This document shows positions 1 to 64,000 of a stretch of DNA of 64,000 bases, in pieces. Below the pieces are notes generated by a model. That model saw only the letters and a list, made by a program, of their open reading frames with translations, was not told where the DNA came from and made no database searches. Numbering within the stretch: position 1 is the first letter of the stretch; each line of letters begins with the position of its first letter. Source of the DNA: Aedes albopictus (lineage: Eukaryota > Arthropoda > Insecta > Diptera > Culicidae); contig NC_085137.1 of NCBI RefSeq assembly GCF_035046485.1, positions 130,824,703-130,888,702 of the forward strand, given 5' to 3'. The position numbers and the translations under genes were made by a program.

Positions 1-188
1 AAGGAATTACATTGGATCATTGAACGTAGATTATGAATGTGATCAAACTTTCACGTTTGTTCGTCTGAAATGTTATTTTAAAGTGACTACAACACTGATA
101 GGTTGTGCGCAAGTATCCATATGTTCAATAGTTTTGATTTGCAAGCGATATTTTCTCATATTGAACTATTTTGTTGGAATTTTAGTGT

Positions 189-230
189 TTGGCCCAATGT
201 CACCCCCTAGAAGGGGTGAAATTGGGCCAA
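189..230. repeat. Hairpin end of a MITE-like repeat
   Basis: An 18-nt arm TTGGCCCAATGTCACCCC (189-206) is matched by its near-perfect reverse complement at 213-230, separated by six bases. A second copy of the same TTGGCCCAATGACACCCCC motif lies in direct orientation at about 388-406, so 189-406 may be one small element with repeated ends. Nothing coding is seen here. Confidence 0.5.
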
Positions 231-900
231 TTTCAATTAGGCTACATCATTGTCAAAATTAAAGTTAAAGCATTTATACTTTGAACAATCCTAAACAATA
301 TAAAAATGAACGTGTTTACCGAATTTAACATTGATTTAGAGCTAAAATATTGTCGTAACGACCCACAAAGGGATGGACTATGTAATTTTGGCCCAATGAC
401 ACCCCCACTGACGGTAATAGAACTTATGTACATGTGCAGCATGCACTGATCAGGTACAACATAACCTGTCGAGTGCGGGGCACATACGTGCCGAGGTTTT
501 AATGCCACTTTTCTCTCAGCTGTCGCAAAAAATATTTGCCTTATCATATCGCGTCGTCGTCGTCATCTTTCCAGACCAGCAAAAGAATTTTGAGCGCGCT
601 CGTGTGTATTTATAAAATCATCCATTTGATTTCCTTACTCTGCACACTCCGACTCAGAACACAGAACGAACGAAAGCGGTGCGCTATGACACAGTTCCTA
701 ACGGGCGGGATCGCGGTCCGCGCCGGTGCATTGCTGAAGTCAGCAGCATTGTCATCATCTTCTCTATGCGCAGCAGCGACAACGATATCCAGACGATGCA
801 GTTTCCAGGCCGACCGCCCCCGCAGCACTTTCCATACGAGCGAGCTCTGAGCGTTCCAACGACGACGACAGCACATGTGTGGTGAACGAATTGCGATCTT
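231..900. other. No recognisable gene
   Basis: Short overlapping open frames occur on both strands but none shows a recognisable domain or codon pattern. The stretch becomes GC-richer and rich in CGTCGT-type triplets toward 550-880, as expected of sequence just upstream of a promoter. Apart from the repeated motif near 388-406, nothing is identified. Confidence 0.4.
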
Positions 901-906
901 GTCGCG

Positions 907-945
907 TATTTAAACGATCGACCCGCTAAGAGTTATGTCATCTCT
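907..945 (+). promoter_or_regulatory. Candidate core promoter (TATA-like + Inr)
   Basis: A TATTTAAA box (907-914) sits 33 bases before the A at 940 in a TCATCTC initiator-like sequence, which is the usual metazoan spacing. It lies about 850 bases upstream of the ATG at 1791 with good context. This is inferred from motif and spacing only; such matches occur by chance in AT-rich DNA. Confidence 0.3.
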
Positions 946-1790
946 GTTCACTGACTGCACTGTTTGATAGGTTTGACGGAACCGATCATCAGCTTGCGCG
1001 TCGCCGTTTGTTGCCGTTGACATCTGCGAACCACATTAGACTTGGGTTGGTTAGGCCGTGCCGGTTCCCATGCTGGAGCGGTTCTTGCTTTGCGCTGCTG
1101 TGGTTCTGAAGATTCGTTATTGATGATGACTAATTGCTTACATTAGTCAACCGTTTACATGGGGTTCGGGATGGAAGTTCGCACTGTGTGCTGACTGTGT
1201 TCAGTAGCCAATGATCAAATAACGAAGTGCAAAAAGTAGTTTCCATGTGCGATGCGTGGTAAACACACTGGATCGAGTCTTTGATGATCGGTGGTGTTTA
1301 CCTTTAGTTTTGCGGGCCCACATCCGCAGGGAAGATTTGTGTACAAATTAATTTCTCATACGTGCGTTTACAAATTTCTTCCGCCAGAAACTACGTGCAT
1401 ATATACAATCTCTACGCATGATTATTCGGTCAATAGTTCAATCAATTTACAAATGTCAAGCGGGATCCTAACCGGGAACGAGCTATTAATCATGCCGGAC
1501 ATCAACGCGACCCAGCGTGGTAACTGGAGCGTGAATTATGTTGTGTCCTAAATAGTGACGAACATTCCTCTCAAAATGGGAACATTACTATGTAGTGTGA
1601 AACTAGTTGCCTGATAACACCCGGTCAGTTGATAACACAGCCACTTCTATTCTGGTTCTGATGTCGTAATTATTTCACAATTCTTGTCGCCTGGATTACG
1701 ACCATTCAGCGAACCACCAGCATCACCCGAAGGGGATTGATCCCGCGTGACGAGTGAAGTTCCCTCCATTATCAGCGAATAAAACGAAAA

Positions 1791-1997
1791 TGACCACCGA
1801 ACAGAATCCGGTATATGTACGTTATTGGTTGCCTCTTCTATCATTGCTGCTCGGGACGGGATTTATCATCGCAACGTGCGCAAATGATTGGATGGAGCTG
1901 GGGAGAGCTTCCTTTCTTTCCGACGAGATTGACCGCATTTTATGTGTTTCTCGGAAATACGGCTTGATAGCCGTAGGTCCTAGCCATCGCCATTGAT
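1791..1997 (+). CDS. Possible first coding exon of a membrane protein
   Basis: An ATG in good context (AAAATGACC) opens a frame that starts MTTEQNPVYVRYW and continues with about 20 hydrophobic residues (LPLLSLLLGTGFIIATC) followed by NDWMEL, then runs to a stop at 1995-1997. One N-terminal membrane segment followed by a tryptophan recalls the first segment of four-pass claudin/PMP22-type proteins, but that comparison is weak. No convincing splice donor was found, so the true exon end is unknown and the final residues may be intronic. The frame could equally be fortuitous. Together with the promoter candidate at 907-945 it might be the 5' end of a host gene. Confidence 0.3.
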
Positions 1998-2301
1998 AAG
2001 GCGAGCACTCGAGGAAAATAATGAAAAATAAAACAAGCTTCGCGGTATGAACTTGAATGATGATCGCAAGCTGGATTGAGCTAATTTGTTGCTAAGAAAT
2101 GTTGAATTGAGATTTCTGACAGAAAATGTGGATATTTTAGTCGCTTTAGTATAGATGATATTGCCAAAAAGTAATGTCATAGTCTGCACGCAAATAAAAC
2201 CATTCCGGATGTTGTAAACAACGCGCCATGAATTTCGGAACAGACAGATTTTGGCTTTACGAAAATTCACCATGAATTAATATCACAGGATCGGGAACTA
2301 T
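1998..2301. other. AT-rich spacer
   Basis: AT-rich sequence with no convincing open frame; it ends where homology to the RTE element begins at about 2302. Confidence 0.5.
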
Positions 2302-3192
2302 GTGATAGACTCTCATGTCTACTCTTCAACATCGCTCTGGAAGGTGTGATGAGACGAGCCGGGCTCAACAACCGGGGAACGATTTTCACAAAATCCGGTC
2401 AATTTGTGTGCTTTGCGGACGACATGGACATTATCACCAGAACATTTGGAACGGTGGCAGAACTGTACACCCGCCTGAAACGCGAAGCAGCAAAGGTCGG
2501 ACTGGTGATGAATGCCTCAAAAACAAAGTACATGCTGGTAGGCGGAACCGAACACGACCGTATCCGTCTGGGTAGTGATGTTACGATAGACGGGGATACC
2601 TTCGAGGAGGTGGAGGAATTCGTCTACCCCGGATCCTTACTGACGGCTGACAACAACGTGAGCCGTGAAATTCAGAGGCTCATCATCAGCGGAAGTCGGG
2701 CCTACTACGGGCTCCAGAAGGAACTGCGATCGAAAAAGCTACGAAAAACCCACGCACCAAATGCATCATGTACAGAACGCTGATAAGACCGGTGGTCCTC
2801 TACGGACACGAGACATGGAGCATGCTCAAGGAGGACCTGCAAGCACTCGGAGTTTTCGGTGTGTGGCAGAGAAGGATGAACCACGAGCTCGCTGCACTTT
2901 ACGGCGAACCCAGCACCCAGAAGGTGGCCAAAGTCGTAAGGATACAATGGGCAGGGCATAGAACAAGAATGCCGAACAACAACCCTGCAAAGTTGGTGTT
3001 CACGACAGCTCCGGTTGGCTTAAGAAGGCGTGGAACGCAGAGAGCACGACGGGCGAATCAGGTGGAGCGTGACTTGGCGAGCATCGGGCGTGACCGAGGA
3101 TGGAGAACGGCAGCCACGAACCGTATATTATGGAGAATTTTTGTTGATTCAGTTTTATTTTGAATTTGATATAATATTAAATAAATGAATGG
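2302..3192 (+). pseudogene. 5'-truncated RTE-A copy (RT C-terminal half)
   Basis: This is the 3' third of the element seen intact at 20.7-23.9 kb: the same protein text appears (FADDMDIITRTFG, then VTIDGDTFEEVEEFVYPGS, then the C-terminal region ending ATNRILWRIFVDSVLF) and the same 3' terminus TAAATAAATGAATG. It starts abruptly just before reverse-transcriptase motif C, the usual 5' truncation of target-primed integration. Two lesions separate it from the intact copy: a frameshift around 2735-2765, and an in-frame loss of about 48 bases near 2854 that removes the ERRVLRTIFGGVQENG-type segment. It cannot encode an active enzyme. Confidence 0.85.
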
Positions 3193-3417
3193 AACTATGT
3201 TCCCATAAATATTCGTAAAGCCTACTGAACTGGGCATTGGTGCTAGGAAACGAGAATTGTGTTCACAGATATATCAGAACATTGCTCGAATCTAGGTTCT
3301 AGTGAACGTAATCAAAATCATGGAAACGGGATCATAGTTCATGGTCCGTTCTCTCAGTAAGATTTTTTGACAGTGATTTTTGCATTTATTTTACTGATTA
3401 TTATATACTTATTACAG
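3193..3417. other. Spacer between two RTE copies
   Basis: AT-rich unannotated sequence between the RTE-A 3' end and the start of the RTE-B 5' leader. No gene is seen. Confidence 0.5.
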
Positions 3418-4190
3418 GCTGCAAAGCGGTGAGTCGATAAGGAGAGCGTCCAACATAGCTCTGGTCCTCACAAGTACCTACCTCATGCTTCCACGGGTCA
3501 AGCGATGACAAAGACCGCCAGCTAAGAGTTGTGTGCTTAGCTGGTAGTGCAGCCTCGGCACTGTTGTGCTTCTGACTTCATCAAAATTGAGGAGGTACGA
3601 CTCGAGCGTCTGTTCGCCAAGGAGGTGCGGCTCAAACAGCGTCTGTTCTGGCATCCAGCGGCTGAGTAAGAAATGCTGCATCACGCCCAGTTAGATCCAA
3701 GATGGTAACCCCATCAGCGTGGTCGTCCCAGTGTTGGTTGGGACGTTAAACAGAACTGGCACGATGGCCCTCCGGCGAGACAGGAGTGTTGGCGTAGGCC
3801 CAATAAGTCACCCTTTAAAATCCCCATTGCGAAAAACCTAGGAGAAAATACGACTCGATACAATCGGCAAAGACCCACGCGACGAAATAAGGACTACGAT
3901 TGGAAACTTGGAACATGGAATTACAAGTCACTAGGTTTCACAGGATGTGACAGGATAATCTACCCCGCAACTTCGACATCGTGGCGTTGCAGGAACTTTG
4001 TTCGGCTGGAAAGAAACTGTGGCACCACCAATGAACTGGGAACAGGATTTATAGTGTTGGGCAAGATGCGGCATCGTGTGATCGGGTGGCAGCCGATCAA
4101 CGCAAGGATGTGCATGTTAAGAGTTAAGGGCCGTTTCTTCAACTACAGCATCATCAACGCCCACTGCCTACGCGAAGGGAGACCTGATGA
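3418..4190 (+). pseudogene. RTE-B LINE, 5' leader and start of endonuclease ORF
   Basis: The 5' half of an RTE-clade LINE. A GC-rich leader is followed by endonuclease text: DYDWKLGTWN at about 3895-3920, FDIVALQELC near 3973-4001, and IINAHCLREGRPDD ending at 4190. Stops and frameshifts interrupt the frame. At 4190 the homology stops inside the endonuclease and resumes, exactly in register, at 9557, so this is one element split by the 4191-9528 insertion. A 28-base target duplication (4163-4190 = 9529-9556) marks the break. The family is related to, but clearly diverged from, RTE-A at 20.7-23.9 kb. Confidence 0.8.
4163..4190. repeat. 28-bp target-site duplication, left copy
   Basis: The 28 bases here (starting ACTGCCTACGCG, ending ACCTGATGA) are identical to 9529-9556. 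Deleting 4191-9556 restores a continuous RTE-B endonuclease reading INAHCLREGRPDDEKEAFY. This shows that 4191-9528 arrived as one insertion into RTE-B with a long target-site duplication, as retroelements make. Confidence 0.9.
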
Positions 4191-4550
4191 GCATGAGCAT
4201 GAGCATGAGATGACCGTACAATTCGTAGTTGCTACTCCGTTACTGATTAGAACAGTCAATATTGCACAGGGAACCAAAAGGAAGGGGCCTGGGTTTAGCT
4301 TTCCATCCTCAATGTGCAATTTCGAAAATTCAAAACTATTTTGTCAGTACCGGCGCCGGCCACGTCCTTACGGTCATCGAGGAAGGGAAGGAATGTTGGT
4401 GTGACATCCGTTGCTACTAGAGACCGTGTGTACCTCCGCATCCCCACGGTTGTCACAGGAAGGAAGTTTGTTGGTGGGAGTGGGAGGGGATAGATAGTTA
4501 CATAGATCTGGATTCACATTGGTAAGTGATGTGATCTATGCGACCCATAA
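4191..4550 (-). repeat. Probable LINE 3'UTR (minus strand) with hexamer tail
   Basis: The first about 105 bases match 25154-25257 almost exactly. Read on the minus strand it ends in a short CTCATG repeat, like the tandem tails of some LINEs. The rest to about 4550 is GC-richer than the surroundings and non-coding. How far the 3'UTR reaches is not known. Confidence 0.5.
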
Positions 4551-4560
4551 TATGATTTAG

Positions 4561-4606
4561 TCTTCCGACAGCCGGCTGTCGGAAGAATACAATAATTTTA
4601 TTGTAT
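4561..4606. repeat. Two adjacent palindromes
   Basis: 4561-4586 is a perfect 26-nt palindrome with half-site TCTTCCGACAGCC. It is followed at once by a near-perfect AT palindrome (4587-4606, half-site ATACAATAA). Stem-loops this strong suggest a transposon end or RNA structure inside the insertion. Confidence 0.6.
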
Positions 4607-5790
4607 GTTTGTATATTGAATTTTATTATATACCGGGTATGGATAATTTTTAAACCACACTTATGTCGGACCAACTCGCATTAAAGCACGTTCTAAGCTA
4701 ATCGTTTCTTAGTAAAAATTAAACTGTAAGTATTTCAGTTCAATGCCAATGATGGAAAACCGAAACACGCGCCATAGCTTTACGAGACAACGGAAGCTTA
4801 AAAAATGCCAGTGAATATTGCTTAACGATCGTTGTTTATAAGTTTCACCTATGTTCTTGTATTACTCTTTTCTCGCGTTCCCGTGTTAATAAGATTGCGG
4901 ATAATTAAACCATTGTACATATTTATTACCGCGAATGCTCGCGACGCGTAATATAAATTGAAAATGTAAACTAAGGAATTATTTAATTTTTGCTTAAGAA
5001 AAAACTATACCAAAAAATAAAGTTATCGTACGTGTTCGAACAGACGCGAAATTATGAAACTTGGCACGAATAAATCGACGCGGACAACGCGGTCTACTTG
5101 TCACTGAATCGTACGGTAATCTTGACGTACGGTAATCTTGACGTTTCGTCGATTTGATCGCTGATTGTCTGCTTGTAAATCTGAAATAGAAAATAGTATT
5201 AGATGGTGATACGTTCTCTACAGTTATGTTTTTGTAAACTATGTTATTCATGTATATGATAAATTTACCATCATCCCTCTGAAACAAAAGGTATAATAAG
5301 CGGTGGAAAAAAAATATTAAAAAAAAATATATATATATATATAGAGAAAAAAATAACCAGAAACCAAATCCTGATCCTGGAATGTTCCTGCATTTGAATT
5401 AACCAGGCTGGCAAATAGCAAGATCAAAATGTGATATGGTAGATCTTACACCGTAACGCATCATTCCAAGGTGATCTACCCACGTTTCGGGTACCACCTG
5501 AGCAGGTGCACCCAACATGGGCATCCGCCGATGTGGCTAAGTCAACTTCACATCAAATAATCCAACTCCCGGTACACGATGAGATACGTATAGTATCTAA
5601 TCCTATGCAAAAATTCAAAACATTTGGTATGAAATTGACTCAGTTCTAGGGGCAAGCGTCCTAAAAAGGAACACCTGCCCAAGCGGCACAAGACCCTATT
5701 GCAGTTTAGTCTTGGGTATCGTTTATATTTTACTACGGCCAATGTGTTCATGTATACATTTGTATTAGTTGTCACTCATTCTCTTTTTAC
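4607..5790. other. Non-coding interior of the 5.3-kb insertion
   Basis: AT-rich, no recognisable domain on either strand. It contains a 17-base tandem duplication around 5107-5143 and a TA dinucleotide run at about 5325-5343. In particular, no C-terminal reverse-transcriptase text was found on the minus strand, which the simplest twin-priming model would allow. Confidence 0.5.
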
Positions 5791-5805
5791 TTATGCTTAA
5801 TACAA

Positions 5806-5840
5806 TATATAAGCGAACTGTTAGTCGGTCGCTAGTATAT
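5806..5840 (+). promoter_or_regulatory. TATA-like box upstream of the OTU gene
   Basis: TATATAAG (5806-5813) lies about 190 bases before the first in-frame ATG (6003) and about 25-30 bases before TTAGTCGGTC, a loose initiator match. It is offered only as a candidate start site. Confidence 0.2.
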
Positions 5841-6002
5841 AATGCTTATACGCTATCTAAGTACGATCAGAATTTCACTACTACTACTACTTCAAACAAA
5901 CAAGCCTATTGGAGCGTCAGCGTCACGTGATTTCAAGTTTGAGATTTTTTTCCGCGTTACAACTCGTGGTTGCTGTCGTTCAATTTATTTTGTGAAGCCC
6001 TC

Positions 6003-7418
6003 ATGATGGAATGTATTGTGGATAATCGCGGAGATCGTTATTGGTTGCTAAAGATTCCCGGCGACGGAGATTGCTTGTTCGGTTCTATCGTGCATCAGGT
6101 CTACGGGGTCACCCCCAAACACCCTATGTTCAAGACGCATAGCCATCAGGCACGCCTAACTGCGGTGGATGAGATACGGAGCCACCTTCCCTATTACTAC
6201 GACCAAATTGCTTGCCACGCTAACGACGAGTTTCCTGCGGACTGTTCTATTGAAGACAAAGTTGAGTGGTACCTTGCGAAGTTGGAGAGTTCTGGATTCT
6301 GGGGTGGAGAAGAATCTATCGCGGCGCTGGCGAATCGCTATCAAGTAATATTTACGATTCACCAGGATGGATCAAAAATCGAATTCAGACCAGCAAATTC
6401 CGAAACCGAGCTCCTACCTCGCTACAACCTGTTCTACAGAAACCTCGTTTCGGGCACTAAAAGACGTGTGAATCACGGGCTGCCCGCCAGACGTACCCAC
6501 TATGACAGTGTGCTTTGTGTACGCGAGGGGAGAGTCAACGAGAATGGCATTATTGGAGGTTCAGTTCAGGATCTGCCTAGCTTCAGCTATCCAATTCGGG
6601 TTAAATGGTTCGAAAACAGTCACGTTGCCCTTGTGAGGTCCGTAATTCATCAACTTACTGGATTAGATCCTTCCCAAGAAACAGTGAATGTTTTCTGCGG
6701 TCTAATTGCTGATGAGATTGACCATCGTTCGTCGTCTTTTCTGCCTTCCTGTGGTGTGCAATGTGAATCTCCGGAGGAAATATCGAATTTCTCCTGCCGT
6801 TTACGGGAAGGATGTCACGATGGTGGCTTTGTGACTCTGGTTGTGTTGGCGGACCTGCTCGACTTAACTGTATTTTTACATTCTACTCAGCAAGACAGTT
6901 CGATACGTTTTGAGCCCTCAGTCAGCCGTCATCGATCAGTAATAACGATTCACATAGTGGAGGACTTGAGTCACGAGTTGCCGTCCTACGGGAGTATTTC
7001 TTCTGTTCGTAACCATGCAGCCCTGCGCTCCCATGCGCCGGATCCAACAATGATCGTTCAGGAGGTTATTAGGAAGGAACTGACCACTACTCAAGTTACT
7101 GTACCTGTGGATGTTACGGTTGATCCGAAACCAGGTTTACGATTTGCTTCTTTGAACGTGAACGGATGTCGAAAAGCGGAGAAGCGGGAGTGTATAGATG
7201 CCCTGTTGTTGGCCCAAGGAGTACACATTGCGGTGTTGCAGGAAGTGAACTTGGATTGTATGTATGCCGTAACAACTAACTATCGTTGGTATATGGGCGC
7301 TTCATCCAAAAGCCAGAAACGAGGTTTGGCGATTTTACTCCGCCAAGGTCTTGATGTTTCAATCAATCGAAGCATTCCTTCTGGGCACAACATCCAGCAT
7401 GCTGAGATTTTTTATCAG
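6003..7418 (+). CDS. OTU protease-endonuclease-RT gene, exon 1
   Basis: The frame opens after an in-frame stop at 5940; the first ATG is 6003. Residues 1-175 are an OTU-type cysteine protease (deubiquitinase fold): GDGDC with Asp21 and Cys24, a W100-GGEESIAALA helix region, and His166 in HYDSV, so the catalytic residues look intact. Residues about 200-345 repeat the same layout in weaker form, with alanine 209 in the Cys24 position: a probable dead second OTU domain. From about residue 381 an APE-type endonuclease begins (FASLNVNG, then AVLQEV). The exon ends CAG|GTATGT; the frame otherwise meets a stop at 7503-7505. OTU proteins cleave ubiquitin; a role here (protecting the retroelement protein from degradation) is inference. 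Confidence 0.8.
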
Positions 7419-7471
7419 GTATGTCAAAATAATGTTAGCGCTAGATATCTTTCTAATCACGGCTGTTTCAG
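7419..7471 (+). other. Predicted 53-nt spliceosomal intron 1
   Basis: Donor CAG|GTATGT, a branch-like TCTAATC, and acceptor TGTTTCAG|G. Removing exactly these 53 bases (phase 0) joins EIFYQ to EGKSFRTINVVNVHGP, restoring the endonuclease through its conserved N-x-HGP motif. Left in, the frame is lost. Size and signals are normal for an insect minimal intron. Confidence 0.85.
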
Positions 7472-9008
7472 GAGGGAAAGTCTTTCCGCACAATTAATGT
7501 TGTGAATGTCCATGGACCAAATCGGGATGCTGATCGTTTTTTTTCTGATTTGGGTACGGTTATTGGTAAACTGGCTGACACTCGAAATCTTATGGTAGCA
7601 GGGGACTTCAACAGCCATCTATCATGGAAAAACTTGTCCGTGGAGGAATCACGGCTTATTGGGAGATTTGCTGGGCACGATCAGTTCAATGCAAACGGGT
7701 TGCAGATGAGGATGTTCCTTAGTCTAAACAGTCTTGCGGTGCGGTCTACACAGTCCAACTCTAACGAAAGTTTCCGATGGACTTGGTCTAATGGGAAATC
7801 TAAGAGTCAAGTGGACCATTTTTTGACAGCGCTCCATTCTACAATGTATTTGAGGCGCTTGAAGGCTTTGTCGCTGCCAGACCTTTCCACTGATCACAAG
7901 CTACTACTGTGTAGTATTGTGGAAAACCATTCAAGGTCGCTGCCTCCTGCTTCTACTAAAAAGGTCGAGCCTAGACAGAAAGCTCATCTTGAGCCTGCCA
8001 TGTTGAAGTTGCCTGATGTTCAGAAGAAGTATCAGGAGCATCTCAGTCTAAAAATTCTAGAACCCCGTTCTACAGAGAGCGTAGAACAAAACTGGGACGC
8101 TCTTAAGTGTAAGATGAAGGATTCGGCCGCTGCCGTTTTAGTAAAACCGTCGTTCATACCACCCAACCGACAATGCCGTAAAGCCTTCGCGGAAGTGAAG
8201 AGGTTTTTGTTTTGGGCAAATCGATCTGCTCAACCGAAGTGGAGGCACAAGCTAGCAGAGGCTAGAGAGTTGTTACAGAAGAACATACGCGAATACGAGG
8301 AGAAAGAGATTGAGAACTTTTTCGAGAACCTTCATCAGTATCCAACCGGCGAACGAATAAATCGTACTTTTCGTTACTTGAAGAGGTACAAAAAGAAAAA
8401 ATCTAACCGGACACAGTTCTCCACCATTCGTTTAAGCGATTGGCTTCTTGATGACAGTGGCTCATCTTCCCTTCCTGATGCGTTGCCTGAGTTGGGAGAA
8501 ATATCCCTGCCTGATGCTCCCACCCTACGTGAGATCCAGGAGCTTGTTAGTCGGATGAAGAGCGGAAAGACGGCTGGCGTAGATTGTCTCAGCGCGGAGT
8601 TCTATAAGTATTCTGACGATCGCACTATAGAAGAGCTACATGCGCTTTTGGTTCAAGTGTGGACCGAAAATGTACTTCCAGCGGAATGGAAGCATGTGCT
8701 GGTGGTACCGATCCCCAAGGTGAAAAGTCCCAAGACCGTTAATGACTATCGTCGTATTTGTTTGAGTTGTTCTGCGTATAAGGTCTACGCAGCATGGATT
8801 TTAAGCAAACTGCAGCGTACGATTGGCCCTTTAGGATATCATCAGGCAGCCTTCTTGCCTGAGAGGTCAACAATGGACCACTTGCATGTCCTACAGCGGA
8901 TTCTTCAGGAGCGTTGGAATGGCGGTGAGACCACTGTGTTGATGTCCCTTGACATCGAAAAGGCCTTCGATTGCGTGTCGTTGGAAGCTCTTCCGGCTAT
9001 ATTACGAG
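7472..9008 (+). CDS. OTU protease-endonuclease-RT gene, exon 2
   Basis: Continues the APE endonuclease: NVHGP, the GDFNSH metal/catalytic motif near 7600-7617, a VDHFL segment, and STDHKLL at about 7888-7908, so all main catalytic motifs are present. A basic linker follows, then the reverse transcriptase: KSGKTAGVD, LPAEWKHVLVVPIPK, DYRRICL, YHQAAFLPERST, and MSLDIEKAFD with the first catalytic aspartate. It ends mid-domain at a split codon (CGA G|GT). No stop or frameshift interrupts it. The clade is not assigned; the RT text is unlike the RTE copies around it. Confidence 0.8.
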
Positions 9009-9061
9009 GTTTGTCTATTGATTGTCTTATGTATGTGTAGTGCAAACCTTATTTGTTTCAG
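9009..9061 (+). other. Predicted 53-nt spliceosomal intron 2
   Basis: Donor GAG|GTTTGT and acceptor TTTGTTTCAG|G. Excision (phase 1) turns LPAILRG plus a premature TAG into LPAILRGKGVPVLFINRIL, the normal spacing between RT motif A and motif B. It has the same length, 53 nt, as intron 1. Confidence 0.85.
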
Positions 9062-9528
9062 GCAAGGGTGTACCTGTGCTTTTCATAAACCGCATTCTGG
9101 AGTGCTTGAGGGAGGAGCAACAGCAGGTACTATGGGGAGGACAACTATCTCGACCATTCAAACGTATGCGCGGGATCAAACAAGGTTGCCCATTATCGCC
9201 CTATTTGTTTAACTTGATCATGGAAGCGGTACTGGAGTCTGTGGCTGACGAAGTGGAAGGCCTTCGTTTAAATCAGGATGGCCGAATAACACTTCCGCTT
9301 GTGCTAGCCTTTGCCGATGATCTCATCATCATAGTGGAGAAAATTGAAGATCTAGAGCTCATCCTGCGGAAACTTAAGGAATACCTGGCTTATGTAGGGC
9401 TGAAGTTAAACGAGGCGAAATGCAAAGTGTTGGTTCGGGAGCCTAACGGCGAAGCAGTGGACGAAGTTGAGTTAGAAGGCCGTGTGTACAAGACTACCGA
9501 GCCGCTTCGGTATCTTGGGATATACCTT
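9062..9528 (+). CDS. OTU protease-endonuclease-RT gene, exon 3 (3'-truncated)
   Basis: Encodes RT motif B (GIKQGCPLSPYLFN), motif C with the catalytic pair (LAFADDLIII), and LKLNEAKCKVLV up to LRYLGIYL. Coding stops at 9528, exactly at the right-hand target duplication; the frame then reads into RTE-B sequence. The thumb and C-terminal region of a complete LINE protein are therefore absent from this copy. Exons 1-3 together encode 1140 codons without an interruption, apart from this missing end. Confidence 0.8.
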
Positions 9529-9556
9529 ACTGCCTACGCGAAGGGAGACCTGATGA
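9529..9556. repeat. 28-bp target-site duplication, right copy
   Basis: Identical to 4163-4190. Here the preceding bases are the truncated RT gene and the following bases (CGAGAAAGAAGCG) continue RTE-B. Confidence 0.9.
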
Positions 9557-12100
9557 CGAGAAAGAAGCGTTCTACGCACAGTTAGAGCAAACATACGATG
9601 GTTGCTCGTCGCGTGGCGTGAAAATCGTCGTCGGTGACATGAACGCGCAGGTAGGAAGGGAGGAAATGTACAGACAGGTAATCGGGCGAAACAGCCTGCA
9701 CGCCGTATCGAATGATAACGGTCTGTGATGCGTAAACTTTGCAGCCTCCCGTGGTATGGTAGTCCAAAGCACCTTCTTCCCCCGCAAAGATATCCACAAA
9801 GCCACCTGGTGATCACCCGGCGATCAAACAGAAAACCAAATCGACCACGTTCTAATCGACGGTGAATTCTTCTCGGAAATAATCAATGTACGCACATACC
9901 ACAGTGTGAATATAGATTCGGATCACTACTTAATAGCTGTATGCATGCGCTCAAAACTTTCGACTGTTATTACCAAGCGTCGAAGGAACATCGAGCAGCT
10001 GCGTAACGTAGAAGAGGCTCAAAACTACGCGCAGCATCTACTAGTGGCCCTGCCAACGGAAGAGCAGCTTGGCGCAGCTACACTTGAAGATGGCTGGAGG
10101 GACATCCGATCCGCCATACATAGGTAGTAAATACCTCAGCTGCAGCACTAGGCTTCACGACTCCGAATCACAGAAACGACTGGTACATCGGCAAATGCGA
10201 TCAGTTGAAAAACGAGAAGAATGCAGCATGGGCGAGAATGCTGCAACACCGTACGAGAGCGAATGAGGCACGTTACAGACAGGCGCGGAACAGGCAGAAC
10301 TCAGTCATTCGGAGGAAGAAGCGCCAGCAGGAAGAACGAGATCGCGAAGCGATGGAAGACACACCGCGCTAAGGACACACGAAATTTCTACGAGAAGCTG
10401 AACCGCTCGCGCAGAGGCTTTGTGCCACAAGCCGACATGTGCCGAGACAATCACGGGAATCTTCTCACGAGCGAGCCTGAGGCGGTCGAGAGGTGGCGGC
10501 AGCATTACGATGAGCTCCTCAATGACGACGTTGCAAAGCACCGAATGTGGAGCGGTAACAGATCTAGGAGCACGTGTGCAGGACGAAAGATTTCCGACCC
10601 CTAACCTCCAAGAGATTGAGAGGGGGGATTGGCCGATTGCAAAGCAACAAAGCCGCTGGAGCAGATCAACTACCAAGCGAGTTACTAATATACGGTGGAG
10701 AAGCACTGATGAGAGCACTACACTGGGTCATTACCAAGATTTGGGAGGAGGAAGTATTACCGGAGGAATGGATGGAAGGTATCGTGTGTCCCATCCACAA
10801 AAAAGGTGACAAGTTGGATTGCGGAAACTATTGCGCGATCACACTACTGAGTGCTGCCTACAAGATACTCTATCAAATTTTTTGCCGAAGTTTATCACCG
10901 ATTGCAAGAGAGTTCGTGGGGCAATATTGGGCTAGATTCATGGGTAAACGTGCAACAACGGACCAGATGTTCGCCATCCACCAGGTGTTGCAGAAATGCC
11001 GCGAATACAACGTGCCCACACATCACTTGTTCATCGATTTTAAATCGGCGTATGATACAATCGATCGAGAACAGCTATGGCAGATTATGCACGAATACGG
11101 ATTCCCGGATAAACTGATATGATTTATCAAGGCGACGATTGATCGAATGATGTGCGTAGTTCGAGTATCAGAGACACTCTCGAGTCCCATCGAATCTCGC
11201 AGAGGGCTACAACAAGGTGGTGGTCTTTCGTGCTTGCTGTTCAACATTACTTTTGAGGATGTTTTAAGGAGAGCGGGGATGAACACGAGTAGAACGATTT
11301 TCACGATGTCCGTTCAGTTGCTTGGTTTCGCTGATGATATTGATATTATTGCTCGTAAATTTGAGACGATGGCGGAAGTGTATATCCGACTAAAGAGTGA
11401 AGCCAGGCGAATCGGATTAGTCATTAATGTGTCGAAGACAAAGTACATGATGGCAAAGGGCCCCAGGGAGGAATCACCGCGCCCGCCACCCCGAATTCAT
11501 ATCGACGGTGATAAAATCGAGGCGGTTGAAGAACTCGTGTACTTGGGCTCACTGGTGACCGCCGAAAACGACACCAGCAGAGAAATTCAGAGGCGCATTG
11601 TGGCAGGAAATCGTGCCTACTTTGGACTCCGCAGAACTCTACGATCGAATAAAGTTCGCCGTAACACGAAGTTAACCTTCTACAAAACGTTGATTAGACC
11701 GGTCGTCCTCTATGGGCACGAAACATGGACCCTACGTGCAGAGGACCAACGCGCCCTTGGAGTTTTCGAACGGAAGGTGTTACGTACCATCTACGGCGGA
11801 GTGCAGATGGAAGACGGGACTTGGAGAAGGCGAATGAACCACGAGCTGCATCAGCTGCTAAGAGAACCAACCATCGTCCATACCGCGAAAATCGAGAGGC
11901 TACGGTGGACGGGTCACGTCATCAGGATGTTGGATAGCAACCCGACTAAAATGGTTCTCGAGAGTTATCCGACCGGTACAAGAAGACGTGGTGCGCAGCG
12001 ATCTGCGGACCCTAAGCAGAGTGCGGAACTGGAAACAAACAGGAATGGAGACGGCTACCATGTACAGCAGAGGCCACCCCGGCCTTAGCCTGATCGGTAT
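9557..12100 (+). pseudogene. RTE-B LINE, remainder (endonuclease to C-terminus)
   Basis: Resumes the endonuclease begun at 3.4 kb: EKEAFYAQLE, VVGDMNAQVGRE, NQIDHVLIDGEFF and IDSDHYLIAV. The linker (about 9950-10600) has stops and frameshifts, for example in-frame TGA at 9726-9728 and TAG after SAIHR near 10126. Reverse transcriptase follows: KAAGADQLPSELL, EEWMEGIVCPIHKKGD, FIDFKSAYDT, GLQQGGGLSCLLFN, LGFADDIDII (aspartates kept), then the C-terminal RRNTKLTFYKTLIRP and RLRWTGHVIRM text to a stop near 12088. A short 3' tail ends at about 12100 (CTGATCGGTA). The element is dead but largely complete. Confidence 0.85.
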
Positions 12101-13740
12101 CTATTCAGTGCGGATGTGGTAAACCGTCTTGCGCGGGACCTTCAATGGAGCAATGGAAGGATACATGTGTCAATTGTTGAGTTCGTTGCATGCTTTTGTT
12201 TTATTGTGAAGGCTAAGTAGAATGACTTCAACGCCTTGTTGTGACAACCATGGTTTTGTTTATACTTATGGCATTTTCATTGCACAGTTTATCGCAACAA
12301 GTGTTGGAGTGAAGTCCTAATGTGTGAATGAAATCGTACTGCTTACTTTGGTACAGGGTATATAGGGTATCGGGATGCTTCGTTGGCATAGTCCCCTCGT
12401 TCGGCCTATCTTAACGTTAACCAAAAACTCAAACAAACACGCCGAACTGGATATCGGAAAAGCTTTGCGCCAAACAACTGTAACATTTCGTTTCAATTTT
12501 AGCACTTTGGAGTATTAAAATTGTATGAAAATGTCACGTTGTTTAGCTTTTGTAGACGCCATGATTCTTCGGCTTAGTGGGTAGTCTATACACATGATCA
12601 TAAATGGCATGATTCTGGAAGATTTCGAATTGCCTTTTCAATAACTGAACATTTGATGCGACGGGTCAAGATGCTATTTTGAATTTGTATGTTTGTTTTT
12701 AACGAATAATAACTTTTTTACAAATTACATGTGGGCCGAATATTGAGGACATTTTTTTCACTATGTACCCAAATCTTGGCCCATCAGTAAAGTGACGTAA
12801 AAAACACCGATAAAGTGACGCCAACAACATAGCTTGCGTAAGAACCAGAAAGAACGAACAGAAAGATAGATTTTGTGTGCGGTGACTGTAAAAATATAAC
12901 ACAATTATCGGGTTGCATTGTTTTCGTTACTAAAAAAGAAAGAACTATAGTTTAAGTGATTTATTTATAGTTTTTTTTGCAAATTTGGCTCCGAAAATGT
13001 AATTTGAAAGTATGATTGGTGAACAAACAGAGATAATACCTCAGCAGAAATATTGAAAAAATGAGATAATAAGTGGTTCTAGTGCATGGAAAGCAATAGG
13101 CCAACGTTGTATCCACTAATAGGCCAATTGTTGTACCATAGACCAACGTTGCATACCATCACATCGAATCTTTTCAACTTAGTTAAGTAAATTCTTGAGT
13201 ATTTACGTTAGTTTACTTCCAATTGGTGAAACATGCATTGGCTAGAGTGCGTAATAGGGTCAACATATTATTTCTAGTGCTATTAATTCATGAGTTATAT
13301 TCAAAATTGTTAAGGCGGTTTGCAAATTAGGCCAAGGAATGATCCATATACCCTAGTTCAGCCGAGGAGGGATATTTTCTTCTCGTTTCAGAGAGCGAAC
13401 AATGGCGCTTAAGCCTAGGATTTTGAGCCAGGACAAAAGGGTCAAATTCCTATGTCCCATCCCAGGAAGAGAAGATCCAATGGAGTGACATTAACTTTCT
13501 TAGCACCGTCACTCCCAACGTTGATGCTGCAAATGTCATATAGATTCTATATGGAGCGGCTGACGAGATATCGCCGATCCAAGATACACTTCAATTGCAT
13601 TCAATGACGCTGCACAGTAGGGCCGCTTTAATGCGTGTAATACATTTCCGATGTGCTGCACGCATCAATAATGACAAGAAAAATGATAGAAGTAGTCGAT
13701 TCTATTATTTTCCAGGATTCTTTCAATGAAAGGCTGTGTA
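12101..13740. other. No recognisable gene
   Basis: A short open frame continues past the RTE-B end (to about 12222) but shows no known motif. 13080-13160 has three loosely repeated CCAACGTTGTA-type words. 13340-13740 is less AT-rich and looks repeat-derived but is not assigned. Confidence 0.4.
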
Positions 13741-13747
13741 TGTGTAT

Positions 13748-13773
13748 GTGTAGACTAGACTAGACTAGACTAA
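13748..13773. repeat. TAGAC pentamer microsatellite
   Basis: Four to five copies of TAGAC/AGACT in a row after a TGTGTATGTGTAG run. It could be the simple-repeat tail of an unassigned element ending here. Confidence 0.6.
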
Positions 13774-15680
13774 GATAACTAATCCTAGTCGGGCATCTCG
13801 ATTCGGGGTTCATTAATAGAGTTCTATAACTTGAAGTCTGTGCCAGGGAAAGGTTTACATCTCTAGTACTTATCGCGGCCCAAAATGGCCTGAATGTAAA
13901 CAATCTATTTATTTATTCGTCGTCAATCATATGTAGACCATTTGTTACATTCATGCTTTCTTAACCTAACATTATTTATCGAAATAGGATTGCATTACAT
14001 GGGTCTCTATTCTGCCAGAACATCATAAATGTGCATTAATATTAAGGGAATATGTACAAGTTAAAATACAACATTTAACACAAAGAACGCACGAATATTT
14101 AACTTTAAACACATTAAACAATTAACTGCGTCTACGCAAGGTCATGCCGGGAAATTGGAGTGTTTGACATATTGTTGTTCATCAGAGGTTCACATTGGTG
14201 CGTGGATTGATCATTCCAATGGGCTTAGCACTAAGTAGTGATTGTTAATTAAAATGTTCACCAAATAGCAAGCTCCAATTGTTTGAGTCTGCCAATGATT
14301 AGACATAGGCGTGATTTTACTGTAAAAAATAATAATTTTCACAGATGTTTTCATGGTATATTTGGCACAGGAAAACCTCACCGGGAACATGTGATGTAAT
14401 GTTCTAAGCAGATGCAAAAGGCTGCAACATTCACAACACCAAGATTTTATTTCCAGGAAGCAATTTGTTTTCGCTCGGGCGCACCAAGTGTGTTGTTACC
14501 ACATATACGCAAATGCAGCCAGAAAACTGCTCGCGCTGCTGCTCATCTCTGGGGAGCTCAATTGAAACCAATTTACGCTAAATTGAATTGGGGTACAACA
14601 GTGTAATTCCGTTCCGACATTTTAACAGCTCGCACACGACCACACTCCCGAGATGGACAGCCGACTGGAGGACTAAAGATGCCGTCATTCCGACTCCGGC
14701 AGCTCACTTTCATTGGATTAAATTGAATCGGATTACCCCGGGCGGTGCTGGCACGTTAGGACTCTTCTCGCACACGTGGGACTACAAGAGCCTTATCGTG
14801 TGCCTTTATCGCTTGTTTAAGTGACAATTAGCGTGGTAGACAGTTTTATCGCTTGGTGTGTCCCATTTATTCCAGCACTGGTAAATTAACGCACTTAGAA
14901 GAGCGCAAATTTTCTAATTCATTATTCTCAACAAGTTCTTGATGAGAGCCTGACACGGATTCCGCGTCTGACCGTTGTTCCTTATCAAAATCGACCGCAT
15001 TTATTTTTCGTTGTTTTTCCTCTGATTGTAGCAATCTTGGCTAAGCGCGCGAATCACGTCGTCGTCGTCGGCCGGAAAGCAACCAAAGCGTGTTTAAGCA
15101 ATTAAAATTGTTCTGGTTCTGAAGATGGGGATGACATGAACGGGGGAAACACATTCTTGAGTGATTTAATCAAACCGCACCAGGAAGAAGACACTGAATC
15201 AACTGTCATAAAAAGTCGGGATGATGAAGAGCAGCGAAAATTAATCGAGAAAGTGGAAACAACAAACAAAGTTGAGATTTATTCTGAGAATTACTTCTAT
15301 TGCATTGAGACCAGCGAGTATTTCTCTTTACGTCTTTTGATGAACCAGACGAGCTTGACATAACGTCGTTTGGCATAACTCTAATCACTCAATTAGCAAA
15401 GACGGTAAATCTAGTGTGTTATGCAGAAGGGCTTTCGCTGTATGCCAAAAGTAAAATGATCCAATTTTTATCCATCGATGTTTTATATATCCCAAAGATA
15501 ATGCATTTTAAAGCTTTTGAAATATTGGAATATGTCCTACCCACCATCCAACAGGTTGCCGGACAACAACCCTGCCAAGTTGGTGTGCGCCACGCATTCG
15601 CTTGGAACATGAAGGTAAAAAGCGCATGGCGTAGTGTTCATGAAAGAGCTGTTCCCACTTTTCAAACACATCATGTTTAT
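13774..15680. other. Unassigned intergenic sequence
   Basis: Open frames up to about 95 codons occur but none has a recognisable domain. 14410-14830 is richer in GC and short palindromic words and might be single-copy regulatory DNA; that is a guess. The 75-codon frame at 15136 is acidic and unrecognised. Confidence 0.3.
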
Positions 15681-15681
15681 C

Positions 15682-15946
15682 ACACAGACAAACAGACGTA
15701 ACACTTGCGAAATTTCCATCGACCATGCTTTTAACGATCATTTTAAATTTTCATAGTTGTGCCTTTCACAACCAGAGGCACGCGCATCATTTTTCTATGC
15801 GTTTGACGTTTCACACTAGCGCCTTCTGTTGACGATATTGCACAACACATTGATTCGTGCAATTTTTACACCAGGTGATGGTAGTGTGAACTGGGCGATG
15901 GATTTCCATGAAAATCGTTCAAGGTGTTACGTCTGTTTGTCTGTGT
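15682..15946. mobile_element. MITE with 23-bp terminal inverted repeats
   Basis: The left end 15682-15704 (ACACAGACAAACAGACG...) is exactly the reverse complement of 15924-15946. The element is about 265 bp and non-coding. TA dinucleotides occur just outside both ends, consistent with a Tc1/mariner-type TA target, but the exact boundary is uncertain by a few bases. Confidence 0.75.
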
Positions 15947-15949
15947 TTG

Positions 15950-16655
15950 TAAGTTCAATTTTTTACTGGACTTAGATATTGCTGCATCACATAAACAAAT
16001 TAGATAGCTTTATCGTAAGTTGAAAGGACTAATCGAACCACAATTTCAATTCAACACAATCGATCCTTATCAATGCGCGCGAAAAACTATAATCTCAATT
16101 CGCATAACACAGGCTTCCAAGAACGATTTCCTGGCCGTGTATCATCGATCGCTCATCCAGGATCACCATCCAAGCAGAGGAGCCACGGCAGTCGAATCGA
16201 CTTTTGATTCATTCATGCGGCGCATAAAGATTAAAATGTGCGCAGATTGCACATTGCTTGCATAGTGTGCTGGCTCTTTTCTCCGTCCGCGTCCCTCGCA
16301 TGGTGCCAGCCACACTTCGCACTGAAATTTGCGATAATAAAGTTCATGAAAATGTAAAACACACCACCGCGCTATTGACTGACTGGATGGAGAGCAGCGA
16401 TGGTGCAGTTTTGGTTGTCCTGTGGAATAGAATGCATCCACCGCACCGAGGAGAGTGGCACTGTTTAAATTTCCGCGCAATGTGACTGACATCATCGGGC
16501 TCGGTTTACACTCCATCCCATGTGTGAGATGCTTGCCTATTGCCACTTAGAAGTGGCAGATTTCAAACGGTGCCGAAACAAATTGTCTACTTTCTCTCTG
16601 GTGTGGTGTGGAGTGAAGCGGGTGAAGTGCGAATAGATCTATAAGCAGATACTCA
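15950..16655. other. Unassigned spacer
   Basis: No gene recognised. Two overlapping frames on opposite strands (16163-16546 and 16258-16485) lack any known motif. Confidence 0.3.
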
Positions 16656-16659
16656 TGTG

Positions 16660-17257
16660 TAGGGTAAACAGGTATAATATGCCCCCCCTAAGCAGAAATG
16701 GCAATATATCTGAAACTGGCGCCTTATTCCAACTATTGTTCACTGCAAATCGTTGTTACTAAAGTTAGTGAAGTGTTGCATGCGAACTTTGCCTTTGGAG
16801 AGGTGGCTATGGAAGCTTTGAAACGTTTTTCGAAATCGTTCCAAAATTTGCATTTTCAAAACAAACGGGGCAATACGCCCCATCAAAAGAAAAACGTCCA
16901 ACCCCGTGATAAAACTGTCCCAGGGGATAATTCCGCTACATGCTTATCCTAGGAGGGTCTTTCAACAAGTGTTTAACTGCATGAAAGTTGCAAAGTAACA
17001 CAAGCGAACAGAACTAGCTTCGTTTACAATGAAGTCAGCTCACAAGAGGTAAAATATTACGCCAAAAGCCTATATTTCAGACTTTTTGATATTTTTATTG
17101 CTTTTCTGTACCAATCCACTAAAGGACCAGCTTGATGGCAATAATTCTTCAATATTTGTGATTTCTAATCGATCACACATGTGAAAAGCGCTTGAATTGC
17201 TAGAAAATGAAGAGGGGCGTTTTGCCCCGGTGGGGCGCATTATACCCCTTTACCCTA
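16660..17257. mobile_element. MITE, about 600 bp, TAGGGTAAA-type ends
   Basis: The left end TAGGGTAAACAGGTATAATA and the right end (17233-17257) are imperfect inverted repeats of about 25 bp, running into G/C tracts. The inside is non-coding and holds a GGGGCGTTTTGCCCC hairpin next to the right end. TAGGGT...ACCCTA ends suggest a TA target. Confidence 0.65.
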
Positions 17258-17523
17258 TGCGATCCACAGCTTATGGGGGGAAGAGCTTGCGTTCTGTATC
17301 CTCTCTTGCAATTTCGTTGAAATCTTCTTCAATTTAAAAGCGGGTAAATTCAGGCGAATTGAAGATGATTTAATTAAACGTTTAGAACGAAGATGCTTTA
17401 GTTTGGCGCATGCGTGACAAGAATTTTGACAAATGAAAGATTTGAACGGTGTATAGAATAGATTCGAGGCAATACACTTTCTTGACGATGCAGCAAGTTA
17501 TTCTCCACGAAGTTTAAGGGTAA
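17258..17523. other. Short spacer
   Basis: No gene or clear repeat identified. Confidence 0.3.
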
Positions 17524-17932
17524 GGGAGGTAATATGCACCAAGAATGTTTTCGATCACTTGGCAATCGATTGACTCATTTGTCCATAACTCAGTTCAGAA
17601 GCATAATATTGAAATGTGATGTTTGGCAAACTTGTAGATTAGTGTTTTTCCTATTATTATCACCAAGGACGTCATATTCTAACTCGTATGTATACGCTGT
17701 GAAAGCGCTAGTACCACCTACTCAGACTAAACGATCGAATTTTATGGTACTAACAGTTTTACGCCTTAAATATTAGAGTTAGAATATTGCGTCCTTGGTG
17801 ATAATTGTAGAAAAAACAATAAACTACAAGTTTGCCGAACACCTCATTTCAATATTATGCTTCTGAACTGAGTTATAGACAAATGAGTCAAATGATTCCA
17901 AGGTGATCGAAAACATCCTTGATATGCACCTC
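17524..17932. mobile_element. Fold-back element with about 160-bp arms
   Basis: 17524-17692 and 17773-17932 are inverted copies with scattered mismatches; shared words include TTCTGAACTGAGTTATA and ATCACCAAGGACG. The loop of about 80 bases is unique. There is no coding capacity. This is a typical stem-loop MITE; its superfamily is not assigned because no clear target duplication was found. Confidence 0.7.
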
Positions 17933-17960
17933 CTGAGCAAACGTGGTCAAATAACTAGGA

Positions 17961-18071
17961 TTAACCCTCGAGCAGTCGCGTCTTTGACTACCGCGCTCAC
18001 GCTGTGTACCACATGCTTGCATTTTTCATGGTGCGTGTACTCAATACACGACGCGACCGCTCCCGGGTTAA
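17961..18071. mobile_element. Short GC-rich TTAA-bounded MITE
   Basis: A 111-bp unit begins TTAACCCTCGAGC and ends with the inverted GCTCCCGGGTTAA; the subterminal CGCGTC is also inverted. TTAA at both edges fits a piggyBac-type target. It resembles 43100-43225. Confidence 0.5.
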
Positions 18072-18246
18072 AAAGATTTTATGGATGCCTTGCGTTTTCA
18101 AAGACAGTTTAATACTTTGACTAAGAGACACCAACTTTTGGTCCACATGATATCAAATTTACCGAATCAAACAAACAGTTCAAAAAGTGTTACGTTTTAG
18201 GTGCTGAAGAACTGTTAGTAAAATTGACATTTTTCTGGTCATAGAT

Positions 18247-18381
18247 CCCAAGTAACATTTTTAGTCAAATAGACAAGAAAAGGTTCTTAGAACCACCATA
18301 AAATTAAAACAAAATATATTAGGTTTTATGACGATTACCATAACATCTTCAAGACTAATTGGAAATCAAAATTTACTTGGG
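18247..18381. mobile_element. MITE of the CCCAAGTAAC family
   Basis: Starts CCCAAGTAACATTTTTAG and ends with the inverted AAATTTACTTGGG. About 135 bp, non-coding. The same terminus occurs at 56190, 57162 (inverted) and 57324. Confidence 0.55.
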
Positions 18382-18539
18382 GTACTGATAGCGCCCATCT
18401 TTGTACTGAAGCCGATGAGCAATTTTCTGGTGAAACTCCGAAAGAGTAGCAAAATATTTTTTTTTGGAATAAGTATTTGTCAAAAAAAAAAATAGTTCAG
18501 TTAACATAAGCAAGCATTTCTGGGTAGCTGGGGCAGGAG

Positions 18540-18995
18540 CTAGAGAACCGTGCTGCGGATATTCCAGCAGGTGGAAGCGTAGAAGATCAGGAGCGCCATC
18601 AAGAACGCCTTCATCGCCACCGGCGAGAATAATTAGGGTGAGCTACGCACCCGGAGAAAGCAGTGGATTACAGAAGATACCTGGAGAAAAATAGAAGAGC
18701 GAAGGAACGTCAAAACCGCGATATAGAGTGAGCGAAAACACGAGGAGCCAAAGCCGTAGCCCGACAACGCTATTCGGCTCTCGAGAAGGAAGTGAAGCGT
18801 GGGCGGACTCCCTAGCCGACGAAGGCGAGAAAGCCGCAAACACAGGCGACATCCGTCTCGTCTACGATGTCTCACGCCGCCTTAGTGGTACCTACCATCA
18901 TTTCATATATTGCAAAAATGTCAACATCGCCACAACGAAGAAGGTGCAGCAAATCCATCACGCCCACTTCCAAGTGCTGCTTTGGCCGTGATGGA
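18540..18995 (+). pseudogene. LINE fragment (endonuclease-RT linker)
   Basis: Frame-broken text resembling the basic linker between endonuclease and reverse transcriptase of RTE/CR1-group LINEs: a piece reading YSALEKEVKR in one frame, then WADSLADEGEKAANTGD and RLVYDVSRRLSG in another. No flanking domains are preserved, so this is a small relic. Confidence 0.55.
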
Positions 18996-19220
18996 TAACG
19001 CGCAGGTACTCACGACAGCATCCACAAAAAGTTGATCGGTTTCGTTTTTTTTTGTCTTTATTAGTCGTTCTCCTCCCCATCCGCTTACCGACGGTCTAAA
19101 AATAGATTTCCAAGCTGTCACAGTTGCTGCCGTCACCAACACAACCACATTGCGGGTTTGTTAGTGGCAAAAGTGCAGTCGTTTGAATCAATCCATTATT
19201 TCATGTTGAAAATACCATAT

Positions 19221-20119
19221 TAGACCGGCCCAAAAACAAAAATGTCGAAAAATTCCACGGGGCACCCTCTAGAATCGTGCCTTTGGATAAGAAGAACAAT
19301 CTGTGAAAGATTCAGCTCAATCGGTTGAAAACTGAGCTGGCGCAAATGAGTCGAAGGTTTGTATGGGATGTTCAGTCCAAATATATGGGAAATTTGATGA
19401 CCTCCAGTCTCTCATACAGCACGTAGGTTTGGCGAGTTCGATTTGGCTCAGAATTGAAAGAATAACAGTTGATACTCTAATGAACAACTTTGTAGAAGAC
19501 CATATCATGATGAAACTTAATTTAGTTGCGGTTTTTGCCAACGAAACCAGGATTAAGACATCTTCCCCGGTTGTTATATGCAGCACGTGTTGGTCGGCCG
19601 TAGCTTGCGCGCTACATCATAGGCAGCTATGTAATTCTACATTGTCTCGATACTCACCCACATGCGTGAGCAATGAAAATGAAGGACAACATAGTCGCCT
19701 ATGATGCAGTGAGCATGTTTCGGACGGCAAACACGTGCTGCATGTAACAACCGAGAGTAAACGGGGGAAGATATCCTAATCCTGGTTTCGTTGGCTAAAA
19801 TCGCAACTAAATTAAGTTTTATCATGATATGGTCTTCTACAAAGTTGTTTATTAGGGCATCAACTACTATTCTTTCAATTCTGAGTCAAATCGAACTGGC
19901 CAAACTGGCGTGCTGAATGAGAGACTAGAGGTCGCCCAATTTCTCATATAGGACTGAACATCCCATACAAACCTTCAACTCATTTGCGCCAGCTCAGTTT
20001 TCAACCGATTGAGCTGAATCATTCACAGATTGTTCTTCTCATCCAAAGGCACGATTCTAGAGGGTGCCCCGTGAATTTTGAAAACTTTTTTTCGCTTCAT
20101 ACAACTGTGGGCCGGTCTA
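19221..20119. mobile_element. 899-bp fold-back transposon with 9-bp target duplication
   Basis: The ends TAGACCGGCCC and GGGCCGGTCTA are inverted, and inverted similarity extends about 420 bases inward on each side (left arm to about 19640, right arm from about 19690), leaving only a short loop. ATACCATAT is duplicated at 19212-19220 and 20120-20128. A 9-bp duplication with very long terminal repeats is characteristic of Mutator-like (MULE) non-autonomous elements; that assignment is inference. Open frames in the arms are mirror images of each other and are not genes. Confidence 0.8.
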
Positions 20120-20128
20120 ATACCATAT

Positions 20129-20416
20129 CTCTGTTTGTTTTAACAAACTGCCAAAAATTTCGACAAATGAAAAAATTTATATTATCAAACAATAGAACAG
20201 TTCAGTTTAAACTAGAAATTAGTTTGTCGTCATAGTAAACTGAAAAATCGGTTGATTTGAACTAGAATTTAATTGTGTTTACAATTTATTTTTCTGCGTG
20301 TAGCTCTATTGCACTTTCTATAAACGCACTCGTACCCAACTGAAACTGAAAAATAGTCTACTTATCAAAATGCTTCTGTTACTGTTAGAATGTAATGTCA
20401 AAAAAAAGAGAAAAGA
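20129..20416. other. AT-rich spacer
   Basis: No gene or repeat recognised. Confidence 0.3.
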
Positions 20417-20449
20417 AACTGATGAGAAAATAATATTTTCTCATCAGTT
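20417..20449. repeat. Perfect 16-bp hairpin
   Basis: The half-site AACTGATGAGAAAATA is repeated exactly in inverse around a single central base. The stem is AT-rich and followed by no T-run; it is probably the relic of a transposon end or a DNA cruciform. Confidence 0.7.
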
Positions 20450-20699
20450 CCTCGCGAAATGCTGTGGACAACGTTAAACTTGAATAGTGTAGTTTTGATT
20501 GCAAAGATTGTTATTGTTATGCTAATAATAATCAAATACTTGTACAGTCTCAATAACATTCGTAACATAAAACAAAACATGTTATTTAAATGTAATTTAA
20601 AGAAAATATACCGATAGCACGATAATAACAAACAAAGATATGAAAACAGGTTTTGTGATTCCATTGATATTAATTTGATATTCTCCTTTGCTCGGGTGT

Positions 20700-20903
20700 G
20701 ATTTATGCAGGTGGAAGCTCAGGTAAAATATTATCTCCTGGGCGCCCATTAAAAACACCACCCCGGCGAAGACTGGCGCTCGAGCCTAGCTATTTAGCAC
20801 TGTAGTTGGAGGAAATGCCAATGCAGAACCCGTAGCTTCCGGGAAGGTAAGCCCAGCTCCCTGGGTTAGTGGGTTGGTGTCAGGCCCTGCGAGCCAGCCG
20901 TAA
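20700..20903 (+). mobile_element. RTE-A 5' leader
   Basis: GC-richer leader just upstream of the RTE-A open frame, beginning at about 20700-20720, with CCAGCCGTAAAAAAG directly before the coding region. The exact 5' end is uncertain. An in-frame TAA at 20901-20903 limits the frame. Confidence 0.55.
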
Positions 20904-23897
20904 AAAAGACTAGCACCGGAAAATCAACAACAGAAGAATGCGAACCGATACCAATGGCGACGACCACAGCGACGAAAAGGGACTTGCGATTGGAAGCTCG
21001 GTACGTGGAACTGCAGATCTCTCAACTTCATCGGGAGCACCCGCATACTCGCCGATATACTGAAGGACCGCGGGTTCGGAATCGTAGCGCTGCAGGAGGT
21101 GTGTTGGACAGGATCTATGCTGCGAACGTTTAGAGGTAATCATACCATCTACCAGAGTTGCGGCAACACACGTGAGCTGGGAACAGATTTTACAGTGATG
21201 GGCGACATGCAGAGGCGCGTGATCGGTTGGTGGCCGATCGACGAAAGAATGTGCAGGTTGAGGATCAAGGGCCGATTCTTCAACATTAGCATAATAAACG
21301 TGCACATCCCTCACTCCGGAAGCACTGATGATGACAAAGACGCATTTTACGCGCAGCTCGAACGCGAGTACGATCGCTGCCCAAGCCACGACGTCAAGAT
21401 CATCATAGGGGATCTAAACGCTCAGGTAGGCCAGGAGGAGGAATTCAGACCGACGATTAGAAAGTTCAGCGCCCACCAGCTGACGAACGAAAATGGCCTA
21501 CGCCTCATCGATTTCGCCGCCTCCAAGAACATGGCCATTCGTAGCACCTTCTTCCAGCACAGCCTCCCGTATCGTTACACCTGGAGATCACCACAACAAA
21601 CGGAATCGCAAATCGACCACGTTCTGATTGATGGACGGCACTTCTCCGACATTATCGACGTCAGGACCTATCGTGGCGCTAATATCGACTCCGATCACTA
21701 CCTGGTGATGGTTAAACTGCGCCCAAAACTCTCCGTTATTAACAACGTACATTACCGGCGGCCGCCCCGGTACGATCTAGAGCGATTGAAGCAACCGGAT
21801 GTCGCCACCGCATACGCGTTGAATCTCGAGGCAGCGTTGCCGGACGAGGGTGTGCTCGATGTGGCCCCTCTAGAGGACTGCTGGAGTACAGTGAAAGCAG
21901 CCATCAACAACGCAGCCGAGAGCACTATCGGGTACGTAGAACGGAGTCGACGAAACGATTGGTTCGACGAGGAGTGCAGAGCGGTTCTGGTGGAGAAGGA
22001 TGCAGCGCGGGCGGTAATGCAGCAGCATGGAACCCGACAGAATGTGGAGCGATACAGACAGAAGCGGAAGCAGCAGACCCGTCTCTTCCGGGAGAAAAAG
22101 CGCCGCCTGGAAGAAGCGGAGTGCGAGGAAATGGAACTGCTGTGCCGTTCACAGGAAACACGCAAATTCTACCAGAAGCTCAACGCATCCCGCAAAGGCT
22201 ACGTGCCGCAAGCCGAAATATGCAGGGATAAGGAAGGGAGCCTCCTGACGGACAAACGTGCGGTGATCGAAAGGTGGAAGCAGCATTTCGACGAGCACCT
22301 GAATGGCGAAGAGAATGTAGGCACGGGGGACCAAGGCAGCGGAGGAAATGACTATGTTGGTGCAGCAGAGGACGGGAACGAACCAACTCCCACGCTGAGG
22401 GAAGTTAAGGATGCCATCCACCAGCTCAAAAACAACAAAGCGGCTGGTAAGGACGGTATCGCAGCAGAACTCATCAAGATGGGCCCGGAAAAGTTGGCCA
22501 CCTGTCTGCACCAGTTAGTAGTCAAGATCTGGGAAACCGAACAGCTACCGGAGGAGTGGAAGGAAGGGATAATCTGTCCCATCCACAAGAAAGGCGACAA
22601 GTTAATGTGTGAGAACTTTCGAGCGATCACCATTTTGAATGTCGCCTACAAAGTGCTATCCCAGATCATCTTCCGTCGTCTTTCACCTAAAGTAAATGAG
22701 TTCGTGGGACGTTATCAAGCCGGTTTCATCGACGGCCGGTCGACAACGGACCAGATCTTCACCGTACGGCAAATCCTCCAGAAATGCCGTGAATACCAGG
22801 TCCCAACGCATCACCTGTTCATCGACTTCAAAGCGGCATACGACAGTACAGAGCTATGGAAAATTATGGACGAGAACAGCTTTCCCGGGAAGCTGACTAG
22901 ACTGATAAGAGCAACGATGGACGGTGTGCAGAACAGCGTAAGGATTTCGGGTGAGCTATCCAGTTCATTTGAATCTCGACGGGGACTACGACAAGGTGAT
23001 GGACTTTCCTGCCTACTATTCAACATCGCCCTGGAAGGTGTGATGCAACGAGCCGGGCTCAACAGCCGGGGTACGATCTTCACGAAATCCAGCCAATTTG
23101 TCTGTTTTGCGGATGACATGGATATTATTGCCAGAACATTTGGAACGGTGGCAGAACAGTACACCCGCCTGAAACGTGAAGCAGCAAAGGTCGGACTGGT
23201 GGTGAATGCGGCTAAGACAAAGTACATGCTGGTAGGTGGGACTGAGCGAGACAGGACAAGCCTTGGCAGCAATGTTACGATAGACGGGGATACTTTCGAG
23301 GTGGTAGAAGAATTCGTCTACCTCGGTTCCTTGCTAACGGCTGACAATAACGTGAGCCGTGAAATACGAAGGCGCATAATCTGTGGAAGTCGTGCCTACT
23401 ATGGGCTCCAGAAGAAACTGCGGTCAAAAAAGATTCACCCCCGCACCAAATGTACCATGTACGAGACGTTAATAAGACCGGTGGTTCTCTACGGACACGA
23501 GACATTGACGATGCTCGAGGAGGACCTGCAAGCACTCGGAGTTTTCGAGCGACGGGTGCTAAGGACGATCTTCGGCGGTGTGCAGGAGAACGGTGTGTGG
23601 CGGAGAAGGATGAACCACGAGCTCGCTGCACTTTACGGCGAACACAGTATCCAGAAAGTGGCCAAAGCTGGAAGGATACGGTGGGCAGGGCATGTTGCAA
23701 GAATGCCGGACAACAACCCTACAAAGTTGGTGTTTGCTAACCATCCGGTTGGTACAAGAAAGCGTGGAGCGCAGAGAGCACGATGGGCGGACCAGGTGGA
23801 GCGTGATCTGGCGAGTGTTGGGCGTGACCGAGGATGGAGAGCTGCAGCTGCAAATCGAGTACTATGGCGGCAAATTGTTGATTCAGTATTATCATGA
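20904..23897 (+). CDS. RTE-A endonuclease-reverse transcriptase
   Basis: An RTE-clade (JAM1-like) LINE protein, open for 997 codons from the stop at 20901-20903. Order: APE endonuclease with LGTWNCRSLN (about residue 31), GIVALQEV, GDLNAQVG, QIDHVLIDGRHF and IDSDHYLVM; a coiled, basic linker; reverse transcriptase with AAGKDGIAAEL, CPIHKKGD, FIDFKAAYDS, GLRQGDGLSCLLFN and FADDMDII; C-terminal RTE domain with LIRPVVLYGHE, RIRWAGHVARM and a final VLWRQIVDSV. Catalytic residues are intact. The first ATG (21117) lies downstream of the first two endonuclease motifs, so initiation must be non-AUG or the true start has been lost. It acts by nicking target DNA and priming cDNA synthesis on its own RNA. 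A truncated copy lies at 2302-3192. Confidence 0.88.
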   Translation, partial: KRLAPENQQQKNANRYQWRRPQRRKGTCDWKLGTWNCRSLNFIGSTRILADILKDRGFGIVALQEVCWTGSMLRTFRGNHTIYQSCGNTRELGTDFTVMGDMQRRVIGWWPIDERMCRLRIKGRFFNISIINVHIPHSGSTDDDKDAFYAQLEREYDRCPSHDVKIIIGDLNAQVGQEEEFRPTIRKFSAHQLTNENGLRLIDFAASKNMAIRSTFFQHSLPYRYTWRSPQQTESQIDHVLIDGRHFSDIIDVRTYRGANIDSDHYLVMVKLRPKLSVINNVHYRRPPRYDLERLKQPDVATAYALNLEAALPDEGVLDVAPLEDCWSTVKAAINNAAESTIGYVERSRRNDWFDEECRAVLVEKDAARAVMQQHGTRQNVERYRQKRKQQTRLFREKKRRLEEAECEEMELLCRSQETRKFYQKLNASRKGYVPQAEICRDKEGSLLTDKRAVIERWKQHFDEHLNGEENVGTGDQGSGGNDYVGAAEDGNEPTPTLREVKDAIHQLKNNKAAGKDGIAAELIKMGPEKLATCLHQLVVKIWETEQLPEEWKEGIICPIHKKGDKLMCENFRAITILNVAYKVLSQIIFRRLSPKVNEFVGRYQAGFIDGRSTTDQIFTVRQILQKCREYQVPTHHLFIDFKAAYDSTELWKIMDENSFPGKLTRLIRATMDGVQNSVRISGELSSSFESRRGLRQGDGLSCLLFNIALEGVMQRAGLNSRGTIFTKSSQFVCFADDMDIIARTFGTVAEQYTRLKREAAKVGLVVNAAKTKYMLVGGTERDRTSLGSNVTIDGDTFEVVEEFVYLGSLLTADNNVSREIRRRIICGSRAYYGLQKKLRSKKIHPRTKCTMYETLIRPVVLYGHETLTMLEEDLQALGVFERRVLRTIFGGVQENGVWRRRMNHELAALYGEHSIQKVAKAGRIRWAGHVARMPDNNPTKLVFANHPVGTRKRGAQRARWADQVERDLASVGRDRGWRAAAANRVLWRQIVDSVLS

Positions 23898-23926
23898 ATT
23901 TGATGTGAACTAAATAAATGAATGAA
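23898..23926 (+). repeat. RTE-A 3' terminus
   Basis: A short AT-rich tail ending AAATAAATGAATGA directly after the stop codon, the same end as at 3178-3192. RTE elements typically have very short 3'UTRs with simple repeats rather than poly(A). Confidence 0.75.
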
Positions 23927-24302
23927 GCCGATCTATAATGCAGGTCACCATACAAAACTATTGTGTTGGATATTTTTCGAAATTTGATAGTTTTTTGTTA
24001 TGGAATTCTAAAAATTGTACAATTCGGCTAAACGAATGTCTGGGCAAATTTCCTATTTTTATTCAAATTTTACGGCCAAACATTAAATAATATACTGTTT
24101 CATCCCATTGGCTTTTGCAAATTACCTAGACGATCCTCCAAAAATAAAAAAAGAACATAAAATAATAACAGTTGCGAAAACAATAGAAAAAATATGCCTC
24201 GGCTAAACGAATGTCTACCACTGTACTGCCCCTCTTCGCATGTCAGTCCCATGTTCCCATGTCCAGATTTCCTTTTATGTATGAAAAAATAATAGTGCAT
24301 TT
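23927..24302. other. AT-rich spacer
   Basis: No gene. The phrase GGCTAAACGAATGTCT occurs twice (about 24025 and 24201), suggesting a small repeat or element of unknown kind. Confidence 0.35.
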
Positions 24303-25153
24303 TGCACCCAAATCGAATATGATCTGGTAGATGGCCGACACTTCTCGGGTGTCATTGATGCTAGAACTTTAAGGGGTCCCAGCATCCACGAAGATTACAA
24401 TCTCGTAGTTAGCAAGACTCGATCTTGGTTATCATCCACGTCGGACACGATGAATCGGCGATCGTAGCGTTTCAACATGCAGTGTTTTTTCAGCATATGG
24501 TACACTTTGAGGAAGTCTATCCACGGAGCGATGAGTACGGCAGCGCGGGAGGTGATGGGCACTGCTCAAAGACCACCCATAGGATGAGAAGTGCCAGAGG
24601 GTGACGGTAAGCCGATTGCTGATGTCGGGGACCCTGCAGTGCAGGAAGCAATATATGGAAAAAAGACCATGAAGAAAATGTGATTGCACAGGTACAAGAG
24701 CATACACAAGAGAGTATGAGATATGCGGAGGTTTTAAGAAACTGTCCATGGCGTGCGGAGAAAAAATAACGCCTTCTACCGTCATATGGAACAACCGTGA
24801 TGGAAACTTTCTGACAGACAAAGCAATGGTGGCTGCCTGGAGGAGAGAGCACTTCGAGGAATAGGTAAAAATCGGGAATACGACAAACATTTGAATCGAT
24901 GACGCCGAACAGGTTGTGGAAAGTCCAACGCTAGACGAGGTCAAGGCAGCCAAAAGAGGGCTGAAGAAAAGCAAGGCTGCTGGGAACTGCTGGCCGAGCT
25001 TCTCGACCACGATAATGAGCAGCTGTATCAACTACACCGTAATATGATGAATGATAATATGGGAAGAGAAAGAACTGCCTGTGCTTGCTAGTTGGTTGGA
25101 TAATCTCATTTGCTCTCTGTAAAGAAAGAGCATCGACTGAAATTCACGAATAC

Positions 25154-25257
25154 ATGAGCATGAGCATGAGATGACCGTACAATTCGTAGTTGCTACTCCG
25201 TTACTGACCAGAACAGTCAACATTGCACAGGGAACCAAAAGGATGGGGCCTGGGTGT
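25154..25257 (-). mobile_element. 104-bp retroinsertion with 22-bp target duplication
   Basis: Flanked by a 22-base direct repeat (25132-25153 = 25258-25279, starting ATCGACTGAAATTC). The insert begins with an ATGAGC run and matches 4191-4296, the left end of the large OTU-gene insertion, with few differences. Read on the minus strand it is a severely 5'-truncated LINE, or SINE, 3' end with a CTCATG tail. Confidence 0.8.
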
Positions 25258-25517
25258 ATCGACTGAAATTCACGAATACAGAGAAGAAACACATCTCAAA
25301 GCAGCGTATAAAACTTTGACCGGGATTCTGTCGAACAGACTGATGCCGATTGAGAAGTCCTTCGTCGACGAATATCAGGCGGGTTTTCGTGATGTTTATT
25401 GATTTTAAGGTGGCGTACGATTCAGTGAAGAAAAACGAGTTATTGCAGATTATGATCGAACATGGTTTTCCGGCGAAACTGATTAGACTGATTATAAACT
25501 AATTTCTAGTACTCTAG

Positions 25518-25660
25518 TACTATGTACTTACTTTCAGTCCTGGGCACCCACTGTGGTGCAGAGGGCCGAATTGAAAGATTTCCATCTTGGGCGATTGCCA
25601 GCCATCGCCTTGACCTGTGGCCAGGTCAAATTTCTGTCGATTTGCTTGATTTCGTTGTTG
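25518..25660 (-). mobile_element. 143-bp 5'-truncated LINE 3' end
   Basis: Flanked by TAGTACTCTAG at 25507-25517 and 25661-25671. On the minus strand it encodes the end of an RTE-type C-terminus (KQIDRNLTWPQVKAM, then GNRPRWKSF) and a stop, followed by about 25 bases. It splits the plus-strand LINE between the RT and C-terminal domains. Confidence 0.75.
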
Positions 25661-26235
25661 TAGTACTCTAGAGACGTGCGATAACGATGTAACCCGTGAA
25701 GTGAGAAGACGGATTGCGGCTGTGAATCGTTCCTTTTTCGGTTTGCGAAAACAGTTAAAGTCCCGTAGGCGGCAAACGAAGACAAAACTCGTGTTGTACA
25801 AGACTCTGATTCTTCCGTTCGCTTTATACGACCAGTAATCGTAAACGCTAATAGGAGCTGATCGGAGCCTTTGGAGTCGTAGTCGTAGAACGTTAAGTGT
25901 TGGGAACAATTCTTGGCGGTAAACTGGCAAGACGGCATTTGGAGGCTTCGCATAAACTACGGATTTTATAAAGTATATGTATAAAGAGACGCATATTGTG
26001 AAACAAATCAAACAAGGCAGGCTGCGGTGGGCTGGGCACGTAGCTCGTATGTCAGAGGAACGACAAGATAAAACAATATTCAGTAAAGAACCAGGAAGGA
26101 GTCTTCGGCTTCGTGGAAGGCCGCAAGCACGTTGCAGTTGAGGAGATCTAAGAACTTTAAACGTTCTAGGCGACTGGAAGCGATGGGTGCAGGACCGAGG
26201 CCAGTGGAAGTAAACTCACCGCTACGAGTTGTAGC

Positions 26236-27768
26236 TCATCAAGTATCAAGTAAGTAACCAAATCTATATGATCTCAATTTTAGAAATACTTCCAAAACGA
26301 GTCTCTAAAACTCACATCAAACATAATCCAACATTTCCATATGACCGTGATTATTCCTGAGCTGACACAATTCTTTGCCACATTTGCTTTTAATACACAT
26401 TTTAACTCTCATGCAAACCATTTTCCACCTCATTCAACTTCAGTTCACGAGCTGCAATGGATGTAATATTTATGACTATCCAATCCATCTCTTCCCATTC
26501 CCGACCGTGCTGGTATGTATGTTCGTACCGTACCCATCGACGCGACGGCCGACATTCTGCTGAGCTCATAGAAACTCGATCCGCTCTGCCACATTACAAA
26601 TCCTGAGCTCAGTTCAATCGACGTTTAACAACGGGTCAACGGCGGCGGCTCGGTGCCGGCAAAACCGCAAAGCGTGCACTGCACATGGTGGTGCAGGCAG
26701 AGCCACCGCGCCGGTCTCCTTTTAGCACCTTTGATCCATAAATATGAACATTTAAGGAAACTTGCCAAAATGGGTATATCTGGTCGACGCTCGATTGCCT
26801 GTGTTCACCCGTGACTTCGTGCTCCATTTATGGAGTGCAGCACGAGCCAACCCAAGTGCGGCTGTGTGTGGGACGCGTAGGCCCTTGTACCGAAGATGAC
26901 CACGGACGGACCTCCGCCCGTCCGTCCGGCAATCGGACACGTGCAAGTGATGAAGATGTCATGCGGACTGTTTTGGAGCGAAATTGGATTGGACACCGTG
27001 TCGCATTAATCATTCCGCTGGGAATGGTGCGTAGCAGTCACAGTGCGGAAGAATGTTAAACGGTGCGTGCGCGTATTTTCCACGGGAAAACGGGAAGAAT
27101 CGCGCAGTGATGGAAACCGATTTTCGTTGATGATGCAACTGGCCTCTGGGAGACGACGACGACTCCGTCGTCATTGGCCCGAATTGTTTACAGGAACAAC
27201 AAACTGCATCATCCATTTATTTGTTTACGAACTGCTAGAACGTCCACGTAATAGAACACCACCGCCACCGCATCATCGGTTCGGGACCATATGTTAGTTG
27301 GCCGAAATGCGCATGCACCGCACACCCGAATTATTGTGCGAGATTCGGTTTCGGTTAGCAGTTAGCAGCGTGGTTGAATACTTCCTTCCACCGATCCGAG
27401 GCCTATGCGACATCAGGCGTGATCGTTTCAGTGGGTGAATCAGCGCGCCAGAGACCTTTCCCGGGAAGTTAATTGTGTAATAAATTGCAACGGAACTCTG
27501 AAAATAATCTCCAGCATCCCATATCTGATCGTGTGAGATTCGGCTGCAGTTTTTGAGAGGATTGTAAAGTGGATAGAATTTTTCACGATTAGTAACTGTC
27601 TAGGAAAAATGCTGTAGAATGTCTTTAGAATGCTGTTGATGTTGGATAAAATTTCACATTCGAGAGGATATCGAGTGAATGATGAGATAGATAGTTAGAA
27701 AATGCTTAAGATAACTTTGTAATCTCTATGTAGACGTATGGTATGATGGATACACTCTCGTGCATATG
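26236..27768. other. Unassigned, partly GC-rich sequence
   Basis: 26236-26620 is AT-rich without features. 26620-27480 is clearly GC-richer, with many CG dinucleotides and CGACGACGAC-type runs, unlike the transposon debris around it; it may be single-copy host DNA such as a promoter or 5'UTR. Open frames overlap on both strands and none is recognised. Confidence 0.3.
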
Positions 27769-27832
27769 TATACAAGGTGAACAACGTTTGCCGAATTTAG
27801 CTTCTCGATTTGAGTTCGACAAGCGATAACTA
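27769..27832 (-). repeat. LOA LINE fragment (RNase H region)
   Basis: About 60 bases (ACAAGGTGAACAACGTTTG and following) match 32542-32605 of the LOA-type LINE with several substitutions. The fragment is isolated, with nothing of the element on either side. Confidence 0.6.
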
Positions 27833-28177
27833 ACGATAACTATTAGGTATCAGGTATCAGAAGGCCGGCTCCAGAGGCACGTTATATTCCATTTGGGACA
27901 TTTGTGCCATCGCCATAATAATAGCCTACACGCAAAAAAAAATCCGTTCCGATATACGTGCACTTCCAGTCACGGCAACGGGAACAAACGTGAACTATGC
28001 ATAGCAACGATAACAACAATAAGAAATGTACACCGTGAACTAGATTTCACGTTTTCCAGAACGCCCATATTGACTGCTGGAACTAGTTCCAGTTCACGGT
28101 GCAAATATATTTGCTTGTTCTCATATTTGCGTTTGTTTGTTCACGTTTATCAGACCGGTTTTCTGATTTTATCATCT
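27833..28177. other. Spacer with weak inverted repeats
   Basis: CACCGTGAACTAGAT (about 28031) and its near-inverse at about 28088-28102, plus AAACGTGAAC and its inverse near 28140, suggest a small degraded stem-loop element. No gene. Confidence 0.3.
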
Positions 28178-28730
28178 ACCTGAGGGAAAAGGAAGGAAAT
28201 AAGGATAAGGATGGGGATAAGGATAGGACAGTAAATAGGAAAAATACCCTGGAAGAGGGTACTAACGCATAAGCGTACCACAATGGGTTCAAACAGCAGC
28301 GCCCTGAAAAGGGCACTGTAATAACGCATAAAGCGAAAGAGACCCTATAGCTCTTTACCACAGCGGGTTAAGAACAACAGAATAACCTGAAGATTCAGGT
28401 TTCTGAAGTCAGTTTCACTAATTAAGTGTTTACCGAATAGTCGGAAACACAGTTGCGCCAAAACTGGACAGTTACATATCAAATGATACGAAGTTCCATA
28501 ATCGGATTCACAGCTATCACATACAAATGAATCAGCTTGCTGAATATTCGCCATGTGATAGCTTTGTCGGCAGTGGCCAGTCAGTACTTTGACCAGAATG
28601 CTGCAATTCTGCTTTGACAGATTTGTAAGATACTTCGCCACCCTTGGAGATGTGTTGGCTCATTACAATACAATTTGGTTTGACGACATGACTCCAAACT
28701 ATTCCAGTATTGTCTGTGCTGAGTGGCAGC
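28178..28730 (-). pseudogene. LOA-clade LINE: 3' end and C-terminal zinc motif
   Basis: On the minus strand: YWNSLESCRQTKLYC (upstream), then LTGHCRQSYHMANIQQADSF, and a CDSC...H..C zinc-knuckle-like motif (CX2CX8HX2C), ending FLTRCGKEL and a stop near 28345. A 3'UTR follows to about 28178 and ends in GGATAA-type simple repeat. A frameshift lies near 28600. This is the terminal part of a LINE whose upstream RNase H begins again at 32400; the gap is the hAT-type insertion 28731-32391. Confidence 0.8.
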
Positions 28731-29810
28731 CAGAGATGCCAGATATACAGATTTTTCTGTATTATACAGATTTTTAGAGGTTGGTACAGACACGATACAG
28801 AGTACAGAAAAAATACAGATTTCATGATCATGATACAGATTTTTCCTCCACATATTTGTTTCCTCATACATTCACGCAAGGTGGAAAATAAAGTGATAAA
28901 AATTATTGAGAGTACAAACCCATTTAATTATTCATATTTTTCAAATTTGACCTCAATTTTCAATCATTCCATTAAAGAAAAATTTTTCTTTCGAATTGAA
29001 TTAAAAAAAAATATTACGAAATATAAAACGTCTTAGATATGCAATAAGCATACGTTAAGAACGGGCTTCTTTACGTTTTTAATAAGCTGAAATGTTAATC
29101 TTGTAAAATATAACTTTTTCAGCAAGTTTTCAAAGATAATGTGTTATACGAAAAAATCGAATAAACTATATATTTGCTGTTTTTTTTATGTGTATTGCTT
29201 GACAATTTGCAAGAGTCGCGAATTTTCAGTGAAAAAAATAAGTTGTAAGGAAAATTTAAGTTTGAAGTACTGAACATGAAAAATGAAACAAAAGTTGGAA
29301 ACTTTGCTAAGCAAAAGACCTGGTTTTCTTTATGCTTTCCATTCTTATATGTAAAATGAAAATAATGAGAAAACTTGCGAATAATGTTTTCGTTGAAAAC
29401 TCAAAATAATGATAGTTTTTTTTTTAATAATAATATCGTATCGAACCTGAGAAGAAATAGCAAGTACACACCCTTTCAAACAACTGAGTTACTAACTATA
29501 GAATTGTATTAAAGATTAAAAATCGATAGAGCTTTTGTAAACTACAGAGTACAAAAACCACTTGCGAAAATATGATGCATTGAATGTAGCAAAAGGAACA
29601 CGTCATATGTGATGGAAATTGTTGAACATTCTCAACTTTACCTTGCAGATGAAAAGAAAAGAATTGCAAACGTGAATTGTACTGGATGTGAATATCACGC
29701 CCTAGCAATTTTGGCCATCTTAGCTTGTTTTAAGCACAGAGAAGGCCTGCTCACGGATTTTGAAGCGGAACCACTACTTGGCCATTACTTGTCCGATCTT
29801 TTGACACAGT

Positions 29811-29971
29811 AGGGGGATTCACTAAACAGATTAAATTGCTGCGTAAGCCATGATTTTCTGCTTATTTGAAATGTTTCAAGATTTAGCGAATGAAATAATC
29901 AAAGACTGCCTTGGTGATCGCGACGTTTAATCAGATTAATCAGTTTACACTGTTTCGTGAATCCCCTTAGT
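29811..29971. mobile_element. MITE, about 160 bp
   Basis: The left end AGGGGGATTCACTAAACAG and the right end CTGTTTCGTGAATCCCCTTA are inverted repeats of about 20 bp with two mismatches. Non-coding. It sits inside the hAT-type element. Confidence 0.65.
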
Positions 29972-30004
29972 AATAGAAACTAGCCACATGAAAAAAAAAA
30001 CGAC

Positions 30005-30130
30005 CAAGTGAGTAATACTCGCAAGTGAAAAACGAGGTATTACTCACAAATGAGTATACGCATACGTGAGTAACTCACAACGTGAGCATTACTTACAAAA
30101 GAGTAAGGTGAGTGAGTATTTTTTTACTCG
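30005..30130. repeat. Cluster of GTGAGTA/TACTCAC words
   Basis: In about 125 bases the words GAGTA and TACTC (often GTGAGTA or TTACTCAC) occur more than ten times in both orientations, making several nested stem-loops. Origin unknown. Confidence 0.55.
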
Positions 30131-30139
30131 TATATGGAA

Positions 30140-32100
30140 CACCGGTAATGGGAAGAATTTTTTTTAAAGAAATTGTTGCAGAGGATCCTTGACAAATTTC
30201 TAGAGGGCATTCCTAAGATATTCCTTGATTAATTTCTTCAGGAATTCTTTTGAATAGATTTTGAAGGGTTCTTTCTTGAACTCCAGCAAGAAAAACTTTC
30301 ACACGCTTTCTGGAGATTTGTTTTAAAAAATATCGATAATTTCTTGTCGACGGATAACTCCATTAATATCTCCACAAATTCTTTGAGAAATTCATTCAAA
30401 AATATTTCCAAAGAATGTCTACGGACATTTCTTAAGAAATACCTGTAGAATTTATTTCTGGGATCTTTGCAAATGTTTTGTTATGTGTTCTACAAAGAAT
30501 TTGCATCCCTTGACAGATACGTATTTCGACCTCAACTGTAAGGTCGCCTTCAGGCTCTCGTACTTGACTCGACTGGACTTGACTGGAGTCGAGTCAAGTA
30601 CAAGATACCGAAGACGACCTTACAGTTGAGGTCGGAATACGTATCTGTCAAAGGATGCCAATTCTTAGTGGAATGAAAAGGAACAGTACTTAACTCGATT
30701 TTCTTTTTTCTTACCACTAACTTTACTTCCTCTAACTCTTTCTTTCAGAATTTCCTGCTAAGATTTCTTCAGAAATTTGTATGTGAAGATATATTTATTT
30801 CCGGAGGTTTCGTCAAAATTTCAAAATTAAGAAATTACTTCATGGAGTTTTCCTGAAAAAATAAAAATTCTGAAATTCTTCAAGTATATTATGTATTCAC
30901 AAATCCTAAAGGGATTTGTTCGGAAACTCTTCCTAGGGTTCTCCCAGATTTTTTTTGAGAAATTCGTTCAGTGATTCCTGCAGAAACTCCTTCATGTTTT
31001 TTTAGAGAAAATGCAAAAAAAAAATATCTTGATAAACTTCAGGAATAACTCTATCAATGAAAGAATTTTTGACAAATTTCTTCAGGGATTCTTGGAAGAT
31101 TCGTGGAGGAATTTCTGGAGAATTCTGTTCAAAAAATGCAAACAAAGGTACTTGTGGATTTTTTAAGAAATCCTTCATTGAATTTCTAAAGATTCCCTTG
31201 AGGATTTTCTGAAGGGATCCTTGGAAGAACTACTGGAGGTGCTTCTGAAAGATTCATCGAAAATAAAATCTCGTGATGTTTATGAAGAGATTTCTTGGAA
31301 GAATTCTTTAGAGAACCAATAAAGAAATTTTAAAAAACGGAGAACCCTCTACAAATATTCTTTAAAACATTTCTAGAAACAAAATCTTTAAAAAATGCTT
31401 ATTAGTTGAAGTTCTGCAGCAATTAATGAGAGAATCTTTTGGAAAAAAGAAAAAAAATCCTGAAGAAAGGTCTGAACAAATCCAAAGCAATGCTTGGAGG
31501 AATATCTCCAGGAACTTTTGGATAAACTCCTGTAGGAACTTTCCACAAAAATCTTTTGAGAATTTCTAGAGGAATTTCAAAAAAAAATCCCTGAAAAAAA
31601 TGAAGTAATCCTTTAGGTAGAAATGTAGCCAATAATTTCTGGAAAAATTCTTGAGGTTTATTTTTTATAATCTTTGTATTTTTGTATATTTTAAATTATG
31701 CTAGTTCTTCATACAAACTGGATGTTTCTGAATTTCTGATAGAATCTCTGAATGTTTGTTATAGAAAAATATCTCCTGGAATTGCATCTTTTCAAGATAC
31801 GTGAGAAGAAATCATTGATAAATTTTCGGAGAAATTCTATAGAAAAACTCCTGAAAAAAATTTGGAGGAATTCCCCCAAAATTATTGAAAAAAAAATATT
31901 AAGAAATACAAGCATAACTTATGTAGCAATCCCTGAAGGAATTTTCTCTTTAATGCTTTAAAGAATACCATGAGGATTTTCGAAAGGAATTTCTGCGGAA
32001 ACCCGTGAACCAGTTTCAGGATATTATTGAGAAACTCACAGGAAAGTCCCAGGGAAAATTCCTGGAAGAATCCCTGGAGAAATTTTCACAAAAATTCGGC
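30140..32100. repeat. Degenerate periodic GGAATTCCT/TTCTGGAGAAAT repeat
   Basis: Long stretch of imperfect variants of phrases such as TTCTGGAGGAATTTC and CCTGAAGAAAT spaced roughly every 20-35 bases, on either strand. Similar DNA recurs at 40.2-42.4, 54.8-55.4 and 58.6-61.3 kb. It carries no gene; frames through it are low-complexity. Confidence 0.7.
30509..30652. mobile_element. Hairpin MITE with about 45-bp arms
   Basis: The left arm (TTGACAGATACGTATTTCGA... to about 30553) is inverted at about 30605-30652, and the centre GACTCGACTGGACTTGACTGG is itself self-complementary-like. The whole 144 bp folds back on itself. Confidence 0.7.
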
Positions 32101-32399
32101 CACGTTAAAGTTCAGAATAATTAAGAATATACATATTTATTTTACCATGCAAAATCATAAAGTTCTGCTATTTACACCATTTTGTGAAAACTTACTGCAA
32201 ATAGAAATGTTCGTGCAAAATTCGGAACACAAAAATTTACATGTGCAACATACAGATTTCTTACGGGGTGTGACTGGATCTACGGAAGCTTGGTGTTTTT
32301 TTGGCTTTCAGTTACAGTTTCAAAATACAGACAAATACAGATTTTCTAAAATCTTGGTACAGATTTTTGGAAAAATCATCTGGCATCCCTGGTGGCAGC

Positions 32400-33442
32400 C
32401 CAGGTGTGAATCAGAAGTTTTACCCAACACTTGGATACCGGAATAGCTGGCTCAGGGCCAATGAAGTCATGTGATGCTCCTGTGCGAGCTAACTCATCAG
32501 CCAATTCATTTCCAGCGATGGAAGAATGGCCAGGTACCCATACAAGGTGAACAGCGTTTGCTGAATTCAGCTCCTCGGTTTGAGTTCGGCAAGCGATACT
32601 ACCTTCGACCTAGAGTTGGCCGAAGCAAGTGCTTCAATAGCAGCCTGGCTATCTGAACAGAAATATATTACCTTGCCTTTTACGTGCAGCTGAAGTGTTG
32701 ATTGCACTCCGCGCATTAGAGCATTTCGGCCTGTTGATGTTCGGTGAGTAAGACTGATACAGCTTTATTTTTTTTTTTTTTTTTTTTATGTCTTTATTAA
32801 TGAGATTTTCAGCCCGAGGCTGGTAATACAGCTTTAGCTCACGAGAATAAACACCAGCACCTGCTCGACCTTCGAGAAGGGAGCCATCAGTGTAACATAC
32901 GATGCCGTCTGAAATACTTCTTTCCAGATGTCTAGATGTCCATTCTTCCTGAAAAGGGAATTTCGTGGAAATTGTCCTATATGGGAAATTACAAGCAATT
33001 ATAAGATCACTTGGAGCAAGGACAATTTTGTCCCATTTCACCAAAACTGGAAACAACGAGGTGTGTGTTGATGTGCAGTTCACAGGATTTCCTCTAGTAT
33101 ACCGAGTACCCGTAGACGGTAAGTGCAAGAAAGTGCTTCTTGTTTGAGATCAATGTGTAGTGGGGCAACGTCTAAAAGAACTTCTAGTGCTGCCATGGGA
33201 GTTGAAGAGAACGCTCCAGACATCGCCATTAAGCACATCCTTTGGAGATGGCCTAACTTTGATTGGATCGTTCTCATTTCACCCTTTTGCCACCACACAA
33301 GACATCCACAGGCCAAAATTGGTCGACCAACAGTTGTGTAAATCCATTAGATAAATATACTTGGGTTTTAGATTCCAAGTTGTATTTGTAACAGGTATAG
33401 CACAAGACAAAAATGGTAAATCTATTGGATAGAGACTCACCC
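32400..33442 (-). pseudogene. LOA-clade LINE: RNase H and post-RT region
   Basis: Minus strand. Post-RT text GCLVWWQKGEMRTIQ, LGHLQRMCLMAMSGAF and ALEVLLDVAPLHI, then RNase H: CYTDGSLLEGRAGAGVY with the catalytic aspartate, later FCSDSQAAIEAL-like and VWVPGHSSIAGNELADELA text. An RNase H domain after the RT places the element in the LOA/I group. A poly(A)-containing SINE end (about 32763-32815) splits the RNase H, and frameshifts abound. It continues into 28178-28730 beyond the hAT-type insertion. Confidence 0.8.
32763..32820 (-). mobile_element. SINE 3'-end fragment inside RNase H
   Basis: A T-run of about 20 followed by ATGTCTTTATTAATGAG and ATTTTCAGCCCGAGGCTGGT is the minus-strand 3' end of the SINE family also seen at 34168-34236, 41841-42017 and 59549-59731. 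AATACAGCTTTA/GATACAGCTTTA flanks it on both sides, a likely target duplication. Confidence 0.7.
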
Positions 33443-33742
33443 GCACGGTTATCACTGAGTTCCGCATCATCCACATCCGTCATCACATCCGTGATGTTCA
33501 TCTGGCCAATGTGCCTCTTCATGTGAACCAACATGCTTACCAATCTGGAAAGTCCACTGTGACTCTTTTACACAAAGTTGTCTACGATATCGAGAAGGCA
33601 TTCGCTGAAAAGCAATCCTGTTTGGGTGTTTTCTTAGATATCGAGGGTGCCTTTGACAACGTGCCTTTCAATGCCATATTGGAAGCCGCACGGGGTCATG
33701 GTATTTCTCCAATAATTTCCAATTGGATTCACCAAATCCAAT
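33443..33742 (+). pseudogene. Inverted reverse-transcriptase piece of the same LINE family
   Basis: Plus-strand text IRDVHLANVPLHVNQHAYQ, then LDIEGAFDNVPF and ARGHGISPII, almost the same as the minus-strand copy at 34325-34580, but pointing the opposite way and lying inside the minus-strand element. It covers RT motifs just before and at motif A only. It could be an independent fragment insertion or an inverted duplication. Confidence 0.75.
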
Positions 33743-34752
33743 CCAGAGATGTACCAAAGGTTCACCGGCGTTGCCCGAAGGCCATACAAGCTTTCTTGAA
33801 TCTGAACTCAACATAAGGTGTCCAGGAAAGCTTGGAATCAAGAATGATTCCAACGTACTTTACCTGTTCAGTGACATTGATTTCAGAATCAAAGAGACGT
33901 AAAGGTCGAACACCATTACGGTTTCCTTTTCACGGAAAAGCGATAGATGTTTTACTCGGATGTACCGAAAGGCCATATTGTCGACACCAACCCTCAACTA
34001 CCTGAAGAGCGTTTTGCATCAGGTCGAAAAGGGTGCTGATGCACATAACGACTAACAATATTAGGTAGTCGTCGGCAAAACCATAAGTAGGAAAACCGCT
34101 GTTATCGAGTTGTCTTAATAGCGTATCTGCTACGAGATTCCACAAAAGCGGTGACAAGACTTCCCCTTTATTTGGAGATAAACCAGCCTCGGGCTGAAAA
34201 TCTCCCTAATAAAGCAAATAATAATAAAGACTCCCTCTTGGGGGCATCCACAAACACTCATTTTCCTAATCCCTGCTAGACGCAGTGTCGAGAACAGATA
34301 TCGTTTTTTTAACATTTGATTAATTCAATTGGGAATAATTGGTGATATACCATGAATCCGTGCGGCTTCCAATGTGGCATCGAAAGGCACATTGTCAAAG
34401 GCACCCTCGATATCTAAGAAAACACCCAAACAAGTTTGCTTTTGAGCGAATGCTTTCTCGATATCGTACACAACCTTGTGTAAAAGAGTCATAGTGGACT
34501 TACCAGGTTGGTAGGCATGATGGTTCACATGAAGAGGCACGTTGGCCAGATGAACATCACGGATTTGATGATCCCCAATGCGTTCTAAGCATTTCAGAAG
34601 AAAAGAGGTCAAACTGATAGGTCTGAACCTCTTTGCTTCTTCATACAACGCACGACCCAGTTTAGGAATGAACTTCACAGTAATATCCCGCCAAGATTTG
34701 GGAATATACCCTGTTGCAAAACTGCAAACAAGTATTTTTTTGCAATTTCTCA
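33743..34752 (-). pseudogene. LOA-clade LINE: reverse transcriptase
   Basis: Minus strand from 34752 down: TGYIPKSWRDITVKFIPKLG, FRPISLTSFLLKCLERI, QHAYQ-like HHAYQPGKSTMTLLHK, motif A FLDIEGAFDNVPF, then GCPQEG, a SINE fragment, GEVLSPLLWNLVADTLL (motif B), motif C YGFADDYLILL, and VHPSKTSIAF to GIILDSKLSW-like text near 33850. Aspartates of motifs A and C are kept, but frameshifts and insertions make it dead. Confidence 0.82.
34168..34236 (+). mobile_element. SINE fragment inside RT motif B
   Basis: AACCAGCCTCGGGCTGAAAATC followed by TCCCTAATAAAG and an AT-rich tail: the 3' end of the same SINE family, plus strand. It separates CPQEG from GEVLSPLLWN of the surrounding RT, with a short repeat of the coding bases at the junction. 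Confidence 0.65.
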
Positions 34753-34755
34753 TCG

Positions 34756-34962
34756 TAATAGGCTGTTTTACCTCACCAAAAACTGACAGGAAAAGGCCTA
34801 CGTTCCCACACCTAATTAACAGTGCTGTAATGGTTCATTACAGCTCTGATTTGCGTTGCGTAATGAACCATTACAGCACTGTTTTCAGTTTTGGTCAACT
34901 TCTTGATGCTTTCTGGACGCAGTTTTGAAAAATTGTGACAGCTGCACAGTATAACCTATTAT
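34756..34962. mobile_element. MITE-like insertion with internal perfect hairpin
   Basis: TAATAGGCTGTTTTAC at the left and GTATAACCTATTA at the right are imperfect inverted ends. Inside, a perfect 23-bp inverted repeat (34818-34840 and 34861-34883, AACAGTGCTGTAATGGTTCA...) encloses a 20-nt loop. The surrounding LINE is also missing sequence here; it resumes at about 35105. Confidence 0.55.
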
Positions 34963-35104
34963 GATCAGATTTTCTTAAACATTGGCTATGAACATCAGTG
35001 TGCAGTTTGATGAAAAAGTTTTGTTGAAAACTATCCTCAGGGGTAATTTATGAAATTGCAAAAAACGTTGCGTAAACTACTATTTCAAAACATGTTTGAA
35101 ATAA

Positions 35105-37003
35105 TCTGAAGCTCCAGGAGATTTGAAAGGAGCAAAGTTATTAAGTGCTCACTTAATCGATTCTATAGTTACAATACTCCGAGCCGAAGCCAGGGAATCA
35201 TAACTACAAGAAAAGGCATCAGGTTCATCCGAAGATGTAATATCCACACATCCAGGGAAGTGTGTGCTGAATAAGCATTCCAGAACTTCCTCATCAGAGT
35301 AAGTCAGATCGCCATTTACCAAGCGAAGTTCCTTCACTCGGAAATCCTTAGATTTCGCATGGATTTTGTTTAACCGACTGACTTCACTCAAACTGGAAAC
35401 ATTTGTTCAGAGGTTTTTCCAGCAGGATCGTTCAGCAGCCTGGAGAGCTTTCCTGTAGGCCTTGCGAGGCGACCTGAAAGCCTCCGAGCCAGCCGAACGT
35501 CGTCTGTTCCAACTCTTTCTACGTTGTTTCCTGAGCTTCGCCAGATCAGAATTTCACCATTTTCCTCTTGTGATCTTCACAGACCGTAAAGGGCATGCTT
35601 CTTCAAAAGCTTCCATGATGAAGGTCGTTGTTTTATCAACGGCATCATCTAAATCACTTGGAGTGTCAATGGATGATGAGTATCCACGAAATTTGGCTGC
35701 AACCAAATCGGTAAAGAGATCTCAGTTTGTTGACAGGGGGTTCCTGAAATGCAATGTTTGCGAAGTAACATTTAAATGTTCAAACAAGATGTAGCGATGG
35801 TCAGCTCGTGGCTAATTCTTCGAGAGCAAAGTGTTATGTGCAACACTTCCTCTCTAGCAGATACCATGAAGGTTGGGCGGTTGCCTATGTTAAGTAATGC
35901 AAGATCTGTACTACTTAAGTACTCCATCAAACTGGAGCCCCTCAAGTTAATGTCTAATGTCTGCCCAAGATGGTATGGTGAGCATTTGCATCACTGCCAA
36001 CAATTAGCGGAAGGCCTTTTGAAGTACAGTATGCGATGACTTGTTTGAAAGCATCCGCAGGGGATGGTTCATCATGCGGTAAATACACCGAACAGTAGAT
36101 GTATTTCCTGTTGAGGTTTCCAACAGATACATCAATTGTGATAGCACATACAGTAAAACCTCCATGAGTCGATATTGAAGGGACCATCGACTCAAGGAAA
36201 TATCGAGTAGTGGAACAAAAATCCTTTGGGAAGCTTTTTGGGGGGACCATCATAGTAGCCCAGAAATTATTTTTCAGTATGGAAAAATTTACCTCCATGA
36301 GTCGATATCGAGTCAAGGAACATCGACTCATGGAGGCTCGACTGTATATCTTTGGTGGTTAGTTCAGAGATGAGTGTAGCAACCAAGGTAGCAACTATTG
36401 CGTTGTTGACAAGCACACAGGCTCGAGGCATGACACGCGAGTTTGCCATTGCATTTTTGCTGAAAGTAGCAAACACCGGATTCACAAGGTTTCCTAGATA
36501 GAAATTCCCCTTACGAAAGTAAGGTTCTTGGACTAACGCCACTTGGGCTGTACCATTTTGCATAAGTCTACAAAGATTGATCGTAGCTGTTCTTTTCTGC
36601 TGAAGATTGATCTGAGCTATCCTAACCGTAGCCACTACCATACTAGGCAAGATTAAACTCTCAACAATCACAGCACAAAAAAGAACAGCAACAATAAAGC
36701 CAGATCGGTATCGATTTGAGTGCGCCAAAGGCGAGAATGCACAGAATACACTGTGTAAAACGCATAATGCGAAACCATGTAGGTGAAAATTTAAACTAAT
36801 TAATAACATCTTCATAATCCCGCCCTTATTCAGCCTCAAGTATGAGATTGAAGAAGGGCAGCTGATTGTCTCGGAGAAACACAAGGTCCACCGCGCTATT
36901 GCTCCGGTTAGCACAGTAAGGGCGAAATACTGTTGAGGGTGCCCTGGTACTCCACAGGTTCCGTTTGCGATTGGGTTTTTATAAGACCCCCTAACCATTT
37001 ATT
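35105..37003 (-). pseudogene. LOA-clade LINE: endonuclease and linker
   Basis: Minus strand. Endonuclease: VRIAQINLQQKRTAT, VALVQEPYFRKGNFY, then (after a pogo-type MITE) YIYCSVYLPHDEPSP and GLPLIVGSDANAHHTILG with the S/GDxNAHH catalytic motif. Linker and pre-RT: SKDFRVKELRLVNGDLTYSD, LECLFSTHFPGCVDI, and NNFAPFKSPGAS before motif 1. Many stops lie between. Text upstream to 37003 (NPIANGTCGVPGHPQQYF) is the region before the endonuclease. Confidence 0.8.
36151..36344. mobile_element. Pogo/Tc1-type MITE with TA target
   Basis: CAGTAAAACCTCCATGAGTC at the left and GACTCATGGAGGCTCGACTG at the right are terminal inverted repeats, with TA on both sides (36149-36150 and 36345-36346). ATCGACTC words repeat inside. 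It is 194 bp, non-coding, and interrupts the LINE endonuclease. Confidence 0.75.
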
Positions 37004-37467
37004 CCTACACACTTAGAAATTCTGAAATTTACACGAAACGGAATCACCAAAAAACGGAAACGTTTTTAAGACTGAATGACGAAATGGACTCAATTTTATG
37101 CGCAGCATATAAATGCTGGTTGGTTGCGTTAGATGTCAATAAATTCATTTCACCAGAAACGTAGAATCAGTATCACGTTCATCGACCACCCTCTAGCTCG
37201 GTGAAATAGCCGAGAGGTAAGAGATGTGGCTCTCGATCAGCAGATCAGGAGTTCGAATCCATGTATGGCAATATCTTACTTTTCTGTTTTATCTGTCAAA
37301 TCGGTTCTAGCGATTGCTAGACGCTAAGAAAAAATAAGTTTTATTTTTAGGTGCCTTGAAAGACGTAAATTTACATGTTTTTACCTCTAAATTTGTGTTT
37401 TTGAAGATGCTCGTATGTGTCAGGTTCAGGACACTTAAAATTACATGATATTTTCTAGGTGTGTAGG
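37004..37467. mobile_element. 464-bp element with CCTACACAC ends and a tRNA-like segment
   Basis: CCTACACACTTAGAAAT (left) and ATTTTCTAGGTGTGTAGG (right) are inverted. Inside, at about 37198-37270 (+), a tRNA-like stretch has an A-box-like TAGCCGAGAGGTAAGAG and a B-box GTTCGAATCC, as in a SINE head or tRNA pseudogene. Whether the tRNA-like part is an insertion into the MITE or part of it is unclear. Confidence 0.55.
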
Positions 37468-37544
37468 CACGGTAAGCGTAAAGCCGCATAACAGCTTGAA
37501 TTAGGGGTCACCTGTTTAGTGGACTCCTACCACTGGAACAGGCG
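37468..37544 (-). repeat. LOA LINE 5' region, left piece
   Basis: Short piece ending ...CCTACCACTGGAACAGGCG. It continues at 40101 after removal of the Transib-type element and one copy of AGGCG. Assignment to the LINE is by position only. Confidence 0.45.
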
Positions 37545-40100
37545 CACAGTGGGATCATTCTGAAAAAAGACGATCAAAACCTCTAAGAGTCGTTAGATGA
37601 CATTTTAGCATATAGGTGTCTTTGGAAGATGTGTTCAGAAATATCGTCTCTATTTTTATGCATATTCACTGTATGGTTAAACTGTAGGGTGAACCCGAGC
37701 AAAAAAATATTTTATCAAAATATTTTTTTAGAGGGTAGATGTCTTCAGCAAAGTTGTAGAACAAGTAATTTCAAGTATCTTTGCTGAAGACACCATATAG
37801 TTTGGACTTCATTTTTTGGGAGAAAATATGAAAGTTTAAAAAATAACCTCAAAATCAGTTTTTTGAACTTTTCCATGATTATATCGTAAAATTTCAACGT
37901 GATATGTTCTACAAGTTTGCAGGTACGACTGGAATACACTATCTTGCCGAAGACACCAAATCTGTAAAATTGAAAATTGCTCCAGTAAACCAATTTTTTT
38001 GAAAATTTTTCACTATTTTCACTATTAAATATTTTTTGAATAGGCACTTTTTGGCAGCCGTGCTATCAAAATTTCAATGCTTTATCATGCCCAGAATAGA
38101 CCAAAAGTGACTTAACAATCGGGTCTGATAAGGCACTTTCATTTCTGATGCTATTTTAATAGTCATTTTTCAAAGAAAATATTCACAAAATTCATACAAA
38201 TCAATTAATACAAACTGAAAACTCACGAAAACTTTTCGACATTAATATTTGTTAATCCAAATAGTATTCTTGTTGAAATAGTCTACATTTCTAACACTGT
38301 GATTGACTTTACATTGAATATACGATAAAAAATATCGCTTTTTAAATTTTTAGATGAGTTTTTGATACCAATTAAAAACTGTGTTTTATCTCTATTTTTT
38401 TATTGTAATTCCCAATGCATTTGTTCATGTTAAAATACATACATTAATTAATCAACTAAAACAATGATAACTTTTTTTTTCATTTGCTATGTTAACATTA
38501 TAACTTCGTTTGAAAAACTAAAAAGGCAAAAATATGATGAATGCCTCTACAAGTTTTGTGTTGAAAATAAAAAAATTAAATAAAACGAGTGAAACATTGT
38601 TACATCACATTGGAATAGCCAGTATCTGTAAGAGATATTCAAGGTTGTAAATCTTACGTCATGTAAAAAATTCTTCACAGATATTTTATTGAGGTTATGC
38701 TGTTTGATACTCTTTAAAATTTATTTTTTCCAGTTTTCAAGAACTGCGTCCGTTAGGTCGATTCCTGTCCATGATTTTCAAAATTCCTTCATCGTAGACA
38801 TATTACCTTGGTTCATCCCTTGATAAATCCGCATCAAGATCACGGTTCGATTATGGATACTTTTCCGGAGGAGCCTTTAGTTTTATGTTTATATTATAAC
38901 GATTTTTTGAAAAGATAATTTGTGCCTTTTTGAGAAAGATTTCGTAGATGAGGAAATCACTCAAAGAGGCTTTAACCTCTTTCAAAATTTGTAGTTAAAA
39001 ATAAATGACACTGACAGTTGAAATAGTCTACATTTATTTAACTTGTTTTTTTTTTATTCAGAATTACTACTTGGATGAGCTAAAAATAATATCGAAAGGT
39101 TGTATGGGATTTGTGAATATTTTCTTTGAAAATTACTATTAAAATAGCTTCAGATATCAAAGTGCCTTATCAGACCTGATTGTTAAGTCAATTTTAGTCT
39201 ATTCTGGACATAATGAACCATAGAAATTTTGACAGCACGGCTGCCAAAAAGTGCCTACTCAAAAAATATTCAATAGTGAGTTTTTAACTCATCTAGAAAT
39301 TAAAAAAGCGATATTTTTTGTCGGGTATTCAATGTAAAGTCGACCACAGTGTTAGAAATGTAGACCATTTCAACAAGAATACTATTTTGATTAACAAATA
39401 TTAATGTCGAAAAGTTTTCGTGAGTTTTCAGTTTGTATTAATTGATTTGTATGAAATTTGTGAATATTTTCTTTGAAAAATGACTATTAAAATAGCATCA
39501 GAAATGAAAGTGCCTTATCAGACCCGATTGTTAAGTCACATTTGGTCTATTCTGGACATGATAAAGCATTGAAATTTTGATAGCACGGCTGCCAAAAAGT
39601 GCCTATTCAAAAAATATTCAATAGTGAAAATAGTGAAAAATTTTCAAAAAATTGGTTTACTGGAGCAATTTTCAATTTTACAGAGTTGGTGTCTTCGGCA
39701 AGATAGTGTATTTCAGTAGTACCTACAAACTTGTAGAACATATCACGTTGAAATTTTACGATATAATCATGGAAAAGTTCAAAAAACTGATTTTGAGGTT
39801 GTTTTTTAAACCTTCATATTTTCTCCCTAAAAATGAAGTCCAAACTATATGGTGTCTTCAGCAAAGTTACTTGAAATTACTTGTTCTACAACTTTGCTGA
39901 AGACATCTACCCCCAAAAAAATTAATTTGAAAAAATATTTTTTTGCTCGGGTTCACCCTACAGTTTTACCATACAGTGAATAGGCATAAAAATAGAGAAG
40001 ATTTTTCTGAACATATCTTCCAAAGTCACCTATATGCTAAAATGCCATCTAACGGCTCTTAGAGGTTTTGATCGTCTTTTTTCAGAATGATCCCACTGTG
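37545..40100. mobile_element. 2556-bp Transib-type fold-back element
   Basis: Terminal inverted repeats of about 815 bp (37545-38361 and 39286-40100) begin CACAGTGGGATCATTCTG and are nearly identical at the ends. AGGCG is duplicated at 37540-37544 and 40101-40105. A GC-rich 5-bp duplication and CACAGTG/CACWATG ends are the hallmarks of Transib, the superfamily from which RAG1 derives. Recognised frames (such as 37745-38047 and 39652-39900) are mirror images within the arms. No RAG1-like transposase was seen, so the element is non-autonomous. The 924-bp centre contains an extra direct copy of arm sequence (about 39110-39283). Confidence 0.82.
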
Positions 40101-40215
40101 AGGCGGTCCCTAGTACTATTCTTAGCCAGTTAAACCAACCGCTGCCGACACTACACAGCTTTTCATCTCTCGCCTATTCTAAAAATGTAATCTAAAGTTG
40201 CTGCTGTAACTCCTA
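40101..40215 (-). repeat. LOA LINE 5' region, right piece
   Basis: Continuation of 37468-37544 beyond the Transib-type insertion. Non-coding as read; the true 5' end is not defined. Confidence 0.35.
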
Positions 40216-40515
40216 CTAGGAATTCCACCATGTATGTCTTCAGTAAGGAATTAGTTCCCATATGGAACAGGATTTTAGCTTAGGATCAAGGAATTCGGAT
40301 TTCTTTAGGATTTCCTGAAGGATGCCTAAAAGAAAGTCAAAGAAATTCCATCAATCCTGACGGTTTCTCACAAGGCATTTTTTGAGGATTTCTTGAATGA
40401 ACTCCTGCCTGATTCCGAAAAGAAACTCTTTAAGGAATCCCATAAGGAACTCCTGGAAGATAAGATTTTTATAAGAAACACCTAGGGCTCTCAAGACGAA
40501 CTTCTAGGGGATTTG
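40216..40515. repeat. Degenerate periodic repeat
   Basis: Variants of GGAATTCC, TTCCTGAAGGA and AACTCCTGGAAG at short intervals; the same kind of DNA as 30140-32100. Confidence 0.6.
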
Positions 40516-40519
40516 TAGA

Positions 40520-40745
40520 AGTAATTTTAATAAAGACGCGGACACCGTCTTCAGCCAAAGGCTGCACATACTGAATGAAACTTAACACCAGACAAGGGAC
40601 ACACGGAGCATGCACCAGTGGATACGGAGAAGAAACTATTCTCACGAAAACTTTCATCGCCGGAGCGGAAATCGAACCCTCACCCCACAGCATGGTGCGA
40701 TTAGAAGCTTGGTGACCCTAACCGCACGGCTACGAGGCTCCACAG
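40520..40745 (-). mobile_element. tRNA-derived SINE
   Basis: On the minus strand GGAGCCTCGTAGCCGTGCGGTT resembles a tRNA 5' half (A-box TAGCCGTGCGGTTAGGG) and GGTTCGATTTCC is a B-box. A tRNA-unrelated body runs to about 40520, ending TTTATTAAAATT. Polymerase III promoter boxes plus a non-coding body define a SINE. Confidence 0.7.
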
Positions 40746-40923
40746 AAGGTTTCAACAAAGTATCAACAAAGAAACCACGAGGGATCAGAGGAGGAACTTC
40801 TTGAGAATTTGCAGATGGAACTCCTGAAGGATTCCCAAAACAAGTTCCTGGAGTATTCCCAGGAGAAACTCTTAGAGCAAACATATTAAGAAATTTGCGT
40901 AAGATTTTCGACTGGAACTTCAA
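40746..40923. repeat. Degenerate periodic repeat
   Basis: Same family as 40216-40515. Confidence 0.5.
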
Positions 40924-41452
40924 TGTTTGGGAGATTTTGGCTTTCTCAGTCTAGGGAATCCAAACGATTAAATTGGCATTGCCCGACGTTTCGGCCTAAT
41001 TTATTTGGCCTTTTTCAAGGGTAAAGCTGTCTATCGTTTTTTGTTATAATTTATAACTAGTGCCATAGTTTTTTTTTTGGAGCTTCTTGTAGCATTTCTA
41101 CACATATAGATTTTGGGCGAATTTTACAATAATTTTGGGAAGGGACGTAGACACTGCTTTCGCACATTCATCAACTCACTTGGTACTAAGTGTACCAAGT
41201 GAGTTGATGAATGTGCGAAAGCAGTGTCTACGTCCCTTCCCAAAATTATTGTAAAATTCGCCCAAAATCTATATGTGTAGAAATGCTACAAGAAGCTCCA
41301 AAAGAAACTGTGGCACTAGTTATAAATTATAACAAAAAACGATAGACAGCTTTACCCTTGAAAAAGGCCAAATAAATTAGGCCGAAACGTCGGGCAATGC
41401 CAATTTAATCGTTTGGATTCCCTAGACTGAGAAAGCCAAAATCTCCCAAACA
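40924..41452. mobile_element. Near-perfect 529-bp palindrome
   Basis: 40924-41186 is matched by its reverse complement at 41192-41452 with very few differences; the centre CACTTGGTAC TAAGT GTACCAAGTG leaves a 5-base loop. AAACATATTAAGAAAT occurs at 40879-40894 and again at 41448-41463, a possible target duplication overlapping the right end. The arms contain GACGTTTCGGCCT and its inverse. No protein is encoded. Either a fold-back transposon or a recent inverted duplication. Confidence 0.8.
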
Positions 41453-41463
41453 TATTAAGAAAT

Positions 41464-41840
41464 ATTCTGGCGAAATTCCGAAGACAAATGAAGATACAAT
41501 CCAACATAATCTCTTGGAAGTACATATTCAAAAGTTGCAGAAGGAAGCCCTGTTTCACTAATATAAAAAAAAAAGTTCGTGGAGAAATTTTTGAATCAGA
41601 CCCAAAACGATTTCTTGGAGAAATACCAGAAGTAACTTTTTGAAGAACCGTAGAAGAAGCAACATGAAATATTAGAAAAACTTTTGAAGAAATCCCAGAA
41701 TGAAATTTTGGGGGTCCCAGATGGAACTAGTGTAGAAACATAAGCAAGAATTCTGGAGGTACTCAATAAAATAATCTTGGAAAAATTCCTGTAGGAAATT
41801 GTGAAGAATCGGAGAAACTCATGTAGGAATATCGGAAGAT
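41464..41840. repeat. Degenerate periodic repeat
   Basis: Imperfect GGAGAAATTTTTGAA- and TTGAAGAAATCCC-type phrases at short spacing. No gene. Confidence 0.5.
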
Positions 41841-42017
41841 TTTTTTTTTATCTGTATTAACGAGAGTTTTAGCCCTAGGCTAGTTCATCTCGAGACGCAC
41901 GCTTTACTTCCCTTCCGAAGGAAGAACTTACATTTTGTGAGTTTGTCGGGAGTAGGATTCGATCCCAGATCCTCGGCATGATAGTCACATGTTTTTAACC
42001 ATCACACCAGGTTCGCT
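41841..42017 (-). mobile_element. tRNA-derived SINE (GATGGTTA family)
   Basis: Minus strand: GGTGTGATGGTTAAAAACA (A-box region), GGATCGAATCC (B-box), then a body ending GGGCTAAAACTCTCGTTAAT and a poly(A) tail. Near-identical to 59549-59731. Confidence 0.8.
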
Positions 42018-42480
42018 TTACAGGAGGAAACATCTTGGTGAATCTCAATAGCAGCTTTTCTGTTAGTGTCAAGAAGAAATCATGATTAAAACCTAGAATG
42101 ATCTTTTTAATGATTTACGATTCTTGGAGGAATTTTTGAAAGAATCACCGAAGAAAATCCAGAAAGAAATTGAATAGAAACACCTGGGTTGATCCGAGTA
42201 TGAAATCCTGGGGGTCAGAAGCTCTTTCTTCAAAAAAAAAAAATTCATCGAATTCCAAGAGATAACCAACGAAATAATACGAGATAACATAGAGGAATCC
42301 CAAAAAGAACTTCTTGCGATGAAACCTTAAATGAATTCTGGAGCAGTTCCAAGTGCTTGCAGAACAATTCCTTGAGGTTTCCTAAAAGCACCCTAGAAGA
42401 TACTTCTAGGATTTCGCCGATCTGGGAACGGAAACTGTAATATGCGTCACTCTCACGTTCAGAAAAAAAAACAAACATAT
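42018..42480. repeat. Degenerate periodic repeat
   Basis: Same family as above (GGAATTTTTGAAAGAATC and similar). No gene. Confidence 0.5.
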
Positions 42481-43099
42481 TACATAAATTTAAGTTCCAT
42501 GTTTTCCCAGAAGCAACCCGAAGTCATATACATGTGGTGGATACCATTTGTTGGAGTCAGTTAAAATACTGTAACATATAAACTATGCAACCCAGACGTG
42601 GTAAAAGACGGCAAAGAAAAATGAAAACTTTCAGTTAACTGCATAATTTAACTTTAAGAATTTGTTTCATAGTAAACTTTATTTTGTAATGTTGCAAAAT
42701 ATTTTGCCAAAAAATTTTCCGCTTTTTCTCTATTCCGTTTTTGTCAACTGAAAATTGCGCACCGTGTTGATAAAAACGGGACATACCTGTATAATAATAA
42801 TTATATGCATCCATCGATCTTAAATGCAATTGAACTTTATGCAAATTTGTCTTTTTATTGAACGTCCTTATGCTAAACGCTTAAGAAAGTCAAAACAAGC
42901 TTGAAATGGCCAAGCAGATTCAGTGATCATCCTGCGTTTCAAAAATTTGAGCTAGTTTAACATATTTTGAATAAAAATATAACCATTCTGGATCAATTAT
43001 TCCCTAATTGAACAGGATTCTACTACACATTTTAGAAACATTTTCTTTTCTTCTGAGCTTGCCCATCTATATCATATAGCTTTCTTACCTAGTGCTTTC
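42481..43099. other. AT-rich spacer
   Basis: No gene or clear repeat recognised. Confidence 0.4.
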
Positions 43100-43225
43100 T
43101 TAACCCTGCAGCACGCGCGCTGTTGTAAAAAGTACAACACTACCGAAAACCTCGATCCTCGTATACAACGCGAGCGCGGTGCAGTTTTGGTTGCTTGATG
43201 GCACGCGCGCATCCTAAAAGGTTAA
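43100..43225. mobile_element. Short GC-rich TTAA-bounded MITE
   Basis: 126 bp from TTAACCCTGCAGCACGCGCG to the inverted CGCGCGCATCCTAAAAGGTTAA. It resembles 17961-18071 in size, TTAA edges and GC-rich content. It contains GTTGTAAAAAGTACAAC, a small hairpin. Confidence 0.55.
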
Positions 43226-44332
43226 GCATAAAATCTGAAGATCAACTTGAATATCAGCTTTCAGCTGCAGTTGGACAAAACTTTTTACAGTTATTCATTC
43301 AGAAGTTCCTTCAAAAATCCCAATAAAATCTAGCCCTTGAATCTTCAAAAATTTCTTCTTGATGTTCTGCAGATATTTATGTACATTTTCCAATGACCAA
43401 TTTATTATGGACATTAGTCCAGCGAAATTCCAATATCTCTACCAGTAATAGTAGTATAAATTGTGCCTGTAATCCACAAAAAAACTTTGTCGGATCAAAT
43501 AGGTATGTTTGAAAAACGAGTTTTAACCTATCTATATACAATAAAAATGCAGTGGCATACGTGGGACCGCGCATAACTTGCGAACGGAAGGACCGATTTT
43601 GGTCGTCTAAATTTTGTTCTGTTGGTTTTCACCCAAGGAAGGTTTATGAGACAAAAAACATGGGAAAATTGAGAGTTTTTGAAAATCGATCTTCAATACA
43701 TTTTGACCGGGGACTTGGTCTTGGCTAGAAACAGGCAAGACAAAGTTTGCCGGGTACAGCTAGTAATTTCTAAAAATCAACCTTAAATGCCCTCGCTCAC
43801 TCCTTTGTTGATCCAATTGAAGTATTTCATTATTAATCAATATTGAAATATTTTAGCTAGCTTATTTGAACGTAAAAACATGAGAATTTTTTGATTAGTC
43901 TAAGTGACAACTAGAAATCCCTGAAGCCGAGTTCTTAAAACGGAAATATTTTAAGCTTTTGACATGAGGTATAGCGGATTCTATTTCTATTTGCTATGGT
44001 AAAGCTTAAATAATGTTTGTAAAGTATGTACAGCCTTTTAGTTAACAGCTTGTTTAAAATATTTGTTTTGTTTTTTTTGTTGAGGGAAATTATTATTATT
44101 CCAGATCTTTCCAGATACAGTTTGATTCGGATTTGGATACAGCTTGAGCAACTGCACAAAGAATTCACATAAATGATAAAAACTTAAGGTAGAATATAAA
44201 AGATATGATTTAAATAGTTATTCGCTTTTGCAATATTCAATTTGGTGGGCATTTGATCGATTGCTTTCCATGTAATGCTACCATCATTAGGTATCGTCAA
44301 ATAAAATGCACAATGTGTAATATTGTTAATGT
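43226..44332. other. AT-rich sequence, probably host intron
   Basis: No domain recognised. If the exon at 44339-44488 is real, this lies in its first intron (minus strand). 43560-43770 (GCGCATAACTTGCGAACGGA... to GCCGGGTACAGCTAGTAA) looks like a small repeat fragment. Confidence 0.35.
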
Positions 44333-44338
44333 ACTTAC

Positions 44339-44488
44339 CACCGCATCCGAAGGATCGACCAACTGCAGCACACCTAACACTATCACTAGCACCCAGGAGG
44401 ATGCACGGAACGACTTCCGTCCGGGTCGCATCATTCGCAAAATCCGTTTGCCCAGGCCCACCCCTTCTGGGCCCGCGGGCTGCAACAT
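44339..44488 (-). CDS. Host gene first coding exon (signal peptide)
   Basis: ATG at 44488 (minus) opens 50 codons with no stop, ending precisely at a consensus donor (GCGGTG|GTAAGT, intron starting at 44338), phase 0. The peptide has a basic start (RRMMRPGRKS-like region, residues 15-28) followed by a hydrophobic core WVLVIVLGVLQLV (residues 32-44) and a polar PSDA cleavage-like site: a good signal peptide for a secreted or membrane protein. A second possible start is Met19. The GC content and codon use differ from the neighbouring transposon debris. Remaining exons would lie to the left, probably outside the window; the protein is not identified. Confidence 0.6.
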
Positions 44489-45170
44489 CGTGGAAGTTAA
44501 ATTTCACCCCGAAACTAATAAAACTATCTCCGAAACTGGTTTAATTTCGCTTGCTACGGCGCGCTATCAACTTTCGAGTGTTCGATGTTTATCCAACCAT
44601 TTTCCGTTAATTAAATTTCCGTTCTTCACAACTCGCTCTCTGGGGGCAATAATTTATTCACCGATTGGGTCCTTACTCTCTTAAAAAAAACTATCACTTA
44701 ATTTACTCGGAATAAATCGAATCAAGAGAAAAGCACCACTGATCTCGTTGATGGTGTTCGGTTGCCCTTTTCGAAAGTCCTGACTCGGCCGGGATGTTCC
44801 TGTTCCGGGCTTGACGGAGACTACGACTACGAAATGTGTCGACGACGACGGAGGCACTGCTCGAAAGAAGCCGTCCGTCGGGAATCCGATGTACCATCGA
44901 ATGTTCTGAACGTTCGAAGCAATACTAAATTGCCGCCAAGATGCGAGCTGATTTCATGCTGCATTCGGGCCCGCCGTGCCGCAGTGTGGACGCGATGGTT
45001 GAGTCCGTCGTGCGTGATCGCGATCGTTGTTGGTACGGGGGTAGGGATGTCATGCCGCGACTTATTCTTATGCTTGGTGCTTATTCTTGAGATATGTTGC
45101 AGATGGTTTGGCTTTTTGAAACTTGAGATGGATTTGTATTGCATTTCATTATTCAATTCTTGGGCATATA
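44489..45170 (-). promoter_or_regulatory. 5'UTR and promoter region of the 44.4-kb gene
   Basis: GC-rich, CG-containing sequence upstream (minus strand) of the signal-peptide exon, including GACGACGACGG runs near 44845 and a TCAGTG initiator-like word at about 44737-44742. No transposon text is seen. The start site is not fixed by these data. Confidence 0.35.
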
Positions 45171-45171
45171 T

Positions 45172-45300
45172 TAGGCCCCTAAAGCCACAGCTGTAACGGC
45201 GTGGGTTTCAGCATGACCACGTTAAGGATTCGATTCCCGACCAAACTTTTCGTAGTGGAAATTTTACTTGGGCATAGAGTATTTAGCTACGCCTTTTGAT
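45172..45300 (+). mobile_element. Feilai-like SINE, 5' part
   Basis: GCTGTAACGGCGTGGGTTTCAG, a B-box GGATTCGATTCCC, and TTGGGCATAGAGTATTTAG are characteristic of the aedine tRNA-derived Feilai-type SINEs. Only the tRNA-like head and part of the body remain before the minus-strand LINE begins. Confidence 0.65.
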
Positions 45301-47720
45301 CTCACGTGGCACATTAAAATCAAATAGCAGTATTGAACAAATGAGGCATATCACACAGAGGCTCATGAGCGCTGTAATTGGTGCTTGCTGATGAAAGTTT
45401 GAGGAACGGATGCGATTTAAGACTACGGCGACGAGTGTTAATATGTAGTATTCCAAGCAGAGTAGAGCCATCAATGAATCTCAGGAGATCTCCAGCAAAC
45501 AGACTTTTGCCACATTGCGTCTTGCACTGAGAGGTTCCAAATTGATAAGCTGACAGTAGCTCTTGTAGCTTGGCAATACTTATAGAGGATTCCTCCATCT
45601 GATCTGATGTAGCGCAAAACGAATGAATTTTCGCTGAACTCTTTCGATGCGTTGAGGATCGTTGTCGTAGCAAGGGGCCCAGATGACTGCCGAGTACTCC
45701 AGGATGGGCCGCATAATTGAACTATATATGGTCATTAGACAATAGATGTCCTTGAACTTTGGCAAAGCGAAAGAGAAAACTATGTTGCGACAATGTTTTC
45801 GCCACGACATAATCGATATGGTCTTTGAATGTTAGTTTCGAGTCGAGCAGAACTCCTAGATCCTTGACTACCGATTCGCGCTTCAACTGAACACCTTCCA
45901 AAGCGTAGTCAAAGTGGAAAATGGACTTTTTAAGGCCGAATAAAATTTCAACTCATTTAATGACACCCGATTTAAACAGCACAATACAACAAAGGTTTCT
46001 AGCTGTCTATGTTGACATCATTCATATACTACAGACATAAAAACGGCCCAAGATGACGACTGACTTGGGGAACGCCAGGCCATACTGTGAACGGTGAAGA
46101 GACGTAGTCACCAATTTTCACAGATATACTGCGACCGGTCAGATAGGATCAAAGCCAGATGAGGAGGTTGTTGTTAATGTCTAGTTTGTCAAATTTGGCC
46201 AGGGAGCGATTTAGTGATTTATTATACCAAAGGCGAAAGGTCAGTATGTACGGGATCATTTGATGGCCGCTTTGAAACTGGCGTATCAGGTACGACTTAA
46301 AACACGTCAGGTTAGAGGTCGTCGATCGTTTTTGAACGAATCCTTGTTGATCCTCAGATATATAGTGTTAATAACCTTGTACTAACTTGATTAAAACGAT
46401 TATTTTCAGCAACTTTGATGTGGCGCACAATGAATCAATACCTCTGTAGTTGACACAGTCTTTTTACAACCTTCCTTAAAAACGGGAAAAATATGTGACT
46501 GCTTCCAGTAATTCGGGAAAACGCCGGTCCCCAGGGACAGGTTGAAAACGGTTGTAAGCGGCATGGCAAGGGAGCTCAAACAAAGTTTCATAACGAGTGA
46601 AGGGATGGAGGACTTCAAGTCTTTACCGGCAGCAATTACAACATCGTTGGTGATAGCAAACTGCACTCCAGGTGCTGGGAAGCTGGGAATATTCTGTGTG
46701 GCGTTGACGACATCCTGCGGGTAAAATTGTTCATTACCGAAGATGCTGCTGAATTGAGACCGGAACATGTCGACAATGACGGTGGTTGTTCAGGACACGT
46801 AGAAGAAATACACCTTTTTGCAGCAGTAGCGTAGCGTACAGCTCAAAACTGTAAATAATTTAATTATAATAATATAATTTCATGAACAATTGCGGAAAAA
46901 TCACTTACATAATTGATGTTCTTCACGCGGTTTCAATGACCTGACAAATATTCCCGAAGCTTTGTATAGTTTAGCCTAAATATCAATAAATGTATATAAT
47001 GCACAGGTATTTAAATTTAGTCTATTTTAACTTACACATCCGAATTCTTTTTGTTTACTTTTGAGTTCAAATTCAATCAATTTAATTATTTATCAACAGC
47101 AAAATACTTTTCGTTTACCAGCAAATTTTAGCAAGTAATTTTCGACTTATCTTCTTTTTTATTGTTACTCTCCTCGATTACCAAAATGTCAAACTGCAAT
47201 GTCAATCGCGTCATGACATTCCTCGGTCCGGTCACTCTTCGACAGGTCCACTAGAATTGTGCCCATCGGTGGTGGTAACAGTGGTAGTATCAGTATCCAT
47301 AAGTCATCGTGGACAGCATACCAGACTTTTTGATCTTTGATCGTTGACGATGTGATGCCAAAAGCTCTTGGGCTTAGTTTTCAGGCGATTTAGATGGGCA
47401 TTGTAGAGACTATCGTTGAAGTGCGTGTATGCAGATTTCGCTTCCAGATAACATGCTCTCCGTACGGTATTTACTTTGGCGTCTCAGTGCTGCTCGTTTA
47501 GCTCTTTTTAGGACAGCATTTCGTCAAACCGGTTTAGCCAGTTCCCGCTTAGAAGAAACTGGAATAAACTGGTCGATAACATAAAGCAATACTCCGAGTC
47601 TACACGTTCCAGGAAACTATTCATTGGTTCGACTGAAATCATAGGAGATACTTTCAGATGTTTCGTGAAAGCAACGGTAGAGATTCACTTCAAGGTTAAA
47701 TAGCAGAGGCGGATGATGTC
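45301..47720 (-). pseudogene. Jockey/CR1-group LINE (RT), broken
   Basis: Minus strand from right to left: linker FIPVSSKRELAKPV, KSFWHHIVND (about 47350-47560); RT LVMKLCLSSLAMPLTTVFN, GVFPNYWKQSHIFPVFKEG (46490-46620); WLKSYLTGRS-like, VKIGDYVSSPF and PGVPQ (motif B, about 46060-46150), then LYMNDVN-like motif C near 46010; C-terminal MRPILEYSAVIWAPCYDN and IERVQRKFIRFALHQIRW (45620-45700) ending about 45300. Stops and a possible insertion at about 46790-47200 interrupt it. No endonuclease was found beyond 47720. Confidence 0.75.
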
Positions 47721-47939
47721 TACAAATTTTATCGAGCGGAGCTGGTGCTTGCATAACCGATTAATTTACCCCTAGTTCATCACTCATGAAGGAGAGGTCA
47801 AGTGAACGATTGCTTCCATTTTTAACTCAAACTTTTTTTCTGCACACTCCGTTGGCGTCTCTTCTCCTGGGATGGCACACAGGCATTTCTCCATGCGTCC
47901 TGGCTTCAAAGCCTAGGTTTAAGCGCCATTACTCGCTAG
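47721..47939. other. Unassigned spacer
   Basis: No feature recognised. Confidence 0.3.
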
Positions 47940-48150
47940 CTAAAAGCTTCTAAGAACCCCAGAACCGCTCGTGGTACTCCATGAAACTCCCTTAAACAGC
48001 ACTGAGACCCTCTGAAGATCTCCATGGAGCCCTCTGAGACCTCCTGAAATGCCATTAAGCACCCCTGAGACATCCTGATACTCCCTAAAGCGCCCCTGCA
48101 ACTCCCTTGAAACGACTTTGTGATCGCCTGGTACCACCTGAAACCCCCTT
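47940..48150. repeat. Degenerate CCTGAAACYCCC periodic repeat
   Basis: Imperfect phrases of the type CCCTGAGACCTCCTGAAAYGCC every 20-30 bases, all in one orientation. The same family occurs inverted and direct at 51100-51950. Confidence 0.65.
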
Positions 48151-48194
48151 CCTTTTATGCACAGCTATATAACCTACATAAAAGGAGGTTTTAA

Positions 48195-48462
48195 TATCTT
48201 CTTCTTCTTCTTTAATGGCTCTACATCCGCACTGGGACTTGGCCTTCCTCGCTTCAACTTAGTGTTCTTTGAGCACTTCCACAGTTATAAATTGAAGGGC
48301 TTTCTTTGCCTGCCATTGCATGAAATTGTATATTGTGAGGCAAGTACAATGATAAACTATGTCCAGGGAGTCGAGAATATTTTCCCGACCGGAACAGGAA
48401 TCGAACCCGCCGTCTCCGGATTGGCAATCCATAGCCTTAACCACTAGGCTAACTGGAGACCC
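48195..48462 (-). mobile_element. tRNA-derived SINE with GAA tail (Feilai-like)
   Basis: Minus strand: GTCTCCAGTTAGCCTAGTGG (A-box TAGCCTAGTGGTTAAGG), B-box GGTTCGATTCC, a body of about 190 bases, and a tail AAGAAGAAGAAGA. Full length about 268 bp. Confidence 0.82.
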
Positions 48463-49034
48463 CAAGTGGTCCTCTCCACTGCCTTTGTCCTCGGAAGGCA
48501 GGCACTACCATTCAGGCCCTATCAGCTGCACCAGAAGGTTGCTGACAGTAGGGTCACCACCAGCCCCGGCCCTCATCAGGGACCCCTTTCCAACCACGGG
48601 CTCGGATCCAACTCATTAGACCGACGCCACAACGACAGCAACGCTACCAGGATGTTCTCTCCGCTGCCACTTAATCCCTGTAAGGGTTAATTTCGACCGC
48701 AGTGCACCGGCATGACCTACGAAGCCGACTCCGAACCCCTGGACCAGATTTGTTAATAGTCATCGAAGCTGAAGAAGAATCACTGACGACAACGGGTAAT
48801 AAAAAGTTTGCGTCACTGAACGAGCAGCGCTCGAATATTTTCGTTCAAATATCGTCAGTCAGTTTGCTAGTCGAGGTGAAAACATTGATTCAATTCATTC
48901 CATTTAATTCGGTGAATCGATTCTAAAATCGATGTTTCAGCCAAATTTGCTCAATGCTAGTAGACACCAACTTCTGGACGGAGTATTTACCCGTTATCCA
49001 TATCGCTGCAATTTTTCTGGACCCATCCGCGACC
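48463..49034. other. GC-rich then AT-rich unassigned sequence
   Basis: 48470-48760 is GC-rich and repeat-like but not assigned; frames have no known motif. 48760-49034 is AT-rich. Confidence 0.3.
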
Positions 49035-49384
49035 CAATAGGACGCAAACAGGAAGTACTAGAATTGAAGTAATAAGCTGAATTTTTGTATGGCGAGAAGG
49101 TCAACTCTTCGTTTCTGCAATGAAATGATTCAAAAAGCGTGGGTATTATGATTCCTTGCCAAATTTGATGCTGTTTGAGCAAAACTAGGGGGTAGCCGTG
49201 TTGTTGTTTTCTTGCAACTTAAACAATACAGTTATCCAATGTTTTGCTCAAACAGCATCAAATTAAGCAAGGAATCATAATACCCACGCTTTTTGAATCA
49301 TTTCATTGCAGAAACGGAGAATTGACCATACAAAAATTCCGCTCATTACTTCAATTCTAGTACTTCACCGATTGTGTCCTATTG
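49035..49384. mobile_element. Fold-back element, about 150-bp arms
   Basis: 49035-49185 and 49241-49384 are inverted copies with few differences (CAATAGGAC at the outer ends, GATGCTGTTTGAGCAAAAC at the inner), with a 55-base loop. Non-coding. The right end abuts an R1-type LINE fragment. Confidence 0.75.
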
Positions 49385-49394
49385 CCGTTTCCGA

Positions 49395-49857
49395 CTGGTG
49401 CTCGGTATGGATCCGCTGTGATGGCGATATCCATCTCCCACTCAGGAACCGCATGACAAAGCAGTTGTTGAGCCTCGTCATAGTGGTTCTGGTTCAGCTG
49501 CGTTACCTGCACTGTGATTTGTTAAATGCGGCTTTCTTGAAGTTCGGGCACCTTGGACCAACCGTTGGATGCCTGTTGTTCACGGATTTCCCGGTACAAA
49601 TCAGACAAATCGTTGGACTCGTGCAGCCTTAACGGATTTTTTTACGTCCATCACAGGTACCTGAATCAAGGCTACCTGTGTCCTTGCCGGCCCCTCCGTA
49701 GCTGAACGGCTGCGGTGGCCACCTGCACGTCACACTGTTTCCGCAGTACCGTGACGATGAGCTCTTTCACTTTGGTGACCTTATCTAGGGTTTTCACCTT
49801 CAGAGTTTCCTCTTGTGGGAGAGCCCTCACCTCTACCCCTTTAGTGAAGTGGACCTG
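49395..49857 (-). pseudogene. R1-type LINE fragment (ORF1 C-terminus, endonuclease start)
   Basis: Minus strand: VEVRALPQEETLKVKTLDKV and LRKQCDVQVATAAVQLRRG, the gag-like ORF1 text of R1/LOA-type elements, followed by VALIQVPVMDVKK-like sequence and, toward 49400, the start of an endonuclease-like stretch. It is interrupted by stops and cut by the fold-back element. R1 assignment is tentative. Confidence 0.5.
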
Positions 49858-49935
49858 GTGTGATGGATAGAACAATTAACTATCACGTCGAGGACCTGGG
49901 ATCGAATACCACTTCCGACAAACTCGCAAAATACG
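49858..49935 (+). mobile_element. SINE head (GATGGATA family), partial
   Basis: GGTGTGATGGATAGAACA, then GGACCTGGGATCGAATACC (B-box) and TCCGACAAACTCGCAAAATA: the 5' part of the family found complete at 59549-59731. Confidence 0.7.
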
Positions 49936-50032
49936 CTTTATACGTTTGCGCTTCGCAATCTACAGTGGAACGATCCGTCTTCCGGATGAACGTCTTCTGG
50001 ACTACCCAGCACGTTGATGATTAATTGATCTT

Positions 50033-50308
50033 GAACTGCTCTCCGATCGTCGCAAAAAGTTACAGCAGCTAGTCGTGTTCGATATTTTGGAGAACAATAT
50101 TGACAGTCCGGATCTTCTGCTGCAACTCTCGTTGAATGCACCGATGCGTTTATTACGTCACAACGATTTCTTTATTGTTCCTGGGCATAGAACAGACTAC
50201 GGCCACAATAATCCCTTGAGCTCCTGCATACGGGTATTTAAAGAAGTTACCAGCTTGCTTGAATTTGGTATGACGAAGCAAAATTTTAGGAATAAGTTAT
50301 CAAATTAG
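50033..50308 (+). pseudogene. LINE C-terminal fragment
   Basis: Plus-strand text VVFDILENNIDSPDLLLQ, LSLNAPMRLLRHNDFF, HRTDYGHNNPLSSCIRVF and FGMTKQNFRNKL resembles the very C-terminus of Jockey/CR1-type LINE proteins in mosquitoes. Only this end is present. Confidence 0.6.
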
Positions 50309-50359
50309 ATTAAGTATCAGTCTGTACGATTTGTATCGAAGACAAAGTAGTAATAATAA

Positions 50360-50765
50360 ATAAATAAATAAATACTGCGCAAATCGACTCCCAGATCCAC
50401 GAGCTCGGCGTCACTTCCCATCGCATTAGACTGTTCGGTCCTGATGACGTAACCTTTACTTTCGTCGGTTCCACCGCTGCTGTAGTCTTCACAAGTCTCA
50501 CGTAATCTTGCTTGTCCATCGTCTTACGAAGTCGCAACAGGGCCGTTCTCAGCTCCTTACTTATGTTGGACTTCGTGGACGCAAAATCGATGATCTTGAC
50601 AAACTGCTGCTCAGCCACCTCTATCGCGGACAGTCCTTCTCTCTTTTGGTTGATGACCCTCATCAACCACGCTCCATCCAATACCTCCACCGACAGGCTA
50701 GCCAGGGATTGGATCGGAGCTCCCACGCTGGAGCTGAATGCTTAGCCGACGACTACGCGGCTGAC
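50360..50765 (-). pseudogene. LINE ORF1 (gag-like) fragment
   Basis: Minus strand: LSAIEVAEQQFVKIIDFAST, KSNISKELRTALLRLRKTMD, an alpha-helical, probably coiled-coil segment of the kind found at the N-terminus of LINE ORF1 proteins, possibly of the same element as 49395-49857. A stop follows near 50310. Confidence 0.45.
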
Positions 50766-51099
50766 CCGGGACAGTAATCCCAGCTGCCCCCCTGATCTCC
50801 TTGAGCTACGGATTCGTTCTCATGACCTTCAAGAGATGTCTATTTGTGTATGTATGTTCATGTGCTGTATGTGCACAGAATTTGAATCACCACTTAAGGG
50901 CATCAATCGACGTGGAAAATACCCATTTGTTGCCTATTGGTCCCCGGGTCGGTTCAGGCGTTCAGGAGACCAAAAATGCAACTAAAACCCTACAATGCGA
51001 CTCATAAACTTACGTAGATTTTTGTAGTTATGCTTATGAATTTAGAATTTTGGTTGGGGTTCCTTAAAATCAAGATGGCGGACCAGAATCAAAATTGTA
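50766..51099. other. Unassigned spacer
   Basis: No feature recognised. Confidence 0.3.
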
Positions 51100-51945
51100 A
51101 ATTTTTCAATGGCATTCCGTCAGAATTCGTTGGCGTTTTAATGAGATTGTGGGGATTTCAGAGGCGTTTCAATACTATTAAGAGAGTTTCTGGTACGTTT
51201 CAAGGGGCTTTAAAGTCGATTCAGGGAGAGGGGGCAATCTCAAGAGCCTTTAAAGGGCGATACTAGAGGTTTAAGGGACATTTCAATGCATTTCAGAGAC
51301 ATTACAGGGGCGTTTCATGGATTCCCAGAACTTCTTGAAGACGTTCCTAGGGGCTTCAGGAGCATTTTAAATTGATTATGAAGGCTTCAAGGGCGTGTAT
51401 ATGGGATAACGGAGGTTTCAGCGGCGTTTGGAGACATTTCAGGTTAGGGTCGTACATATCATGGTGGGTTTTAGAAACATGCTTCAATCCAAGAGGTTTC
51501 GGGGGCTTTTCAAATGGATTACGGGTATTTCAAGGCATTTGGATTGGCTTATATAGGTTTCATGAGCGTTTCAGAAGTACTTCAAGGGGTTTCGATAGTT
51601 ATTGTGAAGGGGAATCTGTAAATCCACTGAAAATTCATGACCCCATGTAACGCACCTGAGACCCACCGAAACCACCAAAAACTCACCTGTAACGCTTCTA
51701 AAACCCACAAAAAAATTCACCCCCTGAAATATCCCTGAAACGCCGCAGAGACCCACTGGAACTTCCTGAGATCCCTTGAAGCACCGCTGAGGTTCCCTGA
51801 AAATCCTCTGAGACCCCTTGAAACGTCCCGAAGACCCCCGGAAGTGACCATGAAACCCTTTGAAACCCTCTGAAGCCCCCTGAGATCTCCTTATAACCCG
51901 CTGAAATCTCATGCAATACCCTGAAACGCCCGTTGTCGTAGTTAC
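51100..51945. repeat. Degenerate periodic repeat with orientation switch
   Basis: 51130-51620 consists of GGGGCGTTTCAAGGG-type phrases; 51640-51945 of the complementary CCCTTGAAACGCCCC type. The flip lies at about 51625. Repeat unit about 20-30 bases, highly degenerate. Confidence 0.65.
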
Positions 51946-52495
51946 CGCCATTATTACATTTTTTTATGCACAATATTGGTTCTGCATCGCTCTCCCTCGT
52001 TTTATACAGGGCATAAAAAAGGTGCATAAATTAGAAGTACATAAAAATTACCTGTATAAAAAGATGTTTAGTCTACAAGTATCGCTCCAGCTTCTTGAAG
52101 AATAGCCCGATCTTGTCCAAATTTGTACCATTTATGGGTAAATTGTTCATCATAGTTGAATCCATCACCTGCTAATAATTCCTGTTTATTTTTATGTGTA
52201 TTCCTTTCTTGCTCGTCTGTTTTACTTCAACTGTGCTCACTTTATTGCAAGTACCGATAAGTTTGCCAGTGTGATTGAGTAATAAAAAAAAATGAAATTT
52301 TTCTATTCACTAATGCTTAATTTGAATGATTTATGTTTGATTTTCTGCCTTATTAAACTGACATTTCGATCACCCCCACGTGCTCGCGCGCGACTCCTTG
52401 CGATTCTTCGCGGGTTCGGTCTTCGTTCCGGCGCGATCATCCGAGCCCGAACCGGGGTCCCGCCGAAGAAGATCGTGCACGGGAACGTTTAAAAT
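51946..52495. other. AT-rich, then CG-rich promoter-proximal DNA
   Basis: 51946-52360 is AT-rich without features. From about 52370 the sequence turns GC-rich with many CG dinucleotides up to the promoter at 52511. Confidence 0.4.
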
Positions 52496-52510
52496 TTCCA
52501 AGATCTCGAG

Positions 52511-52545
52511 TCAGTAAGCTGTGAACGATCGGACGCGCTAGATCG
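52511..52545 (+). promoter_or_regulatory. Inr + DPE core promoter
   Basis: An initiator TCAGTA (A+1 at 52513) is followed at exactly +28 to +32 by AGATC, which fits the DPE consensus RGWYV. There is no TATA box. This Inr/DPE pairing with strict spacing is typical of TATA-less insect promoters. It heads a long ATG-free leader. Confidence 0.6.
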
Positions 52546-53383
52546 CATAAGTGGCCGCGTCGTAGAGAGCCGGACTCCGCCTCGATAGGGATAGGATAGG
52601 GAGAGGAGCGAACGTGTGTAGTAGGCAATAGGCAACACCAGTAAGAACACACCGCGGAAAAGGAACGGCCCTCGGCCGTGGTGTGCTGCTCTGCTGTCTT
52701 CAACCTTTTCACTTGCCACTCGGCAAGATCGGCGCTGCTGGATTGGACACTGGCCCAAAAGAGGAAAAGAAGCGTGAAATTAGGGGAACAAGAGAAAATC
52801 ACGAAAATCGCCGGCGCTGGCGGGAAAAGCGTGAAGCAGCAAGGAAACCCATAAATTATTATTAGTGAGGTTCCTAAATTTGTGTTTCGTCAAGTTTTTT
52901 TTTGTATTACATTAGGGGGAGACAGCGGAACACACGGCCGAAGAGTTCCAAATCCGGGGTGTTACGGTGTTGACATTTGTTTTCTCGGATATTGTTAGAG
53001 GCGGTTTTAAAAATAGCGAAGATCCAATTCTAGAATAGTGACCCCAAACGACGACAACGAAGACAACGACGACGACGACGACGTTCGAAGAGATCAATTA
53101 GTGCTGGAATCATCATAAAAAACCGTTGGAGTGTTTGGAAGGCAAAGTGTCGTGTCGGGAATAAGTGTCGCAAGTCCGCAAGTACGGAGTCAGTGCAAAA
53201 GTGTTCAAAAAAAAACAAGCGCGCTGTTCTGAGACAGCAACACAACCAGTTACAGTTGGCAGTTGTGGCAGTTCAAATTTCAGCTGAGGACAGCAGCCGC
53301 CTAAAGCTGGCTACGATTTGCTGCTAGGAGTAGCCCGGAGAGAGCCCTTGGCCTAGGGCTTCCGCGGGGCGGCCACCACCACT
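52513..53383 (+). other. Predicted 871-nt 5'UTR
   Basis: No ATG was found on the plus strand between the predicted start site and 53384, which is very unlikely by chance over about 870 bases and supports a real leader. GC-rich with CGACGACGAC runs near 53050-53090 and no transposon text. It may contain introns not recognised here. Confidence 0.6.
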
Positions 53384-53403
53384 ATGGGCACCCCAGTGAA
53401 ATG
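53384..53403 (+). CDS. Host gene tiny first coding exon (MGTPVK...)
   Basis: The first ATG after the long leader has an acceptable context (ACCACTATGG) and encodes MGTPVK plus two bases of a seventh codon before a splice donor ATG|GTGAGA (intron from 53404, phase 2). The rest of the gene would lie to the right of the window, so the first intron is at least 10.5 kb. The protein cannot be identified from six residues. Confidence 0.5.
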
Positions 53404-54800
53404 GTGAGAATTCTTTATTTGCATATGTTAGAATCGGAGCTTCTTCGTACTACCAGGAATGTGATTTACTTTCAATTGGGTGTGAGTTTGTTGTCTGGCT
53501 GGGCCAGGGCCAGTTGGGAGTGAGGTGTTTGGTTTCATATTGTGGACTTTGAAATTGCTGGGGTCGCTTAATGAATTTGTGTGATCAAACAGAAAACGTG
53601 GGTTTACCATCGGTCGGATTACGTCAATCCAGCACTGAAGCAATTTGCAGAAAGTTGAAGGAGTGCAAAATTTTGCCGTCGCTTTGTGGTTGACACGATC
53701 CTTACCATATTTAAGTGCACGTTGATAGTTCCTCACTTGAAAATAGACGAAGATCCGTGGGAATATTGAGCAGGATTTCTTACCTCTTTTACAAGCGAAG
53801 TATCAAAAAGAAAGGTTGATCATCCTAGAAAATCGGAAAAAAAGTACTCCGTGATGATCTCATTCCACAGCAGCACTCTGGTTTTTATTGAGATATGTTC
53901 CTTCTGTTTTAAGCTCTCCTCTAGGTGTTATGTGACCCTGACGTATAATAAGTAAAATTTATAAATATTAGTAGTTTTGTTAAGTGCCTGAGAGCTAAAA
54001 ATTCTTGTTCAATTCAATACTTATGTACTTTAAAGAATATATTGGAATTGATCAAAATGCAAAATTATTATCAAAACCTTGTAACAATGATGAGGATTCA
54101 AGCTTATCCTAACACCTAAGGTTACAACATGTCCAAAAACTATTATTTGAATTACAATGCAGATTTTCTATAAAATAAGTGATTACAAGTGGTTAGCTCC
54201 TACCTCAAGAACAGCAAACACAGTGAATATTCTACAAATAAAATCTAATTCAACTAAATCTGTTTACTTTGATCATTATTTCAAAATTGAGAAAGTAACG
54301 ATTTTTATCAAAATATTTCTCAAAAGGGCACTAAATCATTTAACATAATACAAAAGAAACTCAAACTAAATGTTCATCCGGAAACGATCCATACCAGATC
54401 CATATTCTTGAAATAACATGAATTTACAAAACAAGTTCATTTTGGCCATGTTGAGCAATTTTTTTCACACTGTCCATGTTCCGGAATCTTCCGGTCACCA
54501 AGTTCCCCGGAGAAGTGGCCAGTTTTTGATCAGTTTTGAAACCTGCTTGCGGCATGTCATAGCTCATGAATCGTGAATTTTCGAGACAAATTCATTGAAG
54601 TCGAGCATTTTTGGTCACATTGGCCAGTTTCCTGGATTTTTGCCATTTGGTTCCCTCGGGGAAGTAGCATGATTTCAATCTTTAAAAACTGCTGGCTTGT
54701 GGCTTTCGAAGTTTCGTAAATTTGTGAAATGAAGTTATTGAAAGATATTGCGAACATTTATTTTTCCTTCATCTTTTTTTCCCTCCAGCAGATCCATTTT
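53404..54800. other. Start of probable large intron
   Basis: Mostly AT-rich unique-looking sequence with no gene. 54380-54760 contains weakly repeated phrases (GGTCACATTGGCCAGTTTC and similar). Confidence 0.4.
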
Positions 54801-55395
54801 GAGTTCCTTTTGTAAATCCTTTTTATGATTCCTAAAGTCACTTCTTGAGAAAAATCAGAAGGCGCTACTGAAGGATTTTCAGAAGAATCTCCGGGAAAAT
54901 TTTCAAAAGGAACTTCTTTAGGGATTCCAATACGAAATTTTGAAAAAATCGAAAAATTCTAGAGGGAATGAGCCATTTTAAGAACCGACAACAATGTTGA
55001 TGATGATATTGGTTTACACGTGGTAGTGGCATTACTTCTCGTCAAACTTTCATTCATAAAATCAGCCCGTAAAATGGACTATACATGATCATGTGAAATA
55101 GCGCAAACAAATCTTGAGAAAATCCCAGAATGAACTTTTTGAGAATAATTTTCTTTCAGAAATCCTAAAAATCCTTAGGAGAAACCGAAATTTTTCTCCT
55201 GGATTTTCTTCTGGTATTCCTAATAGAGTTTTTTTTCCAAGAAATACGTTATGGAATTCTTACTGAAATCTATGGGCTTCCTTCAGAAGTTCTTTCTAAG
55301 ATTCCAAAAGGAACGTTTGAAGAGATCTCCGCAGTAACTTCTTGAGGAATCCCTGGAAAAAATCTTCCCAAAAAAATCTCAAAATAAACTCTAGT
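54801..55395. repeat. Degenerate periodic repeat
   Basis: Imperfect GAAGGATTTTCAGAAGAAT and TTCTTGAGGAATCCC phrases, the same family as 30140-32100, interrupted by unrelated sequence at about 54965-55110. Confidence 0.55.
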
Positions 55396-55795
55396 AATAC
55401 AGTTAAAAAAATGGAAATTTCTAGTCTTATTTTAAATTGTAATTTTATAAGTGACTATAGTTTTCCAAATCAAGTCAAAAAATGATAGTACAGTCAAACT
55501 GACTCTCAATATCAATCATCGCACGGTTTGATGGTCATTTGAAAATGAATGTAGGCGCTTGTTTTCGTTGCTCCGCGTTGTTTTGATTATTAGATTGTCT
55601 AGTTTGTCTTACTCCCATCGGGGTGCCGGAATACTTCTTCATTTTCGCGTGATTCGCCTGTAATTTTTAATGATATTGCTGCTGGATGTCCGGGACGCGC
55701 AAATGGAAGCCAACAATTTCGTCTCGAGAGCACTGATATCATTCGTATAAGTTGGTCATTCGGTCCCTGAACATCGTTGTGGTGCCTAAACGTTG
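55396..55795. other. Unassigned spacer
   Basis: No gene recognised; CAGTCAAACTGACTCTCAATA near 55491 hints at another MITE edge, unmatched. Confidence 0.3.
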
Positions 55796-55803
55796 ACTAA
55801 ACG

Positions 55804-56016
55804 TAGGCTGACCAAATTTGTCCCGTTTAAATACGGGACAAATTCTGAAAACTAAACAAAAAATAAATCTATGTCCAAAAACAGAATTCCATCTTGTTAA
55901 TAATGCTGTTACAGCTAAAAAGGACGAATAATTAAGTCAAAAATATAAACAGTGTTCCAGTGCTGAGTATTTGTAAATTAAGTTGTCCCGTTAAATACGG
56001 GACGGATGGTCAGCCT
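55804..56016. mobile_element. hAT-type MITE with 8-bp duplication
   Basis: 213 bp with inverted ends TAGGCTGACC and GGTCAGCCT and, next to each end, a GTCCCGTTTAAATACGGGAC-type hairpin. ACTAAACG is duplicated at 55796-55803 and 56017-56024. An 8-bp duplication fits hAT. Confidence 0.78.
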
Positions 56017-56189
56017 ACTAAACGTATCCTTTGGACTTAACCCTTCCACTAGGAACACCCAAATTCTCGCAACACTTAGGCCGGAAAGAACATAGAAGTC
56101 TCTACATACCTTTCTTAGGTGTCAAACTAATCTTCCTTTCCCATCCCTCAGCTGTCACAAGGGCGTGGCCAACAGCTCTCGGCTGTTAG

Positions 56190-57162
56190 CCCAAGTAACA
56201 TTTTAAGTTTTGTTCGGCTCTACAAGAGATCTTCATGACCAATTTTATAAAACTTGCAATAAAACTGAATCATACATCAAAACCTCTTGATAACCTCTTT
56301 AAGAGCATAATCCGGCTAAGTGGACCACTCTCAGAGAGTAGCAAGAGTAGCAATAAACTCGTTTTAAAACCTAGTTGAAAAATGTTCCATTCTCGTTTGT
56401 TATGGTTTTTTTTTCAACAAAACTATGACAGCTCAAGATGCGGTGGTACGTAAAGTTCAGGAGGATACATCATTCGTAAGTAGAAAGCGATCATTTCAAA
56501 GTAATATTTTAGTAGTTATTGTGCTGGTAGGCTTATGCGCATTCGAATTTACCGTGAATATTGGGGTTGCAGAATCATAAAATTAATGCGCTTCGAAAAT
56601 ACTGAATATTATCATCTTGGAATGAAATAAATCAATTTGTAAATTTAGTAAAACTATCTCGAATCACAAGAAAACTCAGCAGAGAGAGTTTATTTATGTG
56701 AGCATGTTATGAAAATGGTGACAAACTATCAATTCATTGCTTATTTAAGCAAAATTAACTATTTTTCATTCACGTGAGCTAATTATTCAATATGGCTGGC
56801 GACGACCATAATCAGCGAAAATAAAACGAAAGCAAGTTTACTTTTATGATGACCGCAATAAACCTAGCAGTGTCGTAGTTTCTGCTTTTCCACCAACAGA
56901 TGTCGTTACTAATCGAACGGATCGCCATCTGTTGAGAGTTTTAACAGTTTTATTGTGGTAATAATGATTACCAGAAGGTTTACATATCGGAAAGTTTTGT
57001 TTACTCTTAAAATCATTCTTTATGAATATCTTCAAGGATACTATAAAACATTTTATCAATGGTTTTCATAAAAGCAGTCATAAAACTGTGAGTTTAATTA
57101 TTGCTGAATAAAACCTTCAAAAAATCAAACAAAACCAATCAGCAATGGAATTGTTACTTGGG
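56190..57162. mobile_element. 973-bp element of the CCCAAGTAAC family
   Basis: Begins CCCAAGTAACATTTTAAG and ends with the inverted TTGTTACTTGGG, with TA close to both edges. The frame at 56844-57059 (minus) lies within it and has no recognised domain. Probably a non-autonomous DNA transposon, or two elements sharing ends. Confidence 0.5.
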
Positions 57163-57323
57163 TATCCAAATTTGTGACGAAATGCTACAAGGGGGGAGGG
57201 GGGTATTAAAAATCGCTTAAAAAAGCTACGTCATTCATGGACGCCCCCTTATGAAACAAATTTCTTTAAAGTCCTTTTTCTGTGTGACAATAGTTGGAAA
57301 ACTATAGGACACCTTATGCAGTA

Positions 57324-58266
57324 CCCAAGTAACATTTTTAATTTTCTCATAACCTGTGAGCTGCTTCTACAGTCAAACCGTCAAAACTTATTTTAAACCA
57401 TAGTCATCTTAATAGCTCTAATATACCCATAATAAAACTCTTTGAAGCCTGAAAGGGCCCACCCTTTAGGAGGTTGTTAAAACCACCCCTTCAATTCGTT
57501 TTTTGACATGTTCTTGTAACATCATACAGGGGCTGGCGTTCAAAATTTCATTCAATTCGGTTCATTGATTTCCGAGATATGACAGTTCAAAAATTAGTTG
57601 TCTAAAAAATAGTGGTTCACAAGAACGGTTCTAGCTTCGTGAATGATTAACCAATCGAATTTGTACCGAAGATGCAAATATAATAGGTTGACAAACAGTA
57701 AAAATTTGAGAATTATTCAATACACTCTATGAAAAGTTACAGCTTGTTGAACTTTTTTGTGAGAGAAAAAAAGGTGCCTATCCCAAACAGTTTGGTCATG
57801 CTCTGTACGCGCAGTATCTAGGCATGTAAAATTATTAAGGCCAATTTGTATTGAATTAACTGACTAACAGTGGAAAGTGCCCAGTATAGGCCTCCTGCTC
57901 AGATTGTCGCTAATTTATTTTTTGATTGAGATACGTTTCTTTTGTTTTAATCAGTATCGGCCTGAGTCAGGGCAGGCGACCTAAAAATCTCGCCGTTCAG
58001 CGAATACTCAACGAATTTGAATACTTTTTTTACAGTATACTCTTACATATGTCTAATTTGTAAAAGTGGACTGAGAACGTCGGTATCATCCCTATGACCA
58101 TCAGCGTTGTTTCGTTTGGTCAATGGGTCATATTATTATAAAAAGGGCTGTTTTTAGGCACATTACGTGTTTTCAATTATAATTCGCAGTTAAATTCACT
58201 CTTTTCCATTAAAATATACACCATCGGCCATTGTTTACAGTTGTGAAACGTTAAGGAATCACCTTT
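57324..58266. other. Solo CCCAAGTAAC end and AT-rich sequence
   Basis: 57324 starts CCCAAGTAACATTTTTAA, the same terminus as above, but no matching inverted end was found downstream. The rest is AT-rich with no gene. Confidence 0.4.
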
Positions 58267-58589
58267 GTGATTAATCCACCTAGAAGGGCGATAAAAATCC
58301 ACTTTTTCATAAATGAAGATAAAGTATTTGTGTTTTCTGCAAAGTTGCAGAAAAATGTATTGTTGGATAGTTTTCATATCAAACTATTAAGTTATTTAAT
58401 CAATTCAAAGAGTTATGTGTCATTTTTTGTGGATGACTCAACAGTTTTTCAAATAACTTTTTCTATGGACTTTTGGAAATTTTCATATGTTTTACAAAGT
58501 TGTACTTTGTGATGAAATACACATCCGTTTGCTTTTTTTTCTTCTTATTCGAATAACGCTTCAAGTAGAATACAGCCTGCTTCTCAATG

Positions 58590-61330
58590 GGAGTATCTCA
58601 AAACGATTTCCTGATGGATTTCTTGGAGAAACCCCTGGAGGAATCACAGATGGAATATTGGCGAAATTCTTGGATGGAACTGCACAAATTATTGTCGGAC
58701 TTGCTTGTGCAGTTACTGCTGAGATTCCTACAACAATTCCTGTGCGATTTCTCCAGATGTTTCTTTAAAATTTACTACTGAATTACTACAAGAATTCCTT
58801 CAGAAGTTGTTCTTAGAATTTACTCAGTAATTCCTGCTGGAGATCCACTAGAAATTCATTCAGAAATACTCGCTGGGATCTCCATGAATGCTGCCAGGAT
58901 TTATTCAGGATTTTCCGATAGAATCCTCCAATAAGTCTTACTGGCATGCCTCAGGCAATTCTCTCTGAGAATTCTCCAGGAATACTTCGAGGACTCCGAA
59001 GAGCAATCCCGGCTGAATTGTTCGATAAACTTCTAATGGAATCCTTGAAGAAATCTCCGGAGAAACCAAAGGAATCCTTGAAAGAACTACAGGAAGGATT
59101 TGTACATGAATTCTTTGAGTAACCTCTGCAGCAATCTCGGCAAGAATTTTTAAAGAAATCCAATCAGGTATTTGTTGAGGAATTCCGAAAGAATTTCTAC
59201 AAAGGCTTCTCAATGGATTTTTCCAAGAGTTCTTGGAACTTATTTGCGGATTTTTCCAAGAGTTCCTTCATGAATTCCTCTTGGAGTTAATGTAAGAATT
59301 TTCCAGGTTTAACTCTAGAAATTTTGCTGAGATTCCTTCAATTATTCATCCAGCAATGCCTGCTTCACTATGTATTCCTCCAGAAATTCACCTAGTTTTT
59401 ATTTCAGGGATTCTTCCAGTAATTCCTTTTTATATCCTTGACTGGAAATCCTCTCCAAATTCTTCAGCATTCAGATTGCTCCTGGAATGCTCTTCCAAAA
59501 AGTCTTACTGGGATTCCTCAAGCAATTTCTGCCGGAAATATTCCAGAATTTTTTTTTTTTTTATCTGTATTAACGAGATTTTTAGCCCTAGGCTAGTTCA
59601 TCTCGGGACCCACGCTTTACTTCCCTTCCGAAGGAAGAACTCACATTTTGCGAGTTTGTCGGGAGTGGGATTCGATCCCAGGTCCTCGGCGTGATAGTCA
59701 AGTGTTCTAACCATCACACCAGGTCCGCTCCATATTCCAGAAATTTCTAGAGGACTCATAAGAGCAATAACTGCAGAAATCTGGAAATGCTTGAGAAATC
59801 CAAGCAAGAATACTTGGAATAATCCTGAAGGAATCCCAGCAAGAGCTTCTTTCCTAGAGGAATCCTTGGGACTCACCAGAGCAATTTATGGAGAAATTCA
59901 TGGAGGAGAGTAGAAACCCATCCGGTATTCCTGGAAGAATTCCTGGAGAAAAGCAATTTCATAAGAGTTCTTGAAATTCGTCTAGGGATGCCAGCGGATT
60001 TGCTCCTGCAGATCCCCAAGAGAGTCCTCTCGAAGCTTTTCCAGATATTTCTGCTATGAATCCTTCAGAGATTTCTTCCAGGATTTCACTAGGGATTCCC
60101 CTTGGAATATGTCCAATCTTTACTACTGGAACTTGTTCAAGAGCTGTTACTAGACTTTTTCCGGGAATTCTTGCTGATTTTTATTCCTAATATTGCTCTT
60201 GAGGGACCTTTAGGAATTCCTGCTGGATTTCCTGCAGGTATTACATGAGAAATCGAAGAAAAAAAAGTGAAAAATTCTTACCAGAAATGTCCATAGGAAT
60301 CCCAGTAGTAATTCTGAAGAAATCCCAGCAGTAGTTTCTAAATAATCTTAAAAGGATTCCTAGTCGTAGAAATCCATGAATAAATTACAGAAGCTATTTC
60401 TGGTGGAATCTCAGTTAGAATTTGTAGGTTCTTGGATGAATCCTTGCAGAAGTTTTTGGGGGCATCCTAAGAGGAATTCCTGAAGAAATCCTTGGAAAAA
60501 TCTTTGAAGGAGAATCAGGAGGAATCCATGAAGAAATCCCTTGAGATGTCTCAAGAAGAATTTCTAGAGGAATCCCAGCGGGCATTCCGTGAAGATTTCT
60601 GAAAGTATCATCATAATCCGATAGTATCATTAAAAGAATCATTGAAGGATTTTTTTTGGAAAATTTCAAAAAAATCCTTGGAGGAATTCATGAAGAAATT
60701 CTTAGAGAAATCCCTGGACGATTCACAAAAGAAATTCATGGGGGAGCTTCAAGCGGACTCTATCGTCCCTTTCTATGATTCTTCCATGGATTCCTCCAGA
60801 CATTTCTCCTAGGATTCCAATAGAAATTCTTCTTGCGATTCCTCCAGAGATTTCATCAAGGATTTCTTTAGAAAATTCGCTTAGAGTATCAGCAGATGTC
60901 CTTTCTAGGATTGCCTCAGGTATTCTGGCTGAGATTTCTTAAGCATTTTCAGCTGAGTTTTCTCCACCAATAACTCTTGGGAGTCCTTCAGGAATTCCTG
61001 GAGGATTCAGAAGGAATTACCTGGGTAATCTTAGCATCAACCAGAAATTTCCAAATAAATTCCAGCAGCATTTTTCTGGTATCCGATAAATCCTAAAGAA
61101 AGAAAAAATTTCTTTCTTGGATTTCTCCTGGACTTTCTTCTGGTATTACTTCTGGAGTTCCTTTTATTTTTTCAGAAACATCTAATGGAATTCCTCCAAA
61201 AACCTTTTAGGACTTCTTCAGAAGCTCCTTCCAAGATTCAAGAAGGAATTCCAGGAGAAATGCTCTAAGCAACTTCTTCAGAAATCCCTGAAAAAAAATT
61301 TTTTCCCTGAAAAATCTCAGCGTTACTGCG
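58590..61330. repeat. Degenerate periodic repeat, largest block
   Basis: About 2.7 kb of imperfect TTCCTGGAGGAATTC/GAAGAAATCCCTGG-type phrases on both strands with a rough spacing of 20-35 bases. A SINE (59549-59731) is inserted in it. Low-complexity frames on both strands are not genes. Confidence 0.7.
59549..59731 (-). mobile_element. tRNA-derived SINE, full length, 11-bp duplication
   Basis: Minus strand: GGTGTGATGGTTAGAACAC (A-box region), GGATCGAATCCC (B-box), body ending GGGCTAAAAATCTCGTTAAT and a poly(A) tail. ATATTCCAGAA flanks it at 59538-59548 and 59732-59742. Best-preserved copy of the family in this window. Confidence 0.88.
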
Positions 61331-62687
61331 AAAGATCCAACAAACCGAAACCTGGTCATAGCTATTTCCAAACAGTTTACGCTCTTTCCAAAGGCTAAAT
61401 TTCATGATCGAAATTGTTTTGGACTTAAAAAATTGATTTTAGATGCTTAGTGTCTTCGAAAAAGTTGCTTGGTATATCAGAATTCTTTTTTTTAGTACAA
61501 ATAACACAAGTTCGCAAAATAAAACGGAAATCGTGCTTAAAAATAGAACAAAATTCGATTTCAAATCATCAACCTTGTATGGAAAGTCGAAAAAATTTCC
61601 GCTCTACTGTATTTTTTTTCTTTCGCGTTTTCGAATTCAGGGCATGATTCTACACCAAAAATGATAATCGGCTTACCGAGTTCAAAAATGCTGTAAACTA
61701 GTGTAATTAATCCTAACTAATTGACGAATAATCCAATTATAAGTGAAGATAGCGTGTTTATGTATTCTGCAAAATTGTGGAAAACGACATTATAAGAAAA
61801 CATGCATAACAAACTCTTGTTCTATTTGCTTAATTTCTGGATATGTAAGCTATTATTTGTTAACGACCTCTCAAAATCAGTATATTTGTTGAAATTTTTT
61901 CCAGAATTTTTTGGGAATTTTCAAATTTTCTAAAGAATATGACAAAATATGTGTTTCTTCTAAAGATGGCAATATTGTTATTTTCATAGTTATTAAGGAA
62001 TTTATTTTAAAAATATCTTAGTTTGTAACTGAAATTGTCAAAAAACTCAAAAAGTATTGAAGATACAACTTTGTCGTGTTAAAAAAAACATGTTTTTTTT
62101 TGCATACAATAAAGAACATTGTTGAACACATGAAATTTCCTAAAAATCTCTGGAAAAAGTTACAATAGAAAAAACGATATTCAGGGCTCGTTTACTGGAA
62201 ATGATTTATATCTGGAGCAGATAAGACAAAAGTTTGCTCAAAAAGTTTTTTTTAGTAATATTTCCTACAACTTTCCTGAAGACATCAGTACACTATATTC
62301 ACATATGGTAAAAATTGGATTTTCATCTCACTACTTATTGAATTGACCACAAAAGTTAAATGGGTTTCGAACAATCGTAACTTTTACATTAAATTTTTCC
62401 ATGTTAAAATAATTTATAACACGGATTTGGGCTACTCTAAATTATTTACCATGAAATAACTAAAAAAAAACTTCAAATAACATCTCACTATCTTCGGAAG
62501 AAACGTGTATTTTTTCACAAATAATGCCCCATATCTCTAAATATTGGGTTGCAGATCGCAGATAATTATTTAGTGTGTTCAGCAAGTTTTCTCAAAATAG
62601 CGTTCCCTACAAAATTGCTAAAGACATAAACATGCAATCTTTAAATATGAAAAGAATTTAACTCTCACTTCTAGGTGGATTAATCAG
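61331..62687. other. AT-rich, no gene
   Basis: Several phrases of the type GCAAAATTGTGGAAAA and CTTTCCTGAAGACATCAG recur loosely; otherwise no feature. It belongs to the right part of the possible 58.27-62.69 kb element. Confidence 0.4.
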
Positions 62688-63245
62688 TGATATGTAGTTC
62701 CAAAAAAGGGCATCAACATACCTAACAAAATCTTCACTAAACCTTCCCTTTGATCTGTCCTTATCATATTTCACAACATGTTAAATGTGATTAGTCTCGA
62801 TGGTCGAAACGGATCTTGAAACAAGGAAGATCGGCTTAGTAATGCTAATCAGTTTTCACCGGTTTCAAACCGTAAGGACTAGGGTTCCAATGCATGGTCA
62901 ATATCGGTATCATTTATTAACTTTTTCGTTTAGGGGTCACTACCGTAACAAAAACGAATACTTTACCTATATCTCTCTCAATAGTGATAAAGTAATTCGA
63001 TACTATGTACAAAGGACACCAAATATGCCATGCGAAGAATTAGCATTAAGTTAAAATTCACAAATACAAAGAAATTAAAAAAAAAACAAATATGCCACAA
63101 TAGATCAAATATTGGTCGCAGTGACTTATGTCCTGAACAGAGAAAATAAATAAGCTGTTACTTAGATGTTGTAGCAGTATGTAAGAATAGTCATATCTAT
63201 AATTGAATTGCAGATCAAAAATTCAATAAAAAATCAATCGATTGA
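62688..63245. other. Unassigned; one short open frame
   Basis: An 84-codon plus-strand frame (62800-63054) has no recognised motif. No other feature. Confidence 0.3.
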
Positions 63246-63255
63246 TTATTATTCA

Positions 63256-63579
63256 TTATTCAACCTTATGTGAATGCACTTTTCTTTCTTCGATGCTTTT
63301 CCGGCGTTCACTGAGTCCACCGAACCAAGGCACGTTTTTTTTCGCATAGTGCCCGATCAACAAAATTCGAAACCATCGTGCACCAACAGCAACATTTTTA
63401 AGGTTCAACGGGGCATTCACATAAGCATCACAAGGGGCTGAATGGTACTGTGTTGTGGTGGCAGTTAGGCCCCTTTTGGCGTAGGGACTTTGGGCTGTGA
63501 TTTCGAGCAAACCAATCGAATTGGTAAACTCGAAAGCAGAGATGTGTTGATGAGCCCGTTGCGATATAATTGCTTCCAA
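63256..63579 (-). CDS. Unidentified 107-codon open frame
   Basis: Minus strand, beginning MEAIISQRAHQHISAFEF and ending ERRKSIEERKVHSHKVE. The frame is unbroken and has a balanced, protein-like composition (about 50 percent GC in an AT-rich region), unlike the low-complexity frames nearby. The middle (SIGLLEITAQSPYAKRGL, VGARWFRILLIGHYA) shows neither a signal peptide nor a clear membrane segment. It could be a host exon or a relic of an element; not identified. Confidence 0.3.
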   Translation of the reverse strand: MEAIISQRAHQHISAFEFTNSIGLLEITAQSPYAKRGLTATTTQYHSAPCDAYVNAPLNLKNVAVGARWFRILLIGHYAKKNVPWFGGLSERRKSIEERKVHSHKVE

Positions 63580-64000
63580 CTTGATGGCGATTATTTATCA
63601 ACCATCGCGCCGCGCCGCTGCGGTCGTTACGACCGTTTATCGATCATTTCGGCGAGACAAGCAAATTAACGTTGTTTTCCATCCTACTTAACGCGTTAAG
63701 TGTCACTTTCCAAGGAGTGCAGTGAACATTGAGTGGATAATGCACTACTGGAGGCAGAATTACTTTCACCTGAAACTGTAACCCTTTGTGAGTCCTATGA
63801 GGTCGATGCGTCCTTCCAGGCCTCGTGGAAGAGAAGTTTGTTTGTGGATCGATTTCAAAATTCGCTCAAGGCCACTAGCGTGCGCAGGGTTCTTGCTTAG
63901 GGGGAGCATCATAATAATGGTGCAACATATGTATGATCATGGTGCAAAATAGAATTATGGTGTTACACCCAATATGAATTCCCAAGTAGGGGTTTCAACA
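63580..64000. other. Window end, unassigned
   Basis: 63600-63650 is GC-rich with CGCGCCGCGCCGCTGCGG. Near the end, ATGGTGCAA-type words repeat at 63920-63960, and CCCAAGTAGGGG at 63982 resembles the start of the CCCAAGTAAC family. Confidence 0.3.

Follow-up and report, generated by a model that had tools for sequence, protein, structure and literature searches.

The window analysed here, 64,000 nucleotides of the Aedes albopictus genome, contains what is probably a LINE-type retroelement in truncated form. Its three-intron gene would be expressed from one strand, and the RNA that is reverse-transcribed would come from the other. Judged by sequence comparison, two segments of 53 nt within this copy are spliceosomal introns of a gene for an OTU protease, an APE endonuclease and a reverse transcriptase (RT). 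Since retroelements pass through processed RNA in their cycle, one expects their introns to be lost. An APE-type LINE gene with introns at fixed positions in at least three mobile subfamilies breaks this expectation, and the polarity of the insertions supplies a simple and testable reason for intron retention.

An earlier note on this DNA had placed the two introns at 7419-7471 and 9009-9061, and these coordinates proved exact: each segment runs from GT to AG over 53 nt, and excising both restores a stop-free frame of 1,140 codons from 6003 to 9528. Exon 1 (6003..7418, + strand, as are all parts of the gene) encodes an OTU cysteine protease (Pfam PF02338, residues 19-124, E 4.2e-8 in a Pfam profile search) and the start of the APE endonuclease. 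It is followed by intron 1 (7419..7471, 53 nt, phase 0, CAG/GTATGT...TTTCAG/G) and by exon 2 (7472..9008), which encodes the remainder of the endonuclease, a linker and the first half of the RT. Intron 2 (9009..9061, 53 nt, phase 1, GAG/GTTTGT...TTTCAG/G) leads into exon 3 (9062..9528), which ends within the RT domain; the frame stops at 9528 because this position is the edge of an insertion. The gene order is thus OTU protease, then APE endonuclease split by intron 1, then RT split by intron 2. The spliced RT region matches PF00078 with 115.4 bits and the spliced endonuclease matches PF03372 with 48.3 bits, and L1 endonuclease structures match the latter as well. In the gene parts scanned, namely the window exons, no GIY-YIG domain was matched by Pfam, Exo_endo_phos being found instead, and neither the window exons nor 6579-7130 gave a Pfam match to Rep/helicase. 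The OTU domain of exon 1 and the insertion edge at 9528 had both been missed in the earlier note.

Restoration of the frame alone proves little, since 10 GT..AG pairs of 40-120 nt cure the frame at one break and 11 do so at the other. The proposed pairs are the top-scoring ones at their breaks (14.63 for intron 1 and 15.22 for intron 2, with splice-site matrices written from consensus values and not fitted), and when we introduced artificial breaks into intact coding sequence, none of 3,000 had a pair of 45-75 nt as good. Ranked against all + strand pairs of that length in the window (6,157), the proposed pairs come 10th and 6th. On the - strand, 14 of 5,662 such pairs score at least 14.63, so that strong pairs unrelated to the gene do exist in the window. 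We also tried Pfam scoring as a test of the spliced against the retained reading and rejected it because it does not discriminate. The endonuclease reaches 48.3 bits when spliced, 50.3 when the intron is retained and 50.1 after a 56-nt excision, a lean of about 2 bits against splicing, and the RT scores 115.4 bits spliced against 112.1-114.4 retained. This is contrasted by the best-matching solved L1 endonuclease, which favours splicing (40.3 bits spliced, 33.2 retained). In the alignments listed with R2 and L1 proteins, the spliced RT runs across junction 2 with no gap.

The decisive evidence on the introns comes from comparison with relatives at other loci of the same genome (1.344 Gb), which we sought with DNA and protein queries. 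A search with gene DNA from 7300-9200, a query that contains no tail sequence, gave 13 matches, three of which (L003, L007 and L008) stop at 9010, just past the GT of intron 2. The intron-bearing relatives, whose exon 2 protein is 49-97% identical to that of the window, have GT..AG introns at the same codons, and these introns differ from one another in sequence and length. We tabulated 19 introns of 53-146 nt at nine loci (the window, C1:174.57, C1:300.99, C3:341.98, C3:85.6, C1:59.49, C2:271.4 and C2:326.7 Mb, and contig C910), and 18 of the 19 are GT..AG; in the remaining one, intron 2 at C1:174.57 Mb, the AG has been lost by mutation. Outside this table stand intron 2 at C1:59.49 and C2:271.4 Mb (observed, and longer), intron 1 at C2:326.7 Mb, and fragments elsewhere. 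A third intron of 58-67 nt lies close to the C terminus at four loci, and the window copy ends upstream of it. The conservation of intron positions in diverged relatives bears out the claim that spliceosomal introns occur in an APE-type LINE gene. As a refutation, the earlier note had named other copies whose frame stays intact across these positions; among the group I junctions read, none is intron-less or has the segment absent from an intact frame (C2:39.18 and C2:327.08 Mb, also of group I, lie outside the set read). That the two segments are local insertions or frame damage, as the near-equal Pfam scores and the 2-bit lean of the endonuclease would allow, is a reading we give almost no weight given GT..AG at the same positions in relatives down to 49-52% identity and the null of 3,000 artificial breaks.

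The copy at C1:300.99 Mb has an uninterrupted gene of 1,342 codons whose introns, in matching codons, measure 67, 146 and 58 nt, and its protein is 52, 69 and 77% identical to that of the window in exons 1-3. Compared with the window, pN/pS is 0.286/0.770 (0.37), 0.187/0.895 (0.21) and 0.119/0.942 (0.13) in exons 1-3, with synonymous sites near saturation. By these substitution ratios the gene is under constraint, that is, purifying selection. A search with the exon 2 protein gave 86 scored matches out of 40,076 first-look candidates. These include distant relatives at 28-40% identity with long unbroken frames, and in about 25 rows, with identities of 30-40%, the open frame has at least 1,328 codons, enough to span both intron positions. 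From frame length, these distant relatives look intron-less. Contig C910, however, has both introns and yet a 1,034-codon frame that runs through one of them, so that a long open frame alone is compatible with an intron. Six matches at 38-39% identity lie in frames of exactly 1,328 codons (C2:107854382, C3:171266758, C2:347934100, C354:33310, C1:114694619 and C3:98451860), and the one inspected, L052, begins with an OTU motif. Three more distant relatives, at 35% identity, have unbroken frames of about 1,680 codons (C3:164079290, C2:391407854 and C2:295620818). Searches of viral contigs and of bacterial and archaeal genomes gave no relatives.

We next consider the unit in which the gene lies. 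An exact direct repeat of 28 bp stands at 4163..4190, in the body of an older endonuclease-RT LINE, and again at 9529..9556, and the flanks (3709-4190 and 9529 onward), which are themselves this older LINE, align to adjoining parts of a LINE at 20904-23897. The exact repeat and the adjoining alignment of the flanks together identify 4191..9528 as an insertion of 5,338 bp, which comprises a tail, an upstream region and the OTU-endonuclease-RT gene, truncated on the gene's 3' side; at its right edge there is a 5-bp microhomology, ACTGC. The tail (4191..4545), (GAGCAT)n followed by about 350 bp, would correspond, in minus-strand orientation, to the 3' end of the RNA that is copied. At C1:174.57 Mb we found a copy that is 98% identical to and colinear with the window unit, in which the gene continues past the position equivalent to 9528 to its natural end.

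Altogether we resolved 11 units with exact target-site duplications (TSDs) of 16-28 bp that touch the tail. For 10 of the 11, all but the window's, the TSD was sought next to the tail, which makes the position of the tail at the edge partly a matter of construction; the window's 28-bp TSD was found independently of the tail. What is not by construction is the existence of exact 16-28-bp repeats and the position of the second copy. Five units bear the gene (the window, C1:174.57, C1:300.99, C3:341.98 and C3:85.6 Mb), and the others are L030, L031, L032, the short units B1 (1,201 bp) and B2 (1,245 bp), and a 103-bp unit. At the four gene-bearing loci other than the window, all of which came from the tail-free gene query, the tail stands upstream of the gene and the TSDs are of 22-28 bp, with the left copy touching the tail. 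Because the TSD-flanked gene units span three subfamilies, we conclude that the gene moves. Gene-bearing copies are few. The tail was absent upstream of the gene at C2:326.7 Mb (14 kb examined) and C2:271.4 Mb (4.6 kb examined), and at C1:59.49 Mb we found only a decayed tail from which the repeat is missing. No TSD of at least 10 bp was found for 12 of 17 tail copies; the pieces were only 1.2 kb for seven of these 12, and 2.3 kb for L033-L037.

In contrast to the tail edge, the far edges of the units vary, lying at 103 bp, at 476 bp, at 1.2 kb and, in others, beyond the gene, and the eleven far edges have no sequence in common. Within the window's subfamily the far edge falls at window-equivalent 6668 in L030 (in the OTU exon), at 9528 in the window (in the RT) and past the gene at C1:174.57 Mb, so that the gene's 3' part is missing from the window copy and from L030. 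The alignments of L034 and L036 stop at 5815 and 5945. In a second subfamily the far edges lie past the stop codon, by 340 bp at C3:85.6 Mb and by 1.15 kb at C3:341.98 Mb, and these two copies are 90.7-99.2% alike by block. A constant edge upstream of the gene and a variable opposite edge suggest the 3'/5' pattern of LINE insertions with the orientation of the gene reversed.

Several of these units have features of their own. L031 has an AT-rich TSD, and its last 93 bp belong to another repeat. The unit at C1:300.99 Mb sits within a satellite, which makes its 24-bp repeat less independent as evidence. The TSD of the unit at C1:174.57 Mb (L009, L010) was found with 30 kb searched; the length of this unit, 17.5 kb, is due to insertions of 247 bp and 2,541 bp and perhaps one more. 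The first is at a TTAA and has inverted ends, the second has ATTA duplications, and both are absent from the window copy; the possible further insertion lies between a pair of 96% repeats that encloses a satellite. On the 3' side of the gene the same unit contains 4.7 copies of a 110-bp tandem repeat as well as a 23-bp satellite that extends over nearly 5 kb.

The tail also belongs to a shorter and more numerous sequence. A search with the tail gave 2,822 first-look candidates, of which 40 were scored, all at 94-100% identity, and a search with 5093-5492 gave 1,627, of which 40 were scored at 82-100%; such first-look numbers are not copy numbers. With 5560-5959 there were 1,952 first-look candidates, and only six loci (the window included) were 96-100% alike among those scored, the remaining matches being to a MITE-like repeat at about 5571-5698. 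We fetched 17 of the 40 scored tail copies, and in all of them the alignment to the element covers 438 bp or more, counted from the tail. The short units B1 and B2, which belong to one subfamily and are 90% alike, align up to 5491/5492, so that 4191..5492 (minus strand) is the stretch equivalent to the short family, and nine tails of the B1/B2 subfamily are 96-99% like that of L032. From these alignments, a family of about 1.2 kb with many copies has the same tail as the element, and long gene-carrying units are few. Searched with ARAGORN, the two short units, the corresponding stretch of the window and L051 gave no tRNA-like head.

Taken together, the data are best read as two RNAs from opposite strands. 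The sense strand would give a spliced mRNA encoding the OTU-endonuclease-RT protein. A separate antisense RNA would terminate in a (TCATGC)n tail, which lies ahead of the point where the gene begins; we take the copied RNA to be antisense because the constant tail edge is on the gene's 5' side. Target-primed reverse transcription would begin at this tail, proceed toward the gene's 3' end and halt at varying points, and introns would persist in the copies because the antisense RNA offers no usable splice signals. Both this RNA and the short family with the same tail would be copied by the element's own enzyme, and the uninterrupted gene at C1:300.99 Mb makes a recent source of enzyme plausible. 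Sequence past the gene's 3' end is not common to the subfamilies, and because of this difference no common antisense promoter was found. The earlier note had offered two options, that the genomic RNA escapes splicing or that the gene is a domesticated host gene. The copied RNA does appear not to be the mRNA, which is a third option beside these. Of the first option, a copied RNA that is unspliced stands, but the insertion polarity indicates an antisense RNA and not a sense RNA evading the spliceosome. The second may hold for a source locus, as the copy at C1:300.99 Mb combines an intact frame with purifying selection, but a fixed, non-mobile position was not found, and five gene units with TSDs in three subfamilies speak against it. 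The fullest form of the proposal is an autonomous ambisense LINE that makes its own enzyme from the spliced gene, transposes via RNA of the other strand and supports the large short family; its chances we put at only a little short of even.

The main alternative is that the short tail-bearing sequence is a retroposon mobilised by another LINE, and that the gene, an intron-bearing gene of the host or of an old element, is a hitchhiker that was co-mobilised by 5' transduction whenever a long antisense transcript was copied. The abundance of the short family beside the scarcity of the gene, the different sequence beyond the gene in different subfamilies and the single locus that retains an intact, constrained gene would all fit this, and the numerous related OTU-endonuclease-RT frames could be the helpers. 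However, three subfamilies whose proteins diverge by about 22-54%, exon for exon, all have the tail joined to the gene, and the units in them have their own TSDs. All 17 tail copies read align to the element from the tail onward, and in one distant relative the tail is missing both from 901 bp counted from the stop onward and from 1,801 bp of upstream sequence. On balance we regard passive carriage of the gene as unlikely, though it is the strongest competitor to antisense copying of a mobile gene. A second alternative keeps the usual LINE polarity, with a sense genomic RNA that evades splicing and is copied with its introns. Unspliced sense RNA would keep introns just as well, and an A7 run stands four bases from the far edge at C1:300.99 Mb. 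The edge that is constant and has the tandem repeat stands 5' of the gene, however, whereas the window copy and L030 have lost the 3' part of the gene, and the eleven far edges have no common sequence, which makes this reading improbable. Twin priming, a single ordinary LINE insertion with its 5' half inverted, was our first reading of the opposite orientations of tail and gene, to which the 28-bp duplication would also conform, and it has next to no probability since the C1:174.57 Mb copy, which rules it out, is colinear through the entire unit and beyond and three more loci have the same arrangement.

The element thus read, with an antisense template, resembles several known systems in part. 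Like APE-type LINEs it has an APE endonuclease and an RT in one protein, TSDs of variable length, a short tandem repeat at the constant edge and varying losses at the other. It differs in having three introns, since APE-type LINEs are usually intron-free, in having an OTU protease at its N terminus, and in having the tail upstream of the gene, whereas in APE-type LINEs the constant edge is the coding 3' end and truncation is at the coding 5' end. Like LINE/SINE pairs it has a short many-copy family with one end in common with a longer coding element, but here the common end lies upstream of the gene and ARAGORN gave no tRNA-like head in two short units. Dualen has a cysteine protease and, as its second endonuclease, a restriction-like one. 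It is named, with two endonucleases, in PMC4640811. Penelope-like elements likewise retain introns in their copies, but their endonuclease is GIY-YIG and not APE, and they have pLTR-like terminal repeats, of which none was noticed in passing here. An antisense template is proposed for Penelope-like elements and fits intron retention, an unspliced sense template also being possible (PMC3846280). Helentrons have an APE endonuclease akin to the LINE enzyme and additional open reading frames like OTU proteases, in a passage that names no RT (PMC4067079). Unlike the element here, which has an RT, long TSDs and no match to Rep/helicase in its exons, Helentrons have Rep/helicase. Among the matches listed in the open-licence literature, titles and abstract openings mention no introns in an APE-type LINE, no OTU-bearing APE LINE and no antisense-copied LINE. 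If the antisense reading is right, the coding strand is separate from the copied strand and the enzyme must find its template in trans via the tail. This would add a second case to Penelope, for which an antisense template was suggested. If the distant relatives are intron-less, the introns may postdate the switch of template strand.

We also note several features of the window around the gene. Next to the tail, and retained in the short units, 4547-4601 is self-complementary (85.7% over 56 nt) and possibly forms an RNA hairpin. The short MITE-like repeat (about 130 bp, 5571..5698) is matched at lower identity at many sites, and some of these matches lie next to each other on opposite strands. 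An Rfam search over 3300-12500 with E up to 5 gave four matches, all under the curated thresholds; among these, a match of 5535-5643 on the minus strand to MIR7993 (30 bits, E 0.03, threshold 100) is probably due to chance. The LINE at 20904-23897 has an uninterrupted endonuclease-RT frame of 997 codons and is a relative of the older LINE broken at 4190/9529. The 103-bp unit, a copy of the tail end only, lies at 25155..25257 with its own 23-bp TSD (25132-25154 and 25258-25280), and it breaks a decayed RTE-like LINE that we recognised by eye on the + strand at 24400-26200.
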